A stretch of DNA of 64,000 nucleotides from Chthoniobacterales bacterium (lineage in GTDB: Bacteria > Verrucomicrobiota > Verrucomicrobiia > Chthoniobacterales > JAATET01), in the NCBI GenBank assembly GCA_036569045.1, contig DATCRI010000011.1:1-64000 (forward strand). Reading direction: 5' to 3'. Position numbers and translations under genes: made by a program. Numbering within the stretch: position 1 is the first letter of the stretch; every line of letters starts with the position of its first letter. Of the stretch, positions 1-64,000 are shown in pieces. A model generated the notes under the pieces. It made no database searches. It saw nothing but the letters and a program-made list of their open reading frames with translations, and was not told the origin of the DNA.

Positions 1-322
1 GCTCCACCCGCCACGCCCGCGCCGGCAGCGTGCGCCTGCCCTGCACCATCACGCCTCGCTCGAGCTCCGCGAACGCCGCCGGCAGCGGCTCGCCCTCGAC
101 CTGCGCCCAATACCGCCGCCAATGCCCACGCGTCGGATGCAGCAACCGGTGATTCAGCCCCGCCTCATCGGTCAGGAGCAGCAACCCCTCGGAATCCGCG
201 TCCAGCCGTCCGACCGGATACACGCCCGCCGGCAGGCCGCACTCCGCCAGCGTCCGCTGCCCGGGAGCTTCCGGCGTAAACTGGCTGAGAACGCCGTAAG
301 GCTTGTGAAGGGCAATGAGCAC
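1..322 (-). CDS. rluE: RluE-like 23S rRNA pseudouridine synthase (partial, 3' end outside window)
   Basis: The visible 107 residues begin at a GTG codon and read into a pseudouridine synthase of the RsuA/RluE family. These enzymes isomerise a uridine in 23S rRNA. The N terminus VLIALHKPYGVLSQFT and the catalytic block GRLDADSEGLLLLT, with the active-site Asp in GRLD, match the short RluE type, which lacks an S4 domain. The following HRLLHPTR and WAQVEG segments also fit. The gene is divergent from the metallophosphoesterase, with about 76 bp between starts. The C terminus lies beyond base 1. RluE fits better than RluB/RsuA because there is no room for an N-terminal S4 domain, but an upstream start cannot be excluded. 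Confidence 0.85.
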   Translation of the reverse strand, partial: MLIALHKPYGVLSQFTPEAPGQRTLAECGLPAGVYPVGRLDADSEGLLLLTDEAGLNHRLLHPTRGHWRRYWAQVEGEPLPAAFAELERGVMVQGRRTLPARAWRVE

Positions 323-398
323 GGAGGCGATTCTGGAGCGGGCGCCAGCCCGGGAAAATGGTTTTCTCTCGCCTCGCGCGAAGGCTCCTCGCTATCGC

Positions 399-1136
399 AT
401 GACGATGCGGCTGCTTTTCGTTGCGGACCTCCACTATTCGCTTCGGCAGTTTGACCGGCTGCTCGCAAACGCCCCGGATTACGACCTCACCGTGATCGGC
501 GGCGATCTGCTCGACCTCGCCTCGCCCCTCGATTTCGACATCCAGATCGCCGTCGTCGAGAAATACGTGGGCCGCCTCCGTCGGCGCGCGCGGCTGGTCA
601 TCAGCTCGGGCAATCACGATGGCGACGGACGCAACTCCGCGGACGAATCGGTCGCGCTCTGGCTGCGGGATCTCGGCGGCGAGGACCTCTTCGTCGACGG
701 CGACAGCCTCGACTTCGGCGATGTCCGCATCACCGTGTGCCCGTGGTGGGACGGCGCCCAATCCCGCGAGGAACTCGAAGCCTTGCTGGAGCGCGAGGCG
801 GCCCGCTCGCCCCGGCGATGGATCTGGATTCATCACGCCCCGCCCAGCGGCTCCCGCACAAGCTGGACAGGCCGGGAATCCGTCGGAGACGACCCCCTTC
901 GCGAGTGGATTCAGCGCTTCCAGCCCGAGATGGTGTTCAGCGGCCACGTCCACAATGCACCGTTCTATCCCGAGGGTTCGTGGATCGATCGCGTTGGCCG
1001 GACGTGGGTTTTCAACCCCGGTCGGCAGATCGGCCCCCAGCCGACATCGATCGTTCTCGATCTCGATGCCATGACCGCCGAGTGGCACTCGATCGAAGGG
1101 TGTTCAACCCGCAGTCTCCGGATCGCGGACAACTGA
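399..1136 (+). CDS. Calcineurin-like metallophosphoesterase
   Basis: A roughly 245-residue soluble phosphoesterase with the complete metal-binding signature in order: ADLHYS near the N terminus, GGDLLD, SGNHDGD, IHHAPP and SGHVHNAPF. These supply the Asp/His/Asn ligands of a dinuclear metal site. The substrate cannot be told from sequence. I start at the ATG before TMRLLFVADLH; an upstream ATG at 315 would add 28 residues of poor composition that run into the divergent gene's start. The 3' end overlaps the convergent cyclic-nucleotide-binding gene by about 33 bp. Confidence 0.85.
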   Translation: MTMRLLFVADLHYSLRQFDRLLANAPDYDLTVIGGDLLDLASPLDFDIQIAVVEKYVGRLRRRARLVISSGNHDGDGRNSADESVALWLRDLGGEDLFVDGDSLDFGDVRITVCPWWDGAQSREELEALLEREAARSPRRWIWIHHAPPSGSRTSWTGRESVGDDPLREWIQRFQPEMVFSGHVHNAPFYPEGSWIDRVGRTWVFNPGRQIGPQPTSIVLDLDAMTAEWHSIEGCSTRSLRIADN

Positions 1137-1595
1137 ATCCCGCGGAAAGAGACGCGAGCGGGGCTGCCGGTGCAGCAGCGCCTCGAGCACCTCGTCGACC
1201 ATGTCGATCCGCTCGTCGCCTTCATACTGCTGCTTCAGGTCGACGAGATACGCCGTCAGCGAATTCAGCCGCCTGGCAAGCAACTCGCAGAGATAAAGCG
1301 TCATTGCCGGATGTTGCTCCAGGAAGGGTCGAGCATCCGCGATCTCGTAGAATCGCGAGTCCTGCACCGCGCGCACGGTGGCCGTGTGGGCGACGCCGAG
1401 CAGCGCGGACAAATCGCCGAAGACATCGCCGGCCCGGGAAAAGGTGTCGATCACCGCGCCGTCGCGCAGGATCTGCACCCGGCCCTCGATCATGATGTAA
1501 AGCCGGCCGGTGCTCGTATTCTGCTCGAGAACCGCCTCCCCGGCGGCGAAGGAACGCACCGGATGGTCGGTGAGCGTGTCCAGGATCGAGCGCAT
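1104..1595 (-). CDS. Cyclic nucleotide-binding (CRP/cNMP-type) domain protein
   Basis: A protein of about 163 residues made almost entirely of one cNMP-binding beta-roll: GEAVLEQNTSTGRLYIMIEGRVQIL, then the phosphate-binding-cassette-like stretch AGDVFGDLSALLGVAHTATVRAV. There is no C-terminal winged-helix domain, so it is not a classical CRP transcription factor. The tail LARRLNSLTAYLVDLKQQY looks helical. It may be a stand-alone sensor or scaffold. The ATG at 1595 is preferred; a GTG at 1610 is possible. It is divergent from nnr. Confidence 0.8.
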   Translation of the reverse strand: MRSILDTLTDHPVRSFAAGEAVLEQNTSTGRLYIMIEGRVQILRDGAVIDTFSRAGDVFGDLSALLGVAHTATVRAVQDSRFYEIADARPFLEQHPAMTLYLCELLARRLNSLTAYLVDLKQQYEGDERIDMVDEVLEALLHRQPRSRLFPRDSVVRDPETAG

Positions 1596-1689
1596 GACGT
1601 CATCCACCACAGGACGAGCCCCAGGGAAAGGTCTTTTTCGAGCGCGCTTCCTTCTTTGGGAATCGGGCGGCGTTGAAGTAGGCTGAAGC

Positions 1690-3162
1690 ATGCTTCTGAG
1701 CAGTGCGGAAATGCGGGCGGTCGAGGAGGACGCTTTCGCGCGCGGCGTGAATGCCGAGGACCTCATGGATCGCGCCGGCCTCGGCATCGCCGAAGCCATC
1801 CTCGCCTTCGTTCCCGGCCCCGCCCACGTCATCGCCGTCTGCGGCAAGGGCAACAACGCCGGCGACGTGCTCGTCGCAGCGCGTCACCTCGCCCGGCGTG
1901 GATGGAATGTCGAAGCCGACCTCGTCTTTCCCGAGCACGACCTCTCCCCGCTCGCCGCCAAGAAGCTCACCGAGCTTCGGGCATCGCTTCGTTTCGAAAC
2001 CTCCATGGCGCCCTCCCTCGTCCTCCTCGACGGCCTGCTGGGAATCGGCGCCCGGGGCGCCCCGCGAGAACCCATCGCCTTGGCGATCCGGCGCATCGAT
2101 GCGCTCCGCCAGCAGCGCGGGGCCTTCGTCGTGGCCGCCGATCTTCCCAGCGGACTCGATGCGGATACCGGCGAGGCCGCGGAGTCCTGCGTCGTCGCCG
2201 ATCTCACCGTCACCATCGGCCATCCCAAGGCGGGCCTGCTCGCCGACGCCGCCACCGCTGTCGTCGGCCGGCTTGCCCTCGTTCCGCTGGACGAACTCGC
2301 GACCTCGGAAGGAGACGCCGCGGAACTGGTCACCCCGCTCCGACTCCAGTCCCTCCTGCCTCCGCGGCCCTTCGACAGCCACAAGGGGACGTGGGGCCGC
2401 ATCGGAATCCTCGCCGGTTCGCGGGGCACCCTCGGCGCCGCCCGGCTCTGCGCGGAAGGCGCCCTCCGTGCCGGCGCTGGCCTCGTCACGCTCTACGCCC
2501 TGCCCGATTGCTACGAACTCCTCGCCGCGACCATGCCGCCGGAGGTCATGGTCCGCCCCGTCGCCCGCCACACGGACGCACTCGCCGATCGTCTCGACGC
2601 GATCGCCATCGGCCCGGGCATCGGCTCTCCGGCCGCAGCCGAGATTCTTCCGATCATCACCGGTTTCTCCGGCCCGATGGTCGTGGACGCCGACGCCCTC
2701 AACCTTCTCGCCCGCACGCCGGGCGCCTGGCAGAAAATGGCCGGCCCGCGCCTCTTCACGCCCCACCCCGGAGAAATGGCCCGACTTTTCCCGGAGAGCC
2801 GGTCGCTCTCCCGCCGCGCCACCGCGGAAAAATTTGCCGGAACGCACCACGTCACCGTCCTCCTCAAGGGCGCACGCACCGTCATCGCCGAAGCGGGAGC
2901 GCCAACCGTTTTCAATACAACCGGGAATCCCGGCATGGGAAGCGGCGGCATGGGCGACGTGCTGTCCGGTGTCTGCGCGACCTTTCTCGGACAGGGCCAC
3001 TCGCCGCGGGAGGCCGCCATGCTCGGCGCCTGGATCTGCGGCCGCGCGGCGGAACGCTTTGTCTTCGGTCCGGGCGGCTCACCCGAGGGCCTCGTGGCCA
3101 GCGACGTGATTCATCGCCTCGGCGAGACGATGCAGGACATTCGCACCGGCCGGGCTATTTGA
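1690..3162 (+). CDS. nnr: Bifunctional NAD(P)HX epimerase / ADP-dependent (S)-NAD(P)HX dehydratase
   Basis: A 490-residue fusion of a YjeF_N epimerase and a ribokinase-like NAD(P)HX dehydratase, which together repair hydrated NADH/NADPH. The N-terminal half has the VCGKGNNAGDVLVAARHL loop and a later DLPSGLDADTG motif. The C-terminal half starts near residue 220 (HKGTWGRIGILAGSRGTLGAA) and has the catalytic region NPGMGSGGMGDVLSG. Length and domain order are the usual bacterial ones. It is cytoplasmic. The stop overlaps the convergent downstream gene by 8 bp. Confidence 0.95.
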   Translation: MLLSSAEMRAVEEDAFARGVNAEDLMDRAGLGIAEAILAFVPGPAHVIAVCGKGNNAGDVLVAARHLARRGWNVEADLVFPEHDLSPLAAKKLTELRASLRFETSMAPSLVLLDGLLGIGARGAPREPIALAIRRIDALRQQRGAFVVAADLPSGLDADTGEAAESCVVADLTVTIGHPKAGLLADAATAVVGRLALVPLDELATSEGDAAELVTPLRLQSLLPPRPFDSHKGTWGRIGILAGSRGTLGAARLCAEGALRAGAGLVTLYALPDCYELLAATMPPEVMVRPVARHTDALADRLDAIAIGPGIGSPAAAEILPIITGFSGPMVVDADALNLLARTPGAWQKMAGPRLFTPHPGEMARLFPESRSLSRRATAEKFAGTHHVTVLLKGARTVIAEAGAPTVFNTTGNPGMGSGGMGDVLSGVCATFLGQGHSPREAAMLGAWICGRAAERFVFGPGGSPEGLVASDVIHRLGETMQDIRTGRAI

Positions 3163-4291
3163 CCGTCGTTTTTTCGTCCTTCGAAGAATGAAAGATCGGC
3201 AGCGATCGGTTCCGGAAGGAATTCAGCCCCGGCTGCAACCGTTGGAAAAGTTTCTTCGTCTCCTGCAGCGGGAGATCCTCGATGAAATAGGCGATCGCCG
3301 CCCGGCCCACCGCGTAGGTCCCCGCGCCGGCGACGATTCCGGAAATCGCGTTGCCCCAGATCGGGAAGACTTTCAGCAAGGCCCGCGCCCCTTCGCGAAA
3401 GGCAAACCCCGCACCAATGCTCACGCCCAGCGCGCCCGCAAACTCCGCAATCAATCGCGCGCTCGCCGGCCGGCCGCTTACGTAAACGATGAGGCCCACG
3501 AGCAGCGATTGCAGCGTCGTGAGAATCGGCAGGTCCGCGAGCGGGATTGGCTGCACGCCGATGACACCACACACCGCGGTGAAGGATTTCAGCAACGACG
3601 AGGCAATCTGCGCCTGGGCTCCGCGCGCTCCGGTCATCCGCGCAAACTCCAGTTTCGCCTCGTTCGGCAGCTCGGCGCAGAGAGCTTCCGCCACGGCCGC
3701 CGCCTGCTCCGCATCGGCGCTGAAGACATGGAGCGAGCGCTGCACGAACTCCCGCCGGGAATTCAGCAGGGCGCGCAGGCGGGCGCGGTCCGCCTCGCCG
3801 TCGTTGCCGAAAGAAAGGGCCACCAATCCCGGCCGCACCGCCTCGGAGCTATCCGCAAGCGCCAGCCGCGCCGCGGAAATGGAGAACGCGGCGTCGAAAC
3901 TCTCCGCCGCATCGGCGCCGCCGCGCAGAAACATCACCACATCCGGCTTTGCCGCCGCCAGCGCGTCCGCCACAAACGCATCGGGAGTCTCCGCCCGGGC
4001 ATCGCACACCTCGATGGCCCCGCGTTCCGGCACGCGATACGTGCGCCAGCCGCGGTGGGAATCGCCCGTCTCCACCGGCATGCCGCCAAGGAAATGAAGG
4101 ATCGCCGGCACGCTCGTCGAGGCCGCGCCACCAATCACCATCACGCGCGCCGGTCGCTGCTCGAGGAAAAGTTCCCGCAGGGGCACGAGTTCGCGCAGGA
4201 TCGGCTTCTGCACGCCGCCCGGCAGTTTGTCCACGAGCGACTCGAGCCGTTCGTAGAGCTTCAGCACGCTGTCACGGTTTAAAATTTGCAA
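3155..4291 (-). CDS. Degenerate GTPase-like protein with DUF697-type C terminus
   Basis: A protein of about 378 residues. The first 220 look like a Ras-type GTPase fold that has lost nucleotide binding: where a P-loop GxxxxGKS is expected the sequence is VMVIGGAASTSVPAIL, with no Lys. From about residue 235 (FTAVCGVIGVQPIPLADLPILTTLQSLLVGLIVYVSG) it resembles DUF697/YcjF-like domains, with two or three hydrophobic segments, so it is probably membrane-associated. The longest frame uses a TTG start that overlaps bcp by 20 bp; a GTG at 4267, just after the bcp stop, is equally plausible. Specific function unknown. It ends the run that includes bcp. Confidence 0.6.
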   Translation of the reverse strand: MQILNRDSVLKLYERLESLVDKLPGGVQKPILRELVPLRELFLEQRPARVMVIGGAASTSVPAILHFLGGMPVETGDSHRGWRTYRVPERGAIEVCDARAETPDAFVADALAAAKPDVVMFLRGGADAAESFDAAFSISAARLALADSSEAVRPGLVALSFGNDGEADRARLRALLNSRREFVQRSLHVFSADAEQAAAVAEALCAELPNEAKLEFARMTGARGAQAQIASSLLKSFTAVCGVIGVQPIPLADLPILTTLQSLLVGLIVYVSGRPASARLIAEFAGALGVSIGAGFAFREGARALLKVFPIWGNAISGIVAGAGTYAVGRAAIAYFIEDLPLQETKKLFQRLQPGLNSFRNRSLPIFHSSKDEKTTVK

Positions 4292-4769
4292 GATCTTCGA
4301 GCAGGATGTCGGTGTGCGCGTCGGGCTTCACCCGGCGGAACACGGATTTGATTCGGCCATCGGGGCGGATGACAAAAGTCGTCCGCTCCGTGCCCATGAA
4401 AGTTTTGCCATACATCGTCTTCTGCACCCACACGCCGTAGGCCTGGACGATTTCCTTCGACTCGTCGCTGATGACGGGAAAAGGCAGTTCGTATTTCTCG
4501 ATGAAACGCCGATGGCTTTCCGGCGAGTCCACGCTCACGCCGAAGAACATGGTGTCCGGCCGTTTGAGGTGCGCCCAGCGGTCGCGCATGCTGCAGGCCT
4601 GCGTCGTGCAGCCCGGCGTATCGTCCTTCGGATAAAAATACAGCACCACCGCCACACCGCGCAGCTCGCTCAGCCGCACCCGGCCGCCCTCCAGACCAAA
4701 GGCGCCGCCGATCGCGAGTGCTTCGAAGTCGGGCGCCATCGCGCCGGGAGCAAGGTCGATCGTTTCCAT
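4272..4769 (-). CDS. bcp: Thioredoxin-dependent thiol peroxidase (PrxQ/Bcp)
   Basis: A 165-residue atypical 2-Cys peroxiredoxin that reduces H2O2 and organic hydroperoxides using thioredoxin. The active-site block YFYPKDDTPGCTTQACSMRD contains the peroxidatic Cys and, five residues on, the resolving Cys of the PrxQ subfamily. The downstream GVSVDSPESHRRF and RTTFVIRPDG blocks also match. It is cytosolic. The ATG lies 1 bp after the stop of the upstream 80-aa gene, so the two are probably cotranscribed. The 3' end overlaps the start of the GTPase-like gene. Confidence 0.93.
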   Translation of the reverse strand: METIDLAPGAMAPDFEALAIGGAFGLEGGRVRLSELRGVAVVLYFYPKDDTPGCTTQACSMRDRWAHLKRPDTMFFGVSVDSPESHRRFIEKYELPFPVISDESKEIVQAYGVWVQKTMYGKTFMGTERTTFVIRPDGRIKSVFRRVKPDAHTDILLEDLANFKP

Positions 4770-4770
4770 G

Positions 4771-5013
4771 TCAGCAAGCCCGGGCGTTCAGCCAATCCAT
4801 CGCCTTCACATAGCTCTGGCGCTCGAGATAATGCCGCAGCATCGGGTCGGCGTCCCCGCCCAGTTGCGCCCCCAGTCGATCGACTTCGCCAGAGGCCTCG
4901 ATCAGAGCGGCGAGATGCCCGGCGGCATCCCGCGCGTAAAATTCGCGGTCCGCCACGACATCGAGTCGGCGCTGGAGCGCCTCCCGCAGCGGTTGAAGAT
5001 CGGCCGTCATCAT
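4771..5013 (-). CDS. Small conserved-looking protein of unknown function (80 aa)
   Basis: An 80-residue predicted helical protein, MMTADLQPLREAL to AMDWLNARAC. I recognise no family. The start is supported by an AGGA about 8 bp upstream on the minus strand, and by tight coupling (1 bp) to bcp. The end YLERQSYVKAMDWLNA is amphipathic. No signal peptide or membrane span is evident. Its position suggests co-expression with the peroxiredoxin; function unknown. Confidence 0.55.
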   Translation of the reverse strand: MMTADLQPLREALQRRLDVVADREFYARDAAGHLAALIEASGEVDRLGAQLGGDADPMLRHYLERQSYVKAMDWLNARAC

Positions 5014-5075
5014 GACCGTTCCTATCGCAGCGTTTGCCGTGCCACGCAAGTCCTCGAAACTCCTTCGAACGTCCG

Positions 5076-5786
5076 CTACAGCCGCGCGCGGACTTCGCTG
5101 ACCTTGCGCGTAAAGGGCACCCGTTCCCCGCCTCGCAATAACGCGCAATTCTCCCCGGCTGCGTCCGCGTCGAGCTGAACGACGTGCCGCAGATTCAGGA
5201 TCGCCGATCGGCTCACGCGGAAAAAATCCTCCGGCAGGCTGGCCTCGAGCGACGTCATCGTCTGGCGAATGATGTGATTCTGCGTGGCGGTGTGCAGGAT
5301 CGCGTAGTTTCCCGCCGCCTCGATCCACTCGATCTGCGCAGCCGCGACGACATCCACCCGGCCCTGATTCCGCACCAGAAAGCGATCCCGAACCGCCTCC
5401 GGCTCTTCGGCAGAGTTCTTTCCCCGTCGTTCCGCGACCCGCTCGAGCGCCTTGAGCAGACGATCGCCGGCCACCGGCTTGAGAAGGTAATCGAGGGCGC
5501 AGGCCTCAAAGGCGCGCACCGCATATTCGTCGTAAGCGGTGACAAAAATGATCGTGGGCCGTTTCTCGGCTGGCAGGGCATCGACCACGTCAAACCCGTC
5601 CATTCCCGGCATCTGAATATCGAGGAACACGAGATCCGGAGCGTGCTGGCGGATGTCGGAAATCGCCGAGGTGCCATTTTCACATTCCGCCACGATCTCG
5701 ATCTCGGGCGAGGCCCGCAAAAGCCGCGCCAGCCGCAAGCGCGCGACCTGTTCGTCATCCACCAGGATCGTTCGAATCTTTTTCAC
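5076..5786 (-). CDS. LytTR-family response regulator
   Basis: A 236-residue regulator. The receiver domain (residues 1-125) has the acidic pair VDDEQ, phospho-acceptor Asp56 in LVFLDIQMPGMDG, and the conserved Thr and Lys in FVTAYDEY and LLKPVAG. A LytTR DNA-binding domain occupies about residues 135-236 (WIEAAGNYAILHT, LPEDFFRVSRSAILNLRHV). It overlaps its sensor kinase gene by 4 bp, which makes it the cognate partner. Such pairs usually sense envelope or metabolite signals; the ligand here is unknown. Confidence 0.93.
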   Translation of the reverse strand: MKKIRTILVDDEQVARLRLARLLRASPEIEIVAECENGTSAISDIRQHAPDLVFLDIQMPGMDGFDVVDALPAEKRPTIIFVTAYDEYAVRAFEACALDYLLKPVAGDRLLKALERVAERRGKNSAEEPEAVRDRFLVRNQGRVDVVAAAQIEWIEAAGNYAILHTATQNHIIRQTMTSLEASLPEDFFRVSRSAILNLRHVVQLDADAAGENCALLRGGERVPFTRKVSEVRARL

Positions 5787-6895
5787 GGCGCGGTCCGGTA
5801 GGGAACCTCGAGAATCACCTGCGTGAGCGGTCCATCATACATCTCGAGCACGGCATCGTCGCCATAAAGCTGCTCGAGCCGCGCCCGGGCATTGCCGAGC
5901 CCGATGCCCTCGGTCGCGTCGGGGCGGCTGCGAAAGCCCAGGCCATCGTCCGAAACGATAATGCGCAGTCGCGCACCCTGCCGCCGCGCGGTCACGGTCA
6001 CGCTGCCGCCTTCGGGACGCGGCAGCAGCCCGTGCTGAACGGCATTCTCGACCAGCGGCTGGAGGATGAACGCGGGCACCAGCGCGTTCCGGGCATCGGA
6101 ATCAACGTCCATCGAGTGGCCGATCCGACCATCGAACCGGACGCCGATGATCGCCAGGTAGCGCTCGACATATTCCATCTCCCTCCCCAGCGGCAGCTCG
6201 ACTTCCGAGGACGTCTCGAGGCTGAGTCGCAGCAGGTCGCTCAGCGCGACGAGCATCGCGTCGGCCTTGTCCGGTTGTTCGTGGACGAGCCCGGCGATCG
6301 TGTTGAGCGTATTGAAAAGAAAGTGGGGCTGGAGCTGCGCCTTGAGCGCCTCGAGACGGGCGCGGGTGAGCCCGGCAGCGCGTTCCTCGAGACGGCGCCG
6401 ATAAAGGAGCAGGTGCGCGCTTGCCACGAGCATCAGATAGATCGGCAGCTCGAAGGTGAAATAGCCGAAGAGATTGATCGCCGGCGGGAGCGGTTCCTCC
6501 CCCACCAGAAGCGTCTCCGAAGATCGGAGCGGCGGGGGCTGGTGAAGCTGCAAGGTCTCATTCGACTGGCCGGCTGCCGCTGAAAAGGCCCAGTCGACCC
6601 CTCCCTTCCAGATATGGAGAAACGCCATCGACAGGACGAACACGAGCGCATGCGCCGGCCACACCACGTATTTCCGCGGCCGACCGAGCGGAAATCGCGC
6701 CGAAAATCGAAAGAGGAGCGGCGTCAGGATCGCCCACGAAGCCCAGTCACGCAGCCCATGCCGAATCGCAGTGGGCACATCCCCCCCACGACTGACAATC
6801 TCCGCCCCAAGGATCACGGAAACCGTTCCCCAGGCGGCAAAGGAGATGAGCCAGCCGAGGAGAAGCGTTCGGAAAGGGCTGAGGAACCGAACCAT
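5783..6895 (-). CDS. LytS/YehU-type sensor histidine kinase
   Basis: A membrane sensor kinase with four or more hydrophobic N-terminal segments (FRTLLLGWLISFAAWG, YVVWPAHALVFVLSMAF, LFGYFTFELPIYLMLVASAHLLL). A His_kinase domain follows, with phospho-acceptor His in LKAQLQPHFLFNTLNTI, then an HATPase_c module (LVENAVQHGL, DDGLGF, GIGLGNARARL). This is the architecture that pairs with LytTR regulators. I use the ATG at 6895, just before the first hydrophobic segment. A TTG at 6976 would add 27 residues and overlap the upstream gene by 4 bp. It is translationally coupled to the regulator. Confidence 0.9.
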   Translation of the reverse strand: MVRFLSPFRTLLLGWLISFAAWGTVSVILGAEIVSRGGDVPTAIRHGLRDWASWAILTPLLFRFSARFPLGRPRKYVVWPAHALVFVLSMAFLHIWKGGVDWAFSAAAGQSNETLQLHQPPPLRSSETLLVGEEPLPPAINLFGYFTFELPIYLMLVASAHLLLYRRRLEERAAGLTRARLEALKAQLQPHFLFNTLNTIAGLVHEQPDKADAMLVALSDLLRLSLETSSEVELPLGREMEYVERYLAIIGVRFDGRIGHSMDVDSDARNALVPAFILQPLVENAVQHGLLPRPEGGSVTVTARRQGARLRIIVSDDGLGFRSRPDATEGIGLGNARARLEQLYGDDAVLEMYDGPLTQVILEVPYRTAP

Positions 6896-6972
6896 TCCCC
6901 AGCCTGCGCGGCGGACCAGGGGGGGAGTCAAGAAAATGTGCGGCGATCGCGTGTCCGGGGAGGACGCCTCGC

Positions 6973-7353
6973 TCAAGCGAGCGCAGCGTGATAAGCCTCC
7001 ACCAGGGCCTTGATCTGGGCCCGGATGGCGGTGACACGCTTGATTCGTCGATCGAGCTGACGAATCTCCTTCGCCTTCGAGAGTTCTTTCTTGAAGGCGG
7101 CGAGGCGCGAATCAAATGCCTCGGTGAGGTCTTGGGTTGCAGGTTTCTCCTGTGGGTTGCTGGCCGTCATTTCTTGGTTTGCAGTCGTTCGGGCGAGGGG
7201 CAAAAGGTCAGGGCTGATTTCGAGAACGCCCCGGTCGACAGTGGGCTCCTTCGAAACAGCAAGTGCGATCCACTGCTTCATGAGCGGGGCGATCGTGAAT
7301 GCCCACTCTGCATCGCAGGGGGGCGCGAAGAATTTCGAAACAGCGGCTGACAT
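6973..7353 (-). CDS. Small basic coiled-coil protein of unknown function
   Basis: A protein of up to 126 residues. The C-terminal half from about residue 75 (FDSRLAAFKKELSKAKEIRQLDRRIKRVTAIRAQIKALVEAYH) is strongly helical with heptad-like spacing and basic charge. No family recognised. A second ATG at 7170 would give a 65-residue protein containing only the coiled-coil half; no clear ribosome binding site decides between them. It lies immediately upstream of the sensor kinase on the same strand, with the possible 4-bp overlap noted there. Confidence 0.45.
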   Translation of the reverse strand: MSAAVSKFFAPPCDAEWAFTIAPLMKQWIALAVSKEPTVDRGVLEISPDLLPLARTTANQEMTASNPQEKPATQDLTEAFDSRLAAFKKELSKAKEIRQLDRRIKRVTAIRAQIKALVEAYHAALA

Positions 7354-7772
7354 GAAATTTCAATTGTTTGCCACCGCGCAGGCAGGCCCCTCAATTTTTT
7401 TGGGACGAACCCGGTAATTTCTGGGATGAAAGGGATTCGTCGCTTTCCCCAGAAGCGCGGCTCGCCATCCCCACAAAGCTCAAACGGCTCGTATGGAGAT
7501 GAGCGCCTTCGCCGCTCCCCTCCTGGCAATTCTTCCGTTCGAGAGTGGGCCGTTTCCCAATCATTACGGGCAGAAGCACCGTCGTGATCCGGAAGGACAG
7601 CGCTTAATCCAACTTGCTGCAGGCGCAACAGCGGAGCAGCAAAGGACTGCGGATGCCGCAAGGCAGAGGGGAATGGGAAATTTCGAAAAGGAACTTCCCT
7701 AAACCGAACGAACATCACAACACACTAATGACCAGAATGTTGCGAATGGATGTGAAGACCTCCTTCCAAGGT
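7354..7772. other. Intergenic region between divergent transcription units
   Basis: About 420 bp with no open frame of convincing composition. It is more AT-rich than its surroundings. It holds the upstream control DNA of the organosulfur cluster, including the sequence before the sigma-54-like promoter at 7773. The stretch CTAATGACCAGA at 7725-7736 is, on the opposite strand, a 10-of-12 match to TCAAGTCATTGG at 15464-15475 upstream of the sfnG promoter. I see no RNA gene. Confidence 0.5.
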
Positions 7773-7788
7773 TGGCACGAGAGCTGTT
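7773..7788 (+). promoter_or_regulatory. Probable sigma-54 (-24/-12) promoter of the ABC transporter genes
   Basis: TTGGCACGAGAGCTGT matches TGGCACG-N4-TTGC at the whole -24 element and at the TG of the -12 element, with correct spacing; the final C of -12 is T. Transcription would begin near 7799, just before the ATG at 7808. An SfnR-type sigma-54 activator is encoded in the same cluster. Confidence 0.6.
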
Positions 7789-7807
7789 TTAGGAATGGCA
7801 CTCGATC

Positions 7808-8767
7808 ATGAACTCCAAAAATCTCGTCATCCGAAGCGGCGCGGGCGGTCCTGCGACGGCATTGCCGGACAAATGGCTGGAAGACGCGCCAACTTTTCCG
7901 AAGCTGGAAGAGAAGCAAAAAACGAAGAGTTTTTTTGACCGAAAAGACGACTCGATAAGTCGTTTTTTAAAATCGGACTTCCCCACCTTGAAATTGGAGT
8001 CGGTGACGCTGGCGTTCGGAGGCATTACCGCCGTGGAGGATATGGATCTCACCGTCGAGCACGGGGAGATTCGCGCGATCATCGGGCCGAACGGCGCGGG
8101 CAAGAGCTCGCTGCTGAACGTGATCAGCGGGATTTATCGTCCCCAAAGCGGGCGCGTCTGGATCGACGGCTGGCGATTCTCACGCGTGCCGACCCAGCAG
8201 CTCGCGAAGCTCGGCATCGCGCGGACGTTTCAAAATCTGGCCCTCTTCAAGGGGCTGACCGTCCTCGAGAACGTCGAGCTCGGCCGGGCGGCGTCGCGGC
8301 ACGCGAGCTTCGTCGAACAGATCGTGGGCCTCGGCCGCGCCGGACGCGAGCGCCGGGATGCGCGGGTGCGTGCGGAGAAGATCATCGAATCTCTTGGGCT
8401 GGAGGCCGTGCGCGAGCGGTTCGCAGGCACGCTGCCCTACGGTCTGCAAAAGCGGGTCGAACTGGCTCGTGCGCTGGTGGCGCGGCCGAAGGTGCTCCTG
8501 CTCGACGAGCCCATGGCGGGAATGACCGCTACCGAGAAGCAGGAGATGGCGCGCTTCGTGCGGGCGGCGCGCGACGAGTTCGGCACGACGGTGGTGCTCA
8601 TCGAGCACGACATCGCGATCGTGATGGAACTCTCGGATCGCGTGACCGTGCTCGACCACGGGCGCAAGATTGCGGACGGAACGCCGGCAGAGGTTCAGGC
8701 CGACCAGGCTGTGATCGACGCGTATGTCGGCGTCGCTCACGACGAGCCGGAGGAGGCGTATGTTTGA
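7808..8767 (+). CDS. LIV-type ABC transporter ATPase (LivG-like)
   Basis: ATP-binding subunit of a branched-chain-amino-acid-type importer. Walker A is GPNGAGKSS, the signature loop is LPYGLQKRVELA (the LivG variant), Walker B is KVLLLDEPMAGM, and the switch His is in VLIEHDIAIVM. The conserved domain begins only at about residue 61 (LKLESVTLAFGG). The first 60 residues are unusual and include a region coding an inverted repeat. An in-frame TTG at 7988 would give a normal-length LivG. It overlaps the LivH gene by 8 bp and heads a five-gene transporter set followed by organosulfur oxygenase genes, so the cargo is probably a sulfonate or sulfone rather than an amino acid. Confidence 0.9.
   Translation: MNSKNLVIRSGAGGPATALPDKWLEDAPTFPKLEEKQKTKSFFDRKDDSISRFLKSDFPTLKLESVTLAFGGITAVEDMDLTVEHGEIRAIIGPNGAGKSSLLNVISGIYRPQSGRVWIDGWRFSRVPTQQLAKLGIARTFQNLALFKGLTVLENVELGRAASRHASFVEQIVGLGRAGRERRDARVRAEKIIESLGLEAVRERFAGTLPYGLQKRVELARALVARPKVLLLDEPMAGMTATEKQEMARFVRAARDEFGTTVVLIEHDIAIVMELSDRVTVLDHGRKIADGTPAEVQADQAVIDAYVGVAHDEPEEAYV
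7947..7963. promoter_or_regulatory. Inverted repeat ACGACT-N5-AGTCGT, copy 1 (candidate operator)
   Basis: A perfect 6-bp-arm palindrome with spacer CGATA, followed by TTTTTTAAAA. The identical arms with the same 5-bp spacer recur at 19727-19743, just before the sfnR start. Here it lies inside the N-terminal extension of the LivG frame, 24 bp before an in-frame TTG. It could be an operator for a dimeric regulator. The T-run would also allow an attenuator-type hairpin. Confidence 0.45.
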
Positions 8768-9650
8768 TTTCGCGTTTCTCGCGGAGGTGATCGTCGGCGG
8801 CCTCCTGGCCGGAGTGATGTATTCGCTCGTGGCGATCGGCTTCGTGCTGGTTTACAAGACCTCGGGCGTTCTCAATTTCGCGCAGGGCTCGATGGTGCTG
8901 CTTGCGGCGCTGACCTTCGTGAGCGTGCTCGAGCGCGGTGCGCCCTTCTGGGGAGCGCTGCTTCTCACGCTCGGCGTGATGGCGCTGCTCGGCCTGACGA
9001 TCGAACGCTCCGTGCTGCGTCCGCTCGTGAACAAGCCGCCGATCGTGCTTTTCATGGCGACGCTCGGGCTGTCCTACGTGATCGAGGGCATGGCGCAACT
9101 CGTATGGGGCACGCAGGTGCATGGACTCGATCTCGGGATCGAAGACACGCCATTCGAAGTCGGCGGAATTTTGATCAGTAAGTTCGACCTCGTTGCGGCG
9201 GGGATCGCTGCGGCGATGGTCGCGGGGCTGACGGCATTTTTCCGCTACACGCGGCTGGGGCTCGCCTTTCGAGCCGTGGCGGACGATCAGTTCGCCGCGC
9301 TCGCGGTGGGGCTTCGGCTGCAGCGCATCTGGGCTGCGGTGTGGGTGGCGGCCGGCGTGGTCGCGCTCGTGGCCGGCCTGCTCTGGGGCGCGCGGCTCGG
9401 CGTGCAGTTTTCGCTCTCGCTCATCGTGCTGAAGGCGCTGCCGGTGCTCGTGCTGGGCGGCTTCGACTCGATCACGGGCGCGATTGTCGGAGGCCTGCTG
9501 ATCGGTGCGTTCGAGAAGCTCTCGGAAGTCTATGTCGGCCCGTTCTTTGGCGGCGGCATCGAGACGTGGTTCGCCTACGTGATCGCGCTCGCATTCCTGC
9601 TCGTGCGGCCGTCGGGCCTCTTCGGCCAGAAACTCATCGAAAGGGCCTGA
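8760..9650 (+). CDS. LIV-type ABC transporter permease (LivH-like)
   Basis: A 296-residue integral membrane permease of the LivH family with about eight hydrophobic segments. Family landmarks are GLLAGVMYSLVAIGFVLVYKTSGVLNFAQGS at the N terminus and LPVLVLGGFDSITGAIVGGLLIG near the C terminus. The ATG at 8760 overlaps the LivG stop by 8 bp; upstream in-frame starts would give a basic stretch that lies inside livG. It forms the channel together with the LivM-like protein encoded 3 bp downstream. Confidence 0.93.
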   Translation: MFDFAFLAEVIVGGLLAGVMYSLVAIGFVLVYKTSGVLNFAQGSMVLLAALTFVSVLERGAPFWGALLLTLGVMALLGLTIERSVLRPLVNKPPIVLFMATLGLSYVIEGMAQLVWGTQVHGLDLGIEDTPFEVGGILISKFDLVAAGIAAAMVAGLTAFFRYTRLGLAFRAVADDQFAALAVGLRLQRIWAAVWVAAGVVALVAGLLWGARLGVQFSLSLIVLKALPVLVLGGFDSITGAIVGGLLIGAFEKLSEVYVGPFFGGGIETWFAYVIALAFLLVRPSGLFGQKLIERA

Positions 9651-9653
9651 GCC

Positions 9654-10694
9654 GTGACCACCCTGACTCTCGATTCCCGCGCGCGCTGGCAGGCGCCGGC
9701 CTGGCTGGGTCCGCTCGTGGTGCTGGCCGTAGCCTACGGCGTCGTGCCATTCGTCGGCAGCACGTATGTCTTCGACGCGATTCTCACGCCGTTTCTCGCG
9801 TTGTCGCTTGCGGCGGTCGGGCTGAATCTGCTCACCGGTTACGCGGGGCAGCTCTCGCTCGGCTCGGCGGCGTTCATGGCTGTGGGGGCGTTTGCCGCCT
9901 ACAATTTCAACCTGCGCGTGCCTGGGCTGCCGCTGCTCGGGAGCTTCGTGCTCGCCGGTCTGGCGGCGGCGGCGATCGGCATCGTCTTCGGGTTGCCGAG
10001 TCTGAGGTTGCGCGGCTTCTACCTCGCGGTCTCGACGCTTGCGGCGCAGTTCTTCGTGCAGTGGGCGCTCACGAAGTTCAGCTGGTTCTCGAATGACAAT
10101 CCCTCCGGCGTGATCGATGCGCCGGCGCTCACGGTCCTTGGCATTTCGTTCGACGGACCGGTGGGACGTTATCTCTTCGCGCTCACCATCGTGACGGCGC
10201 TCACCGCGCTGGCCTGGCGGCTGGTGAACACGCAGACCGGCCACAATTTCATCGCCGTGCGGGACAATGAACTCGCGGCGAAGGTGATCGGCGTGCCCGT
10301 GCTGCGGACGAAGCTCCTTGCGTTCGCGATCTCGTCGTTCTTCGTCGGTGTGGCGGGAGTGCTGTGGGCATTCGCCTACCTGCGCACCGTCGAGCCGGCG
10401 GGGTTCAATCTCGATCGCTCGTTCCAGATCGTCTTCATCGTCATCATCGGCGGGCTGGCCTCGATTCGCGGGGCGTTTTTCGGAGCGGCGTTGCTCGTCG
10501 TCTTCCCGCTCGTGCTGTCGCGCGTCGGCAGCCTCCTGCTCGGCGACCGGTTCGACTCCGGCACGCTCGACATGTGCCAGCGCATCGTGCTCGGCGCGCT
10601 CATCATTTTCTTCCTCATCGCGGAACCCAACGGACTCGTCGCCCTCTGGGACCGCATCAAGGCCCGACTTTCACCCAACACCCAAACTCCATGA
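9654..10694 (+). CDS. LIV-type ABC transporter permease (LivM-like)
   Basis: A 346-residue permease starting at GTG. The family block LAAVGLNLLTGYAGQLSLGSAAFMAVGAFAAY is followed by FGLPSLRLRGFYLAVSTLAAQFF and VRDNELAAKVIGVPV, all typical of LivM. The segment FQIVFIVIIGGLASIRGAFFGA matches the conserved loop facing the ATPase. It sits 3 bp after livH, and its stop overlaps the binding-protein start (ATGA). Confidence 0.93.
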   Translation: MTTLTLDSRARWQAPAWLGPLVVLAVAYGVVPFVGSTYVFDAILTPFLALSLAAVGLNLLTGYAGQLSLGSAAFMAVGAFAAYNFNLRVPGLPLLGSFVLAGLAAAAIGIVFGLPSLRLRGFYLAVSTLAAQFFVQWALTKFSWFSNDNPSGVIDAPALTVLGISFDGPVGRYLFALTIVTALTALAWRLVNTQTGHNFIAVRDNELAAKVIGVPVLRTKLLAFAISSFFVGVAGVLWAFAYLRTVEPAGFNLDRSFQIVFIVIIGGLASIRGAFFGAALLVVFPLVLSRVGSLLLGDRFDSGTLDMCQRIVLGALIIFFLIAEPNGLVALWDRIKARLSPNTQTP

Positions 10695-12067
10695 AAACCA
10701 CCCAACTCCTTCCATCCCTGCGGCGAAAGCTCGCGCTCTCCGCCGCCCTTGCAGTGACGCTCTCCGGCGCAGCCACCCTCGCGCACGCCGACGAGCAGAA
10801 CTTCCCGCTGCAGAGCTATCGCGTCGGTCCCTACGCGGCCGGCGGCACCGGCTTCTTCGGCGGATTCATCGACTACCTGAACCTGGTCAACATCCGCGAC
10901 GGCGGCGTGAACGGCGTGAAGCTCACGTGGGAGGAAGGCGAGACGCAATACGAGGTCGAGCGCGGCGTCGAGGTCTACGAGCGCCTCAAGAATACGCGCG
11001 GCATCGCGGCGTGGAACCCGCTCTCAGTCGGCATCGCCTACGCGATGATCGACCGCATCACGCAGGACAAGGTGCCGCTCATCACGATCAATCACGGGCG
11101 CACCGACTCGACGGACGGCCGCGTATTTCCCTACGTCTTCCCGCTGTTGCTGAATCCCTACAGCGAGACCTCGGCGATCATCAACTACATCGGCACGAAG
11201 GTGGGCGGCCTCGACAAGCTCAAGGGCAGGAAGATCGTCGTCCTCTATCACGGCTCGCCCTACGGCAAGGAGACGATTCCGATCTACGAGCTCCTCGCGA
11301 AAAAATACGGCTTCGAGGTCCAGCAGATCGAGGTGCCGCATCCCGGCAACGAGCAGCAGTCGCAGTGGCTCACGATCCGCCGCGCAAAGCCTGATTACGT
11401 CGTGCTCCGAGGCTGGGGCGTGATGAATCCCGTCGCGCTCAAGACGGCGCAGAAGGTCGGCTTCCCCGCCGATCACATCGTCGGCAACGTGTGGTCGAAC
11501 TCCGAAGAGGACGTCATTCCCGCCGGTGACGCCGCCAAGGGCTACGTCGCGATCACCACGCAGGCCTCCGGCGCGCAATATCCCGTGCTCCAGGAAATCG
11601 TGAAGACGGTTTACGGCGCCGGCAAGGGCAACCTTGCCGACCAGAAGCGCATCGGCAGCGTCTATCACAACCTCGGCATCGTGAACGGCATCCTCAACGT
11701 CGAGGCCGTCCGCATTGCGCAGGAAAAATTCGGCCATCGCACGCTCACGGGCGACGAGGTTCGCTGGGGCTTCGAGCACCTGCAGCTCGATCCCAAGCGC
11801 GTCGAGGAGCTCGGCGCGAAGGACCTGTTCCACTCGATTCACGTCACCTGGGACAACCACGAGGGCGACGGTTACGTGACCTTCCAGCAATGGGACGGCA
11901 GGAAATGGAATGTCGTCTCCGACTGGATCGCGCCCGACTGGAAGCTCCTTCGCCCGATCATCGAGAAGTCCGCGCTCGCCTACGCCACCGAGCACAACAT
12001 CAGGCTCCGCACGGCGTCCGACGCCGAAAAGGTCGAAACCAACACCCCGGTCGTCAGCAACAAGTAG
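10691..12067 (+). CDS. Periplasmic substrate-binding protein of the LIV-type transporter
   Basis: A 458-residue type I periplasmic binding protein. The signal peptide is MKTTQLLPSLRRKLALSAALAVTLSGAATLAHA, with likely cleavage after AHA. The mature part has Peripla_BP_6-like features: RVGPYAAGGTGFFGGFIDYLNLVN, TWEEGETQYEVERGVEVYERLK, and PLITINHGRTDSTDG. The ligand is not an ordinary branched-chain amino acid by context, since the next genes are SfnB, SfnG, MsuE and SsuD homologues. A sulfone, sulfonate or related organosulfur compound is the inferred ligand. The start overlaps the LivM stop by 4 bp. Confidence 0.88.
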   Translation: MKTTQLLPSLRRKLALSAALAVTLSGAATLAHADEQNFPLQSYRVGPYAAGGTGFFGGFIDYLNLVNIRDGGVNGVKLTWEEGETQYEVERGVEVYERLKNTRGIAAWNPLSVGIAYAMIDRITQDKVPLITINHGRTDSTDGRVFPYVFPLLLNPYSETSAIINYIGTKVGGLDKLKGRKIVVLYHGSPYGKETIPIYELLAKKYGFEVQQIEVPHPGNEQQSQWLTIRRAKPDYVVLRGWGVMNPVALKTAQKVGFPADHIVGNVWSNSEEDVIPAGDAAKGYVAITTQASGAQYPVLQEIVKTVYGAGKGNLADQKRIGSVYHNLGIVNGILNVEAVRIAQEKFGHRTLTGDEVRWGFEHLQLDPKRVEELGAKDLFHSIHVTWDNHEGDGYVTFQQWDGRKWNVVSDWIAPDWKLLRPIIEKSALAYATEHNIRLRTASDAEKVETNTPVVSNK

Positions 12068-12090
12068 CCACCGAGCGGAGAGGCCGGCGT

Positions 12091-12924
12091 ATGGTCAAGG
12101 CGCCGGTCTCTCCTTCCACTCCACCCGGCATGTCTCACGCACCCGCCCAACTCGTCGTCGAGAATATCGAGGCGATCTACAATCACTCCATTGCCGCCCT
12201 GCACGGTGTGAGTCTCACCGTGCACTCCGGCGAAATCGTCGCGCTCATCGGTGCGAATGGCGCCGGCAAATCCACCACGCTCAAGGCCGTGTCGAACCTG
12301 CTCCCGGCCGAACGCGGACGCATTACCACCGGCGCGATTCGCTTCGAAGGCGTGGACGTCCTGCGCACGAGTCCCGGCGCGCTCGTGCGACTCGGTCTCG
12401 CGCAGGTGCTCGAGGGCCGGCATTGCTTTCGCGCGCTCACGGTCGAGGAAAACCTCGTGACCGGCGGCGTGGCCCGCGGCTCGGGCCGCCGCGAGATCAC
12501 CCGGGATCTCGCCCGCATCTACGAGATCTTTCCGCGCCTGGGCGACAAGCGCCATGCCGTGGCCGGCCTCACCTCCGGCGGAGAGCAGCAGATGACCGCC
12601 ATCGGCCGCGCGCTGATGTCGCGTCCCCGCCTTCTCGTGCTCGACGAGCCCTCGATGGGCCTTGCGCCGAAGACCGTGCAGAGCATTTTCCAATCGTTGG
12701 GCGCGCTCAACGAATCCGAGGGACTTTCAATTCTCGTCGCGGAGCAGAATTCCACGATCGCGCTTCGTTATGCGCATCGCGCCGTCGTGCTCGAGAACGG
12801 CGTCTCCGTGCTCGAAGGCTCCGCGCAGGAGCTCCGCAGCCGTTCCGACATCAAGGCCTTCTATCTCGGGGAAGGCTTCACCGCAAAAGCCGGCGTCCCC
12901 CTCGGCGAGGCCGCCACCATTTGA
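12091..12924 (+). CDS. LIV-type ABC transporter ATPase (LivF-like)
   Basis: A protein of about 277 residues, the second ATPase of the importer. Walker A is GANGAGKST, the signature is LTSGGEQQM, Walker B is LLVLDEPSMGLAP, and the LivF-specific segment is VLEGRHCFRALTVEENL. An ATG at 12091 preceded by GGAG/AGG is preferred. A second ATG at 12130, nearer to the usual LivF start, lacks a binding site. It completes the five-component transporter begun at 7808. Confidence 0.93.
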   Translation: MVKAPVSPSTPPGMSHAPAQLVVENIEAIYNHSIAALHGVSLTVHSGEIVALIGANGAGKSTTLKAVSNLLPAERGRITTGAIRFEGVDVLRTSPGALVRLGLAQVLEGRHCFRALTVEENLVTGGVARGSGRREITRDLARIYEIFPRLGDKRHAVAGLTSGGEQQMTAIGRALMSRPRLLVLDEPSMGLAPKTVQSIFQSLGALNESEGLSILVAEQNSTIALRYAHRAVVLENGVSVLEGSAQELRSRSDIKAFYLGEGFTAKAGVPLGEAATI

Positions 12925-12956
12925 TCTCCACTACAAAACCAACCCACCGACATACC

Positions 12957-14219
12957 ATGAGTCTCCTTCTCGAAACGGAAATCCCGCAAAACACCACCAA
13001 GTCCCGCCAGGGCGTGCCTGGCGTGGCCAAGCCCGCGGAGCCTGCGCATATCATCCGCAGCGATGCCGAGGCCCTCGAAGTCGCCGAGCATCTTGCCGCC
13101 GCATTCGCGCAGGGCGCGTCCGACCGCGACCGCTTCCGCACGTGGCCGGTCGCCGAGCTCGACGCCTTCTCGCAAAGCGGGCTGTGGTCGATCAACGTCC
13201 CCAAAAAATTCGGCGGCCCGGAGCTCTCGTATGTCACGCTCACGAAGGTCATCGAGATCATCTCGGCGGCCGATCCGTCGCTGGGGCAGATTCCGCAGAA
13301 CCATCTCGGCGTCGTTGCGGCGATTCGCACCGTCTCCGATGAGGCGCAGCAGCGGGTGCTCTTCGATCTCGTGCTGAACGGCACGCGATTCGGAAATGCG
13401 TTCTCCGAGTTCGGCTCGAAGCGCGCGGCGGAGTTCGAGACGAAGTTCACCGACGCGGGCGACCACGTGATCGTCAACGGCCGCAAGTTCTACTCGAGCG
13501 GCGCGTTGCTTGCACACCTCGTGCCCATCGTCGCGCTCGATGACGAAGGCCGCGCCTGGTATGCGATCGCCGACCGCAATGCGCCCGGGCTCACGGTGAT
13601 CGACGACTGGTCGGCATTCGGCCAGCGCACCACGCTCAGCGGCACGGTGATCCTCGAGAATGTGCAGGTGCCGAAGACGCACCTCGTGCCCGGCTACAAG
13701 GGCTACGACAAGCCCACCGCCGATGGAGCAATCTTCCAGATTATCCAGGTCGCCGTGGATGCCGGCATCGCAAAGGCGGCGATCGACGACACGATCACGT
13801 TCGTGAAAACGAAGTCGCGTCCGTGGGTGGACAGCGGACTCGAGCGCGCGAGTGACGATCCCTACGTGATCCAGGCCATCGGCGATCTCACGCTTCGCCT
13901 GCACGCGACCGAGGCGTTGCTCGAGAAAGCCGGCCTCGCCGTGGATCGCGCCGTCGCGGAGCCGACCGCCGATTCCGTCGCGAAGGCGCAGATCGCCGTG
14001 GCCGAGGCTAAGGTGTTCAGCACGGAGATCGCCATCGACGCGACGAACCGGCTCTTCGAACTTGCCGGCACGCGCTCCACGCTCGCCGAGCACAATCTCG
14101 ACCGCCACTGGCGCAACGCCCGCACGCACACGCTGCACGATCCCGTGCGCTGGAAATACGCGATCCTCGGCAACTACGCGCTCAACGGCGTGAACCCACC
14201 GCTGCACGCATGGAGTTGA
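12957..14219 (+). CDS. SfnB-family acyl-CoA-dehydrogenase-like flavoprotein (organosulfur oxidoreductase), copy 1
   Basis: A 420-residue acyl-CoA dehydrogenase-fold flavoprotein of the SfnB/DszC type. Landmarks are VPKKFGGPELSYVTLTKVIEIISAADPSLGQIPQNHLG, the flavin-contact region NAFSEFG, and the C-terminal signature RNARTHTLHDPVRWKYAILG, which is characteristic of sulfur-acquisition oxidoreductases. It lacks the usual acyl-CoA dehydrogenase catalytic Glu context, fitting an FMNH2-dependent monooxygenase role. Exact substrate unknown. It follows the transporter by 32 bp. A second paralogue is encoded at 17239. Confidence 0.85.
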   Translation: MSLLLETEIPQNTTKSRQGVPGVAKPAEPAHIIRSDAEALEVAEHLAAAFAQGASDRDRFRTWPVAELDAFSQSGLWSINVPKKFGGPELSYVTLTKVIEIISAADPSLGQIPQNHLGVVAAIRTVSDEAQQRVLFDLVLNGTRFGNAFSEFGSKRAAEFETKFTDAGDHVIVNGRKFYSSGALLAHLVPIVALDDEGRAWYAIADRNAPGLTVIDDWSAFGQRTTLSGTVILENVQVPKTHLVPGYKGYDKPTADGAIFQIIQVAVDAGIAKAAIDDTITFVKTKSRPWVDSGLERASDDPYVIQAIGDLTLRLHATEALLEKAGLAVDRAVAEPTADSVAKAQIAVAEAKVFSTEIAIDATNRLFELAGTRSTLAEHNLDRHWRNARTHTLHDPVRWKYAILGNYALNGVNPPLHAWS

Positions 14220-14367
14220 CGCTCTGTCGTTAGCGCGCGGCCTCGCGCTCCCATTCTGCCACTCCCCCACCCGGGAGCGCACCCGGCTTTCCGCTCGGAA
14301 ACGCCACCCACCCTTCCTGCGCCCGCAACCCAGCCTGCGGACGGGCGCTCCCACCATGCCAACCATC

Positions 14368-15381
14368 ATGAAAAAAACTCTGCTTACACCCATCCTGCTC
14401 GCCGCGCTGCTGGCGGGCTCCACCCCGAAACTCCGCGCCCAGCATCCCGCGCCCGAGGGCGCCGCCGAGGCCACAAGCGCCAGCGCCACCGAGGCGCCGG
14501 AGAACGACGCGCCGCACAAGAAGAAGCCAAAAGCCACGACGACGACGACCGTGACCGAAACCAATGAAAAAGAGGTCAAGGAAACCGTGGTCGTCGAGCC
14601 GAAGAAGTCGCGTTTCTCCGGCGACCTCGGCCTCGCGATCCTCAACCAATACAACACACGCGGCATCATCGTGCAGAGCCATGGCGTGATCTATCAGCCC
14701 TACGTCGATATCTACCTGAACCTCTACAAGGGCGACGGATTCATCAACAGCGTCAATATCCAGGCCGGCCTGTGGGGCGACCTCAGCTCCGACCCACGTG
14801 TATCCGACCCGACGAAGGACAAGGCGACGCGGCATTTCACGGAGCTCGACTTCATCCCGGGCGCCTCGGTGACGTTCCTCAAGCGCTTCACCTTCACGCT
14901 GCTCTACAACACGTGGATCACGCCCGCCGGCGGCTACGACTCCGGCCAGTGGTTGCAGGGCATCCTCGCCTACGACGATAGCAACCTGCTCTTCCCGAAT
15001 TTCTCGTTCCAGCCTGTGTTCAAGACGCTCTACGAGCTGCCGAGCTCCACGCCGTCGGGCCTGCGCGGGCATGGCTGGTATTTCGAGCCGAGCCTCACGC
15101 CGAACTACACGTTCTTCGCAAAGTCGAAATATCCGGTGAACCTCGGGTTGAACTTCACGCTCGGCCTCGGGTCGCAATTCTACGGCGGCGAGACGTTCGG
15201 CTATTTCGCGTTCGGTCCGCAGCTCTCGGTTCCGCTCGGGTTCATCCCGTCGGAGTTCGGCAAATGGACCGTCTCCGCGGGCTACCGGCACTACGTCCTC
15301 GGCGAGACGACCGCCGCCATCGCCCCGGGCGGTCGTGCGAACCAGGAACTCTACTCGCTCTCGCTCGGGCTCCAGTTCTGA
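14368..15381 (+). CDS. Outer-membrane beta-barrel protein of the organosulfur cluster
   Basis: A protein of about 337 residues with a signal peptide (MKKTLLTPILLAALLAGSTPKLRAQ) and a low-complexity linker rich in Ala, Lys and Thr (about residues 25-75). A barrel-like domain of alternating strands follows, ending LYSLSLGLQF with the C-terminal Phe of outer-membrane proteins. No named family recognised. It lies between SfnB copy 1 and sfnG, so it may be the outer-membrane entry route for the cluster's substrate. An upstream ATG at 14356 adds four residues. The gap before it (14220-14355) holds no evident gene. Confidence 0.75.
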   Translation: MKKTLLTPILLAALLAGSTPKLRAQHPAPEGAAEATSASATEAPENDAPHKKKPKATTTTTVTETNEKEVKETVVVEPKKSRFSGDLGLAILNQYNTRGIIVQSHGVIYQPYVDIYLNLYKGDGFINSVNIQAGLWGDLSSDPRVSDPTKDKATRHFTELDFIPGASVTFLKRFTFTLLYNTWITPAGGYDSGQWLQGILAYDDSNLLFPNFSFQPVFKTLYELPSSTPSGLRGHGWYFEPSLTPNYTFFAKSKYPVNLGLNFTLGLGSQFYGGETFGYFAFGPQLSVPLGFIPSEFGKWTVSAGYRHYVLGETTAAIAPGGRANQELYSLSLGLQF

Positions 15382-15495
15382 GGAACCCCCGATTGCTGCT
15401 GGAGCAGCAGCGCGCCCGCAGCGGATGCGCCACCTCCAGCAGCGACAGGAAGCCATGAAAACCTCAAGTCATTGGAAACAAACGAGATATGAACG

Positions 15496-15511
15496 TTGGC
15501 ACGGACACTGC
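15496..15511 (+). promoter_or_regulatory. Sigma-54 (-24/-12) promoter of sfnG
   Basis: TTGGCACGGACACTGC keeps the TGGCACG of -24 and the TGC of -12 at canonical spacing. The predicted start of transcription, about 12 bp after the -12 element near 15523, leaves a leader of about 22 nt before the sfnG ATG. Known SfnG genes in Pseudomonas are controlled by the sigma-54 activator SfnR, a homologue of which is encoded at 19747. Confidence 0.8.
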
Positions 15512-15544
15512 GAATGCTGGTTCTGCCGCAATCAACACACGCAT

Positions 15545-16645
15545 ATGAGCACGACTCACCAGGATCACATTCGTTTCGCCTACTGGGTTCCCAACGTCAG
15601 CGGGGGCCTTGTCGTCAGCAACATCGAACAGCGCACGAGCTGGGACATCGATTACAACCGCAAGCTCGCGCAGATCGCCGAGCGCAGCGGCTTCGACTAC
15701 GCACTGAGCCAGATTCGCTTCACCGCCGGCTACGGCGCGGAATACCAGCACGAGCCCGTGCTCTTCAGCCAGGCGCTGCTCGCCGCGACGGAGCGCTTGA
15801 AGCTCATCGCTGCCATCCTGCCCGGCCCGTGGAATCCCGCGCTCGCGGCGAAGCAGCTCGCCACGCTCGACCAGCTCAGCGGCGGCCGCGTCGCGGTGAA
15901 CATCGTGAGTGGCTGGTTCCGCGGGGAGTTCCAGGCGATTGGCGAGCCGTGGCTCGACCACGACGAGCGCTACCGCCGCTCCGAGGAGTTCATCCGCGCC
16001 CTCAAGGGAATCTGGACCGAGGACAACTTCACGTTCCGCGGCGATTTCTATCGATTCAACAATTACACGTTGAAGCCGAAGCCGCTCCAGCGGCCGCACC
16101 CGGAGATCTTCCAGGGCGGCAGCTCCCGCGCGGCGCGCGACATGGCGGCGCGCGTGTCGGACTGGTATTTCACGAACGGCAACACGCCTGAGGGGCATGC
16201 CGCGCAGATTGCCGACATCCGGCAGAAATCCGCGCAGAACGGCCACAAGGTGAAGGTCGGCGTGAACGCCTTCATCATCGCCCGCGACACCGAGCAGGAG
16301 GCGCGCGACGTGCTCGAGGAAATCATCGCGAAGGCGAATCCCGAGGCCGTGCGCGCCTTCGGTCACGAGGTGAAGAACGCCGGCGCCGCGTCGCCCGAGG
16401 GCGAAGGAAACTGGGCCAAATCGACGTTCGAGGACCTCGTCCAATACAACGACGGCTTCAAGACGAACCTCATCGGCACGCCCGAGCAGATCGCCGAGCG
16501 CATCGTTCATCTCAAGAGCATCGGCGCCGACCTCATTCTCAGCGGGTTCCTCCACTTCCAGGAGGAGGTCGAATACTTCGGCAAACGCGTGCTTCCGCTC
16601 GTCCGCGAGCTCGAGACCGGCCGTGGCCTCGCCGTCGCCGCGTAA
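15545..16645 (+). CDS. sfnG: FMNH2-dependent dimethylsulfone monooxygenase
   Basis: A 366-residue luciferase-like monooxygenase closely resembling SfnG, which oxidises dimethylsulfone to methanesulfinate using FMNH2 and O2. Diagnostic stretches are RFAYWVPNVSGGLVVSNIEQRT, LAQIAERSGFDYALSQIRF, HEPVLFSQALLAATERL, and NIVSGWFRGEFQAIGEPWLDHDERYRRSEEF. The ATG at 15545 follows the sigma-54 promoter; longer upstream frames run through the promoter and are rejected. Reduced FMN would come from the reductase encoded 38 bp downstream. It is cytoplasmic. Confidence 0.93.
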   Translation: MSTTHQDHIRFAYWVPNVSGGLVVSNIEQRTSWDIDYNRKLAQIAERSGFDYALSQIRFTAGYGAEYQHEPVLFSQALLAATERLKLIAAILPGPWNPALAAKQLATLDQLSGGRVAVNIVSGWFRGEFQAIGEPWLDHDERYRRSEEFIRALKGIWTEDNFTFRGDFYRFNNYTLKPKPLQRPHPEIFQGGSSRAARDMAARVSDWYFTNGNTPEGHAAQIADIRQKSAQNGHKVKVGVNAFIIARDTEQEARDVLEEIIAKANPEAVRAFGHEVKNAGAASPEGEGNWAKSTFEDLVQYNDGFKTNLIGTPEQIAERIVHLKSIGADLILSGFLHFQEEVEYFGKRVLPLVRELETGRGLAVAA

Positions 16646-16683
16646 CTCCCACCCGCTTCTCAGCACTTCAACATCACAACACC

Positions 16684-17226
16684 ATGCCTGACATTCTCCT
16701 CATTTCCGGAAGCCCCGTCGCCCGTTCCCGCTCCCAGGCCCTGCTCGACTACGCGGTCGAACAGCTCGCCGCCGAGGGGCTCGGCACCGAAGTCGTGAGC
16801 GTGCGCGATTTTCCCGCCGAGGATCTCGTGCTCGCGAAATACGACAGCCCGTCCTTCGAGAAATTCCGCCATCTCATCGCGGAGGCGCGCGGCATCATCA
16901 TCGCGACGCCCGTTTACAAGGCCGCCTACACGGGCTCGCTGAAGGCACTGCTCGACATCCTGCCCCAGCAGGCCTTCCGCAACAAGACGCTACTTCCGCT
17001 CGCGAGCGGCGGCACGCTCGCGCACCTGCTTGTGCTCGATTACGCGCTCAAGCCGGTGCTCGGCGCGCTCGGCGCGTCGGACATTCTGCAGGGCGTCTTC
17101 GCCGTCGACACACAGCTCCAGTTCGGCGAGGGCAGCGACCTCCTCATCGACGAGGAGATTCGCGAACGATTCGACCGCGAGATCGACAGCCTCATCGCGA
17201 AGGTCAAGGCTCCGGTGCTCGCGTAA
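16684..17226 (+). CDS. NAD(P)H-dependent FMN reductase (MsuE/SsuE type)
   Basis: A 180-residue flavodoxin-fold reductase. It has ISGSPVARSRSQALLDYA (FMN phosphate loop), IIATPVYKAAYTGSLKALLDILPQ and LPLASGGTLAHLLVLDYALKPVL, the hallmarks of the SsuE/MsuE group. It supplies FMNH2 to SfnG and SsuD in the same cluster. MsuE versus SsuE cannot be separated from sequence inspection alone. The SfnB-like gene begins 12 bp after its stop. Confidence 0.9.
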   Translation: MPDILLISGSPVARSRSQALLDYAVEQLAAEGLGTEVVSVRDFPAEDLVLAKYDSPSFEKFRHLIAEARGIIIATPVYKAAYTGSLKALLDILPQQAFRNKTLLPLASGGTLAHLLVLDYALKPVLGALGASDILQGVFAVDTQLQFGEGSDLLIDEEIRERFDREIDSLIAKVKAPVLA

Positions 17227-17238
17227 CGCAGCGCGGCT

Positions 17239-18441
17239 ATGAGTGCGGCCATTCCCATTCCAGCCAGCGAGGTCGATGCCATCTGCCGGCATCCGCTGAA
17301 GATCGCCGAGCGGCTCGCCGCGGACTTCGCCCAGACCGCGATCGAGCGCGATCGCAAGGGCGGCACCGCGAAGCGCGAGCGCGATCTCCTTCGCGAAAGC
17401 GGACTGCTCAATCTCCTCATCCCCGAGGCGCTCGGCGGCGGCGGCGCGGATTGGCCGGAGATCCTCAGGATCGTGCGGCTCTTCGCTCGCGTGGACAGCT
17501 CGCTCGCGCACCTCTTCGGATTCCAGCACCTCCTGCTCGCCACGGTCGATCTCTTCGGCTCGGAGGAGCAGCGCGCGCGGCATTTCGAGGAGACGGCGCG
17601 GAACCGCTGGTTCTGGGGCAACGCGCTCAATCCGCTCGATCAGAACACGCATGCGACGCCGGCGGATGGCCGCTGGCTCGTGAACGGGCGCAAGGGCTTT
17701 TGCTCCGGCGCGACGGATTCCGACCGCCTGCTTCTCTCCGCGCTCGATCCGGAGGGGCGCCTGCTCGTCGGCGTGATCCCCTCGGATCGCGCCGGCCTGC
17801 GCATCAGGCAGGATTGGGACAACTTCGGCCAGCGGCAGACCGACAGCGGCACGGTGGAGTTTTCCAATGTCGCGCTGCACGACGAGGAAATCCTCCGCAG
17901 TCCGGGTCCGCTCGGCAGCGTGCGCGCCACGCTGCGGCCGTGCCTCGCGCAGATCATCCTCGCGAACATCTACCTCGGCATCGCGGAGGGCGCGCTCGCC
18001 GAGGCGCGCAACTACACGCTCGCTCAGACCCGCTCGTGGCTCACCTCCGGCGTCGAGACGCCGACCGAGGATCCCTACATCCTCGCGAACTACGGCAACA
18101 TGTTCGTCGAGCTCCAGGCCGCGCGCACGCTTACCGACCGCGCTGCCGATACGCTCCAGCGCACGTGGGAAATGGGCGAAGGCCTCAGCGAAAATTGCCG
18201 GGGCCGCGCGGCCATCGACATCGCCGTCGCGAAGACGCTCACCACTCGCACCGCGCTCGACGTGACGAACCGGATGTTCGAGGTCATGGGCTCGCGCGCC
18301 ACCGCCGGCGCCGCGCGGCTCGACCGCTTCTGGCGCAACGTCCGCACGCACACGCTGCACGATCCCGTGGACTACAAAATTCGCGAGCTCGGCGACTGGG
18401 CTCTCAACCGTCACATCCCCAAACCCACCTTCTATTCATGA
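17239..18441 (+). CDS. SfnB-family acyl-CoA-dehydrogenase-like flavoprotein, copy 2
   Basis: A 400-residue paralogue of the protein at 12957. It has the same fold and C-terminal signature (RNVRTHTLHDPVDYKIRELG), but a shorter N terminus and clear divergence elsewhere (LLNLLIPEALGGGGADWPEILRIVRLFARVDSSLAHLFG). SfnB-like proteins are linked to growth on sulfones and other organosulfur compounds, with catalytic details still uncertain. The stop overlaps the ribBA start by 4 bp, so translation is coupled to flavin synthesis. Confidence 0.85.
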   Translation: MSAAIPIPASEVDAICRHPLKIAERLAADFAQTAIERDRKGGTAKRERDLLRESGLLNLLIPEALGGGGADWPEILRIVRLFARVDSSLAHLFGFQHLLLATVDLFGSEEQRARHFEETARNRWFWGNALNPLDQNTHATPADGRWLVNGRKGFCSGATDSDRLLLSALDPEGRLLVGVIPSDRAGLRIRQDWDNFGQRQTDSGTVEFSNVALHDEEILRSPGPLGSVRATLRPCLAQIILANIYLGIAEGALAEARNYTLAQTRSWLTSGVETPTEDPYILANYGNMFVELQAARTLTDRAADTLQRTWEMGEGLSENCRGRAAIDIAVAKTLTTRTALDVTNRMFEVMGSRATAGAARLDRFWRNVRTHTLHDPVDYKIRELGDWALNRHIPKPTFYS

Positions 18442-19679
18442 ACGCAACGAGCATCACCCGAGTCGAAAAAGCCCTGGCCGCCATCGCGGCGGGAAGAGCC
18501 GTGGTCGTCGCGGACAGCGAGGATCGCGAGAACGAGGGCGACCTCATTTTTGCCGCCGAGAAGGCGACGCCCGAGCTGCTGGCCTTCACCGTGCGGCACA
18601 CGAGCGGCATCATTTGCGCATCGCTGCCGGGCGAGCGTCTGCGCGAGCTCGGGCTGCCCCTCATGGTCAGCGACAACACGGAATCCCAGCGCACCGCGTT
18701 CACCGTTTCCGTCGATTGGAAGCACGGCACGACGACGGGCATCTCCGCCGCGGATCGCGCGGCTACGCTGCAGGGGCTGGCAAATCCGTGCGCGCTCGCG
18801 GGCGACTTCCTGCGCCCTGGCCACATTTTTCCGCTGCGCGCCGCCGAGGATGGCGTGCTGCGACGCCCCGGCCATACCGAGGCCGCGCTCGATCTTGCGC
18901 GGCTGGCGGGGCTGCAACCCGTCGGCGTGCTTTGCGAGATCGTGAACGACGACGGGACGATGGTTCGCGGCGCGGCGCTCGAGGCCTTCGCCGCGCGGCA
19001 CGGGCTGCCCTTCCTCACGGTCGAGGATTTGATCGTTTACCGCCGCTCGCGGGAACGGCTCGTCGAGCGCACGGCGGAGGCGCGACTGCCGAGCGCGCAT
19101 GGCTCGTTTCAGGTGCATGTCTATCGCTCGAAGCTCGATGGCGCGGAGCACGTCGCGATCGTGAAAGGGAAGGTCGCCGGCCGCGAGAACGTGCTGGTGC
19201 GCGTGCATTCCGAGTGCTTCACCGGCGACATCCTCGGCTCCGCGCGCTGCGACTGCGGCAAGCAGCTCGAGATGGCGCTCGCCCGCATCGAGCAGGAGGG
19301 CGCGGGGGTCGTCGTTTACCTGCGCGGACACGAGGGGCGCGGCATCGGCCTCACGAGCAAGCTCCACGCCTACACGCTGCAGGATGCCGGCCGCGATACG
19401 GTCGAGGCCAATCAGGATCTCGGCCTGCCCGTGGACTCACGCCGTTACGACATCGGCGCGCAGATTCTCGCCGACCTGGGCGTGACCACGATCCGCCTCA
19501 TGTCGAACAATCCGGCGAAATTCACGCAGCTTGGCGGCTACGATCTCACCATCGTCGAGCGCGTGCCGCTCGTCACCGCGCCGAATCCCGAGAACATCTC
19601 CTATCTCCGCGCGAAGCAGGAAAAGCTGGGGCACTTGCTGAACTTCCCTGGCGCGACGGCAAAAGAGATGGCGGCCTGA
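18438..19679 (+). CDS. ribBA: Bifunctional 3,4-dihydroxy-2-butanone-4-phosphate synthase / GTP cyclohydrolase II
   Basis: A 413-residue fusion enzyme making both riboflavin precursors. RibB half: DSEDRENEGDLIFAAE (acidic metal-binding loop) and RRPGHTEAALDLARLAG. RibA half from about residue 205: HSECFTGDILGSARCDCG with the three zinc Cys, YLRGHEGRGIGL and RRYDIGAQIL. It is embedded in the organosulfur cluster, overlapping the SfnB stop. This points to extra FMN supply for the FMNH2-dependent oxygenases, rather than the housekeeping copy. Confidence 0.95.
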   Translation: MNATSITRVEKALAAIAAGRAVVVADSEDRENEGDLIFAAEKATPELLAFTVRHTSGIICASLPGERLRELGLPLMVSDNTESQRTAFTVSVDWKHGTTTGISAADRAATLQGLANPCALAGDFLRPGHIFPLRAAEDGVLRRPGHTEAALDLARLAGLQPVGVLCEIVNDDGTMVRGAALEAFAARHGLPFLTVEDLIVYRRSRERLVERTAEARLPSAHGSFQVHVYRSKLDGAEHVAIVKGKVAGRENVLVRVHSECFTGDILGSARCDCGKQLEMALARIEQEGAGVVVYLRGHEGRGIGLTSKLHAYTLQDAGRDTVEANQDLGLPVDSRRYDIGAQILADLGVTTIRLMSNNPAKFTQLGGYDLTIVERVPLVTAPNPENISYLRAKQEKLGHLLNFPGATAKEMAA

Positions 19680-19726
19680 TTCGCGACCATCCGCAAGAAA
19701 GAAGATTGCAACACCAGTTAATGAAT

Positions 19727-19743
19727 ACGACTAAACAAGTCGT
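19727..19743. promoter_or_regulatory. Inverted repeat ACGACT-N5-AGTCGT, copy 2 (candidate operator before sfnR)
   Basis: A palindrome with spacer AAACA, flanked by AT-rich sequence, ending 3 bp before the ATG at 19747 and 21 bp before an alternative ATG at 19765. Arms and spacer length are identical to the copy at 7947-7963. The position fits autoregulation of sfnR or control by another sulfur-status regulator. Confidence 0.5.
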
Positions 19744-19746
19744 TAT

Positions 19747-20904
19747 ATGATTTTGCACGATTCCATGAGCCGCAGTCTCGAGTCGGTTTCGCACGTGCGG
19801 GTTTCGAAGAAGCCCGTGCTGACGCTGCCCAGCGAGCGCCAGATCGCCGCGCCGCTTCGTGCGAGCGTGCTTGTCTTCGAGGACCCGCGGTCCCGCGCGC
19901 TGCTCGAGCGCATCCGGCTCATCGCACCGAGCGGGGCAAACGCGCTCATCGTGGGCGAGACCGGCACGGGCAAGGAAATCATCGCGAGCCACATCCACGC
20001 GCTCAGCTCGCGAGCGCACGGGCCGTTCGTCGCGGTGAATTGCGGCGCGTTTTCCGAGAATCTCGTGGAGAGCGAGCTCTTCGGTCACGAGCGCGGGGCG
20101 TTCACCGGCGCAATCTCGGCGAAGTCCGGGTGGTTCGAGGCGGCGCACGGCGGCACGTTGTTCCTCGACGAGATCGGCGACCTGCCGCTCGCGTTGCAGG
20201 TGAAGCTCCTGCGCGTGTTGCAGGAACGCCAGGTCGTGCGCGTCGGCTCGCGCAAGCCCATTGACATCGACGTGCGCGTGGTCGCGGCGACGAACGTGCA
20301 GCTCGAGAGCGCAGTGAACGAAGGTCGCTTCCGGGAGGACCTTTATTACCGGCTCAACGTCGCGAACCTGCATCTCGCCGCTCTGCGCGACCGTCCGGGA
20401 GACATTCCGCCCCTCGTCGAGCATTTCGTCCGCGTTTATTCCGAGCGGCTCGGCGTGCGGGACATTCGCGTGAGTCCCGAGGCGATGGAGCAGCTCGTGC
20501 GCGGGCATTCCTGGCCGGGAAACATCCGCGAACTCGAAAACGTCATTCACCACGCGATCCTCGTGCGGCGCGGCAGCGTGATCCGTCCCGAGGATTTGAA
20601 TCTCGCCTCGCTGCGCCCGCGCGCCAATGCCGCGGAGCCATCGCTGCGCTTCCCGACGGGCAATCCCGCGGATGGCCTCAAGCGAGCGCTGCTCGAGCTC
20701 TTCGAGCAGGGCGGCGACAACCTGTTCGAGAACATCGAGAGCAGCGTGATGCGCGCGGCCTACGACTATTGCCACCGCAATCAGCTCGAGACCGCGCGTC
20801 TGCTCGGCATCAGCCGCAACATCGTGCGCGACCGCCTTCTGCGTTGCGGAGCCCTCGCAGGCAAACGCCGCACGGCCGCCGCGCCCAAAGAAATTTCCCT
20901 ATGA
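19747..20904 (+). CDS. sfnR: SfnR-type sigma-54-dependent transcriptional activator
   Basis: A 385-residue enhancer-binding protein without a receiver domain. A short N terminus leads into the AAA+ domain: Walker A GETGTGKE, the sigma-54 contact loop RGAFTGA, Walker [11 protein letters not shown], and the arginine region [12 protein letters not shown] Fis-type helix-turn-helix closes the protein ([21 protein letters not shown]). The lack of an input domain and the neighbours sfnG, SfnB and ssuD fit SfnR, the activator of sulfone-use genes. The start may be 19747 or 19765. The stop overlaps ssuD by 4 bp. Confidence 0.88.
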
Positions 20905-22043
20905 AGATCCTCTGGTTCATTCCCACCCACGGCGACGGCCGTTATCTCGCATCCGGCATCGGCGCCCGCGCCACCACGCTTCCGTATCTCAAGCAGATCG
21001 CACAAACGGTGGACGAACTCGGCTACTACGGGGCGCTGCTGCCGACGGGCCGCTCCTGCGACGACGCCTGGGTGGTCGCCTCGGCGCTCATTCCGGTCAC
21101 GCAACGCATGCGCTTCCTCGTGGCCGTGCGTCCCGGGCTCATGTCTCCCACCCTTGCCGCGCGCATGGCGGCGAGCTTCGACCGGCTCTCGGGCGGGCGG
21201 CTGCTCATCAATGTCGTCGCGGGTGGCGACCCCGTGGAGCTGGCCGGCGATGGCATTTTCGACGATCACGACACGCGCTACGAAGTCACCGACGAGTTCT
21301 TGGACATCTGGCGGCGCGTCGTCGCGGAGGAGGCGGTGAATTTCGAGGGCAAACACCTCCGCGTGCGCGACGCGAGGGTATTTTTCCCGGGCGTGCAGAA
21401 GCCGCATCCCGATCTCTATTTCGGCGGTTCCTCGCCGGCCGGCCACCGCGTGGCCGCGAAGCACGTCGACGTCTATCTCACGTGGGGCGAGCCGCCCGCG
21501 CAGGCCGCGGAAAAGGTGGCCGCCATGCGCGCGCTCGCCGCGGAGCAGGGTCGCACGCTGCGCTTCGGCATTCGCCTCCACGTGATCGTGCGCGAGACGG
21601 AGAAAGAGGCCTGGCAGGCTGCGAACGAGCTCATCCGCTACGTGACGGACGAAAGCATCGCCGCCGCGCAGAAGGTCTTCGAGCGATTCGACTCTGCGGG
21701 GCAAAAACGCATGGCCAGCCTGCACAATGGCAAGCGCGACTCGCTCGAAGTGAGCCCGAATCTTTGGGCGGGCGTCGGCCTCGTGCGCGGCGGCGCGGGC
21801 ACCGCGCTCGTCGGCTCGCCCGAGATCGTCGCCGCGCGCATCAACGAATACGCCGCCCTCGGCATCGACCATTTCATTTTCTCCGGCTACCCGCACCTCG
21901 AGGAGGCGCGGCGTTTCGCGGAACTCGTCTTCCCGCTGCTGCCGCTCGACATCGCCGAGTCCCTCGATTTCCCAAGCTATGTGAGCCCGTTCGGCGAGAT
22001 CGTTGCGAACCAGGACCGGCCCTCCGCCGCGCTGGCCCGCTAA
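20901..22043 (+). CDS. ssuD: FMNH2-dependent alkanesulfonate monooxygenase
   Basis: A 380-residue luciferase-like enzyme that releases sulfite from alkanesulfonates. It follows SsuD closely: [11 protein letters not shown] at the N terminus, [27 protein letters not shown] with the conserved Cys, [73 protein letters not shown]. It is coupled to sfnR by an ATGA overlap. Together with SfnG and SfnB it could take dimethylsulfone through methanesulfinate and methanesulfonate to sulfite. Confidence 0.96.
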
Positions 22044-22047
22044 CTTT

Positions 22048-22230
22048 ATGAGCAATCCCATCGATACGATCACCCCGCGCGTTTCCATCCCGAAGCAGAA
22101 GTGGCTCGATGTCGTCGAGCGCCAGGTGAACGCGCTGAAATTCGGCTCCGTTCACATCACGGTGCATGAAGGCCGCGTCGTGCAGGTCGAGACAAGCGTG
22201 CGTGTGAGGTTCGACAAGCCCGACGCATGA
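22048..22230 (+). CDS. YezD-like small protein (DUF2292)
   Basis: A 60-residue protein whose core, WLDVVERQVNALKFGSVHITVHEGRVVQVETSVRVRF, matches the YezD/DUF2292 family. That family is repeatedly found beside sulfur-assimilation genes; its biochemical role is unknown. It starts 4 bp after the ssuD stop and overlaps the next gene by 4 bp, so it belongs to the same transcript. Longer frames upstream lie inside ssuD. Confidence 0.8.
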   Translation: MSNPIDTITPRVSIPKQKWLDVVERQVNALKFGSVHITVHEGRVVQVETSVRVRFDKPDA

Positions 22231-23618
22231 TCGCCATCGTGGGCGGCGGAGCGAGCGGATTGCTCACCGCGGCGCAGATCGGCCTGCAGGCGCGCGTGCC
22301 CTGCCGCATCGCGCTCTATGATCCGGCGGAATTTCCGAGCGGCGGCCTCGCCTACGGCACGCGCAATCTCGCGCACCTGCTCAACGTTCCCGCCTGGAAA
22401 ATCAGCGCGCTGCCCGACCAGCCCGGGCACTTCCTCGAGTGGCTGAAGCGCCCCGGCAACGTCGCCAGTCTGCTCCGCGACGAACCGCCGAAGGAAACCG
22501 ACTTCCTGCCGCGCGCGATCTACGGCTGCTACCTCGCGGCACTCGTGCAGGAGGTCTACGCCCGGCCCGGCTGTCAGGCGAGGCTCGACCTCCGCCGCAG
22601 CCGCGTCGTCGATTTCATTCCGACTCGTGGCGGCGGAACGCTCGTCACGCAGGACGGCGACACCGAGGATGTCGGCCACATCGTGCTCGCGCTCGGCAAT
22701 CTGCCGCCGCGCGACCCGTTGCCCGGGAGGCATTCCTTCTTCAGCAGTCCGCGGTATGTCGCCTCCGTCTGGCAAAGCGGCGCAATCTCGACGGATTCTC
22801 CGGAGGACGACGTGCTCCTCGTCGGGACGGGCCTCACGGCGGTGGATGTGATTCTTGGGCTCGAGGCGACCGGACATCGTGGCAGATACATCGTCACCTC
22901 GCGCGGAGGACGCTGGCCACAGGCGCACAGGCTCGGCACGTCGCATCCCGACTTTTTCCCGAACCTGCCCGGCTCCCTGCGCGATCTTGTCCGAATCGTC
23001 CGTGCGGAAATTCACGGGGCGGGCGTCGAAAACTGGCGTCCCGTGCTCGACGCGCTGCGCCCGCGCACGCAGGCAATTTGGAGGAGCCTCACACCCGACG
23101 ACCGACGCCGCTTCCTGCGGCACGTGCGCACGTTCTGGGAGTCACACCGTCACCGCATGCCAGGCACCGCGTGGGCCGTGCTCGAGCGCCTGCGGGCGGA
23201 GGGCCGCCTCGAGCTCGTCCCGGGTCGCCTGCGGGATTTTGTCGAAACGGAAACCAGTGTCATTGCGCATCTCCAACCCAAGCGGGAGGAAACGGTCCGC
23301 GAGCTGCACGTTCAAAAGGTCTTCAACTGCATCGGCCCGGAATCGAACTTCCGCCAGCACTTCAACGATCCGCTGCTCATCAACCTGTTCGCGCGCGGAG
23401 TGCTCCATCCCGACCCGCTTCTGCTGGGGCTGGAGGCGACGGACAGTTTCGCCCCCATTGGAACGAAGGGCCGGATCTACGAGCAAATCTCGCTGATCGG
23501 TCCACCGCTCAAAGGCATGCTGTGGGAAACGACGGCGATTCCAGAAATTCGCGCGCAAGCCGCACAAGTCGCCGCCCTGGCCCTGGGGCACCACTTGCCC
23601 CCAACGTGGGAGATCTGA
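22227..23618 (+). CDS. FAD/NAD(P)-binding oxidoreductase
   Basis: A 463-residue protein with an FAD dinucleotide fold at the very N terminus (IAIVGGGASGLLTAAQIG), a second nucleotide-binding motif near residue 200 (VLLVGTGLTAVDVILGLE), and HIVLALGNLPPRDPL, as in the FAD-NAD(P)-binding (NAD_binding_9) family. It ends VFNCIGPESNFRQHFNDPLL and GRIYEQISLIGPPLKGMLWETTAIPEIR, typical of that family. The reaction is unknown. It is coupled to the YezD-like gene and closes the cluster; the mobile element begins 12 bp after its stop. Confidence 0.85.
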   Translation: MIAIVGGGASGLLTAAQIGLQARVPCRIALYDPAEFPSGGLAYGTRNLAHLLNVPAWKISALPDQPGHFLEWLKRPGNVASLLRDEPPKETDFLPRAIYGCYLAALVQEVYARPGCQARLDLRRSRVVDFIPTRGGGTLVTQDGDTEDVGHIVLALGNLPPRDPLPGRHSFFSSPRYVASVWQSGAISTDSPEDDVLLVGTGLTAVDVILGLEATGHRGRYIVTSRGGRWPQAHRLGTSHPDFFPNLPGSLRDLVRIVRAEIHGAGVENWRPVLDALRPRTQAIWRSLTPDDRRRFLRHVRTFWESHRHRMPGTAWAVLERLRAEGRLELVPGRLRDFVETETSVIAHLQPKREETVRELHVQKVFNCIGPESNFRQHFNDPLLINLFARGVLHPDPLLLGLEATDSFAPIGTKGRIYEQISLIGPPLKGMLWETTAIPEIRAQAAQVAALALGHHLPPTWEI

Positions 23619-23630
23619 GTCTCCATCAAA

Positions 23631-23655
23631 AAAGTGGCTCCTGAGGTAGGATTCG
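23631..23655. repeat. attL: left 25-bp direct repeat of the element
   Basis: Identical over 25 bp to 34713-34737 (core CTCCTGAGGTAGGAT). It duplicates the 3' end of tRNA-Asn, including the T-loop-proximal strand, acceptor and CCA complement. This is the left attachment site left by site-specific integration. Confidence 0.9.
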
Positions 23656-23823
23656 CCTGTGCTTCTCGTTTATTTACAGGTATTTACGACGTTTTTGACA
23701 CTGTTCGTCAAGACGATTTTTGCGAACTCCGTGACTATCAAATCGGGTGCTTTTGAGATTTTTTGCTGGCAGTTTTGCTGGCAGTTTTGCTGGCAGTTTT
23801 TTGCCCCACCTCCTGAGGTAGGA
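23656..23823. repeat. Left-end region with three 12-bp arm-type repeats and a partial att copy
   Basis: No gene is evident here. Three exact tandem copies of GCTGGCAGTTTT occupy 23765-23800. A 15-bp partial copy of the att core (CTCCTGAGGTAGGAT) follows at 23810-23824, ending on the stop of the next gene. GCTGGCA at the same 12-bp pitch reappears at the right end (34638-34661). The pattern fits integrase arm-binding sites. Confidence 0.6.
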
Positions 23824-24978
23824 TCATATTTCCCGCAGAATTACATCAGGTTTATCACTCATCGACACTGAACGTCCCAGTTCAGTTTCAAGCTCGCGCC
23901 CCAGGCGACTTTTCTCCTCTCCGAATAACTTGGCGAGTTTACGTGCAATACCGCCTCCGGCGGGTGCCAACACCAAGCGGTTCATCAACGCGCGGACACC
24001 GACCAGATTTTTGGCAGAATTGATTGGATCGCCAGATTTGAAAGTGGTTTTGAGCCAATCGACGCCAATTTGGACTGTGGTATCGCCCACTGGAAACGCT
24101 GAGCAGTGTGCATCAATATGGCGGGCGACCGACTGAAGCAGTTTTTCGCGAGCCAGAAGATCGTGGGTGTCACTCGTATCCAGAGCAGTTTGAAATTCGC
24201 TCAACCACTGCCGCAAGGAAGCGTATTGCTCTCGAAGCTGTAGAGCGATTTTGAGCAAATCCCCCGGCTGTTGCGCCTCTTGGATCGCGAGTGCGGCAAT
24301 AGGCGGTAAATGCAGCCGGACAAGATAACCACCTGAATCTATGCGATTGAGCACCTTTACCCTTTGCTCTGCCACAAATTCGCGAAAGCGCCGCTCGGCG
24401 GATCGCAACCCAAAAAGGCTGTCCACTCGCCCGAACCAGGCTTCTCGCACTGGATGACTGTTGTAGGGAATACTGAGCACGTGGGCGCGTGCCAGCATAC
24501 CAGCTCCGCCCCAAATGAGCTGACCGAAATAGGGATCGGCCGATCTGCCGCTTTCCTTGAATGTCCGGACATTTTCCTCATGGTGCTCACGCATTATCGG
24601 GCAGACGCAGAGCTCCTCGACGAAGCACTGTCGGATCGGTAGCCATTCTTGTCGAATGTCTTGGAACGGCTTTGGAATGACCAAGCCGTCGGAATACAAA
24701 GTTTCTAACTCATCGAATTGACGCCAGGTATCTGCGTGCTCTCCCTCTACAAACAATGCGTCGGTGAAAACCAAATTGTTGAGCACTTGAAAGAGGCAAC
24801 GTACATTCAGCGCATCCTGAGGCACCGCTTTATAAGAGAAATCGTTCTGCTCCGGCGCGACTTCCAATTCACTGGCCGTGCCGCCCACAAGTCCATTCGA
24901 CAGGAGCGTCCCGACGCATTGAAGAGTCCAATTGTCGATCAGCAGATTGCTCATCTTTGCTTGGTGGGTGTTTTGCAT
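23824..24978 (-). CDS. Hypothetical island protein (384 aa)
   Basis: A full-length open frame of 384 residues with normal amino-acid composition; no family recognised. The C-terminal part LAKLFGEEKSRLGRELETELGRS is charged and helical. There is a Cys-rich patch near the middle (CFVEELCVCPIMREHHEENVRTF) and no signal peptide. An internal ATG at 24954 is an alternative start. It lies 73 bp downstream of the HsdR/Avs-like chimera on the same strand, so it may be an accessory gene of the Avs-type part. That is inference from position only. Confidence 0.6.
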   Translation of the reverse strand: MQNTHQAKMSNLLIDNWTLQCVGTLLSNGLVGGTASELEVAPEQNDFSYKAVPQDALNVRCLFQVLNNLVFTDALFVEGEHADTWRQFDELETLYSDGLVIPKPFQDIRQEWLPIRQCFVEELCVCPIMREHHEENVRTFKESGRSADPYFGQLIWGGAGMLARAHVLSIPYNSHPVREAWFGRVDSLFGLRSAERRFREFVAEQRVKVLNRIDSGGYLVRLHLPPIAALAIQEAQQPGDLLKIALQLREQYASLRQWLSEFQTALDTSDTHDLLAREKLLQSVARHIDAHCSAFPVGDTTVQIGVDWLKTTFKSGDPINSAKNLVGVRALMNRLVLAPAGGGIARKLAKLFGEEKSRLGRELETELGRSVSMSDKPDVILREI

Positions 24979-25051
24979 GAGAACGATTGATCCCTTAAGA
25001 ACACGTGAGGCAATTTATCTAAATCGAGCATCCCCGCGCCGTGGGCCGTGG

Positions 25052-27592
25052 CTACTCTCTTCGCCCCTTCCTTACCCCTTGATTCTTTTCGTAATCTCCT
25101 TGCTCATAATAGGTCCGTTTGCCGAAAGCTATTTCCCCCGAGTCCGTAAGCCAGGCGAGTTGAGAGAAACAAACACCAGACTTTTTTGGAACTCGCTGTT
25201 CGCCAAGAATGCGTTTCTCACCGAGCATCGTCCAGACGAGTCGGCGCTTCAGGGTCTTCAACACTCTATTGAGATATTCGGCATCCGCGAGGAGCGCGTG
25301 CTTGCCCCCGAATCTGAGCGATGGATCAAAAAAAACGGTGCGATCGCCTGCTGTGAAACCGTCGATGCCGTTCCACCACAGATCGTTTAACGTGAAAAAA
25401 GGTTTGCTTGGTGCCTGGAGGTAAAGACTCGTCGGGACCATAGGATCGTAAGTCCATTCCGAAAGAAGGTGGTTCGATGCGTGATGTGCTTTTAGCGACG
25501 TGTCTCGAATTTTCTCGTCCGCACCTAGATACCAATCGGGCAAAACATTGTAGGAACTGCCAAAAGGATATTCTCCCGCGAACGCCGACAACCACTTGCC
25601 TTCGGTGGGAAGCCACAGGCCAAAGTAGTTACGCTCGTCCAATGCTTCAATGGTAGCGTCCATATCCGCATCCGGAATGAGGTAGCTATTGATGTGAATC
25701 CAAGAGTCTCGATACGGGTCGCCATACTTCCGGTGAGGATCGAATTCTCCCCAACTCGGATAAGCAGTTAGCAGCTGCCATCGCTGGTCCTGAAAGTCGG
25801 AGATTTCCAAGAGGCATTCAAAGGAGGGCAGATCATCGCGTTTAGCGACCCAGTTGGCGAAGCTCAATTCCTTCGTTGCATGCAAATCGATGCGTTCATG
25901 AATCCACCAATCCTCGCCCGTCTCGGCAGCTACCGTAATGGTCAATGTCGGATCGAGTTTCCGCTCTTCAAGAAGGATGAGCGGACGCCGAATCGGATCG
26001 GGCTCCCAACTGTCGGCTTCAGCTTTGACCTTGTCATGCAGTCGGGACGCGAGCCGGTAGAGCGCGATCCACTGATACTTCTTACCGATTCGCTCAGCCC
26101 AAACGGGTTTAGCCCGGCCGCCCCCTTCTTTCGCGGTGATGTATTGGTCGTATGCATCACAATCGCTCTCCGCTAACCCCATATCTTTGACGATATGATT
26201 CACAAGCCATGCTCCGATCTCAGGCTTGGTGAGGTTCGCCATCCATGGCCCCAAGCAACCTATTGTGTAGTGGTTGAAATCGTCGTGAAGACAGCTTCGT
26301 GCGACGTAACCAACTGCTCCGTCGGCATGGACCCATTTCTCAATCTCGGAGTCTGTGGGAAAGCGAAGCGGCCAGTCAGCGCGACGCTGCCTGCGGGTCG
26401 GTGCGAGGGGATTGAAACCTGTTTCTAAGCAGTCCAGCTCTGCAGCTAACTCCGCGAGACAGCGGATGTGATCGCGGAGAAGAGCGTTCTGGAACGATTG
26501 CGGCTCGGACAGATACCGCTCCATAACGGTCTTCGCGACGCGTCCGAGGGTGTTGGAATCAGGGTTGAGTAGCAGAGCCCCGTAAATACTAAGTAGCGTC
26601 CGCTCGCGGACCTCATCGTCATCGATAGAAAGGAGAGCATCTATCAACTGCAATGCGATCTCGGGCTTCGCCCGTAAAACCAAAGTCGCGGCTCGGGTAG
26701 CTCTGTCTTTCACGCGGCGATCTGCAGCCGCAGTGAACCACAAGAGGGTAAGAGTCCATCGCAACGCGGTTTCCGGGGCAATGTCAACGAGTGGGACGCT
26801 TCGAGCCGCCTCAATTAGTTGGGAGACGACGTAGATGCGGCGGTCGGTGGTGATGGTTTTCTCGCCGGGCTCAGGCCAACGAGGTTCATCGGGAATGTGT
26901 TCTTTGAAGGCATCGAGCGCCTGTCCACGTAGGGCGATGCGATCCACAAGGAAAAGGGTGCGCTGTACGACGCCCGCCCTCATGAGGGCATCGACAAGAG
27001 CGATGCAAGTGCGAGTCTTGCCTGTGCCGGTGGCCATGACGAGGAGGAACTGCCGGCGGCTCTGCGCGATGCCCTCCATGACGGAGCGGATGGCCTGTAG
27101 CTGGTAATCGCGTCCCGCGATGGTGGTGTTGATTAACTCACTGGTGAGTGGCTTCTTGTGTTTGCGGAGGTGCAGTAGGCGTTCAAGGTCTTGTCGAGTA
27201 GGGAAGCCGTGGACCTTTTGCGGTGGGGCTTCGCCGAGGCTCCAGAAAAAAATATCGTGGCCGTTGGTGTAGAAACAGAAAGGCAGTTCGCCCCCCTGTT
27301 CGATCTGGATGTTTACGCAATATTGTTTGGCCTGTTCGCGCCCGATCTCGGCGTCTTTCGAGGATTTCTTGGCTTCGACCACGGCGAGAGGTTTGCCGTT
27401 TTTGCCGAGGAGGACGTAGTCGCTGAATTCGCGTTGAACATCGTAAGTGGCGGGATCTTCACGTAGGACAGCGCCAGAGCCGCGAGAAACGAAGAACTCT
27501 TCGATAACCTGAGTCCGGTCTGAAACATTCCACCCCGCTTCTTTGAGTCGGAGGTCTATGATTTCCTTTCGGAGTTGGGCCTCAGAAGACAT
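25052..27592 (-). CDS. Chimeric defence ORF: HsdR N-terminal nuclease half fused to Avs-like C-terminal part
   Basis: One uninterrupted frame of about 846 residues. Residues 1-255 match a type I restriction R subunit: SSEAQLRKEIIDLRLKEAGW, a PD-(D/E)xK-like nuclease core (FSDYVLLG, then LAVVEAKKSSKD), and helicase Walker A MATGTGKTRTC, ending at TDRRIYV. The helicase then stops; there is no DEAD-box motif. From about 26827 the frame becomes a C-terminal segment resembling large STAND antiphage proteins of the Avs type: RWTLTLLWF, VKDRATRAATLVL, DDDEVRERTLLSIYGALL, and ERIGKKYQWIALYRL. It is either a deletion product fused in frame or a functional hybrid. The Avs assignment comes from remembered motifs and needs a search. 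Confidence 0.6.
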   Translation of the reverse strand: MSSEAQLRKEIIDLRLKEAGWNVSDRTQVIEEFFVSRGSGAVLREDPATYDVQREFSDYVLLGKNGKPLAVVEAKKSSKDAEIGREQAKQYCVNIQIEQGGELPFCFYTNGHDIFFWSLGEAPPQKVHGFPTRQDLERLLHLRKHKKPLTSELINTTIAGRDYQLQAIRSVMEGIAQSRRQFLLVMATGTGKTRTCIALVDALMRAGVVQRTLFLVDRIALRGQALDAFKEHIPDEPRWPEPGEKTITTDRRIYVVSQLIEAARSVPLVDIAPETALRWTLTLLWFTAAADRRVKDRATRAATLVLRAKPEIALQLIDALLSIDDDEVRERTLLSIYGALLLNPDSNTLGRVAKTVMERYLSEPQSFQNALLRDHIRCLAELAAELDCLETGFNPLAPTRRQRRADWPLRFPTDSEIEKWVHADGAVGYVARSCLHDDFNHYTIGCLGPWMANLTKPEIGAWLVNHIVKDMGLAESDCDAYDQYITAKEGGGRAKPVWAERIGKKYQWIALYRLASRLHDKVKAEADSWEPDPIRRPLILLEERKLDPTLTITVAAETGEDWWIHERIDLHATKELSFANWVAKRDDLPSFECLLEISDFQDQRWQLLTAYPSWGEFDPHRKYGDPYRDSWIHINSYLIPDADMDATIEALDERNYFGLWLPTEGKWLSAFAGEYPFGSSYNVLPDWYLGADEKIRDTSLKAHHASNHLLSEWTYDPMVPTSLYLQAPSKPFFTLNDLWWNGIDGFTAGDRTVFFDPSLRFGGKHALLADAEYLNRVLKTLKRRLVWTMLGEKRILGEQRVPKKSGVCFSQLAWLTDSGEIAFGKRTYYEQGDYEKNQGVRKGRRE

Positions 27593-27733
27593 GACAGGCG
27601 TTAAAAGTTCATCGCCCCGAAATTGCGACACAAGAAGCGCGAATCCAGGCATCTTCGCTCCATTTCTCCAAGGAGATAGTCGCGGGGGGGGCGTAGATTG
27701 TTGCGCAGATCCCGCCAAGGACAGCCCTCCGGC

Positions 27734-27952
27734 GCCTGAAACGTCCGAAAATAACGCAGCTTCTTCATCGCCCTCAAATTCGTTCAGCGCAATGGCAAGC
27801 TCCTCATCATAGACATCTGAGAGAGACTTGAGAAGCGGGGCGGAAAAAATGTAGGTCTTGAAGTCTGCCGCATCAACCGGCTCCTTGAGCAGCCAAGCGG
27901 CTTTACAGAGGCGGGATTCGAGTTGGAAAGAGAGAGTTGCCCCATTGAATCC
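27734..27952 (-). pseudogene. Remnant of type I methyltransferase HsdM (N-terminal fragment)
   Basis: The translation includes ESRLCKAAWLLKEPVDAADFKTYIF and SDVYDEELAIALNEFEGDEEAALF, the start of an HsdM N6-adenine methylase. It skips residues in the middle (the normal FPLLFLKRISDVYDEE region reads SAPLLKSLSDVYDEE) and ends before any methylase motif. The rest of hsdM and all of hsdS are missing. It lies directly upstream of the HsdR-derived frame, in the order hsdM-hsdR. No start codon of its own is evident. Confidence 0.65.
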
Positions 27953-27988
27953 CGAATCGTACCAGAATTGACTCTTTCTTGAAGAAGA

Positions 27989-28075
27989 TAGGAGCGGTGG
28001 GAGTCGAACCCACATCAGCCGATTATCTATCGCACGGGGTATAAGCCCGCTGCTCTACCGTTGAGCTACGCTCCC
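27989..28075 (-). tRNA. tRNA with UAU anticodon (Ile-type) and a long variable arm
   Basis: On the minus strand the cloverleaf reads: acceptor GGGAGCG/CGCTCCT (one G-U at the top), D-arm GCTC-AACGGTA-GAGC, anticodon stem GCGGG/CCCGT with loop CTTATAC (anticodon TAT), a 20-nt variable region containing CGAT-AGATA-ATCG, T-arm GTGGG-TTCGACT-CCCAC, discriminator A. No CCA is encoded. A long variable arm normally marks Leu, Ser or Tyr tRNAs, so its combination with an AUA-reading anticodon and a class-I-like D-arm is odd. It is carried on the mobile element. Confidence 0.75.
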
Positions 28076-28238
28076 GTCTGAATCGAAGGAATCAGACGAG
28101 ACGTATTCGGAATGGTGCACTGAGGAAAATCTGCACGGATGAATGATCCCCCACGGACGTGGCTTCGATCAAGTTTAGAGTGGCTCGAATGTGCATTGCG
28201 TGTTCGCAGGCATGCGCAACCCATGACAAGTCTGGCGG

Positions 28239-28658
28239 TCAAATGTGATCGAGACGCCTCTTCATCAGCTTCCCGAACTTGCTTGGGAAATGCAGCACGA
28301 AGTGTTCTTCATCGCCTCGCGACCTGACATCGATACTTCCGAGAAGGGTAGAAATGCGCCACTCTTGTCGAACTTTTACTGTGCACCAATAACGCGAGAG
28401 ATCACTCAAGACTCCAGTCATCCGGTAGCGGCCTAAAGCAAGACCGTTCGGAAGAAGACCGAGGAGATCCTCTTCGGTCAGTTCGAGACTTGTCGAGCCA
28501 TCCCATCGTGAAAAGATTTCTTTGGCCACTTGCCTGTGTGCGTCTGTGAATTCTGGGGAAGGTTCGCCCGACAAGGGGTTATCAATACCGAGTCGTAACC
28601 CAGGAACGCTCGCCGCGATGCCTTGATATTCTGTTTCGTCGCGATTGTGACCGCTCAT
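28239..28658 (-). CDS. Hypothetical island protein (139 aa)
   Basis: A 139-residue open frame with plausible composition: an N-terminal polar half (GLRLGIDNPLSGEPSPEFTDAHRQVAKEIFSRWDG) and a C-terminal beta-like half (YWCTVKVRQEWRISTLLGSIDVRS, EEHFVLHFPSKFG). No family recognised and no clear ribosome binding site. It is divergent from the XRE regulator gene. It may be a small cargo gene; moderate doubt remains. The gap 28076-28238 shows nothing else. Confidence 0.4.
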   Translation of the reverse strand: MSGHNRDETEYQGIAASVPGLRLGIDNPLSGEPSPEFTDAHRQVAKEIFSRWDGSTSLELTEEDLLGLLPNGLALGRYRMTGVLSDLSRYWCTVKVRQEWRISTLLGSIDVRSRGDEEHFVLHFPSKFGKLMKRRLDHI

Positions 28659-28764
28659 TTCGAGAGAATGGTTTCCGCCTCAGTAGCGCGCGCCGTCAGA
28701 ATGTAGAGGCGACAATCGATGACGCCAGTCCTCAGCCAATTAAAAAATCCCATATGCGGGATAA

Positions 28765-28998
28765 GTGCTCACACATCCTTCGTGGGTGCGCAAGCTCAGA
28801 AAGCAGTTGGCCGTGTTCCTTCGCGAGAAACGTGGAACTCTCACGCTCGATCAGTTCGCCAAAAAGTTGGGAATTTCCGATTCGAGCCTGAATCGGCTGG
28901 AAATGGCCGATCAGAACCTGACCATTGATACCTTGGAGCGACTTTTGGACCGGCTCGGCTGCGATTTCGGAGATGTCTTCAAGCGCGAAAGGCGCTGA
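28765..28998 (+). CDS. XRE-family helix-turn-helix regulator
   Basis: A 77-residue protein starting at GTG, almost entirely a Cro/C1-type HTH: RGTLTLDQFAKKLGISDSSLNRLEMADQNLTIDTLERLLDRLGCDFGDVF. It probably controls the neighbouring island genes. It starts about 106 bp from the divergent 139-aa gene, so the shared interval (28659-28764) is a likely operator region. No ligand domain. Confidence 0.85.
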   Translation: MLTHPSWVRKLRKQLAVFLREKRGTLTLDQFAKKLGISDSSLNRLEMADQNLTIDTLERLLDRLGCDFGDVFKRERR

Positions 28999-29039
28999 TC
29001 GAAAATCGCCCGTCCCTCCGTGAAATGAGGCCATAATCG

Positions 29040-29816
29040 ATGAGGCCAGTTCCGAAAATACCTCCTCCAGAAGAATGGCATTTCGAAGCTTTTCCAACTG
29101 TTTTGACAGGAGCGCGGCTATATTTTTGCTTCACCTACGAGTACGCACGTTGCGTTCCTTGGATCGTAGATTGGATAAAAAGGGAGCAGCGCGAAGGGCT
29201 GTCCAACGACCTAAAGATCATCGCCCGAAAAGTATCTGCATCGCCGGGCGAGCCAACGCGCTTGTCGTCTTTGCCAGAGCATTCGGACTTACTGCTGCCA
29301 GGTGTAGAATTTCCTCGCGTTCCCTTTTTGAAAACGGGTTATGCAGGTAGACCGGAAGAGGAATTTCCTGAGATTCCCTCAAGTCCTGCCCTCCAGCAGG
29401 CTATTCCGTATGGCGAAAAATGGGTTGGAAACGAGACATATGCATATCTGTCGGCCGAAAACCTTTACTCTTTTGAAGTGAATTGGAAGCGAAGCCCTGA
29501 CGCGATCCTTTCTGCCTTCAAGAAATGGATAGATGAAAATCACCCGCGGGAAGGAGAAACTGGGAGGGGAACAAGTCGCGCGCGCATCATCGCAGGAAAT
29601 TTGAAAGCTCTGGGAGTTTGGCGGCTTTTAAAATGGTTCAACGGCGACATATCCGAAGCTCGGAAGATCGTTGACCCCGTGAGACCAGACGCCTTGTACG
29701 CGCGAGAAGAAGATTGGCTTAAAGCTAGAAATCGAGCGCAACGCATCATTGACGATTGGAACGAAAGATCTTCTCCCGCTCTAGTTTCCGGGGAACTTCG
29801 CCGCAAGACTTCGTAA
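29040..29816 (+). CDS. Hypothetical island protein (258 aa)
   Basis: A 258-residue protein of unknown family. It begins MRPVPKIPPPEEWHFEAFPTVLTGARLYFCFTYEYARCVPWIVDWIK and ends with a basic helical stretch (EEDWLKARNRAQRIIDDWNERSS). No signal peptide or nucleotide-binding motif is apparent. It lies 41 bp downstream of the XRE gene and 27 bp upstream of the mobilization accessory gene, on the same strand, so it may be a cargo gene under XRE control. Codon use is less GC3-biased than the flanking chromosome. Confidence 0.6.
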   Translation: MRPVPKIPPPEEWHFEAFPTVLTGARLYFCFTYEYARCVPWIVDWIKREQREGLSNDLKIIARKVSASPGEPTRLSSLPEHSDLLLPGVEFPRVPFLKTGYAGRPEEEFPEIPSSPALQQAIPYGEKWVGNETYAYLSAENLYSFEVNWKRSPDAILSAFKKWIDENHPREGETGRGTSRARIIAGNLKALGVWRLLKWFNGDISEARKIVDPVRPDALYAREEDWLKARNRAQRIIDDWNERSSPALVSGELRRKTS

Positions 29817-29843
29817 GCCAACCCGAAGTAGAGGTCGCTCGTG

Positions 29844-30140
29844 ATGACAACCACGAGCTCAGACCAAAAATCAAAGGCGGAAGTTTTACGCGAGAAAGCC
29901 GCGGAGCTTCTTGCGCGAGCGAAGGCGACAGAAGCCGCTGAAAAGCGGCGCGAGCGAAAACGGAAACGTCGATGTGCGTTCCTCATTGGAGAGTCGGCGC
30001 TCAATCGCCCCGAGGTTGTGAAATCCATCTTGCCGCATCTCTCCGCGTCTCACCAAACTTACGTCCGCAACGTTCTAGGGCTTGAGGCACCATCTACCGG
30101 TCTCCCGGTTACGAAGCCTGTGTCACGCGATGAACCCTGA
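29844..30140 (+). CDS. Small basic mobilization accessory protein (TraD-like of MobQ systems)
   Basis: A protein of about 98 residues that is very basic: a helical N terminus (KSKAEVLREKAAELLARAKATEAAEKRRERKRKRRCAFLIGESAL) followed by SILPHLSASHQTYVRNVLGL. Short basic proteins of this kind precede MobA/MobL relaxases and assist at oriT; the family match is by pattern and position. A GTG at 29841 is an alternative start. The oriT candidate and relaxase gene follow directly. Confidence 0.55.
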   Translation: MTTTSSDQKSKAEVLREKAAELLARAKATEAAEKRRERKRKRRCAFLIGESALNRPEVVKSILPHLSASHQTYVRNVLGLEAPSTGLPVTKPVSRDEP

Positions 30141-30186
30141 GCGGTGCATCCCTCTATCCATGGCGTTTCTGGGGAAGCGCACATTA

Positions 30187-30251
30187 AGTCAAAGCCCTGG
30201 GGCTTTGACTGTGCGCCTCGCGGGGCGAGGCGGTAGCGCTCCGGCGCTACC
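30187..30251 (+). other. Candidate oriT: three consecutive hairpins before the relaxase gene
   Basis: A 10-bp perfect inverted repeat AGTCAAAGCC-CTGG-GGCTTTGACT (30187-30210) is followed at once by GTGCGCC (30211-30217). Then come CGCCTCG/CGAGGCG (30214-30232) and GGTAGCGC/GCGCTACC (30232-30251). An inverted repeat next to a GTGCGCC nick region is the layout of RSF1010-type (MobQ) oriT sites. The relaxase gene begins 72 bp downstream. No other gene is apparent between 30141 and 30322. Confidence 0.65.
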
Positions 30252-30322
30252 GGAAGTCGCTCGCTGCCGCTCGCATGTTGGAACGCAGATCGTCCGCGGC
30301 ACGAGGCAATAGGGAAAAGAGC

Positions 30323-32353
30323 ATGGCCATCTTCCATTTCAATATTCGAACGGTCCAGCGTTCGGAGAAAGGCGGTCATACCGCCGAGCAGCTCTCCTAC
30401 ATGCTGGGCGAGCGATTGCGGCTTCCGAGCGGGAAGCTCGTCAGCGCCAAGCTTGCTTCTTTCCACAGCGATGAAGCTAACTCGATCATCAGCGGAGTCA
30501 TTGGATGGTCGGGCACCTGCCAGGGACTCGCCGACGCCACCGAATCCGCCGAGAGACGGCAGGACGCGCGTGTCGCGCGCCGCATCATCGTCGCACTTCC
30601 TCACGAACTGGATCGTGAGGCCCAGAAGCGGCTCGTCAAAAGCTATTGTCTCAAGATCCGCGATCTTCATGGCGTGGCCGTCGCCTACGCTCTCCATCCG
30701 CCCAACAAAAAGGGAGACGGCCGTAATCACCATGCGCATCTGCTTCTCACGACACGCCGAGTCGAGGCAGACAAGTTTAGAGCGAAGACACGCGAACTCG
30801 ACACCATCGTCTCCGCGCGCGCGGCAGTTGAGGTCATGCGCGAGGAGTGGAGCAAGCGCGTGAATGCCGCGCTGAAAAAGTCAGGTGTCGCTTCGCGTAT
30901 TTCCCATCTCAGCCTTGAGGCACAAGGCATCTCCTGCGAACCGACACGGCATGTCGGCCTTCGCGCAACCGCGGCTGCCCGTGCCGGGCGTCGCATGCAG
31001 GCAGTCGAACAAAATGAGCGAGCAAAACGAGATGACAGACAGATCACAAACGCACGAGTTGATGCGGCTCTCCGCCGAGCTCGAAAGGCTCGCGAGCGAG
31101 CTGGAGAGCGTAACGTCGCTGCTCGTCGAGGTCGGCGACATCTGGCTGGTGCCGGGAAAAGTCCAAGCCATCTGGGCGGAGGCCGGACAAACGCTGATCG
31201 ACGGGGTGCCGTGCAATCTTTCCAAGCAGGAGGCGGCTCAAAAAGTCAACGATCTGCGGTCGCGCTCGATGAGCTGAAGCGCTCCATCGATCTCACGCGA
31301 TTCGCCGGTGTGAGTGGCTGGCTGCTCGATGTGAGCGGTGGGATGGGAGGGCGTCATTTTCAAATGCGTCAGCCCGACGGCCAGCGCGAGATCGTGGTGA
31401 GCCGATCGCTCGACGGACAGTGGCGATATTTCCGACGCGACAGCGGCGAAGGCGGCAGCATCATCGATTTCGCGCAGAAGGAACTTGGCTGGGGCGATCT
31501 CGGCTCGGTGCGAAAACGATTGTCGGAGGTCGTGGCGGGATCGTTGCCGCCACCGGAGCGGAAGCGATTCGCTTCTTTCCCCATTGCCAAGCCTCGCGGC
31601 AGCGAGGCTGCGCCGCAGGCCGCGACAATCGACGCCATCCAATATCTGCAAAACGTCCGCGGATTTCGTGCGGAAACCCTCGACCATTTTTCCGGAAGCT
31701 GGCTCGACGATGGACGCGGCAATGCGGTTTTCCCGCACACCGAGGCCGGAGGCCACGGTGGAGAAATCCGCGGCGCGGGATTCCAAGGATTCTCAGCGGG
31801 CGGGACGAAAAGTCTCTGGGCTCATATTCCAGACCGATGCGAGAAACTCGTGATTTGCGAATCCGCAATCGACGCGATGTCTCACGCTCAGGCGCACGGA
31901 CTTCCCGACAACACCGGCTACGTTTCTGTGGGCGGCGGTTTCGGCATCCCGATATTGGATGCAATCATCGAGATCGCTCGGCGCATGACGGCGGTGCTGC
32001 TTGCGGCATTCGACCGGGATTCCACGGGTGAATTCAATTCCGCGCGGACGATCATGCACGGACGTGCTGCCGGGTTGGAGGTGGTGCGGGATGCACCTCC
32101 CGAGGGTCGAAAAGACTGGAACGAGGTTATTTGCGCCGCGCCTCCTCAAGTCGAGGCGACCGAGGAAATCCCGTCGTTGTCTGCCGGCGAGTGGGAGAAG
32201 CAAATCATGTTCGCCGTGAACATGGAGGACGCGGTGGAGATCCGAAGGCTGCTCAAATACGGGCGGTCGCACCTCGACCTTGCCGATGGGTTCATCGACG
32301 AAACGATCCGATACGCGGAGCGGCATCTTCTTGCGGAGGACCTTCACCAATGA
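30323..32353 (+). CDS. MobA/MobL-type relaxase fused to a DUF3991/Toprim region
   Basis: A continuous frame of 676 residues. The N-terminal 230 residues form a MobQ relaxase: MAIFHFNIRTVQRSEKGG, ARRIIVALPHELDREAQKRLVKSYC, and the metal-binding motif GRNHHAHLLLTTRRV. The C-terminal half from about residue 320 has a DUF3991-type segment (DELKRSIDLTRFAG, GGSIIDFAQKELGW, FRAETLDHFSGSWLDDGRGNAVFP) and a Toprim-like part (LVICESAIDAMSHAQ, AFDRDSTGEFNSAR). The linker at about 31014-31277 is Arg/Ala-rich and overlaps a better-looking frame. The Toprim part may therefore start separately at GTG 31211. Confidence 0.8.
   Translation: MAIFHFNIRTVQRSEKGGHTAEQLSYMLGERLRLPSGKLVSAKLASFHSDEANSIISGVIGWSGTCQGLADATESAERRQDARVARRIIVALPHELDREAQKRLVKSYCLKIRDLHGVAVAYALHPPNKKGDGRNHHAHLLLTTRRVEADKFRAKTRELDTIVSARAAVEVMREEWSKRVNAALKKSGVASRISHLSLEAQGISCEPTRHVGLRATAAARAGRRMQAVEQNERAKRDDRQITNARVDAALRRARKARERAGERNVAARRGRRHLAGAGKSPSHLGGGRTNADRRGAVQSFQAGGGSKSQRSAVALDELKRSIDLTRFAGVSGWLLDVSGGMGGRHFQMRQPDGQREIVVSRSLDGQWRYFRRDSGEGGSIIDFAQKELGWGDLGSVRKRLSEVVAGSLPPPERKRFASFPIAKPRGSEAAPQAATIDAIQYLQNVRGFRAETLDHFSGSWLDDGRGNAVFPHTEAGGHGGEIRGAGFQGFSAGGTKSLWAHIPDRCEKLVICESAIDAMSHAQAHGLPDNTGYVSVGGGFGIPILDAIIEIARRMTAVLLAAFDRDSTGEFNSARTIMHGRAAGLEVVRDAPPEGRKDWNEVICAAPPQVEATEEIPSLSAGEWEKQIMFAVNMEDAVEIRRLLKYGRSHLDLADGFIDETIRYAERHLLAEDLHQ
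31014..31277 (+). CDS. Embedded out-of-frame ORF (87 aa) inside the relaxase-Toprim frame
   Basis: An 87-residue frame, +1-type overlap with the relaxase frame: it begins MSEQNEMTDRSQTHELMRL, has a coiled-coil LSAELERLASELESVTSLLVEVGDIW, and ends NLSKQEAAQKVNDLRSRSMS. In this stretch its codons carry G/C in third position, while the relaxase frame reads as low-complexity Arg/Ala. So this may be the selected protein here, either dual-coded or separating two genes. No family recognised. Confidence 0.5.
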   Translation: MSEQNEMTDRSQTHELMRLSAELERLASELESVTSLLVEVGDIWLVPGKVQAIWAEAGQTLIDGVPCNLSKQEAAQKVNDLRSRSMS

Positions 32354-32427
32354 GAACGCCGTTCCGCGATTTCGGTCGAATATGGATGTGCTTTCCGTGT
32401 GGTGAAACGAGGAAGGAGGTGCGGTGA
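32350..32427 (+). CDS. Possible 25-aa micro-ORF coupled to its neighbours
   Basis: ATG overlaps the relaxase stop (ATGA), and its TGA overlaps the start region GTGATG of the next gene. The peptide MRTPFRDFGRIWMCFPCGET has a CFPC pair. The next gene's strong ribosome binding site (AAGGAGG) lies inside it. It could be a coupling leader rather than a functional protein. Confidence 0.3.
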   Translation: MRTPFRDFGRIWMCFPCGETRKEVR

Positions 32428-32771
32428 TGCTTTCGAGCAAGAAGATCACGAGCGGGCACGAGATTCTCGCGATTCTGAACTGCCACCGACTGCCGGGGCG
32501 TCTGACGACCGCGGAAACCGCGGTGCTTCTCGGATTTCAGGAACACGACATCGCGCCGCTCGTCGCCGCGAAGATGCTCACGCCGCTGGGCAAGCCCGCG
32601 CCGAATGCGCCGAAATATTTCGCGGCGATTGAGGTTCAGGCGTGCGCGGAAAATCGGGACTGGCTTTCACAGGCGACGAAAGCGCTCACGCAGCATTGGC
32701 ATCGCAAGAACAGCCGGAAACGGACCTCGCAGAGCGACCATCCAACCCTCGAACTCGAGGACGAAAGCTAG
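32427..32771 (+). CDS. Small DNA-binding-like island protein (114 aa)
   Basis: A 114-residue protein with a winged- or simple-helix look: TSGHEILAILNCHRLPGRLTTAETAVLLGFQEHDIAPLVAAKMLTPLGKPAPNAPKYFAAIEV. This resembles short helix-turn-helix/excisionase-like modules that choose a DNA site, but I cannot name the family. AAGGAGG lies 7 bp before the ATG; a GTG at 32424 is the alternative. The C terminus is polar and basic. It converges with the antitoxin gene, overlapping by 4 bp. Confidence 0.6.
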   Translation: MLSSKKITSGHEILAILNCHRLPGRLTTAETAVLLGFQEHDIAPLVAAKMLTPLGKPAPNAPKYFAAIEVQACAENRDWLSQATKALTQHWHRKNSRKRTSQSDHPTLELEDES

Positions 32772-33154
32772 ATGCCCGCCTCGATGTGGCCGAGACTCAA
32801 AAGCAGCTCGGGAGTCTTCTGCATGACTTCGAGAAGTCGCAGGGCGGCACCGGACGGCTTTCGTTCGCCCGACTCCCATTTGCGGACCGTGACCGAAGGC
32901 ACGTTCAGAATCTGGGCGAACAAAGGACGGCTCAGGTTGCGCGCTTCGCGCAGCTTGACGATCTCGGTCGGCGAAAATTTCGGAGCCGGAGCCACAACTC
33001 GGAAGGAGCGGAGCGTCAGCTTCTTTTTGCCGGCATAGTGATCCGCAACGTCCCTCATGTCCCGCACGAGATCGGCGGGATCGAAGACGGCATCATCCCA
33101 GCTTGAAATGCGCTTTGAGGAGGGAGGCCGCTTGCTTGAGGCTTTGCTTTTCAT
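32768..33154 (-). CDS. HigA/NadS-like antitoxin with HTH
   Basis: A 128-residue protein. Its C-terminal two-thirds is an HTH_XRE domain of the HigA/NadS type: FSPTEIVKLREARNLSRPLFAQILNVPSVTVRKWESGERKPSGAALRLLEVMQ. The N-terminal region WDDAVFDPADLVRDMRDVADHYAGKKKL is likely the toxin-binding part. The frame begins inside the toxin gene (62-bp overlap), giving a toxin-first order typical of higBA. It probably represses its own promoter. Confidence 0.82.
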   Translation of the reverse strand: MKSKASSKRPPSSKRISSWDDAVFDPADLVRDMRDVADHYAGKKKLTLRSFRVVAPAPKFSPTEIVKLREARNLSRPLFAQILNVPSVTVRKWESGERKPSGAALRLLEVMQKTPELLLSLGHIEAGI

Positions 33155-33452
33155 CGTCGGTCAATGTTTCGCGTTTGGATTTCTTGTAGAGGGTCGCGAG
33201 GAAGATCGCGTCGTGCTCGGGCAGGTAGAGATAGATGACGCGAGCGCCGCCGCTCTTGCCTGCTCCGGCAAGACGCATCCGCGCTTTTCGAAATCCTCCT
33301 GTGCCTTGAATGACATCGCCACGTTCGGGATCCTCCAGCAGTTCCTTTTGGAATCGCCGATAGTCCTCGTCCCCGACCAGCGCCGTGACGATGGCGGTGA
33401 AACGCGGAAGTTCGATGAATTCCAAAGCAGACGGTATGTTACTTTGTATCAT
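33093..33452 (-). CDS. RelE/HigB-type toxin
   Basis: A 119-residue toxin of the RelE superfamily, likely a ribosome-dependent mRNA interferase: FIELPRFTAIVTALVGDEDYRRFQKELLEDPERGDVIQGTGGFRKARMRLAGAGKSGGARVIYLYLPEHDAIFLATLYKKSKRETLTDDE. The Arg in GGFRKAR, Lys in GKSGGARVIY and the YKKS block are typical of this group. It is paired with the overlapping antitoxin gene. Such modules stabilise integrated elements. Confidence 0.85.
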   Translation of the reverse strand: MIQSNIPSALEFIELPRFTAIVTALVGDEDYRRFQKELLEDPERGDVIQGTGGFRKARMRLAGAGKSGGARVIYLYLPEHDAIFLATLYKKSKRETLTDDEKQSLKQAASLLKAHFKLG

Positions 33453-33455
33453 CTT

Positions 33456-34538
33456 TCAAGTTCCCGTTGCGGCCTGTGCCGGAGCCTCGTCGAGCGTGAT
33501 GCGGAGCGGCATGGCGATGACTTTGCGCTCGGCGAGCGATTCGTATTCGTCGAGGGCCGGAAGGATGACCATCGCGCCTTTGGCGTAGGCCTCGTGCACG
33601 GCGCGGCTGCTGTGGCCCAGAGCTTCCTGCGCGAACCGCTGCGGATAGCCGCAGGCCTTGGCCCGCTGCGCCCAAGAATGCCGGTAGGAGTGAAGGCTGA
33701 CGCCGGACACGCCCGCGATGCGGCACCGGCGGCTGAACTCGGTCGAACGCGCATTCGCGCCCGCCGTCCGGATCGTCGGGAAGAGCGGTCCGGTTTTTGG
33801 CAGCGTCTCCAAAAGCTGACGCAGCGTCTTGCCGATGCTGAGCCGTGCTGGCTCGCTGTCGGGGCCGAGCTTCTTGCGGCGATAGACGAGCAGCATGTTC
33901 TGCCAGTCGATGCTTTCCGCGGTGATCTCGGCGGCGTCCGACTGCGCGGCTCCGGTCTCGTAGAGGAACTGGTAGTAGGCGCGCTTTTCGGGATTCTTCT
34001 CGCTCGCCATGATGCGCGTGTGCTCGTCGGCGGTGACCGCGCGGCGGCGCTTGCTGACCTTCTTCGGCCAGCTCCGTTTCGTGAGGACCGGCCACGGCAG
34101 CCAGCCGAGATCGACGGCGAGGTTGTGCAGGCGGCGGAGGTAATGCGCGATGGAGTTGCCGTTGGCATGGACGACGGCGAGCAGATCCGCGGCGGTCGTC
34201 TGGACGAGCGGCTTATCGCGAATCGGATCGTAGGCGCGTGAGCACATCGTGCGCGCGCAACGCTCACGGGTGGCATCGATGCCGTGGCGCTCCATCTCGT
34301 GCATGACCTCGCGCCACGTGCGCTTGCTCATGCTCGGATCGTGCGCGGCGAGATAGGCGCGCGCGATGGAGAGATTCAGCGTGGGCTCTCGGTGCGATTC
34401 ATTCTTCGCGTTGACGAGTTTCTGCGCCTCGCGCCGATCCTTCGTGCGCAGGCTGCCCTGCTTGTTGGTTCCGTTCTCCTGCCAGTAATAGACGCCGTTC
34501 TCGCGCTGATACAGGCGGTATCGATCCTTCATTTCCAC
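33456..34538 (-). CDS. int: Tyrosine recombinase/integrase of the element
   Basis: A 360-residue phage-type integrase. The N-terminal arm-binding-like part is YRLYQRENGVYYWQENGTNKQGSLRTKDRREAQKL. A SAM-like domain follows, then the catalytic domain with HSYRHSW (HxxR), LGHSS (third His) and the nucleophile Tyr in AVHEAYAKGA. The first catalytic Arg position reads TGAAQSDAAEIT, with Gln-Ser where most integrases have Arg-x. It lies 179 bp from tRNA-Asn, with arm-type repeats between. It catalyses excision and integration at the 25-bp att core. Confidence 0.88.
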   Translation of the reverse strand: MEMKDRYRLYQRENGVYYWQENGTNKQGSLRTKDRREAQKLVNAKNESHREPTLNLSIARAYLAAHDPSMSKRTWREVMHEMERHGIDATRERCARTMCSRAYDPIRDKPLVQTTAADLLAVVHANGNSIAHYLRRLHNLAVDLGWLPWPVLTKRSWPKKVSKRRRAVTADEHTRIMASEKNPEKRAYYQFLYETGAAQSDAAEITAESIDWQNMLLVYRRKKLGPDSEPARLSIGKTLRQLLETLPKTGPLFPTIRTAGANARSTEFSRRCRIAGVSGVSLHSYRHSWAQRAKACGYPQRFAQEALGHSSRAVHEAYAKGAMVILPALDEYESLAERKVIAMPLRITLDEAPAQAATGT

Positions 34539-34637
34539 GTGTGGTTGCGAGGCTACACGCGGCGAGTCGTTCTCCGTTACCGAGCAGTGGGCGAGTTCGC
34601 GTCGGATTCAAGCGGATTTTCGCGTGGAAAACCGATT

Positions 34638-34661
34638 GCTGGCAAAACCGCTGGCACTTGC
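34638..34661. repeat. Right-end arm-type repeats
   Basis: Two GCTGGCA motifs with a 12-bp repeat pitch (starting 34638 and 34650), the same heptamer, pitch and orientation as the three copies at 23765-23800. They lie between int and attR. They are likely integrase arm-binding sites. Confidence 0.6.
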
Positions 34662-34712
34662 CGGAAAATCGGACCTTCGTGAGTCGTATGTAACTGATTG
34701 ATAACCAGTTAC

Positions 34713-34737
34713 AAAGTGGCTCCTGAGGTAGGATTCG
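34713..34737. repeat. attR: right 25-bp direct repeat (tRNA-Asn 3' end)
   Basis: Perfect copy of 23631-23655. It covers the CCA end, acceptor strand and part of the T-arm of tRNA-Asn, so integration keeps the tRNA intact. Confidence 0.9.
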
Positions 34738-34791
34738 AACCTACGACCAATCGGTTAACAGCCGATCGCTCTACCACTGAGCTACTCAGGA
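34717..34791 (-). tRNA. tRNA-Asn (GTT)
   Basis: A complete cloverleaf on the minus strand, 75 nt with encoded CCA. Acceptor TCCTGAG/CTCAGGA, D-arm GCTC-AGTGGTA-GAGC, anticodon loop CTGTTAA (anticodon GTT), T-arm GTAGG-TTCGAAT-CCTAC, discriminator G. Its 3' end is the integration site of the mobile element. Confidence 0.96.
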
Positions 34792-34869
34792 ATTCAGAGG
34801 GAGTGACAGAGAACAGGGATCGGCCCATCCTGTCAAGATCGTCCCTTGCATTTTTTCCGCGAAATTCGC

Positions 34870-36303
34870 TCATCGCGGGGATGCAAGCGTCCGGGCCATG
34901 CGTGGGAAAATCCATGCGTGGAAAGGCATGCACCCGAGCCAATAGAGACGCCCAAGCAATCCGAGCGGCCGGAACGTCGCCGTCTGCCGGAGCTCGCGAT
35001 CGGTCACCTCGAACTCCAGCCAGGCCTCCCCCGGCAACCGCATTTCCGCAAAGAGAATCAGCCGGCCCGCCTTGCGGTCCGCGAGAATGACCCGCCAGAA
35101 ATCCACGGCGTCGCCGGGGCGCAAATGCGTGGGATCCCGCCGGCCACGACGAAGCCCGATGCCGCCGACCAGACGATCCATCATTCCCCGCACCCGCCAC
35201 GCCCAGTTCATCGACGGCCATCCGCGGCGCCCCCCAAGCGAGAAAATCGCGTCCACCACCGCCTCCCGCGGCGCTTTCAACGGTGCGACGCGCCGATCGG
35301 TCACGGTGCCGTGCTCCGGCGTGCGGATCGCCCGCATGCGCGAAGGGGGCAACGAGCCCGAGGCGAACGCGTCATACCACGTGGACGGCACGTGATTCTG
35401 CGCAATGCGCACGAACGCCTTCTCCACCGCCTGTCGATACGTGAGCAACTCCTGCAGAACGAGCGCCCGAATCGCCTCATCGCCGCAGACCGTGTCATGT
35501 GCGAGGCTATCCACCAGCGCCCGCGCGAGCCGAAACGTCGTGCTCGTCATGGAATACAGCCAGTAGGACGACAGTCGCGCGCTCAGGAACGGCACGGCGA
35601 TGATCCATCGTCGCAACCCGCGCTCGACCGCGTATTGCCGAAGCAACTCCTCGTAGGTCAGCACCTCCGGCCCGCCGATATCGAAGCTGCGCCCCATGGC
35701 GTCCGCATTCCCGGCGACGCCTTGAAGATACGCGAGGACATTACGAACGGCGATCGGCTGGCATTTGTGCCGGGTCCACCGCGGCGTGATGAGCACGGGC
35801 AGTTTCTCGACGAGATCGCGGATGATCTCGAACGATGCGCTGCCGCTCCCGACGATGATCGAGGCCCGCAGCGTCGTGAGCGGGACGCGCGAGCCGCCGA
35901 GGATTTCCCCCACGCGCCGCCGCGATTCCAGATGTTCGGAAAGCCGGCCGTGCTCCGGCGTGATGCCGCCCAGGTAAATCACCTGCCGCGCCCGCGTTGC
36001 CTCGATCCGTTCCACGAAATTGCGGGCGATCGCCTCCTCCCGAGCCGCGAAATTGGCGCCGTCGCCCATGGCATGAACCAGAAAATAGGCGACCTCGACC
36101 TCCTCCGGAAACGCCTGCCCGCATCCGCCATCGTCGAGATCCGTCTCGACGACCTGCAGCCGTTCGCCATGCACCGCAAGCTCGTCGAGCGGCAGCCGGC
36201 GCGAATCCCGGACCACGGCGTGCACGGAATGGCCGCCCTCGAGCAGCGCCGAGAGCAGGCGCAGGCCGACATAGCCATTCGCCCCGGTGAGAAGAATCTT
36301 CAT
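34870..36303 (-). CDS. NAD(P)-binding SDR protein with DUF2867 C terminus
   Basis: A 477-residue protein. The N-terminal extended SDR fold (MKILLTGANGYVGLRLLSALLEGGHSVHAVVRD, later VIYLGGITPEHGRLSEHLESRRRVGEIL and LTTLRASIIVG) resembles NmrA/complex-I-assembly-like epimerases. The C-terminal 180 residues (GDAVDFWRVILADRKAGRLILFAEMRLPGEAWLEFEV) match DUF2867. Such fusions are common but without assigned reaction. An upstream extension of the frame beyond 36303 lacks support. It is divergent from the NCS1 permease gene across 124 bp. Confidence 0.85.
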   Translation of the reverse strand: MKILLTGANGYVGLRLLSALLEGGHSVHAVVRDSRRLPLDELAVHGERLQVVETDLDDGGCGQAFPEEVEVAYFLVHAMGDGANFAAREEAIARNFVERIEATRARQVIYLGGITPEHGRLSEHLESRRRVGEILGGSRVPLTTLRASIIVGSGSASFEIIRDLVEKLPVLITPRWTRHKCQPIAVRNVLAYLQGVAGNADAMGRSFDIGGPEVLTYEELLRQYAVERGLRRWIIAVPFLSARLSSYWLYSMTSTTFRLARALVDSLAHDTVCGDEAIRALVLQELLTYRQAVEKAFVRIAQNHVPSTWYDAFASGSLPPSRMRAIRTPEHGTVTDRRVAPLKAPREAVVDAIFSLGGRRGWPSMNWAWRVRGMMDRLVGGIGLRRGRRDPTHLRPGDAVDFWRVILADRKAGRLILFAEMRLPGEAWLEFEVTDRELRQTATFRPLGLLGRLYWLGCMPFHAWIFPRMARTLASPR

Positions 36304-36427
36304 TGCCAAGCTGATACGTCCGCCGATGCCATCGGGGACGCCGAGGAAATGATCGGTATTGGTATCGAAACTGCTTATCCTCCGGAGAGCCTCTGCGCCC
36401 CCGCGCCGGCCGATGTGAATCCGTAAC

Positions 36428-37933
<1,506 letters not shown>

Positions 37934-37942
37934 GTTTCTCCA

Positions 37943-39283
37943 ATGACCGCGCCCGTCCTGCCCGCCACCCCCCACGTCCCGACGCCCTACACCGGCCCCA
38001 CCGCCGCGGAAGTCCTCGCCCTTCGCAAGGCCCACCTCAACCCCGGCATTTTCCTCTACTACAAGCAGCCCATCATGCTCGTGGAAGGCCGCATGCAATA
38101 CGTGTGGGACGAGACCGGCAAACGCTACCTCGACGGCCTCGGCGGCATCGTCACCGTGAGCGTCGGCCATTGCCACCCGAAGGTCGTGGCCGCAGCGAAC
38201 CAGCAGACTTCCACGCTCCAGCATTCCACCACGATCTACCTCCAGCCGCACGTCGCGGAATACGCCGCCGCGCTCGCCGCAAAGATGCCCGGCGACCTCA
38301 AGGTCTGCTATTTCGTGAACTCCGGCTCCGAGGCGAACGACCTCGCGCTCCTGATGGCGCGGGCCTACACGGGGAACTACGACATCGTGGCCCTGCGCAA
38401 TGCCTACCACGGCGGCAGCGCTTCCACGATGTCCATCACGGCGCATAGCACGTGGAAATTCAACGTGCCCCACAGCTTCGGCGTGCATCACGCGCAGTCG
38501 CCCTACCCCTATCGCGGACCCTACGGCCACGATGACGCGGAGGCCGGACGCAAATACGCCGACGACGTGAAATCCGTCATCGACTTCACCACTTCGGGTC
38601 AGGTCGCCGGCTTCATCGCCGAGTCCATCCAGGGCGTCGGCGGTTTCGTCGTCTTCCCCGACGGCTACCTCGAACAGGCCTACGCGCACGTGCGCGCCGC
38701 GGGCGGCGTGTGCATCGCCGACGAAGTGCAGACTGGCTTTGGCCGCACGGGTTCGCACTACTGGGGCTTCGAAACGCAGGGCGTGATCCCCGACATCGTC
38801 ACGATGGCGAAGGGCATCGGCAACGGCGTGCCGCTCGCCGCCGTCGTCACCACTCCGGAAATCGCGAGCACGCTTGCCAGGCGCATTCACTTCAACACCT
38901 TCGGCGGCAATCCCGTGGTGAGCGCCGTCGGCAAGGCCGTCCTCGAGGTCATCGACGAGGAAGGCCTGCAGGAGAACTGCGCCCGGCTCGGCGAATACAT
39001 CCTTGCGGGCCTCGCCCGGCTCAAGGACAGGCATTCGATCATCGGCGACGTCCGCGGCAGAGGCCTCATGCTCGCCCTCGAACTCGTCAAGGATCGCGCC
39101 ACGAAGGAACCCGCGACCGCCGAGTGCGCCCAGGTCGTCGAGACCGCGAAGGAACTCGGCCTGCTGCTCGGCAAGGGCGGCCTCCGCGGCCAGACGATTC
39201 GCTTCGCCCCGCCGATGTGCATCACGCAGGACGACGCCGACTTCCTCCTCGCCGTTCTCGACGAAGCCTTCAGCCGGCTATAG
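37943..39283 (+). CDS. Class III PLP aminotransferase (AGXT2 / beta-alanine-type)
   Basis: A 446-residue PLP enzyme. [20 protein letters not shown] and [23 protein letters not shown] precede the PLP-binding Lys in [15 protein letters not shown]. The overall pattern matches the AGXT2-like group (alanine-glyoxylate, beta-alanine or 3-aminoisobutyrate:pyruvate). In this context it probably deaminates beta-alanine and 3-aminoisobutyrate, the end products of uracil and thymine reduction, feeding the semialdehyde dehydrogenase at 44711. Cotranscribed with the permease. Confidence 0.9.
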
Positions 39284-40921
39284 TCAGCCCTGCTGCTGCG
39301 CGTCGGCTCCCGGCGCGCGGCGCTCGATCGTGAGCAGGCAGACGTCGTCCTCGAAGGCGGCCCCACCGGCCTCGAGCTGGATCTCGTCGAGCACGCACTC
39401 GCACATCCGTTGCGCCCCGAGCCCGGCATGTTTGCCTGCCGCGGCCATGAAACGCTCGACGCCGATCTCGTGCCCGCTCACGTCGCTCATCTCGGTGGCG
39501 CCATCCGTGAACAGGAGCACGAGATCGTCCACCGAGAGCTGGAACGTCTCCATCCCGTAAACCGCATCATCGAACAAGGCCAGCGCCGGTCCGTGCACCG
39601 AGCGGCGGGTGCCCAGCGGCGAAACCTGCCGCGTCGCCTTGCGAATCACCAGTGGCAGCGGATGCCCCGCGCTCGAAAGAAACACGTCGTCGCTGTTCGA
39701 ATCGACCACGAGATAGCACGCGGTCACGAGCAGCGGCTCGTCAATGTTCCGCAGGATCGCCCGAAGCCCCCGATTGAGTTCCAAAAGAAAGACGTCCGGA
39801 CTCTCCGCTCGTGATTTCAGCTCCTCGACCAGACCGCGCATGATCGCCGTGCCTAGCGCCGCGCGCAGACCGTGCCCCATGATGTCGCAGATCAGCACGC
39901 CGGCCTTCGTCGGGGAAACCGGAATGATCGTAAAGAAATCGCCGCCCACGGCTTCCGCCGGCCGGTAAACCGACGAGCACTCGATCCGCGCACAATCGGC
40001 GGAGGCGCCGCGGGGAAACACGTAGTGCCGCTCGGGCAGGAGCGCCTCCTGGATGCCCTTCGCCATCACAAGATCGTCCTCGAGCTGCAGATTCTTCGAC
40101 TGCAGCTCTTCGCTGAGTTCCTCCAGCCGCCGGCGCTCCGCCTCAATCGTCTGCTCGAGCTGCTTCATCGCCGTCACGTCGTGCGAGATGCCAAATGTCC
40201 CCGTGATCTCCCCGAACTGATCGCGGAGCGGCAGCTTCGACGAAAGCACCCACGTGATCTTGCCATCGGGATGCGTCTCCCGCTCCAGCTGGTCGATGAT
40301 CGGCTCGCCGGTGCGAATGATCCGGCGCTCATCGTCCAGGGCCTGTTGCGCATGCTCGGATGTGAAGAAATCGTGGTCGCTCCGGCCAACCGCCGCAGCG
40401 GGATCTCGCAGCTGAAAGAAATCTGCGTGCGACTGGTTCACGCGCACAAACCGACTTTCGAGGTCCTTGAAATAAATGCGGTCGGGCAATCGGGCGAGCA
40501 GGTTCTCGAGCATCTCCTGCTCACGAGCCAGATCCCCCTCCACTCTCGCTCGCTCCACGGCATTTCGAATGACCCGGCCAATGCAGCGCGCGGTCAGCTC
40601 GCTGAGGACCAGACAATCCTGCGCGCCGACATGCAGCACCGCGAGCTCCAGTGGTTCGCACGGCTCCTCGAGCAGCGCGACCACCGGGATGCGACCCGCG
40701 CTGGCGACCATCCGGCGCATTGCCCTTTGCATCGCGGAGACGTCGGCCTCGGGCATGGCGACAATGATGATCGACGGCGCCTTGCCATTGATCAGCGGAA
40801 ACGCCTCGCCCGTCTCGGGAAGCGACTTCATGAGATACTGCCCGCGCAGACGGTCCCGCAGCAGGCGGTCGACCTTCGCCTCGATCCGGGGCTGATCGGT
40901 GATCAATACGATGCGATACAT
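39284..40921 (-). CDS. PAS-SpoIIE-type protein phosphatase
   Basis: A 545-residue regulator. A receiver-like but degenerate N-terminal region (MYRIVLITDQPRIEAK, lacking clear phospho-acceptor Asp context) is followed by a PAS domain (LLARLPDRIYFKDLESRFVRVN to GTFGISHDVTAMK), a coiled coil (EQTIEAERRRLEELSEELQSKNLQLEDDL), then a PP2C-like SpoIIE domain (SSVYRPAEAVGGDFFTI, VLICDIMGHGLRAAL, LLFTDGATE). It likely dephosphorylates an anti-sigma antagonist. The start is the ATG at 40921; the open frame further upstream is the antisense of other genes. The stop abuts the aminotransferase stop. Confidence 0.9.
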   Translation of the reverse strand: MYRIVLITDQPRIEAKVDRLLRDRLRGQYLMKSLPETGEAFPLINGKAPSIIIVAMPEADVSAMQRAMRRMVASAGRIPVVALLEEPCEPLELAVLHVGAQDCLVLSELTARCIGRVIRNAVERARVEGDLAREQEMLENLLARLPDRIYFKDLESRFVRVNQSHADFFQLRDPAAAVGRSDHDFFTSEHAQQALDDERRIIRTGEPIIDQLERETHPDGKITWVLSSKLPLRDQFGEITGTFGISHDVTAMKQLEQTIEAERRRLEELSEELQSKNLQLEDDLVMAKGIQEALLPERHYVFPRGASADCARIECSSVYRPAEAVGGDFFTIIPVSPTKAGVLICDIMGHGLRAALGTAIMRGLVEELKSRAESPDVFLLELNRGLRAILRNIDEPLLVTACYLVVDSNSDDVFLSSAGHPLPLVIRKATRQVSPLGTRRSVHGPALALFDDAVYGMETFQLSVDDLVLLFTDGATEMSDVSGHEIGVERFMAAAGKHAGLGAQRMCECVLDEIQLEAGGAAFEDDVCLLTIERRAPGADAQQQG

Positions 40922-41062
40922 TGGGGAGAGAGCGAGGACGTCGCTAGGTTCCCGAAACTGGCGATTCGCGACCGTAATTTCAATGGTTCTTTCCCGAATT
41001 GTTGTTCGATCTTTCTCGAACTTCTTGTTGCGCATCGCCAGATCCGCCGTAAGGAGGAATTC

Positions 41063-41503
41063 ATGACAACCATCGCCAAAGACCTCACGAAGGAAGCTCC
41101 CCGCAGTCCCCGTCTCCGCCTCGGCGGCTACGCCATCATTGCCCGCACGATCGACAAGGGGCATGCGCACCTGGCCGGCGCCACCGGCGATTACCACTAC
41201 GACTGCCCGCTGGATAACTACCTCTTCGGGTTCAAGGGTGTCACCGGAGACGCCTTCAAGGAACAGCTTGCCGCCGGCGCCACGGACGAGGAGCTCGTCG
41301 CCTGGCTCGACGCGCACGGCACGCCGAAGACCGCCGAGGAGATCAAGGCCTGGTCGGACAGCGTCGAGGCCGCGAATCCCGCAAAAGATCCCGAGAAGCG
41401 CAGGTGGTTCCAGGGCGAGCTCGCCAAGCTGAACCTCGATCTCGAGAACACGACCCTGTTCGACTGGCTCGAAGCCGACGACAAGGCGACCTTCGCGAAG
41501 TAA
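41063..41503 (+). CDS. DUF5069 protein
   Basis: A 146-residue protein. The start MTTIAKDLTKEAPRSPRLRLGGYAIIARTIDKGHAHLAG and the core YHYDCPLDNYLFGFKGV match DUF5069, a family common in Verrucomicrobiota and of unknown function. AAGGAGG lies 5 bp before the ATG. No signal peptide. It is divergent from the phosphatase gene across 141 bp, which probably carries both promoters. Confidence 0.85.
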   Translation: MTTIAKDLTKEAPRSPRLRLGGYAIIARTIDKGHAHLAGATGDYHYDCPLDNYLFGFKGVTGDAFKEQLAAGATDEELVAWLDAHGTPKTAEEIKAWSDSVEAANPAKDPEKRRWFQGELAKLNLDLENTTLFDWLEADDKATFAK

Positions 41504-41547
41504 GGCGAACTCGCCGTTCCCCCCGGAAACGATCCGCCCGCCGGGCC

Positions 41548-42276
41548 TCAGAGATACAGGCTGGCCATCTGCCGCCAGTAGTGGCCGTGGTGGGCACGCT
41601 CGTTCCACCGGAACATCTCGTGCTTCAGCCCCTTGCCGCGAAGGATGTCGCTGAAATGCTCGTTGTTGTCGCGGAAGGGATCCTCCTTCCCGACGGTAAA
41701 GACCATGTCGATCTCCTGCAGACGCCTGATCTGATCTTCCGCATTCAGGCCCGGCAGAAAATGCGTGGGCGTGTGGTAGTAGATGTCCTCGTTGTAGAAG
41801 CCGTCGAAGAGGTCGCGGAAATGCTCCACGTTCATCGTGAGGTCGTAGCGCCCGGAAAAGGCCTTCAGACCCGTGAACAGATGCGGATGGCGGAACGTGA
41901 TGTTTGCCGCGTGAAAGGCGCCGAGACTGCATCCATGGGCCGTCACCCGCGGGTCGGGATTCTTCGCGTGCATGAACGGGAAGACCTCGTGGAGAATGTA
42001 GTCCTCGTATTGCTTGTGCCGCTGGATCCGGCCCGAAGGATGCGCCCAGAAGCAATAGAAACTCTCGGGATCGATGCTATCGAGGCAGAAGAGCTGGAGC
42101 TCCCCGCGCTCGATCTTCGGCCGCAGCACCTCGACCATGCGCATGTTCTCGTATTCGTAGAACCGGCCGCCGCGGGTTGGAAAGACGAGCATTTTCTCGC
42201 CTGCATGGCCAAAGACCAGCAGTTCCATCTGGCGATTCAGGCGCCAGCTCCACCATTTGTGGTATTCCCGATTCAT
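41548..42276 (-). CDS. Esterase-family alpha/beta hydrolase
   Basis: A 242-residue cytoplasmic hydrolase of the putative-esterase family. MLVFPTRGGRFYEYENMRMVE, the nucleophile elbow in THGCSLGAFHAANITFRHP (Ser in GCSLG), and a late His in ERAHHGHYWRQMAS are visible. The substrate is unknown. It lies 32 bp downstream of the other hydrolase gene, at the end of the minus-strand pyrimidine cluster, which may be chance. Confidence 0.85.
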   Translation of the reverse strand: MNREYHKWWSWRLNRQMELLVFGHAGEKMLVFPTRGGRFYEYENMRMVEVLRPKIERGELQLFCLDSIDPESFYCFWAHPSGRIQRHKQYEDYILHEVFPFMHAKNPDPRVTAHGCSLGAFHAANITFRHPHLFTGLKAFSGRYDLTMNVEHFRDLFDGFYNEDIYYHTPTHFLPGLNAEDQIRRLQEIDMVFTVGKEDPFRDNNEHFSDILRGKGLKHEMFRWNERAHHGHYWRQMASLYL

Positions 42277-42308
42277 CGACTGCGGCCGGATTCATGCCGC
42301 CGGCGGCG

Positions 42309-43271
42309 TCACAAATCGCGGAAGTAATTGTCAATTTCCTGTAGCAATTCCCGTTCCGCCCTCTCCTGCCCGGGGTAGGCGTGATGCCCGGCCGGCAGCG
42401 TGAAGAGCGATTTTGGTCCCGCCAGCGCGTTATAAATGGCGAACTGCCCCGCCGGTGCGACCGAGGGATCGTAGAGCGCGCAGGCGCAATGCACGGGGAT
42501 CCTCACGTGCGCCGCGGCACTGGCCGCGTCGAAATAGGCCAGCGTGTCCCTCGCCTTGGGGTGCCGCTTCACGAACTTCTGCACGCTCGCCGCGCTGCCG
42601 GTGGAGCCCAGTTCGAGCCGCAGCGGCTGGTGACCGAAGGTCGGCACGTTCAGGTGCGCGCGTTGCACCCGGGCCTCCCACGGCAAGGCAAGCGCGCCAA
42701 TGCCTCCGCTGAAGCTGATGCCGAGATAGCCGACATGCCCGGCGACGTAGGGGCAGAGCCGCAGGAGCGCGCTGAAGGCCGTCCAGAGATCATCGACACA
42801 CCCGCCGAGCACGTAGCGATTGCGGTCGTGAATATCGTGCAACACATGCCACATCGGATCGCTGGAAATCGTGCCGTGAATCGACCGCCCGATCCCGCGC
42901 GAAAAGGGAAACAGCAGCGCGGCATCCGTGAAGGGCAGATGGGTGTCCGGTCCCGGGCGCCCCGCGTAACCGTGCCCGATCACGAATCCCCGCCGCACCG
43001 GACCCTCGCGCGGCAGCAACAGCCAGCCTCGCGCGCGAACGCGATCGGTCGACCAATACGAAATTTCGAAGACGCGCCACGCGGCGGCATCCGTGCCCGT
43101 GTCCCGCAGCGTCGGCTTCGTCGCGACCTTCAGCGCGCGATCGTAGCGAGCGCGCCAGAAATTCGCAAAGTCGGCGGGAGGCGTCGGCGCCGTCACGCGC
43201 AGGAGATCGCTCTCGGAATACCCGTGCGTCGGGTCGAACCCATAGCGCGGCGCGGCGAGTCCGGTGCTCAT
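42309..43271 (-). CDS. Acetylxylan-esterase/cephalosporin-deacetylase-like alpha/beta hydrolase
   Basis: A 320-residue AXE1-like hydrolase. PADFANFWRARYDRALKVA is the family N terminus. GFVIGHGYAGRPGPDTHLPF provides the oxyanion region, GYLGISFSGGIGALAL the nucleophile Ser, and LPAGHHAYPGQE the catalytic His. The ATG at 43271 overlaps the dihydropyrimidinase stop (ATGA), so it is translationally coupled to pyrimidine breakdown. A role on N-carbamoyl or ester derivatives is only a guess. Confidence 0.85.
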   Translation of the reverse strand: MSTGLAAPRYGFDPTHGYSESDLLRVTAPTPPADFANFWRARYDRALKVATKPTLRDTGTDAAAWRVFEISYWSTDRVRARGWLLLPREGPVRRGFVIGHGYAGRPGPDTHLPFTDAALLFPFSRGIGRSIHGTISSDPMWHVLHDIHDRNRYVLGGCVDDLWTAFSALLRLCPYVAGHVGYLGISFSGGIGALALPWEARVQRAHLNVPTFGHQPLRLELGSTGSAASVQKFVKRHPKARDTLAYFDAASAAAHVRIPVHCACALYDPSVAPAGQFAIYNALAGPKSLFTLPAGHHAYPGQERAERELLQEIDNYFRDL

Positions 43272-44641
43272 GGCGTGCGCTCGAGGAAGCGGCCCCGTCC
43301 CACCGTGCCGACGAAGACGCCATCGCGCACCGCCACCTCGCCACGCACCGTCACCACGCTCGGACGGCCCTTGATCTCCCAGCCCTCGAAGGCGTTGTAG
43401 TCGACCGCGTGCGTCTGCGTCGCCTTCGACAGCGTGCCGCGATACGACGGATCGTAAACGACGAGGTCGGCGTCCGCCCCGGGCTGGATCGTCCCCTTGC
43501 GCGGAAAGAGGCCGAACTGCCTCGCCGCGTTCGTGCTCGCGACGGCGACGAAGGTCTGCAGATCGAGCCGGCCGGTGCACACGCCGTGGGTGTAAAGCAG
43601 GTTCACGCGTTCTTCGAGGGACGGAATGCCGTTCGGAATCTTCGTGAAATCGGAGACTCCCATCGGCTTCTGCGTTTCGAAATCGAACGGCGCGTGATCC
43701 GTCGCGACCGTCTGCACCGTGCCCGAGCGCAGCGCGTTCCAGAGAAACTCCTGATTCGCCACGTCTCGCAACGGCGGCGACATCACGAATTTGGCGGCCT
43801 CGAATCCGTCGCGCTCGGCATACGTGCGGTCGAGCAGCAGATACTGAATGAGCGTCTCGATGGCGACGTTCACGCCCTTCAACCGGGCCTCCACCGCCTC
43901 GCGCACCGCCTCCACGCAGCTCGTGTGCACGATGTAGATCTGCGCGCCGGTGAGCTGCGCAAAGCTCATGAGATGGTGCACGCCCTCGGCCTCCACCTCG
44001 GGCGGCCGGCTGAGATAGTGCCCCTCCGGCCCGGTCACGCCCGCGGCGAGCAACTCCTTCTGCCGCTCGGCGACGAGGGTCTCGTTCTCGCAATGCGCGC
44101 AGACGACCACGCCCAGTTCACTGGCGAGCTTGAGCGTGCGATAGAGCTCGCTGTCGTCGATGCCAAACGCGCCCTTGTAGGCGAGGAAGATTTTGAAGGA
44201 CTGCACGCCCCGCGCGACGATCTCGCGAAGCTGCGCTTCGCTGCCGGCGTCGAATCTCGTGACGCCCATGTGAAAGCTGTAATCGCAGGCCGACCTGCCT
44301 TCGCTCTGCGCGCGCCAGGTCTCGAAGCCGGCCATGGGCTCCTCTGCGCGCGATGGGCAGCACATGTCGAACAGCGTGGTCGTGCCGCCGACGAGCGCGG
44401 CCTTGCTCGCGGTCTCGTAGGTGTCCCGCGAATACGTGCCCATGAACGGGAGGTAGATGTGCGTGTGCGGATCGATGAACCCGGGAAACACATGCTTGCC
44501 CGTGGCATCGATCACCTCGGCGCCCGCCGGCGGCTCGATGTGAGAATCGATGCGCGTGATCGTTTCGCCCTCGCACCAGATGTCCGCCACGTAGCGGGCG
44601 TCGGCGGTGACGATTTCACCGTTCTTGATGAGCAGACTCAT
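43268..44641 (-). CDS. Dihydropyrimidinase (D-hydantoinase)
   Basis: A 457-residue cyclic amidohydrolase that opens dihydrouracil, dihydrothymine or hydantoins. Metal ligands HTHIYLPF (HxH) near residue 57, the carboxylated Lys in SFKIFLAYKGAF, VVCAHCENETLV, YIVHTSCVEAV and TVATDHAPFDFETQKPMG are all present. Length is normal. It overlaps the downstream hydrolase by 4 bp. It acts after PreA and before the ureidopropionase encoded at 47392. Confidence 0.93.
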   Translation of the reverse strand: MSLLIKNGEIVTADARYVADIWCEGETITRIDSHIEPPAGAEVIDATGKHVFPGFIDPHTHIYLPFMGTYSRDTYETASKAALVGGTTTLFDMCCPSRAEEPMAGFETWRAQSEGRSACDYSFHMGVTRFDAGSEAQLREIVARGVQSFKIFLAYKGAFGIDDSELYRTLKLASELGVVVCAHCENETLVAERQKELLAAGVTGPEGHYLSRPPEVEAEGVHHLMSFAQLTGAQIYIVHTSCVEAVREAVEARLKGVNVAIETLIQYLLLDRTYAERDGFEAAKFVMSPPLRDVANQEFLWNALRSGTVQTVATDHAPFDFETQKPMGVSDFTKIPNGIPSLEERVNLLYTHGVCTGRLDLQTFVAVASTNAARQFGLFPRKGTIQPGADADLVVYDPSYRGTLSKATQTHAVDYNAFEGWEIKGRPSVVTVRGEVAVRDGVFVGTVGRGRFLERTP

Positions 44642-44710
44642 GGGAAATTCTTTCTCACACGGAGAGCGCGGAGGCCACGGGGATTTTCCCCGAGAGCCCC
44701 CCGAAGGACT

Positions 44711-46192
44711 CTATCTGGCCCAGACGTCTCCCTCGCCCGGGGCGAACCAGCGCGACGTGGTGACCTTTTGCTGGGTGTAGAACGCGACGCCCTCGCGCCC
44801 CTGCAAATGCAGATCGCCGAAGAACGACTCGTTCCAGCCGCTGAACGGGAAAAACGCCATCGGTGCGGGCACCGCCACGTTCACTCCGACCATGCCGGCA
44901 TTGATGCGGTGGCGAAACTCGCGCGCCGCGCGGCCGGAATTCGTGAAAATCGCCGCGCCGTTGCCATAGGCCGAGCGATTGGCCGTTTCGATCGCGGCAT
45001 CGAGATCATCCATGTGCACGACGCCGAGCACCGGGCCGAAGATCTCCTCGCTCATCACGGTCGCGTCGGGCGCGACGCCGTCGAGGATGGTCGGCCCCAC
45101 GTAAAAGCCATTCGGCGCGCCGTCCACGCGCACCGCGCGGCCATCGGCCGCCACCCGGGCGCCCTCGCGCTCACCGAGATCGATCAACGACGCGACCCGG
45201 TCGCGATGCGCCGCGGTGATCACCGGCCCCATCTCGACGTTCGCGTCGCGGAACGCAGCGCCCACGCGGATGCGTTTCGCCGCGGCGACGAGTTCGGGAA
45301 TGACGGTGTCCCGCGCCTTGCCCACGGCGATCGCCGTGGAACCAGCCATGCAGCGCTCACCCGCGCAGCCAAACGCCGCCTCGACCAGGCCGCGCACGGA
45401 CTCCGTCACCGTCGCATCGGGCATGATCAGGATGAAATTTTTCGCGCCGCCGGCGGCCTGCACGCGTTTGCCGTGCTTCGTGCCGATATCGAAAATGTGG
45501 CGGGCGACGGGGGTCGAGCCGACGAAGGAAATCGCGCGCACCTTCGAGTGCACGAGCAGCGCATCGACGCAGGCGCGGCCGCCCTGGACGAGGTTGAAGA
45601 CGCCCTTCGGCAGGCCGGCGACGTCGAGAAGCTCGGCGAGACGCGTCGCCGTAAGCGGCACCTTCTCGCTGGGCTTGAGGATGAACGTGTTTCCGCAGGC
45701 GAGCGCGAGCGGGAACATCCAGAGCGGCACCATGGCCGGAAAATTGAAGGGCACGATGCCCGCGCAGACGCCGAGCGGCTGGCGGATCACGTCGCAGTCG
45801 ATGCCACGGGCGATGTTCTCGAGCGACTCGCCCATCAGCAGGCTCGGCGCGCCGCAGGCATACTCCACCATCTGGATGCCGCGTCGAAGGTCGCCGCGCG
45901 CCTCGCCGAGCGTCTTGCCGTGCTCGGTCGAGATCGTGAGTGCGATGGACTCGAACTCCGCCTCGAGCAGCGCCTTGTAACGGAACAGGACGCCAGCGCG
46001 ATCGACCGCCGGAGTGTCGCGCCAGCCCGGGAAGGCCGCGCTGGCGGCATCGCAGGCCTGGTCGACCAGCTCCGCCCCGGCCAGCGGCACCTCGGCAATA
46101 ATCTCGCCGAGAGCCGGATTGAAAACCGGAGCGGACTCGGCGGCGGGGGAAACGATCCACTCGCCGCCGATGAAACTTTTACAGATTGTCAT
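44711..46192 (-). CDS. mmsA: CoA-acylating (methyl)malonate-semialdehyde dehydrogenase
   Basis: A 493-residue aldehyde dehydrogenase of the MmsA group, which converts malonate or methylmalonate semialdehyde to acetyl- or propionyl-CoA. GIVPFNFPAMVPLWMFPLALACGNTFILKPSEKVPLTA, the catalytic Cys in GCAGERCMAGSTAIAVG, and FPFSGWNESFFGDLHLQGREGVAFYTQQKVTTSRW are diagnostic. It would finish beta-alanine and 3-aminoisobutyrate catabolism after the transaminase. The start is the ATG before TICKSFIGGEW. Confidence 0.94.
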   Translation of the reverse strand: MTICKSFIGGEWIVSPAAESAPVFNPALGEIIAEVPLAGAELVDQACDAASAAFPGWRDTPAVDRAGVLFRYKALLEAEFESIALTISTEHGKTLGEARGDLRRGIQMVEYACGAPSLLMGESLENIARGIDCDVIRQPLGVCAGIVPFNFPAMVPLWMFPLALACGNTFILKPSEKVPLTATRLAELLDVAGLPKGVFNLVQGGRACVDALLVHSKVRAISFVGSTPVARHIFDIGTKHGKRVQAAGGAKNFILIMPDATVTESVRGLVEAAFGCAGERCMAGSTAIAVGKARDTVIPELVAAAKRIRVGAAFRDANVEMGPVITAAHRDRVASLIDLGEREGARVAADGRAVRVDGAPNGFYVGPTILDGVAPDATVMSEEIFGPVLGVVHMDDLDAAIETANRSAYGNGAAIFTNSGRAAREFRHRINAGMVGVNVAVPAPMAFFPFSGWNESFFGDLHLQGREGVAFYTQQKVTTSRWFAPGEGDVWAR

Positions 46193-46212
46193 GAAATCAC
46201 GGAGTCCGCGGC

Positions 46213-47331
46213 TCAGCCACGGGCCAGCGCGTCGGATTGCGCGACGAAATCGTCGCCGCTCCACTCACCGTCCGCCTTCACCATCTTCTTTGCCTCCTGC
46301 GCGGCCTTGCGTTCCTTCTGCATGCGCACGAGTTCGGTGTGGCTGGTGAAGTAGGGCAGGCTCGCGCCGCGGAAATCGTCGAGCGTCTCGAAGCCATGCT
46401 TCTCCATGAAGGCCAGGAGCTGGTCGCACATCGGCTTCACGCAATCGTAGCCGAACTTCATTACGCCGGTGCAGACCTGCACCGTGTGCGAACCGAGCAG
46501 GATGAATTGCGCGGCGTCTTCGCCGGACTCGATGCCGCCGAGGCCGGAGAGCGTGCGGCCAGGGAACTCCGCATTGATGAGCTGCGAAATCTCCATGCAC
46601 ATGCGCAGGGCGATCGGCTTGACAGCCTTCGACGAGTAGCCACCGGGCGTCGTGTAACCCTCGACGCTCGGCTCGGGGCGAAGCGTCTCGAGATTCACGC
46701 CGATGACGCTGCGGATGGTATTGATCGCGCTCACGCCCTGGCAGCCGGCCTTCAGCGCGGCGCGGGTGGGCTCCTCGATGTGCGTGATGTTCGGGGTCAT
46801 CTTCGCCCACACGGGCTTCGTCGTTGCGCTCATCACCCATTCGGAAACCTGCCCGAGAATTTCGGGATCCTGGCCCATGGCGCCGCCCATTTTCCGCTCG
46901 GGCATGCCGTGCGGGCACGAGAAATTCAGCTCGAAGGAATCCACGCCCGCCGCTTCGCAGCGCTGGACGAGCTCGATCCACGCATCCTTGTTGTATTCCT
47001 CCATGATCGACGCGATGAGGACGCCCTCGGGGTGCGCGTCCTTGATCTTCTTGAACTCCTCGATCCAGATGTCGAGCGAGCGGTCACTGATGAGCTCGAT
47101 GTTCTCCCAGCCGATGATCTCCTTGCCATCGGCGGCCTTGAGCTTGCCGTAGCGGGGCGCAACGTTGATCACCTTCGAGGCGTCGAGGCTCACCGTCTTC
47201 GCGATCACCGCGCCCCACCCTTCGCGGAAGGCGCGGTTGATGACGTTCATGTTCGTGCCGGGAGGGCCGGAACCGATGATGAAGGGGTTCGGCAATTTGA
47301 GTCCGTCAACGGTCGTCGCGAGAGTGGCCAT
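46213..47331 (-). CDS. preA: Dihydropyrimidine dehydrogenase PreA-type subunit lacking the ferredoxin domain
   Basis: A 372-residue DHOD-like flavoprotein. NPFIIGSGPPGTNMNVINRAFREGWGAVIAKTVSLD, ELNFSCPHGMPERKMGGAMGQDPEIL with the catalytic Cys, and LSGLGGIESGEDAAQFILLGSHTVQVCTGVM are hallmarks of the pyrimidine-binding subunit. The protein ends KKMVKADGEWSGDDFVAQSDALARG without the usual C-terminal 2x[4Fe-4S] Cys clusters, and no PreT partner is in the window. It reduces uracil or thymine, but the electron route is unclear. Confidence 0.9.
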   Translation of the reverse strand: MATLATTVDGLKLPNPFIIGSGPPGTNMNVINRAFREGWGAVIAKTVSLDASKVINVAPRYGKLKAADGKEIIGWENIELISDRSLDIWIEEFKKIKDAHPEGVLIASIMEEYNKDAWIELVQRCEAAGVDSFELNFSCPHGMPERKMGGAMGQDPEILGQVSEWVMSATTKPVWAKMTPNITHIEEPTRAALKAGCQGVSAINTIRSVIGVNLETLRPEPSVEGYTTPGGYSSKAVKPIALRMCMEISQLINAEFPGRTLSGLGGIESGEDAAQFILLGSHTVQVCTGVMKFGYDCVKPMCDQLLAFMEKHGFETLDDFRGASLPYFTSHTELVRMQKERKAAQEAKKMVKADGEWSGDDFVAQSDALARG

Positions 47332-47391
47332 ACGTCTTTAGGGGATTCCTTGATGAAAGAGTCTTGTTTAGCAATTTCGAGGCCAACTGCG

Positions 47392-48639
47392 TCATGCGCA
47401 ACTGCCGAGCCACGCAATCGTCTTGTCGGCAAGGCGATCGAAAGCGGCGACGGCCAGCTCGAGATGCTCCTCCTTCGTGTCCTCGATCTTGTTGTGGCTG
47501 ATGCCATGGAGACTCTGGACGAACATCATGACGGTCGGCACGCCGGCGCGAGACACCTCGGCGGCGTCGTGGAGCGGACCCGAGGGCAGCCGGTGGGAAA
47601 CGCCGGCCGTTTCGAAGATCGCGGCGTCGCAGAGCTCGATGAGATCGGGCGCGAAGGGAATCGGCTCGATATGCCAGAGGCGCTCCCACGAGACGGTCAC
47701 GCCCCCCTCGGCAGCGAAGCGCTCGCTGGCTTCGCGAGCCTCGGCGAACATCGCGGCGAGCGCGGCGGGGTCGAGATGCCGCTGATCGAGCGTAATGCGG
47801 CACCCGGCGACGACGCTGGTGACGATGCCCGGTTCGGTCCTGCAGGAGCCGATGGTGCAGACGCCGCCGTGGCGCTCGGCGACGCGGTAAATTTCCGGAC
47901 TCATCTTCGCGGCGGCGAGGAAGGCGTCCTTCCGGCGGTTCATCGGCGTGCTGCCGGAATGCGCGGCCTGGCCGTGGAAGGTGATGGCATGGCGCTCCAC
48001 CCCGCAGGTGCCGAGCACGACGCCGAGCGGCAGGTCGAGATCGAGCAGCACCGGGCCCTGTTCGATGTGCAGCTCGAGGTAGGCGGCGGCGTTCTTCAAC
48101 TCGATCCCGCTCTCCATCACGCGCTCGAAATCGATTCCCCGGGCGCGCAGCGCATCCGGCAGCGAAATGCCGTCGCGATCCGTGAGACCACGCGCCTCGT
48201 CCCTGTCGAGGGTGCCGCCGCACGCGGATGAGCCGAAGAGACTTTTGCCAAAGCGCGCGCCCTCCTCGTCCGCCCAATCGACAAGCCGCACGGTGACCGG
48301 CGGGCGACCCTCGTATTGCGCAGCGAGGCGGCGGAGAATCTCGAGGCCGGCAAGAACGTTCAGACAGCCGTCGAGCCAGCCGCCGTTCGGCACGGAATCC
48401 ATGTGGCCGCCGATGAGAAGCTCCTTCTCGGATTCGCCGCGCATCGTCGCCCAGAGATTGCCGGCGGCATCGGTGTGGACCTCGACCGGAAGTTCGGAAA
48501 GCCTGGCCGTGAGCCACTGGCGGACCTCCGCCCACAGGTCGGTGAAGGCGACGCGCTGGGCGCCATTTTCGTCGGCGGTGAAGGCGCGCAGTTCCTTGAG
48601 CTCGGCGACGGTGCGCTTCGGATCGAGGGGATGACTCAT
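47392..48639 (-). CDS. Zn-dependent N-carbamoyl-beta-alanine / allantoate amidohydrolase
   Basis: A 415-residue M20-family amidohydrolase, HyuC/UP-like. GGHMDSVPNGGWLDGCLNVLAGLEIL provides metal ligands, DWADEEGARFGKSLFGSSA the bridging Glu, and LELHIEQGPVLLDLDLPLGVVLGTCGVER and GQAAHSGSTPMNRRKDA the dimerisation domain. PSGPLHDAAEVSRAGVPTVMMFVQSLHGISHNKIEDT closes the active site. In context, probably beta-ureidopropionase (third step of pyrimidine reduction). Same strand as preA, 60 bp apart. Confidence 0.92.
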   Translation of the reverse strand: MSHPLDPKRTVAELKELRAFTADENGAQRVAFTDLWAEVRQWLTARLSELPVEVHTDAAGNLWATMRGESEKELLIGGHMDSVPNGGWLDGCLNVLAGLEILRRLAAQYEGRPPVTVRLVDWADEEGARFGKSLFGSSACGGTLDRDEARGLTDRDGISLPDALRARGIDFERVMESGIELKNAAAYLELHIEQGPVLLDLDLPLGVVLGTCGVERHAITFHGQAAHSGSTPMNRRKDAFLAAAKMSPEIYRVAERHGGVCTIGSCRTEPGIVTSVVAGCRITLDQRHLDPAALAAMFAEAREASERFAAEGGVTVSWERLWHIEPIPFAPDLIELCDAAIFETAGVSHRLPSGPLHDAAEVSRAGVPTVMMFVQSLHGISHNKIEDTKEEHLELAVAAFDRLADKTIAWLGSCA

Positions 48640-48744
48640 GAAAAGGCATTAAGCAGAAGGCGTGCGCGAAGTCGATGTCCCCTTGCAAAAGCGACCGATC
48701 ACAGGAGGGCGTGGCACTGCGGGTGCTTCCCTTCGGCGTCTCCC

Positions 48745-49851
48745 ATGCACTCCGCCGCGATTCCCCCGGTCACCCGGCGCGGCCTCTTGCTCGGGCTGCT
48801 CGCGGCAACGGCCTGGCTCGCACCCGGCCTCGCGGCGGTCGCGCAGACGACGATCACCGTCCTGCAAACCAACATCCACCGCGACATCGGCGCCAGCGAT
48901 TCGAACACGAGCGCCCAGCCCCACCTCGCGCAGGAGGTCAACTTCTTCAGCCCCGACATTTGGACGATTCAGGAGCTGGGCGGAAACAGCGTCGGCTTCA
49001 ACATCACCACCGCCACGAATTCGCTCGTCGCCTTCGTGCAAAGCAACCTCACGATCTACGGGCCCACGCCGGTGCAGAATACGGACTTCTACGTCTACGT
49101 GGCCACTCGCAACGACGGCTACGAAACCACCGCGATCGTCTCCCGCTATCCCATCCTCAATGCCTCGACGTATTCCGATTCCGGTGGCGGCTACCAATCG
49201 CTCCGCGGCCTGGCGCGCGTGACGGTGGACATCCCGGGCGACACGAATCTGGACATTTTTACGATGCACCTGAAGGCGCTGAACGACGATACGTCCGCCG
49301 GAAAACGCCAGGCGGAGGCCGCCGCCAACAGCGCCACGATCGGTTCCTGGATTGCGAGCCATCCCAGCGACGCGGTGATCGTCACGGGAGACTTCAACGA
49401 GACCTCGGAGGCGAGCGCGTCGGCGAACTGGAGCGGCCACCGGCTGGGCGACACGATCACCCTGGCCAACGGCACGACCGCGATTTACAACCCCGTCGCG
49501 AAACTGCTCGCTGCCGGCCTCAAGGACCCTCGCCCGACCAGCAGGAACGGAAGCCTGAGCACGATCTCCTCCCGCAAGCCGACCTCGCGCTTCGATTACA
49601 TCCTCTACGGACCAAACGCCCGATACCTCGGCGGCCAGGTCTTCAATTCCGCGCTCTTCAGCACCTCCGAACTGGCCGCCATGAACGCGAAGAACGGCAC
49701 AACTCTCACGACATCGACCTCGTCGCTCGCCTCCGATCACCTCGCCGTCTTTTCAACATTCGCGATCGTTCCGGAGCCGGGCACGCTCGTGCTCCTCACG
49801 TGCGCCGGAGGGATCCTGGCATTTCGAGCGTGGCGCCGGGCAACGAGCTGA
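48745..49851 (+). CDS. Exported endonuclease/exonuclease/phosphatase-family protein with PEP-CTERM anchor
   Basis: A 368-residue exported protein. An N-terminal signal (RRGLLLGLLAATAWLAPGLAAVAQ) leads into an EEP domain: VLQTNIHRDIG, DIWTIQELGG, MHLKALND, VTGDFNET and SSLASDHLAVF carry the metal and catalytic residues. The C terminus VPEPGTLVLLTCAGGILAFRAWRRATS is a PEP-CTERM sorting signal. The target could be nucleic acid or a phosphodiester lipid. It is divergent from the amidohydrolase; its stop is 6 bp from the convergent nuoN stop. Confidence 0.88.
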   Translation: MHSAAIPPVTRRGLLLGLLAATAWLAPGLAAVAQTTITVLQTNIHRDIGASDSNTSAQPHLAQEVNFFSPDIWTIQELGGNSVGFNITTATNSLVAFVQSNLTIYGPTPVQNTDFYVYVATRNDGYETTAIVSRYPILNASTYSDSGGGYQSLRGLARVTVDIPGDTNLDIFTMHLKALNDDTSAGKRQAEAAANSATIGSWIASHPSDAVIVTGDFNETSEASASANWSGHRLGDTITLANGTTAIYNPVAKLLAAGLKDPRPTSRNGSLSTISSRKPTSRFDYILYGPNARYLGGQVFNSALFSTSELAAMNAKNGTTLTTSTSSLASDHLAVFSTFAIVPEPGTLVLLTCAGGILAFRAWRRATS

Positions 49852-49857
49852 CGGCGG

Positions 49858-51306
49858 CTATCCGAGCCAGCCGAGCACAACCTGCGGATAGACGCCGAGA
49901 ACGAGAATGAGGGCGGCAAGCGCGCTGACGCTGATGGAGCTCGCGAGCGACACCGGAATTTCCGGCGCATTGTCCGGGGCGGGCTGCCAATACATCGCAC
50001 GCACGACGAGCAGGTAGCTGTAGAAACCGCAGGCCACGGCGACCGCGCCGACGAGGATGAGCCACGTGTGGCCGGCCTCGATCGCAACCTGGAAGACGAA
50101 GAGCTTTCCGAGAAAACCGGCGGTGAACGGGATGCCCGCGAGCGAGAGCATGGAGAGCATCATCGCCCCGGCGAGCCAGGGCGCGCGGCGGGACAGACCG
50201 GCGAAATGCGAAATGTCATCCCCACCGGCCGCGCGGGCCACGAGAGCGGTGATCGCGAAGGCGACGAAGGTCATCAGCAAATAAGCGACGAGGTAGAACT
50301 GGATCGCGGTCCGCGCGAAGGCAACGCCAAGACTGGCCACAGCCATGAGGATGAAGCCCGCGTGGACGACGCTGGAGTAGGACAGCAGGCGCTTGAAATT
50401 GCGCTGCGGCAGGGCTGAGAGTCCGCCGAAGATGAGGGTCGCACCGGCGATGAACGCGAGGAGCACGTCGATGCGGGGCCGTAGCGGCTCGAAGCCCAGG
50501 AAAAGATCGAGCACGCGCACGAGCACAATGAAACCGGCCGCCTTCGACGCCACGGAGAGATACGCGGAGATCGGCGTCGCCGCGCCCTGATAGACGTCGG
50601 GAATCCAGAACTGGAACGGGACCGCGCCGATCTTGAAACCGAGCGCGATGAGCACGAGGCCGAATCCGAAGAGCAGCGCGGTATGGCTGGCGGGCGGGAG
50701 AGTCGGCAGCACGGCGGCGATCGCGGCGAGATTCGTCTGCCCGGTGACGCCGAAGATCCAGGTGACGCCATAGACGATGAAGCCGGTCGAGAGCGCGCCG
50801 AGGATGAGGTATTTCGTGCCGGCCTCGAGCGTGGTGTGGCTACGGCGAAGGTAGGCCACAAGCACGTAGAACGAGATCGTGACGAGCTCGAGCGAAACGA
50901 AGATGGCAATGAAGTCGGTGGCCGACACCATCCACATGAGGCCGGCGCAGGTGAAAATCGGCAGCGTGATGAATTCCCCGAGACCGGCGCCCTTCGTCTC
51001 GCCAGGAATGAAGCGCTCGATAATTGGCGCGTAGTCGATCGTCATCACGAGCACGACCATCGTGCAGATGATGGCGAAGCGTTTGAAGAACATCGCCATG
51101 GGGTCCGCGCTGTAAAACGCGGCGTAGGGCGCGCTGGCGTCGATGTATTGCGGAAGGGCGAAGAGCGAGGCCACGAAAATGATGCCCAGGCCGAGAAGAC
51201 CGGCGTAAACGAGGTAGCGCTTGTCCATTTTGGCATCGAATGCCTCGGACATGAGCAGCCCGATGCCGAGGGTGACGACGAGAGCTTCGAGGTAAATCGG
51301 ATTCAC
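49858..51306 (-). CDS. nuoN: NADH-quinone oxidoreductase subunit N
   Basis: A 482-residue antiporter-like membrane subunit of complex I. It starts at GTG, overlapping the nuoM stop by 4 bp. Family regions: SLELVTISFYVLVAYLRRS, KYLILGALSTGFIVYGVTW, GFKIGAVPFQFWIPDVYQGAATPISAYLSVASKAAGF and KRLLSYSSVVHAGFILMAV (proton-channel Lys/Glu). Frames that extend upstream from here read the antisense-like phase of nuoM and are not real. Confidence 0.95.
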   Translation of the reverse strand: MNPIYLEALVVTLGIGLLMSEAFDAKMDKRYLVYAGLLGLGIIFVASLFALPQYIDASAPYAAFYSADPMAMFFKRFAIICTMVVLVMTIDYAPIIERFIPGETKGAGLGEFITLPIFTCAGLMWMVSATDFIAIFVSLELVTISFYVLVAYLRRSHTTLEAGTKYLILGALSTGFIVYGVTWIFGVTGQTNLAAIAAVLPTLPPASHTALLFGFGLVLIALGFKIGAVPFQFWIPDVYQGAATPISAYLSVASKAAGFIVLVRVLDLFLGFEPLRPRIDVLLAFIAGATLIFGGLSALPQRNFKRLLSYSSVVHAGFILMAVASLGVAFARTAIQFYLVAYLLMTFVAFAITALVARAAGGDDISHFAGLSRRAPWLAGAMMLSMLSLAGIPFTAGFLGKLFVFQVAIEAGHTWLILVGAVAVACGFYSYLLVVRAMYWQPAPDNAPEIPVSLASSISVSALAALILVLGVYPQVVLGWLG

Positions 51307-52817
51307 GGCAGCAGAAGAGCAGGAGTGACGTAGGAAAGAAGAAGCTGCGGGCAGAAGCCGATGACGAGCAGCGTCGCGATCAGCAAGATGATGGCGTAGC
51401 GCGAGACGGGCGCGAGGTCCGGCAGGTGAGCCCAGCGCTCGGGCCGGGGGCCGAAAAAGACACAGCGGTAGGCGCGAAGCATGTAGACCGCGGAAATGAC
51501 GAAGCCCCAGACGGCGATGATCGTCGTGACCTGAAGAAACTTCAGACCGCCCTGCGGAATCTGGTTCGCCACGCCGAACGAGCCAAGGAACACCATGATT
51601 TCCCCGGCGAAATTCGCAAAGCCTGGCAGGCCGATCGAGGCCATCGTCGCCATGCCGAAGAGCAGGCCGAAGCGGGGCATCGATTTCGCGAGGCCGCCGA
51701 GATCCGCGAGATCGAGCGTGCCGGTGCGTTCGCGGAGGGAACCACTCAGCGCGAACAGGGCGGCGATCGAAAGGCCGTGAGCCACCATCAGCACCGCGGA
51801 CCCACTCAGGCTGAGAGGATTCCACGCGGCGATGCCGAGGAAGATGTAGCCCATGTGCATCGCGCTCGCGTAACCGAGCATCCAGTCGAGTCGCTTTTGC
51901 GCGATGGTGACGAGGCCGATGTAGAGAAGGTTGCCGATGATGAGGACGAGGAAGATGTCGAGGTAGGAGATCGACCAGCCGAAGGGCAACGCGACGCGGG
52001 TCGCGAGAATCGAGTCGGGGAAGATCGGCGTGATGATGCGCAGGATGCCATAGACGCCGAATTTCTTGAGGGCGCCGGCATGGAGCATCGAGACGGGCAT
52101 GGGCGCGGAGGCATAGACCGGCGGCGCCCAGGAGTGGAACGGGAAGAGCGAAACGAGCGAGCCAAACCCAATGAGCAGCGTCCAATACACCCAGTGGGGC
52201 GGATTGAGCACCCCGCTCGCCGCCATCGACTGGATGGTGGTCATGTCGAACGTGCGCTGGCTGGCGGGAATGGCGAGATAGAGGCCAAGGATGCCGAGGA
52301 GCAGGACGAAGCTGCCGACGGCGAGGTAGATCATCGCCTTCCACGCCGCGCTCTGGCGATCTCCGGAGCCCCAGATGCCGATCATCAGGAAGGTCGGGAT
52401 AAGCGCCAGCTCGTGGAAGGCGTAGAAGAACAGAACGTCCGTGCTGGAGAATGCGCCGAAGAGGCCGGCCGAGATGAGCAGCACGCAAGCGTAGAAGAGA
52501 TTCTCGCGCGACTTGATCGGCGGAATCATCCAGACGGCGCTCGCCGTCACGATGGCGGAGAGCAGGAGCAGCGCGAGACTGAGGCCGTCTGCGCCGAAGC
52601 TCAGCGAGAGGCCGAGCTGTTCGGAGACGGGATACTGCGAGACGAACCAGAGACCGCCCTGGGATACCGGATATTGGAAGCAAAGCACCCCGGTGAGCGC
52701 GAGCATGAGAACGCTGACGGCCCGGGCCACGAAAGGCGCGTTCGCCCCGACCATGATGAACAGGGCGGCGACGATCGGAATGAGCGTGAGGCAGAAAAGC
52801 GGGCTGGGCAGGCTCAT
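51303..52817 (-). CDS. nuoM: NADH-quinone oxidoreductase subunit M
   Basis: A 504-residue complex I subunit with about 14 spans. Landmarks: FYAFHELALIPTFLMIGIWGS (channel Glu), FPFHSWAPPVYASAPMPVSMLHAGALKKFGVYGILR, RLDWMLGYASAMHMGYIFLG and LPGFANFAGEIMVFLGSF. The ATG overlaps the nuoL stop by 4 bp. It pumps protons with L and N. Confidence 0.96.
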   Translation of the reverse strand: MSLPSPLFCLTLIPIVAALFIMVGANAPFVARAVSVLMLALTGVLCFQYPVSQGGLWFVSQYPVSEQLGLSLSFGADGLSLALLLLSAIVTASAVWMIPPIKSRENLFYACVLLISAGLFGAFSSTDVLFFYAFHELALIPTFLMIGIWGSGDRQSAAWKAMIYLAVGSFVLLLGILGLYLAIPASQRTFDMTTIQSMAASGVLNPPHWVYWTLLIGFGSLVSLFPFHSWAPPVYASAPMPVSMLHAGALKKFGVYGILRIITPIFPDSILATRVALPFGWSISYLDIFLVLIIGNLLYIGLVTIAQKRLDWMLGYASAMHMGYIFLGIAAWNPLSLSGSAVLMVAHGLSIAALFALSGSLRERTGTLDLADLGGLAKSMPRFGLLFGMATMASIGLPGFANFAGEIMVFLGSFGVANQIPQGGLKFLQVTTIIAVWGFVISAVYMLRAYRCVFFGPRPERWAHLPDLAPVSRYAIILLIATLLVIGFCPQLLLSYVTPALLLP

Positions 52818-54634
52818 GGAGCGATGAGGATGTAAAGGAGCGCGATGACGCCGGCCCCGAAAAAGAACGCGTAGGCCTGGATATTCCCGATCTGGAGGAA
52901 ACGCAGGGCGAAACCGAACGCCCAGGTGAGCTTCGCGCTGCCGTTCACGCCGACGCCGTCAATGATCCAGCGATCAACGAAGCCCGCGACCTTCGCAGTG
53001 CCGTCCTGCACGGTGCGCACGAGTTTCGCGTAGAGGTCGTCGATGTAGAGACGGTTCGCGAAGAGCGGGATGAGGATGGGATCCTTCTTCGGCGCGCCGC
53101 GGTAAATGAAGAGGGTGAGCGCGAGACCGGCCACGAAGACGGCGGGAATCCCGAAGTGGAGCCAGGGCGGCGCCTCGGGTTCCGGGAGTTTGCCGAAGAA
53201 CGGCTCCTCGATAAACGAGTATCCCGCCAGCAGCGCCGGGATGGACAGCAGGATGAGCGGAATGATCATCACGGCCGGCGATTCGTGGGCGTGCTTCGCG
53301 GCATCGCTGCGCGGAGCGCCGAGGAAGGTGACCACGAGCATGCGCGTCGTATAGATCGCGGTCAGGAAGACGCCGCCGAACGTCAGCCAGAACAGCGGCT
53401 GATTCTTCCACGCGAACTCGATGATGAGGTCCTTGCTGAATCCACCGCTGAAGCCGGGACAGCCCATCAGCGCAAAGCCGCCGATCGCCATGGCGAGGAA
53501 CGTGATCGGCATTTTCTTCGCGAGGCCGCCCATTTTCCAGATGTCCTGCTCGTGGTGCATGCCGAGGATGACCGAGCCGGAGCAAAGGAAGAGCAGGCAC
53601 TTGAACCAGGCATGCGTGAAAAGGTGGAACATCCCCACCCCGGCGCTGGTTCCGACCGCGATGCCGACGACCATGTAACCGAGTTGCGAAATCGTGGAGT
53701 AGGCAAGGATGCGTTTGATGTCGTTCTGCTGCAGGCCCATGAGGCCCGCTCCGAAGCAGGTGATCGCGCCGATCCATCCGACGACGGTGAGCGCGTCGGG
53801 CGAGCCCTCCAGCACCGGGAAGATGCGGGCGAGCAGATACACGCCGGCGGCGACCATCGTGGCGGCGTGGAGCAGCGACGAAACCGGCGTCGGGCCTTCC
53901 ATCGAGTTCGGCAACCACACGTGGAGCGGGAATTGCGCGGATTTGCCGACCGTGCCGCAGAAGACGCAGACGCCGGCGACGGCGAGCCAGAACGACGACC
54001 CCTGGAAAGCCGCGACGCGATCAGGCAGCTCGGAGAAAAGGAGTGTGCCGGTGACGCTCCAGAACAGAAGGATGCCGAGCATGAAGCCGAAGTCGCCGAT
54101 GCGGTTCACGATGAACGCCTGCTTCGCGGCATCGCCCGCGGAGGCCCGGCCGTAGTAGTGCCCGATGAGGATGTAGGAACTCACGCCGACGAGTTCCCAG
54201 AAGATGAACATCATCAGGAAGTTGTCCGCGAGGACGATGCCGAGCATCGAAAAGAGGAAGAGCGCGAGGCCGGCAAAGTAGCGGCTGTAGCCTTCCTCTT
54301 TCGCCATGTAGCCGATCGAGTAGACGAAGACGATCGTGGCAATTGTCGTGACGATCACGAGCATCGAGCGGCAAAGCGCGTCGATCTGCAATCCGATGGG
54401 AATCGTGAAATTCGCGTCCGGGCCGATGATCCGGGTGAAGTTGATCCAGTCGACGCTCACCGCGATGTCCTTGCCGGCCAGGAAGATCATCCAGCTCAGC
54501 ACGCAGCCGACGGCCGCCGAGAGGATCGCGAGGCCGGCGCTGAGGGGCTTCGACCGGCCGCCGAAGAACAGGATGGCCGCGGCCGCGACCAGCGGCAGAA
54601 AGAGGATGATCCAGGGTGCGGTTTGCGGATTCAT
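52814..54634 (-). CDS. nuoL: NADH-quinone oxidoreductase subunit L
   Basis: A 606-residue complex I subunit. FWELVGVSSYILIGHYYGR, GKSAQFPLHVWLPNSMEGPTPVSSLLHAATMVAAGVYLLAR, KRILAYSTISQLGYMVVGI and CPGFSGGFSKDLIIE are diagnostic. The C terminus carries the long amphipathic and terminal helices. The ATG directly abuts the nuoK stop. Confidence 0.96.
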   Translation of the reverse strand: MNPQTAPWIILFLPLVAAAAILFFGGRSKPLSAGLAILSAAVGCVLSWMIFLAGKDIAVSVDWINFTRIIGPDANFTIPIGLQIDALCRSMLVIVTTIATIVFVYSIGYMAKEEGYSRYFAGLALFLFSMLGIVLADNFLMMFIFWELVGVSSYILIGHYYGRASAGDAAKQAFIVNRIGDFGFMLGILLFWSVTGTLLFSELPDRVAAFQGSSFWLAVAGVCVFCGTVGKSAQFPLHVWLPNSMEGPTPVSSLLHAATMVAAGVYLLARIFPVLEGSPDALTVVGWIGAITCFGAGLMGLQQNDIKRILAYSTISQLGYMVVGIAVGTSAGVGMFHLFTHAWFKCLLFLCSGSVILGMHHEQDIWKMGGLAKKMPITFLAMAIGGFALMGCPGFSGGFSKDLIIEFAWKNQPLFWLTFGGVFLTAIYTTRMLVVTFLGAPRSDAAKHAHESPAVMIIPLILLSIPALLAGYSFIEEPFFGKLPEPEAPPWLHFGIPAVFVAGLALTLFIYRGAPKKDPILIPLFANRLYIDDLYAKLVRTVQDGTAKVAGFVDRWIIDGVGVNGSAKLTWAFGFALRFLQIGNIQAYAFFFGAGVIALLYILIAP

Positions 54635-54955
54635 CTAATACTTGAGGGCGTTGAGGTCCTCGACATGGGTCGTCTGCCGGGCGCGGTAGAGCGCAACGAT
54701 GATCGCGAGACCCACGGCGACCTCGGCGGCGGCGACGGTGATGATGAAAAACACGAGCACCTGCGCATTGTAGTTCGGCAGACCCTCGACGAGCCGGAAG
54801 CGCGAAAAGGCGACGAGTGAGAGGTTCGCGGCGCTGAGCATGAGCTCGAGGCACATGAAAATGACGAGGATGCTTCGGCGAAGGAGCACGCCGGCGAGCC
54901 CGATGGCAAAAAGCAGTCCGCTAACGGCGAGGTAAAGGGAAAGAGTCGGCTCCAT
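54635..54955 (-). CDS. nuoK: NADH-quinone oxidoreductase subunit K
   Basis: A 106-residue protein with three spans: [43 protein letters not shown] with the conserved Glu of the E-channel, and [23 protein letters not shown] with the second Glu. Length is normal. A repeat-filled gap separates it from nuoJ. Confidence 0.95.
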
Positions 54956-54961
54956 GTTAAA

Positions 54962-55044
54962 AATGCGGAATGCGGAATGCGGAACGCGGAATTTTCCGTG
55001 AAGGAGCCGTGTATTCCGAATTCCGAATTCTGAATTCCGAATTC
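54962..55044. repeat. Heptamer inverted repeat block between nuoJ and nuoK
   Basis: The left half is tandem GCGGAAT-type heptamers; the right half is ATTCCGA/ATTCTGA heptamers, their complement, so the whole can fold into a long hairpin around TTTTCCGTGAAGGAGCC. Its last bases reach the nuoJ stop. Such arrays inflate annotations with peptides like [10 protein letters not shown]. The function may be mRNA stabilisation between nuoJ and nuoK. Confidence 0.7.
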
Positions 55045-55549
55045 ATTTCAGCTCCTTCTTGCTGAGGACGACGACGCCGATCGTGGCGACGAGCAGGAGG
55101 ACGCCGATGATCTGGAAGGGCAGGTTGAACTGCGTGAAGAGAGTCGTGCCGACGGATTTCACGTCGTTCGACAGCGAGACTCCGACGACGGGCTTCGTGG
55201 CTTTGAAAAACGCGTCGTTCGAGTGCAGGACCTTCATCAGGATGACGAGGAAGCCGAGCAGCACGGCCCCTCCGCCGACGACGGCGGGCAGGTTGAGCTT
55301 GCGGGTGCGCTCGGCCTTGAGATCGAGCAGCATGATGATGAAGAGGAAGAGGACCATCACCGCGCCGGCGTAAACGAGGATCTGGATGATGCCGATGAAG
55401 TAGGCATCGAGCATGATGAAGAGCGAGGCAAGGCCGAGGAACGACATCACGAGGCACATCGCCGAGGTGACGGGATTTTTGGCGAGCACCACTCCCACGC
55501 CGAAGGCGAGCATCAGTGCGGCGAAGGTCCAGAAGAGGAACAGGGACAC
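55043..55549 (-). CDS. nuoJ: NADH-quinone oxidoreductase subunit J
   Basis: A 168-residue protein with five spans. KNPVTSAMCLVMSFLGLASLFIMLDAYFIGIIQILVYAGAVMVLFLFIIMLLDL is the conserved core of NuoJ. The C terminus ends VGVVVLSKKELK. It lies 46 bp downstream of nuoI. Longer frames reaching through the repeat block to its right are not real. Confidence 0.94.
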   Translation of the reverse strand: MSLFLFWTFAALMLAFGVGVVLAKNPVTSAMCLVMSFLGLASLFIMLDAYFIGIIQILVYAGAVMVLFLFIIMLLDLKAERTRKLNLPAVVGGGAVLLGFLVILMKVLHSNDAFFKATKPVVGVSLSNDVKSVGTTLFTQFNLPFQIIGVLLLVATIGVVVLSKKELK

Positions 55550-55595
55550 GGTGGTGGGTTCGGCGAAGGGGTTGGTTGGCTCTCTTGACGCGGAA

Positions 55596-56123
55596 CTATT
55601 TTTGATCGTTCCACTTGTTGATCACGTCGGGCATCACGCCGCCGAGCTCGTAGAGCTTGGCCTTGTTGTGCTTCATTTCCGCGCGGCTGTAGCCGGTGAT
55701 CGCGTAGTCCTTGCGCAGGAAGATGGCCTGCTCGGGGCAGACTTCCTCGCAGAGGCCGCAATAGATGCAGCGGATCATGTCGATTTCGAATTCCTTCGGG
55801 CGCTTCTCGACCTTCGCCCAGACGTCGGTCCGGGGAATTTCCTCGGGCGTGATGGTGATCGCCCGCGGCGGGCAGATGAATTCGCAGAGCTGGCAGGAGA
55901 CGCAGCGCTCGCGGCCCCACTCGTCGGCGACGAGCGTGGGCGCGCCGCGATACCACTCGGGCAGCTTGTCGTCCCATTTTTGCTCGGGGTATTGCATCGT
56001 CTCGGTCTTGCCGCCGAGGGATTTGAAGAAATGGCGAATCGTCAGCATGAGACCGCCGAGCACCGCGGGCAGGTAGAGCTTTTCCGCGAGGCTGAGTTTC
56101 GGGCGTTGGACGACGAGGGCCAT
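55596..56123 (-). CDS. nuoI: NADH-quinone oxidoreductase subunit I (2x[4Fe-4S])
   Basis: A 175-residue ferredoxin-like subunit with two complete clusters: CVSCQLCEFICP and CIYCGLCEEVCP. A helical N terminus (KLYLPAVLGGLMLTIRHFFKSLGG) docks to the membrane arm. It passes electrons from NuoG to NuoB clusters. It starts 7 bp after the nuoH stop. Confidence 0.96.
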   Translation of the reverse strand: MALVVQRPKLSLAEKLYLPAVLGGLMLTIRHFFKSLGGKTETMQYPEQKWDDKLPEWYRGAPTLVADEWGRERCVSCQLCEFICPPRAITITPEEIPRTDVWAKVEKRPKEFEIDMIRCIYCGLCEEVCPEQAIFLRKDYAITGYSRAEMKHNKAKLYELGGVMPDVINKWNDQK

Positions 56124-56130
56124 ATTCCGA

Positions 56131-57333
56131 TCAGGGTTTGAGGTAAACGAGCACCGCGGCGACGAGGAAGATATTCGCGAGGGCGATTTCGAAGAAGTAG
56201 ATCCAGCCGAGGCGCATGAGCTGGTCGTAGCGGAAGCGCGGGACGGTCCAGCGCACCCAGATAAAGAAGAAGATGAAGGCGCAGACCTTCGCGAAGAAGA
56301 CGTTGATGTTCACGAAGCCCCAGAAGGCGCCGGGCACCCAGCTCCACACGTGATTCTCCAGGCCGAAGAGCCACGTCGAGGTGCCGTCGGGGATCCACGG
56401 CAGGCTCCAGCCACCGAAGAAGAGCGTCACGATCACGCCCGAGCCGGCGATCATGGCCGCGTATTCCCCGAGGAAGAACAGCGCGAAGCCCATGGAGGAA
56501 TATTCTGTGTGGTAACCACCGACGAGCTCCTGCTCGGCCTCGGGAAGGTCGAACGGCGTGCGGTTCGTCTCCGCAAACATCGAGACGAGGAAGATGATGA
56601 ACGAAATGCCCATCAGCGGGATGAGCGCGAGACGCCACCACTCGAAGTGAACACCGCCGACGACCGAGATCGGGAAGATGAGCCAGCCGTTTTTGATCTG
56701 CCAGTCGACGATCTGCGAGAGGTTGATGGTGCCGCAGATGAGGAAGACGGGCACGACCGAGAGGCCGAGCGCGAGTTCGTAGGAGATCATCTGCGAGCTG
56801 GAGCGGATGCCGCCGAGGAAGGGGTATTTCGAGTTCGAGGCCCAGCCGGCGAGCACGATGCCGTAAACGCCGAGCGACGAGACGGCGAAAACGTAGAGGA
56901 CGCCGACGTCGATGTTCGCGATCACCATCTGGACGGGCTTGCCGTCCGGCCCGGTGAGGAACGAGCTGCCGAAGGGGATGACCGCCAGCACGAGCAGCGG
57001 CGGGATCATCGTGAGCTTCGGCGCGATGTAGTAGTAGAACTTGTTGACCGAGTTCGGGATGAAGTTCTCCTTCAGCAGGAGTTTGATGGGGTCGGCGACC
57101 ATCTGCCCGAAGCCCCAGAGGTGGGGATCCTTCTTGAAGCCGAGGAGCGAGGCCGGCGCGCCCACACGATTTGGCCCGAGACGATCCTGAATGAAGGCGC
57201 TGACCTTGCGCTCGGCGAATACGGAAAGCGAGACAAGCGGAAGGATGGCGCCGAAGAGGACGAAAAGCGTCTTCAGGATCGAAGTCCAGACGAGGAAGAC
57301 GATTGGTTGCTGGAGAAAGTTGAGGGAGTCCAT
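56131..57333 (-). CDS. nuoH: NADH-quinone oxidoreductase subunit H
   Basis: A 400-residue membrane subunit at the quinone site. ERKVSAFIQDRLGPNRVGAP, ADPIKLLLKENFIPNS, FAETNRTPFDLPEAEQELVGGYHTEYSSMGFALFFLGEYA and a C-terminal IWVRWTVPRFRYDQLMRLGW are the canonical motifs. It is the first gene of the H-I-J-K-L-M-N block. Its upstream neighbours are unrelated genes, whereas nuoG would be expected directly upstream. Confidence 0.96.
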   Translation of the reverse strand: MDSLNFLQQPIVFLVWTSILKTLFVLFGAILPLVSLSVFAERKVSAFIQDRLGPNRVGAPASLLGFKKDPHLWGFGQMVADPIKLLLKENFIPNSVNKFYYYIAPKLTMIPPLLVLAVIPFGSSFLTGPDGKPVQMVIANIDVGVLYVFAVSSLGVYGIVLAGWASNSKYPFLGGIRSSSQMISYELALGLSVVPVFLICGTINLSQIVDWQIKNGWLIFPISVVGGVHFEWWRLALIPLMGISFIIFLVSMFAETNRTPFDLPEAEQELVGGYHTEYSSMGFALFFLGEYAAMIAGSGVIVTLFFGGWSLPWIPDGTSTWLFGLENHVWSWVPGAFWGFVNINVFFAKVCAFIFFFIWVRWTVPRFRYDQLMRLGWIYFFEIALANIFLVAAVLVYLKP

Positions 57334-57477
57334 TCGCCGCGGCCCTTCGATAGCGGTTTTCCCGCAGGAGTGTCGAGGCGCAAACGCGCAAAATCACACA
57401 AACCTCGCAAATTCGGGCGCATCCCCAACGAGGCGGCTTGACGCACGGTCGCACGCCTTCGCAGATTGCCGGCCTCC

Positions 57478-58539
57478 ATGCGTCTCCTTGTTGTCCTCTC
57501 GCTGCTCGCGGCATCGTTCCTCTCCACGGCCTCGGCGGAAACCGTCCAAATCGTCACCCGAAACGTGGAACCCTTCTCCTTCGAGCAGGATGGCAAGCGC
57601 ACCGGCTTCGCGATGGAACTCTGGGAAAACCTCGCCAGGGAGCTGAACGTGGACGCGACGCTCACCCTCGTCGACACGCCCAAACAAATGGTCGAGGCCG
57701 TTGCCGCAAAGACGGCGGACGTCGGCGTCGGCGCCCTCAGCATCACCGCCGAGCGCGAGAAGATCATCGATTTCTCGCAGCCCTTCTTCGCCGCCGGCCA
57801 GCAGATCGTCGTGCCACGCACCGGGGACAGCGGCTCGATCTGGTCCGTCGTCAGCACGGTGCTGAACTGGCGCTTCGTCGGCTCCTTCGCGCTGCTGATT
57901 TTCGTGATGCTCGTGATCTCGCACCTCGTCTGGATGTTCGAGCACAAGGTCAACGAAGACATGTGGCCGAAGCCCTACGTCGCGGGCATGTGGGAATCCT
58001 TCTGGTGGTCGATCAGCACGCTCCTCGTCGGCGGCGCGGACAACAAGGGCCCGATCGGCGTCGGCGGGCGCCTCGTGGCGATCGCGTGGATGCTGCTGAG
58101 CATCGTGCTCGTCTCCCTGCTCACGGCGAGCTTCGCCAGCACGCTCACGGTGAACACCCTCCAGGGGGACATCAACTCACCGAAGGACCTCGAGGGCAAA
58201 TCCGTGGCCACGGTCGCCGGCAGCGCCTCGGTGACGATCCTCAACAACCTGCGAGCCCGCGTGCAGGGCTTCCCCAACGTGCGAGCGGCCCTCGACGCCC
58301 TGAAGGCCGGCAAGGTGAAGGCCGTGGTCTACGACGCGCCCATCCTCAAATACGCCCTCAAGGAGGAAGCCTACTCCGGCCTCATGCCCATCGCCGGCGA
58401 GTTCGACATCAGCAACTACGGCCTCGCCCTGCAGCAGGACAGCCCCCTGCGTGAACGCGTGAATCAGGCCCTGCTCACCCTCAGCGAAAACGGCACCACC
58501 GAGAAGCTCCGCGAGAAGTATTTCGGCACGACGGAGTAG
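57478..58539 (+). CDS. Ionotropic-glutamate-receptor-like ligand-gated channel (GluR0-type)
   Basis: A 353-residue protein with a signal peptide (MRLLVVLSLLAASFLSTASAE) and an SBP_bac_3 binding lobe split by a pore module. S1: VTRNVEPFSFEQDGKRTGFAMELWENLA and ALSITAEREKIIDFSQPFF. Then TM1 (FALLIFVMLVISHLVWMFEH), a re-entrant loop WESFWWSISTLLVGGADNKGP, and TM2 (LVAIAWMLLSIVLVSLLTASFAS). S2: GKSVATVAGSASVTIL to the end. The K+ filter TVGYGD of GluR0 is absent, so ion selectivity is unclear. Start is the ATG at 57478. It is divergent from nuoH. Confidence 0.85.
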   Translation: MRLLVVLSLLAASFLSTASAETVQIVTRNVEPFSFEQDGKRTGFAMELWENLARELNVDATLTLVDTPKQMVEAVAAKTADVGVGALSITAEREKIIDFSQPFFAAGQQIVVPRTGDSGSIWSVVSTVLNWRFVGSFALLIFVMLVISHLVWMFEHKVNEDMWPKPYVAGMWESFWWSISTLLVGGADNKGPIGVGGRLVAIAWMLLSIVLVSLLTASFASTLTVNTLQGDINSPKDLEGKSVATVAGSASVTILNNLRARVQGFPNVRAALDALKAGKVKAVVYDAPILKYALKEEAYSGLMPIAGEFDISNYGLALQQDSPLRERVNQALLTLSENGTTEKLREKYFGTTE

Positions 58540-58643
58540 GCCACCGGCGTCGCCGGCTCCTCCGGCCGCCGCATGAGTTCGCGCACGACAGCCCGGGCTT
58601 GAAAAGCCAACTCTCGGCAGATCAGCCCCTCTGTAAGACGAGG

Positions 58644-58706
58644 CTGGCCGATGATCGCCCAGCCCTGGCGAACGATTGACCAGTTCTGGTGAATGACCGA
58701 CCAGAG
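58644..58706. repeat. Three 21-bp tandem repeats
   Basis: Three adjacent 21-bp units, each of the form CTGG-N11-CCAG-N2 (58644, 58665, 58686), with diverged interiors. Each unit is itself an imperfect inverted repeat. They lie between the channel gene and the first attC, in a stretch of about 220 bp with no supported gene. Confidence 0.6.
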
Positions 58707-58758
58707 GCAAGGTCTCGTCAACTTTGCCCTCCTACAGGGGAGCGCGAGATGCTCAGAG

Positions 58759-58817
58759 AGCTAACGACACCAAGCTGAGCGACAGCCGGAGCCGTTCACT
58801 GCAGCGCATGATTAGGC
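58759..58817 (-). other. attC recombination site 1 (59 bp)
   Basis: Read on the minus strand it begins GCCTAAT, continues CATGCGCTGCAG...CTCAGCTTGGTGTC, and ends GTTAGCT, fitting attC (R'' RYYYAAC-like ... R' GTTRRRY-like) with paired L boxes (GCTGCAG / CTCAGC). It directly follows the stop of the lipoprotein cassette gene, as attC sites do. Confidence 0.8.
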
Positions 58818-58818
58818 C

Positions 58819-59403
58819 TCATTTGGGTGCGGACAGAAAGCGTGTCCGTAATGCTGCTGAATCGCTATCATAAACGATCCCGATAGCCACAACATACTTT
58901 GCAGCGGTCGCGAGTGTCGCAGAAGTCGGATAAAGTTGTGGCGCTGACGAAGAGGCCAATAGCCCTAGAATGGAAACACCCTGATACGATAGATGTTCAT
59001 CCATCGGCACTGGACGCCAACCAGCGGACGAAAACTGCTGCCAATGGGGAAAGGCGTCGCTCAAGTCTCGGGAATTGGAGCCGTCCACAATAGCCGCTCG
59101 TCGGAACTGATTCGACTCGAACTGCCACAGAAGCTGAATATGTCCGCGGAAGGGTTGCGGTTGATGGGTTCCGACACTCATCATCGCGGGACCTTTTATC
59201 TCGGCCACTTGCTGGCCGTCGGCGAAAAGTAACGTGACTGGATAGTAGGCAGAAGCAGAATCCGGCAATGTAAAGCTCGCGTCCAGCGTGCGAATGCCCA
59301 TGAAAGTGCGCAACTCGTGGTCAATTGTGCGGGGCGGTTCTGGCAAATCGGGCTTCTCGCAGCCGCTTAACAACGCGAGAGTTATAAAGAAGAGTGAGCG
59401 CAT
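58819..59403 (-). CDS. Cassette-encoded lipoprotein of unknown function
   Basis: A 194-residue protein with a lipoprotein signal (MRSLFFITLALLSGCEKPD; lipobox LSGC). The mature part is beta-rich (DASFTLPDSASAYYPVTLLFADGQQVAEIKGPAMMSVGTHQPQPFRGHIQLLWQFESNQF); no family recognised. Start is the ATG at 59403, right after attC site 2; longer frames run into attC. Its stop touches attC site 1. It occupies one integron cassette. Confidence 0.75.
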   Translation of the reverse strand: MRSLFFITLALLSGCEKPDLPEPPRTIDHELRTFMGIRTLDASFTLPDSASAYYPVTLLFADGQQVAEIKGPAMMSVGTHQPQPFRGHIQLLWQFESNQFRRAAIVDGSNSRDLSDAFPHWQQFSSAGWRPVPMDEHLSYQGVSILGLLASSSAPQLYPTSATLATAAKYVVAIGIVYDSDSAALRTRFLSAPK

Positions 59404-59415
59404 GGCGTGTTTGAG

Positions 59416-59508
59416 GCCTAACGACCCAAGCTCAGCGACCCGGCCCACGGGACGCCATGATTGCAACCGCGACGCTCAAGCCGGGTTCGCTGCAGCGCAT
59501 GGTTAGGC
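59416..59508 (-). other. attC recombination site 2 (93 bp)
   Basis: On the minus strand GCCTAAC at one end and GTTAGGC at the other are exact complements (R'' and R'). L boxes GCGCTGCAGCG and GTCGCTGAGCTT lie inside, with an imperfect central stem around CCCGG. The upstream cassette gene's TAA stop is inside the GCCTAAC box, a typical cassette layout. Confidence 0.85.
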
Positions 59509-59802
59509 ATCACTGCCTGCCTCCATCAGGACTTGATCCATCTGCTCAACCAAACGCCACACACGTTCGTTTACTTGGAACTGCGTCAAACCGCTCTGCG
59601 CTTTTGGGTAATGCGGTGAGTCACCCAAGAAGCCTCGCGGCCCACAAAGTATTCGCAGGGCTGCAAGCACATCACGGTCGCATGGATTACGACGCACTCG
59701 TTCGCGATAACTCAGGAACTGCTCGATGCGGGTCTCATCCTCGTCGCACTGCCGGAGGAGCACAATAATCTCATCCAGAGTCTCTATGAGGCGCGTCTCC
59801 AT
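59503..59802 (-). CDS. Cassette-encoded small protein (99 aa)
   Basis: A 99-residue helical protein, starting METRLIETLDEIIVLLRQCDEDETRIEQFLSYRERV, with CDRDVLAALRILCGPRGFLGD in the middle. It resembles small cassette-borne immunity-like or DUF6966-type proteins, but that is uncertain. Its start lies 4 bp downstream of a GTTAGGC site (59806-59812) and its stop falls in attC site 2, so it fills one cassette. Function unknown. Confidence 0.7.
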   Translation of the reverse strand: METRLIETLDEIIVLLRQCDEDETRIEQFLSYRERVRRNPCDRDVLAALRILCGPRGFLGDSPHYPKAQSGLTQFQVNERVWRLVEQMDQVLMEAGSDA

Positions 59803-59805
59803 GAT

Positions 59806-59812
59806 GCCTAAC
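59806..59812 (-). other. Upstream cassette core site GTTAGGC
   Basis: The 7-bp R' core (GTTAGGC on the minus strand), 4 bp before the first cassette start codon. It marks the 5' boundary of the array, as attI or a truncated attC would. No integrase gene lies beside it. Confidence 0.65.
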
Positions 59813-59820
59813 CGGTGATT

Positions 59821-59850
59821 ATACGACTGAAGGTGTTTGGCCAGTCGTAT
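59821..59850. repeat. 8-bp inverted repeat ATACGACT-N14-AGTCGTAT
   Basis: Perfect arms separated by 14 bp, 8 bp beyond the cassette core site. The arm contains ACGACT, the same hexamer as in the two organosulfur-cluster repeats, but with a different spacer. The remaining intergenic DNA up to 60065 holds no gene I can support. Confidence 0.55.
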
Positions 59851-60065
59851 ATTGAGGGTTGCCGGCGGGGAGTGTCCTTCGGCGATGGCGCTCTTCGAGG
59901 CCGCGAGAATACTCTGTGAGGCTGCGACGCGGCGGCCTTTCGCTCTGGACGGAGAATGCCCGGGTGGGGCGAAGCCCAGTCGTCTCTGACGGCGGGTGAT
60001 TTGGCTCCGTTCGATCCGACATTCCCGAAACCGCGAGCAGTCATTACGGCCGGAGGTTGCTCCCT

Positions 60066-61721
60066 TTAGCGCCGGGCGATCGCTTCGCCGAGGTTCAGCT
60101 CCACGCCGAGGTCGCCGATGGCGGCCATCGACAGGCCGGCGAGCTCCGGGACCTCGGCGGCCATGGCCTTGAAGACTTCCTCGATGGAGTAGACGCCATT
60201 CTGGCCGCCGACGGCCACGGTGAGGTCACGGAGGATTTCCCAGTCGTCGCGGGCCTTGCCGGGGGCGGGAATGGCGCGGTTCAGCCGCTGGATGCGGCCG
60301 GCGAGGTTGATCATTGTTCCGCGTTTCTCGGCCGGGGCGCTCGCCGGGAGCAGGACGGTGGCGTGCGGGGTCGTGTTGTTCGGCAGGATGTCGAGGACGA
60401 CGAGGGTGTCGAGCTTCGCGAGGTCGCCGGCGGCGATGCCGCATTTGGTGGCGTCTTCGCCGAGCACAAGCAGGCCGCGGATGGAGCCGCTGGCCACGCC
60501 GGCGCCGATATCCTGCAGCCGGCCGGGGAGGTGCATGCCCAGGAGCTTCGCGCCGGTGGTGTTCGGATTGCCGTCGTTGGCGATGAGGTAGCCGTCGCCT
60601 TCCTGCGGGCGGGGCAGGATGTCGATCTGGTCGATGCCAAGGGCCTGGGCGAGCCGCCGGGCGAGGAAGAGCTCCTCGTTCGTCATGCGGGCGGAGGCGA
60701 TCATCGCGAGGCGGGAGGGCTCGAGGGCCTTCAGCCGCGAGGCGGCGGTGGCGATGGCCTCGCTCCACGCGACGGGGGAGTTCTTCACGAGCGGCGTCTT
60801 GAGGCGGTCCGCATCGTGGAGGTAATGGAAATTCAGCCGGTGGCTGTCGGGCATCCAGCAGGAGTTCACGAAGTCGTTCTCGCGCGGGGTGATGCGGTGG
60901 ACGATGCCTTCGCGCGAGGAGATGACGATGTTCGTGCCGGTGCCGCAGTTCGTGTCGATGGTCTTGGTCTCCTTGAGGAACCAGACGCGCATCTTGAAGC
61001 GGAAGTCCTTGCTGGTGAGGGCGCCGACGGGGCAGATGTCGACGGTGTTGAGCGAGTAGTTGTTGTCGAGGCGCTTGCCGGGATAGACGGTGAGCGTGGT
61101 GTGGCTGCCGCGGTTCACGAAGCCGAGGACGTCGTCGTGCGCAACCTCCTGCATGAAGCGGATGCAACGCGAGCACATGATGCAGCGCTCGTCGTCGAGG
61201 ACGATGCGCTCGCCGATGTCGACGCGCTTGGGCTTCTTGACCTTCTCCTCGATGAAGCGGGACTCGCCCTTGCCGTATTCGACGGAAAATTCCTGGAGGC
61301 GGCACTCGCCGGCCTGGTCGCAGATGGGGCAGTCGAGCGGGTGATTGATGAGGAGGAACTCCATCACGCCCTTGCGGCAGTCCTCGACGAGCTCGCCGGT
61401 GGTGCGCACGCCCATGCCCTCGCTGATCTCGGTGGCGCAGGAGATGGCCGGGCGCGGGCTCCAATTCAGGATCGGGTGGCCGTCCTCGCCGAGCTCGGGC
61501 TTGCGATCCGCGCCCATCTTCGGCATGCCGAGCTGGACAAGGCACATGCGGCAGTTGCCCGGCGAGCTGAGCTTCGGGTGGTAGCAGTAGTGCGGGACGT
61601 ATTGGCCGGCCTTCATGCAGGCCTCGATGAGCCGGGTGCCCTTGGGGAACTGGCGCCATTCGCCGTCGACCTGGACGTTGAGGAGGGGGACTTCCGTTTG
61701 CGGGGGAGCGGTCGTCGTCAT
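60066..61721 (-). CDS. nuoG: NADH-quinone oxidoreductase subunit G
   Basis: A 551-residue Fe-S subunit. N-terminal 2Fe-2S Cys set: YCYHPKLSSPGNCRMC with a later SCAT. Then the HxxxC-type 4Fe-4S ligand region HPLDCPICDQAGECRLQE, then CIMCSRCIRF with DICPVGAL. A shortened molybdopterin-like C-terminal domain follows (MIASARMTNEELFLARRLAQALG, LLVLGEDATKCG). It is shorter than the E. coli subunit (about 900 aa), as in many bacteria. Separated from nuoH by the channel gene and cassette array. Confidence 0.95.
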   Translation of the reverse strand: MTTTAPPQTEVPLLNVQVDGEWRQFPKGTRLIEACMKAGQYVPHYCYHPKLSSPGNCRMCLVQLGMPKMGADRKPELGEDGHPILNWSPRPAISCATEISEGMGVRTTGELVEDCRKGVMEFLLINHPLDCPICDQAGECRLQEFSVEYGKGESRFIEEKVKKPKRVDIGERIVLDDERCIMCSRCIRFMQEVAHDDVLGFVNRGSHTTLTVYPGKRLDNNYSLNTVDICPVGALTSKDFRFKMRVWFLKETKTIDTNCGTGTNIVISSREGIVHRITPRENDFVNSCWMPDSHRLNFHYLHDADRLKTPLVKNSPVAWSEAIATAASRLKALEPSRLAMIASARMTNEELFLARRLAQALGIDQIDILPRPQEGDGYLIANDGNPNTTGAKLLGMHLPGRLQDIGAGVASGSIRGLLVLGEDATKCGIAAGDLAKLDTLVVLDILPNNTTPHATVLLPASAPAEKRGTMINLAGRIQRLNRAIPAPGKARDDWEILRDLTVAVGGQNGVYSIEEVFKAMAAEVPELAGLSMAAIGDLGVELNLGEAIARR

Positions 61722-61870
61722 CGCAGGAAATTTACATGGGGGATTTCGGCGGGATTGTCCACGCTCAAACGCGCCGGACCTGGGCCGGAACCCATGTTAC
61801 GAAATCGTCACATTGGCCAACTTTGCGTCTCCTCCTCGCGCGGCAAGATCGCCCCCCTCTTCCAAAAACT

Positions 61871-63352
61871 ATGAAAACCTCCTCGAAATCCCGCCTTCGC
61901 CCCGCCGGCTGCCTCGGCGCCCTCGGACTGCTCGCTTCCGTGATCGCCGGCGCGCCCTCGCCCTCGCTGGCCGGCACCTCCACGTCCGCCTCCACATCGG
62001 ACATCACCGTCTCCGAAGAAAGCGCCCTCTCCGCCTGGTGGAACGGAAAATACGCCACGGGCAACTGGTTCGGCGTGCGTGACCTTCTCGAAGACCGCGG
62101 CATCAACTTCAGCGCGAAATACACCGGCGACTACTACGGCGTCGTCGACAGCCAGCGCGGCTCCCGCGGCTTCTGGGACCAGGAACTTGCCTTCGCGGCC
62201 ACGGTGAAATTCGACAAGCTCCTCGACGTCGAGGCCCTCGAGGGTCTCTCGGCCTTCGGCGGCGTGCGCTATCGCGACTCCCGCGCCGACTCGAACCCGA
62301 ACAACTTCGTGCAGGCCAGCGGCAACTTCCAGCCGTCGCACTTCCAGTCCGGCACGCAGTGGCGCCTCATCACCTTCGGTCTGGAATACGCCACGCCCGA
62401 GGCCTTCGGCGTGAAGCAGTTCCTCACTCTGCGCGGCGGCTGGATCCAGCCCCAGAAGGAATTCATCGACCAGCCGCTCTCGAAGCTGTTCGTGAATAAC
62501 ACCTTCGAATCCTCGAAGGGCATCGGCGGCAATATTCCCTTCTCGTCGAGCTACTCCACCTGGGGCGGCACGCTGAAGCTGAAGCCTACCGAGTGGTTCT
62601 ACATGAAGGGCGGCGCATTCCTCGCCTTCCCCAGCGCCACCTCGAGCTCGAACCACGGCCTCGCCATGGAAGGCTACGCGCAGGATCCCAGCCGGAACGG
62701 CACCCTCTGGATGGCGGAAACCGGCGTCACGCCTTCGTTCGGTGAAGCCAAGCTCGACGGCAAATACGCCATCGGCGGCTACTACTTCGGCGTCGGCAAC
62801 AACTCGTTCTTCGGCGAGCGCTACGCGGGCCAATACGGCTTTTACGGGCAGGCCGACCAGCAGTTCTTCCGCGAGCCGTCGCCCGAGGTCGAGGTCCTGG
62901 CCAAGGGCCCGTCCGACAGCAAGTCCGTCGTGGACGACAAGTCCGGCAAGAGCTTCAAGGAGCCCGTCTCCATGGAAAAGCCAAAGCTCAGCAAGCAGGG
63001 CCTCTACATGTTCAACCTCGTGACCTTCGCGCCGAAGTATAACAACATCCTGCCGTTCTACTTCCACACCGGCTTCAGCTACGTCGGCCTCATCCCCGGC
63101 CGCGACGAAGACCAGACGCTCCTCGCGTTCGGCTACGGCTCCTACAGCTTCTCCAACATCGAGAACCTTCAGGAAAACGTCGGCAACGTGAACCAGCCGA
63201 ACTACACCGCCGTGCTCGAAGCGGGCTACCGCATCCAGCTCAACAAGTGGCTCTACACCCAGCCCTTCGTGCAATACATCATCAAGCCGAACGGCACGGG
63301 CAACGTCCAGAACGCCACCATCCTCGGCGTCCAGAGCAGCGTGATCTTCTAA
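61871..63352 (+). CDS. OprB-family carbohydrate-selective porin
   Basis: A 493-residue outer-membrane porin with a signal peptide (RPAGCLGALGLLASVIAGAPSPSLAG). The OprB start ATGNWFGVRDLLEDRGINFSAKYTGDYYGVVDSQ, the barrel repeats, and the C terminus VQSSVIF with terminal Phe are clear. It probably admits sugars. It is divergent from nuoG across about 149 bp and followed by a strong terminator. Confidence 0.9.
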   Translation: MKTSSKSRLRPAGCLGALGLLASVIAGAPSPSLAGTSTSASTSDITVSEESALSAWWNGKYATGNWFGVRDLLEDRGINFSAKYTGDYYGVVDSQRGSRGFWDQELAFAATVKFDKLLDVEALEGLSAFGGVRYRDSRADSNPNNFVQASGNFQPSHFQSGTQWRLITFGLEYATPEAFGVKQFLTLRGGWIQPQKEFIDQPLSKLFVNNTFESSKGIGGNIPFSSSYSTWGGTLKLKPTEWFYMKGGAFLAFPSATSSSNHGLAMEGYAQDPSRNGTLWMAETGVTPSFGEAKLDGKYAIGGYYFGVGNNSFFGERYAGQYGFYGQADQQFFREPSPEVEVLAKGPSDSKSVVDDKSGKSFKEPVSMEKPKLSKQGLYMFNLVTFAPKYNNILPFYFHTGFSYVGLIPGRDEDQTLLAFGYGSYSFSNIENLQENVGNVNQPNYTAVLEAGYRIQLNKWLYTQPFVQYIIKPNGTGNVQNATILGVQSSVIF

Positions 63353-63380
63353 TCACCGCTCGCGAACTCTTCGAACAATC

Positions 63381-63420
63381 CGGGCCCCGTGGATTCCTTC
63401 CGCGGGGCCCGTCTTCTTTA
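63381..63420 (+). terminator. Rho-independent terminator after the porin
   Basis: GGGCCCCG / CGGGGCCC stem (63382-63410) with a 13-nt loop, then GTCTTCTTT. It lies 29 bp after the porin stop and may also serve the convergent gene. Confidence 0.75.
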
Positions 63421-63435
63421 CCGACGGCGGCCGCG

Positions 63436-64000
63436 CTACGCCGTCAACCCGCAGCGGCGGAGCACCGCACCGAGGTCGTCGAGCCGGACGGGTTTGGTCA
63501 CGAAATCGTCCATGCCCGCGCTCAGGCATTTCAGGCGGTCGCTCGGCATGGCATTGGCCGTGAGGGCGATCACCGTGATCCGCGGATTCACGCCAGGAAC
63601 CTCGCCGGAGCGAATGCGCTGCGTGGCCTGGTAACCATCGAGCTGCGGCATCTGGCAATCCATGAAGACCGCGTCGTAGCGGCGCTCGGCGATCAATTGC
63701 AACGCGGTTTCGCCGTCGCTGGTCACATCGACCCGATGCCCGAGCCGCTCGAGCAGCAGCTTTGCGACGCGCTGGTTGGAAATATTGTCCTCGACCAGCA
63801 GAAGCTCGAGACCGCTGGCGGACTCGACGAAGGCGGGCGCCGAAGAACTCGCCGGCGCGGAATCCGCCGCACCGACCAGCCGCAACAGCGTGCGCCGCAA
63901 TTCCGCGCCGCGCACCGGCTTCGTGAGGATCGCGTCGAAAAGATGCTCCCCGTCGATCAGGCCATGCGAGGCCGCCGACGAGAGCAGAACGAGCTGATCC
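63436..64000 (-). CDS. C-terminal receiver domains of a hybrid kinase or response regulator (5' end outside window)
   Basis: The frame is open to the window edge. The visible 188 residues contain the end of one receiver (LVLLSSAASHGLIDGEHLFDAILTKPVRGAELRRTLLRLVG, with the conserved Lys) and a complete second receiver: LLVEDNISNQRVAKLLLERLG, phospho-acceptor Asp in AVFMDCQMPQLDGYQA, VIALTANAM, and FVTKPVRL. Tandem receivers at the C terminus are typical of large hybrid histidine kinases. Convergent with the porin. Confidence 0.88.
   Translation of the reverse strand, partial: DQLVLLSSAASHGLIDGEHLFDAILTKPVRGAELRRTLLRLVGAADSAPASSSAPAFVESASGLELLLVEDNISNQRVAKLLLERLGHRVDVTSDGETALQLIAERRYDAVFMDCQMPQLDGYQATQRIRSGEVPGVNPRITVIALTANAMPSDRLKCLSAGMDDFVTKPVRLDDLGAVLRRCGLTA

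Follow-up and report, generated by a model that had tools for sequence, protein, structure and literature searches.

The open reading frame at positions 25052-27592 on the minus strand of the window (the whole stretch of DNA analysed, 64,000 nucleotides) is very probably a decayed remnant, in which deletions in the defence cargo of a mobile island joined the ends of an hsdR gene and an avs2 gene in frame by chance. The event was most likely private to this island and fairly recent. The frame comprises 846 codons and zero internal stops, in agreement with the first-pass annotation that drew attention to it, and the full open frame starts further upstream at 28015 and encodes 987 aa. Three defence genes are represented within these 987 codons: family models assign residues 31-90 to the N-terminus of HsdM, residues 142-397 to the N-terminus of HsdR and residues 397-987 to the C-terminal part of Avs2. 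Position 27592 is the native hsdR start, since the equivalent start is found in the closest viral and Roseibacillus hsdR genes. The components are arranged as follows.

25052..26824, minus strand: C-terminal ~590 residues of Avs2, the sensor half (PADLOC Avs2, 9e-91; PDB 9o4e; alignment)
26825..26829, minus strand: HsdR/Avs2 junction (DNA similarity to four hsdR genes breaks off abruptly here; junction sequence single-copy in the genome)
26825..27592, minus strand: HsdR residues 1-256, PD-(D/E)xK nuclease domain and first part of RecA1 with Walker A (homologues; Pfam HSDR_N/ResIII)
27746..27925, minus strand: HsdM N-terminal scrap (PADLOC MTase_I, 1e-10; plasmid HsdM matches)

The N-terminal part had been labelled as an HsdR nuclease with a Walker A motif, and three sets of family models bear this out. 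Pfam detects HSDR_N and ResIII, the latter stopping at profile position 83 of 164; PADLOC detects REase_I (E=5e-44, aa 140-397 of the 987-aa frame); and NCBIfam detects the EcoAI/FtnUII HsdR family (NF046051, E=4e-37). When the two halves were aligned together, the rows for Avs2 were misplaced and the alignment served for its HsdR rows alone; in these the nuclease domain is present, with SDYV, VEAKK and EQAKQY conserved. The closest intact HsdR is a 932-aa protein from a viral contig (L120; 80% identity over the kept part), followed by the intact protein of Roseibacillus persicicus (L031; 78%), and in both loci hsdM and hsdS come after hsdR. According to Pfam, the intact viral protein contains ResIII (158-311), Helicase_C (424-523) and EcoEI_R_C (775-925). 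The window protein leaves HsdR at residue 256, within the first helicase fold, past Walker A and ahead of the DESH box, such that the DESH box, the second helicase domain and the C-terminus are lost. A complete SF2 helicase motor (motifs I-VI) is therefore absent: Walker A and the stretch after it remain, and there is no Helicase_C. Thus, compared with EcoAI/FtnUII-type HsdR proteins, the window copy shares residues 1-256 at 78-80% identity, including the nuclease and Walker A motifs, but is without ~675 C-terminal residues (helicase motif II onward) and without its hsdM/hsdS partners. Cognate HsdM and HsdS were absent beside it, and the adjoining HsdM scrap derives from a type I system unrelated to the HsdM partner of the present HsdR.

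The remainder of the frame had been described as an Avs-like C-terminal half, which is correct and can be narrowed to Avs2. The NCBIfam Avs2 model (NF041813) matches this part with E=2e-66, yet at 225 bits against a cut-off of 1000, and the solved Avs2 structure 9o4e matches with E=2e-33 in an alignment that begins at its residue 824. Intact Avs2 proteins of the phylum are 1422-1515 aa long and viral ones ~1340-1500 aa, in addition to some shorter viral frames. The NTPase of one Avs2 relative (L203) lies near residues 346-470, and the join would fall at about residue 800; the N-terminal effector and the central STAND NTPase are therefore entirely missing from the frame. This assignment of the domain loss is based on PADLOC and NCBIfam coordinates together with L203, because two further relatives (L202, L204) show zero Pfam domains. 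Avs2 model positions before ~645 are unmatched in the genome, and the N-terminal part of the frame is HsdR instead. Relative to Avs2 (AVAST type 2), therefore, residues ~397-987 align over the C-terminal part and carry the motifs ERIGKKYQW and DDDEVRER, whereas some 800 residues comprising the effector and the STAND ATPase are lacking.

The switch from one protein to the other had been placed at TDRRIYV, and this proved exact: DNA similarity to hsdR ends at 26829 and similarity to Avs2 begins at the join. At the switch point the closest HsdR reads ...EPGEKSITTDRRIYVATYPTMLNI and the window reads ...EPGEKTITTDRRIYVVSQLIEAARS; beyond it, the closest HsdR goes on IYVATYPTMLNI and the window goes on IYVVSQLIEAARS. 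Because the Avs2 alignment starts at the join, there is no linker between the two parts. In AlphaFold models the nuclease part is predicted to fold with fair confidence, the region around the join and beyond it is modelled with low confidence, and the Avs2 side appears helical. The models of the Avs2 half (6 alignment rows, pLDDT 53) and of the junction piece (15 alignment rows, pLDDT 60) were too weak for a fold search.

The chimera is carried as cargo by an integrative island of 11.1 kb, possibly mobilizable, that is inserted in a tRNA-Asn gene; this island was absent from the earlier account of the locus. Its boundaries and other contents are listed below.

23631..23655, unstranded: attL at the left island edge, a perfect 25-bp direct repeat matching the tRNA-Asn 3′ end (100% identical to 34713-34737; repeat search)
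23810..23824, unstranded: 15-nt piece of the att core, a third and incomplete copy (repeat search)
23824..24978, minus strand: 384-aa gene of no recognised family (no Pfam, PADLOC, NCBIfam or PHROG match)
27989..28075, minus strand: tRNA-Ile(UAU), 87 nt, enlarged variable region (ARAGORN and Rfam)
30275..32353, plus strand: MobA/MobL relaxase with Toprim domain (Pfam, NCBIfam)
32768..33154, minus strand: HTH antitoxin-like protein (Pfam MqsA/HTH_3)
33093..33452, minus strand: RelE-family toxin (Pfam RelE, 5e-9)
33456..34538, minus strand: tyrosine integrase, adjoining tRNA-Asn just inside the right repeat (Pfam Phage_integrase, 2e-11)
34713..34737, unstranded: attR, 25-bp repeat overlapping the tRNA-Asn 3′ end (repeat search)
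34717-34791, minus strand: tRNA-Asn

The G+C content is about 52% at the chimera versus 66% outside. The att repeats of the tRNA-Asn 3′ end, the adjacent integrase, the toxin-antitoxin pair, the relaxase and the lower G+C are all shared with tRNA-inserted genomic islands that carry defence cargo; in the present island, however, that cargo is broken. The partial att core at 23810-23824 is possibly a remnant of an earlier insertion. An unoccupied insertion site was looked for in two congeneric genomes (G046 and G048): they contain the left-flank gene, without tRNA-Asn or att sequences nearby, and only one side of the flank is conserved.

The HsdR/Avs2 combination was found nowhere else. There was no frame containing both among 213 genomes of the order, 388 genomes of the phylum, phage and plasmid collections or 11 viral Avs2 loci; Avs2 was present in 0 of 171 hsdR-bearing loci; and searches with the HsdR part as query returned 80 loci from genome contigs and 80 from viral contigs, none with Avs2. 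The Avs2 half alone retrieved no relative from genome contigs and viral contigs. Intact homologues of the halves exist apart, as a 932-aa HsdR accompanied by HsdM and HsdS and as Avs2 proteins of the length given above for the phylum. The first-pass annotation had named precisely this combination, a junction in no other searched genome and halves that each match separate full-length genes, as evidence against its proposal of a fusion and for a private deletion. Within the genome itself, the missing pieces of HsdR and Avs2 were not found elsewhere: the HsdR-like gene on another contig (C53) shares only 33-36% identity, and the Avs2 model gave no match outside the present frame. An inversion or translocation within the genome was also considered, and the reciprocal product that it would leave was searched for and was absent. 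A parental island lacking the deletion was not found either, so the deletion itself was not observed.

We read the frame as a scar because the joins fall inside folds, both motors have been removed and the frame also holds a fragment of a third system, unrelated to the other two. The uninterrupted frame is not above chance expectation, since a random join keeps the natural frame of the downstream gene one time in three. We infer deletion as the mechanism, and events most likely ran as follows. The tRNA-Asn island would once have carried or accreted at least an EcoAI-type hsdR and an avs2, along with another type I system now reduced to the hsdM scrap. Deletions or illegitimate recombination would then have removed hsdR from codon 257 onward plus its partners, and the same loss would have taken the avs2 effector, the STAND ATPase and everything between, leaving ends that met in frame by the one-in-three chance. 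The first-pass annotation had offered, as one of two alternatives, the collapse of two defence systems by one deletion that kept the frame; the collapse stands, while the single deletion between two systems gives way to at least two joins and the remnants of three genes.

Both halves remain well preserved. In the HsdR part, 100 of 102 near-invariant positions are retained; in the Avs2 part the figure is 26 of 33 conserved positions, where intact relatives keep 26 of 28-35. Decay after the join is not visible, with no stop over about 850 codons. Either the event was recent or the product is still constrained, two possibilities that a single copy cannot separate. Translocation by HsdR during restriction is driven by its helicase. 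If translated, the product would plausibly retain a nuclease fold but would possess neither a helicase motor nor a STAND switch, so that restriction and Avs-type activation would both be unworkable by known mechanisms; the frame is probably without function. Activation of Avs proteins involves a tripartite STAND architecture of effector, NTPase and C-terminal sensor (PMC12931631).

The other alternative of the first-pass annotation was a selected nuclease-sensor fusion, i.e. a working one-protein receptor in which the HsdR nuclease would take the place of the Avs2 effector, while the C-terminal half of Avs2 would sense a phage protein and switch the nuclease on without a STAND ATPase. We consider this very improbable, even though the order of nuclease, P-loop and sensor superficially resembles that of Avs, the frame retains Walker A together with the residues of the nuclease motif and those conserved in Avs2, and the native hsdR start codon is kept ahead of an open frame. 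The fusion is present in no other genome searched, it is one among several scraps at the same place, and its join lies inside a fold, leaving half of a RecA fold and removing the ATPase that known Avs proteins use for switching on. The AlphaFold model, although shallow, is likewise low in confidence at and past the join. Nothing in the results points to the new mode of coupling that such a receptor would require, and the proposal of a selected fusion is unsupported.

There is also little chance that one half alone is still used, for example as a separately translated Avs2 C-terminal protein or as a shortened HsdR nuclease with a regulatory or competing role. Both halves look undecayed, and in one other locus (L050) hsdR is independently truncated at nearly the same position, which would suit such a use. 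However, the promoter signal at the join is no better than chance, stand-alone Avs2 C-terminal halves are unseen among the intact homologues of the phylum, and the sole split case (in G262) appears to stem from a frameshift or an error in sequencing. Finally, the genome is a 91-contig assembly and the contig might wrongly unite two loci. Against this, the 300-bp stretch around the join occurs only once in the genome, leaving no repeat able to misguide the assembler, no other part of the assembly contains the missing halves, and the matching att repeats close the island on one 152-kb contig. Misassembly at the join is unlikely, with much the same weight in our estimate as a working receptor, and the HsdR/Avs2 join is real in the present assembly.

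Interpreted as a deletion scar, the locus is a well-defined example of turnover of defence cargo in a mobile island, with three remnants in one open frame. Automatic annotation would label this frame as a type I restriction/Avs fusion, and we suggest treating an in-frame defence fusion as a scar when it has been found only once and its join lies within a fold. If the product did work, it would challenge the view that Avs sensing needs a STAND switch.

Other interrupted hsdR genes were encountered in the same sample: among about 54, two were truncated in other ways and one more lay beside a transposase-like gene. In L050 (1477-2256) hsdR is independently interrupted at codon ~255 with a Fic-like gene next, and in L122 (5992-6744) at codon ~248, where a transposase-like gene lies downstream and the contig end is close. 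Both breaks fall within ten codons of that in the window (~257). A hot spot for hsdR breakage was considered, and a survey of other loci and plasmid hsdR genes gave no further case; the closeness of the three breaks is therefore left as coincidence.

Several other features of the island and its genome were recorded. Of 384 genomes of the class, 3 carry homologues of the 384-aa gene (39-40% identity), and the neighbours of these homologues, labelled from their ORFs, include type I R-M, DUF262-like, HipA-like and STAND-like genes, making this family a candidate for association with defence. The 3′ end of the tRNA-Ile(UAU) overlaps the open frame; with ~17 extra nucleotides in its variable region, it is an unusual cargo tRNA. 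Beside it, at 28732-29000, are the remains of a helix-turn-helix protein, apparently frame-broken. Outside the window, contig C9 of the same genome (G000; 111447-114845) carries about twenty tandem tRNA genes in 3.4 kb, a cluster like the arrays of tRNA genes carried by phages or integrative elements.

Follow-up and report, generated by a model that had tools for sequence, protein, structure and literature searches.

How do two small genes, each followed by a putative integron attC site, come to lie inside the nuo (complex I) gene cluster of a Chthoniobacterales bacterium, and do they form a cassette array in the absence of an integron? Within the window, i.e., the whole stretch of 64,000 nucleotides that was analysed, the locus comprises the following features, listed in the direction in which the array reads.

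60066–61721, minus strand: nuoG, upstream of the array and on its strand (NuoG domains; 85–88% identical in congeners)
59806–59812, minus strand: core recombination site GTTAGGC, upstream boundary of the array (direct sequence reading)
59503–59802, minus strand: ORF1 of cassette 1, 99 aa (ORF call)
59416–59508, minus strand: attC1, 93 nt, R'' GCCTAAC and R' GTTAGGC (105.4 bits with covariance model R1)
58819–59403, minus strand: ORF2 of cassette 2, 194 aa (ORF call)
58759–58817, minus strand: attC2, 59 nt, R'' GCCTAAT and R' GTTAGCT, the downstream boundary (43.0 bits with model R1)
57466–58539, plus strand: gene for a bacterial ionotropic-glutamate-receptor-like, ligand-gated channel (SBP_bac_3, E 9e-27; Lig_chan, E 8.8e-17)
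56131–57333, minus strand: nuoH (NADHdh, E 5.8e-113)

The array has the layout of gene cassettes, with one ORF and one attC per unit packed tightly between core sites. ORF1 starts 4 nt past the core and ends with a TAA stop inside the attC1 R'' box, and ORF2 ends 1 nt before the attC2 R'' box. A preliminary description of this DNA had proposed two attC sites with R and L boxes, each behind a small gene of the same strand, and a third core site at the upstream edge; all these elements are present where it placed them, the core GTTAGGC reading from 59812 to 59806. The four-base spacer of this core is complementary to that of the attC1 R'' box GCCTAAC at all four positions, as expected of a cassette's own 5' end, and the spacers of attC1 R' (GTTAGGC) and attC2 R'' (GCCTAAT) likewise pair at four of four bases. 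Taken alone, such matches within the window array carry little information, the GTTAGGC-type spacer being the commonest. A 9-bp inverted repeat (ATACGACTG...CAGTCGTAT) that lacks a T-run adjoins the upstream core site at 59818–59850.

Are the two sites recognizable as attC by structure? Rfam returned two tRNAs and nothing else over the window, and we hence built an attC model from sites of other genomes. An initial loose regular-expression scan gave mostly noise, and we turned to paired-end and covariance searches instead. The resulting model R1 rests on 30 sites of the same appearance from other genomes and viral contigs, with the window sites left out. Their paired structure consists of R''/R' and L''/L' stems; the bases at columns 16 and 23 are extrahelical and stay unpaired. 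Standard pairs filled 93.9% of pair cells in these 30 sites, compared with 84.0% in shuffled alignments and 21–40% when the pairing was slid, and double changes were found in 51 cells versus 15.7 in shuffles. Over the 64-kb window, R1 gave exactly two strong matches, attC1 (E 2e-27) and attC2 (E 1e-9), far above the background, in which the third-ranked match reached only 13.2 bits (E 0.28). The covariance check that the preliminary description had suggested thus came out clearly in its favour.

attC2 is short and degenerate, with R'' GCCTAAT, R' GTTAGCT and several more substitutions, and scored 20.6 bits (E 0.001) with a further model, R2. At the end of an array, the bases past the G|TT cleavage point come from the downstream flank, which accounts for the deviating R' box. 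attC2 is furthermore similar to a 58-nt site at another locus (L150). It is a true though degenerate member of the attC class. Predicted folding of the single-stranded DNA provided weak evidence, with z values of −2.15 for the 93-nt and +0.47 for the 59-nt site.

The window array does not stand alone in its genome (3.43 Mb in 91 contigs, 98.18% complete). At least 15 further attC-like sites (E 5e-4 or better) occur on six other contigs, in clusters L070, L071, L072, L073, L074 and L273 (contigs C7, C19, C48, C51, C18 and C60, respectively); they were found with a second model built from sites of this genome and its congeners, which they therefore match by construction. These sites are of a longer type of about 126 nt, unlike the 93 and 59 nt of the window sites, and the same type lies beside the integron integrase gene intI in the congeners G001 and G002. 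Of 20 pairs of adjacent sites in the arrays of this genome and its congeners, 12 showed a match between the R' spacer of one site and the R'' spacer of the following one, compared with a mean of 2.45 in shuffles. Spacers passing in this way between neighbouring sites are the footprint of integron recombination. Several terminal R' boxes in the other arrays of this genome lack the GTT, which suggests decay. On contig C51 (cluster L073), two transposase-like ORFs (7747–8727 and 5154–5843), by eye IS1595-like and IS30-like, lie within or next to the attC array.

The congener arrays of G001 and G002 share with the window array the L-box core, the positions of the extrahelical bases and the passing of spacers between cassettes; they differ in site length and in their position beside intI. 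They also bear on whether the window sites are attC at all. A dispersed palindromic repeat of the REP or MITE type might flank two small genes by chance, and the near-identity of the 93-nt sequence in many genomes would fit such an element. Against it stand the conserved R and L boxes, whose extrahelical bases keep to fixed positions, the compensatory changes in the inner stem, the single site behind each ORF and the handing on of spacers to the next site; the arrays in which related sites of this lineage lie beside intI in G001 and G002 contradict it. We consider a chance repeat barely credible.

The 93-nt type belongs to a near-identical family in about 100 contigs. Going by the labels of the metagenome-assembled genomes, these contigs come from Verrucomicrobia, Planctomycetota, Nitrospira, Acidobacteria, Cyanobacteria and Proteobacteria. 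The core of this attC type was also seen in fifteen IMG/VR contigs (L201–L215), some with two or three sites. As the 93-nt type differs from the lineage's own type of about 126 nt, the cassettes were probably imported from a shared environmental pool.

Neither ORF1 nor ORF2 matched a family in Pfam, NCBIfam, PADLOC or PHROG, in line with the earlier statement that both proteins are of unknown function, and products of this kind are usual for cassettes from the environment. Searches for plasmid matches of the cassette genes found none, and no viral-contig relative of cassette 1 was confirmed. Among 387 genomes of the phylum, each protein had one weak homologue (37% and 28% identity). The structure model of ORF1 (pLDDT 80) predicts an all-helical protein with four helices, and fold searches with it gave no significant match; weak matches of ORF1 to the insulin B chain were judged to be due to chance. 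The ORF2 model was unusable (pLDDT 37). The N-terminus of ORF2 reads as a lipobox-like LLSGC, and its product is hence a predicted lipoprotein.

Where, then, is the integrase? Against the integron-integrase profile TIGR02249, nothing in the organism's own 98.18%-complete assembly exceeded the curated cut-off. A single tyrosine recombinase was found in the window (33579–34037), and its match to this profile reached an E value of only 0.05. Of the two best tyrosine recombinases of the genome, one is XerD-like and exceeds the XerD cut-off, and the other is XerC-like and falls just short of the XerC cut-off. The preliminary description had called the array integrase-free and proposed a genome-wide search; its statement stands for the assembly, and for the assembly only. 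Among the 57 genomes searched, 20 carry a true integron integrase, including all three congeners, in which intI adjoins a conserved permease-like gene at one conserved locus. This permease-like neighbour had no match in the organism's own assembly either, so that the integrase may sit in an unassembled stretch. Its absence may thus reflect an assembly gap, or a loss together with its locus.

With intI missing from the locus and the assembly, the array is no complete integron. Its two covariance-supported attC sites lie about 600 nt apart on the minus strand, within the limit of less than 4 kb that applies to clusters of attC sites lacking an integron integrase (CALINs), and no integron integrase is found nearby. 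We are therefore highly confident that the array is a two-cassette CALIN. CALINs as described with IntegronFinder 2.0 (PMC9024848) likewise have two or more attC sites at distances below 4 kb, with each site behind an ORF of the same strand, and lack a nearby intI. They contain almost six attC sites on average, compared with two here.

The surroundings of the array were compared among relatives. The preliminary description had located the array between nuoG and nuoH; it does lie inside the nuo cluster, but its downstream neighbour is the antisense channel gene, and nuoH follows only beyond it. The congener G003 has the same order of nuoG, channel gene and nuoH, with a gap of 75 nt between nuoG and the channel gene versus 1526 nt in the window. 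An antisense channel gene inside the nuo cluster was thus also seen in G003 and not in G002. In 19 other relatives, G002 included, nuoH follows nuoG after 18–175 nt (within 118 nt in G002). Neither cassette gene is present at any of the 29 nuoG loci of relatives examined. The two outcomes named beforehand as speaking against an integron-type array, low covariance scores and genes fixed beside nuo in all relatives, thus both failed to occur, and that interpretation is supported.

The base composition points in the same direction. GC3 is 0.59 for ORF1 and 0.56 for ORF2, compared with values of 0.90–0.93 in the three neighbouring genes (nuoG, nuoH and the channel gene). Together with their absence from this locus in relatives, this marks both cassette genes as foreign arrivals and not fixed nuo neighbours. 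Foreign composition could also be taken as a sign that an array fragment of another organism was joined into the nuo contig by faulty assembly or binning, the more so in a genome of 91 contigs and with a 93-nt attC family that many organisms share and that could mislead assembly. However, foreign composition is normal among cassettes, both ends of the array run into native nuo-side DNA on one contig of 152 kb, and the foreign part ends exactly at recombination cores, which misassembly would not favour. An artefact of this kind is very unlikely.

How a CALIN arose at this position is less certain. CALINs can form in three ways, by off-target insertion, by loss of intI or by rearrangement (PMC8618304). 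Among the possible origins we favour, with moderate confidence, that the cassettes were inserted off target at an attG-like site containing GTT, because the integron platform of the genus is found at another locus and the window array has a different attC type. In our reading of the CALIN, each unit consists of a single foreign ORF that lacks a promoter, with its attC behind it; integron-type recombination at G|TT linked the units head to tail, and they occupy the intergenic space that separates nuoG from the antisense channel gene. The integron integrase responsible for the off-target insertion would be encoded at another place in the genome or would have been lost afterwards. With its flanks joined, the empty insertion site would read ...CACCGG|TTAGCTCTC....

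The flanks complicate this picture. Between the cassettes and the native genes lie 219 nt and 253 nt (about 470 nt) of host-like GC content, and their comparison with the intergenic DNA of G003 gave no alignment above shuffles and no counterpart in its gap. For this reason, we only presume a clean entry of the cassettes at an empty site. That these flanks are missing from the G003 gap means that something else entered or left, as would be the case if a complete integron had once been located here and had lost intI and attI by deletion, leaving two cassettes and platform sequence. This remnant would also be a CALIN, only of other origin, and the terminal R' boxes without GTT in the other arrays of the genome are as expected after integrase loss. 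Yet the genus-typical intI is found at a different conserved locus in the three congeners, the attC type of the window is unlike that of the genus arrays, and a search of the array flanks for attI-like similarity to the congener DNA around intI found nothing useful. We thus regard the deletion of an integron at this site as unlikely.

Off-target insertion, the favoured origin, has a described precedent. The attG route was documented by Loot et al. 2024, as cited in PMC12901181 and PMC12444791; as far as these citing papers present it, it shares with the window array chromosomal cassettes outside an integron and boundaries at GTT cores. It differs in that here the integrase was not found in the assembly and use of an attG site is what we infer. 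CALINs at fixed loci in Xanthomonas, e.g., by secD or secF (PMC12444791), are likewise small two-cassette CALINs in the neighbourhood of core genes, in a lineage whose relatives carry intI elsewhere. In contrast, the window array was seen in a single genome, whose other arrays have a different attC type.

Could the cassettes be expressed or still move? A scan of the region 58400–60300 turned up neither a promoter-like site on the minus strand nor a terminator-like site. As the cassettes are moreover co-directional with nuoG, their read-through transcription from the nuo operon is possible. The locus might even be a natural attG-type case in which cassettes of a cross-phylum pool lie co-directionally behind nuoG and the nuo promoter replaces the integron promoter, a combined reading that we offer tentatively and hold to be unlikely. 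Since an integrase is undetectable, the cassettes are probably static now; in principle, they could be excised in trans.

Earlier publications describe integrons from Verrucomicrobiota as well as CALINs at core loci (PMC8618304, PMC12444791), and fragmented metagenome-assembled genomes commonly contain CALINs (PMC9668308, PMC9024848). What is new here is only this member and its position, the kind being well known; we found no published description of a CALIN with nuoG on one side and an antisense channel gene on the other. The locus leaves the known picture unchanged and provides a clear example of integron cassettes that lie inside a conserved core operon and not in an integron, with the nearly empty locus of a congener as comparison. 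Furthermore, a 93-nt attC type found across phyla can coexist with the lineage-specific type of about 126 nt in one genome, and this coexistence marks the cassettes as imports. The array is thus useful for studying how cassettes depart from the integron platform.
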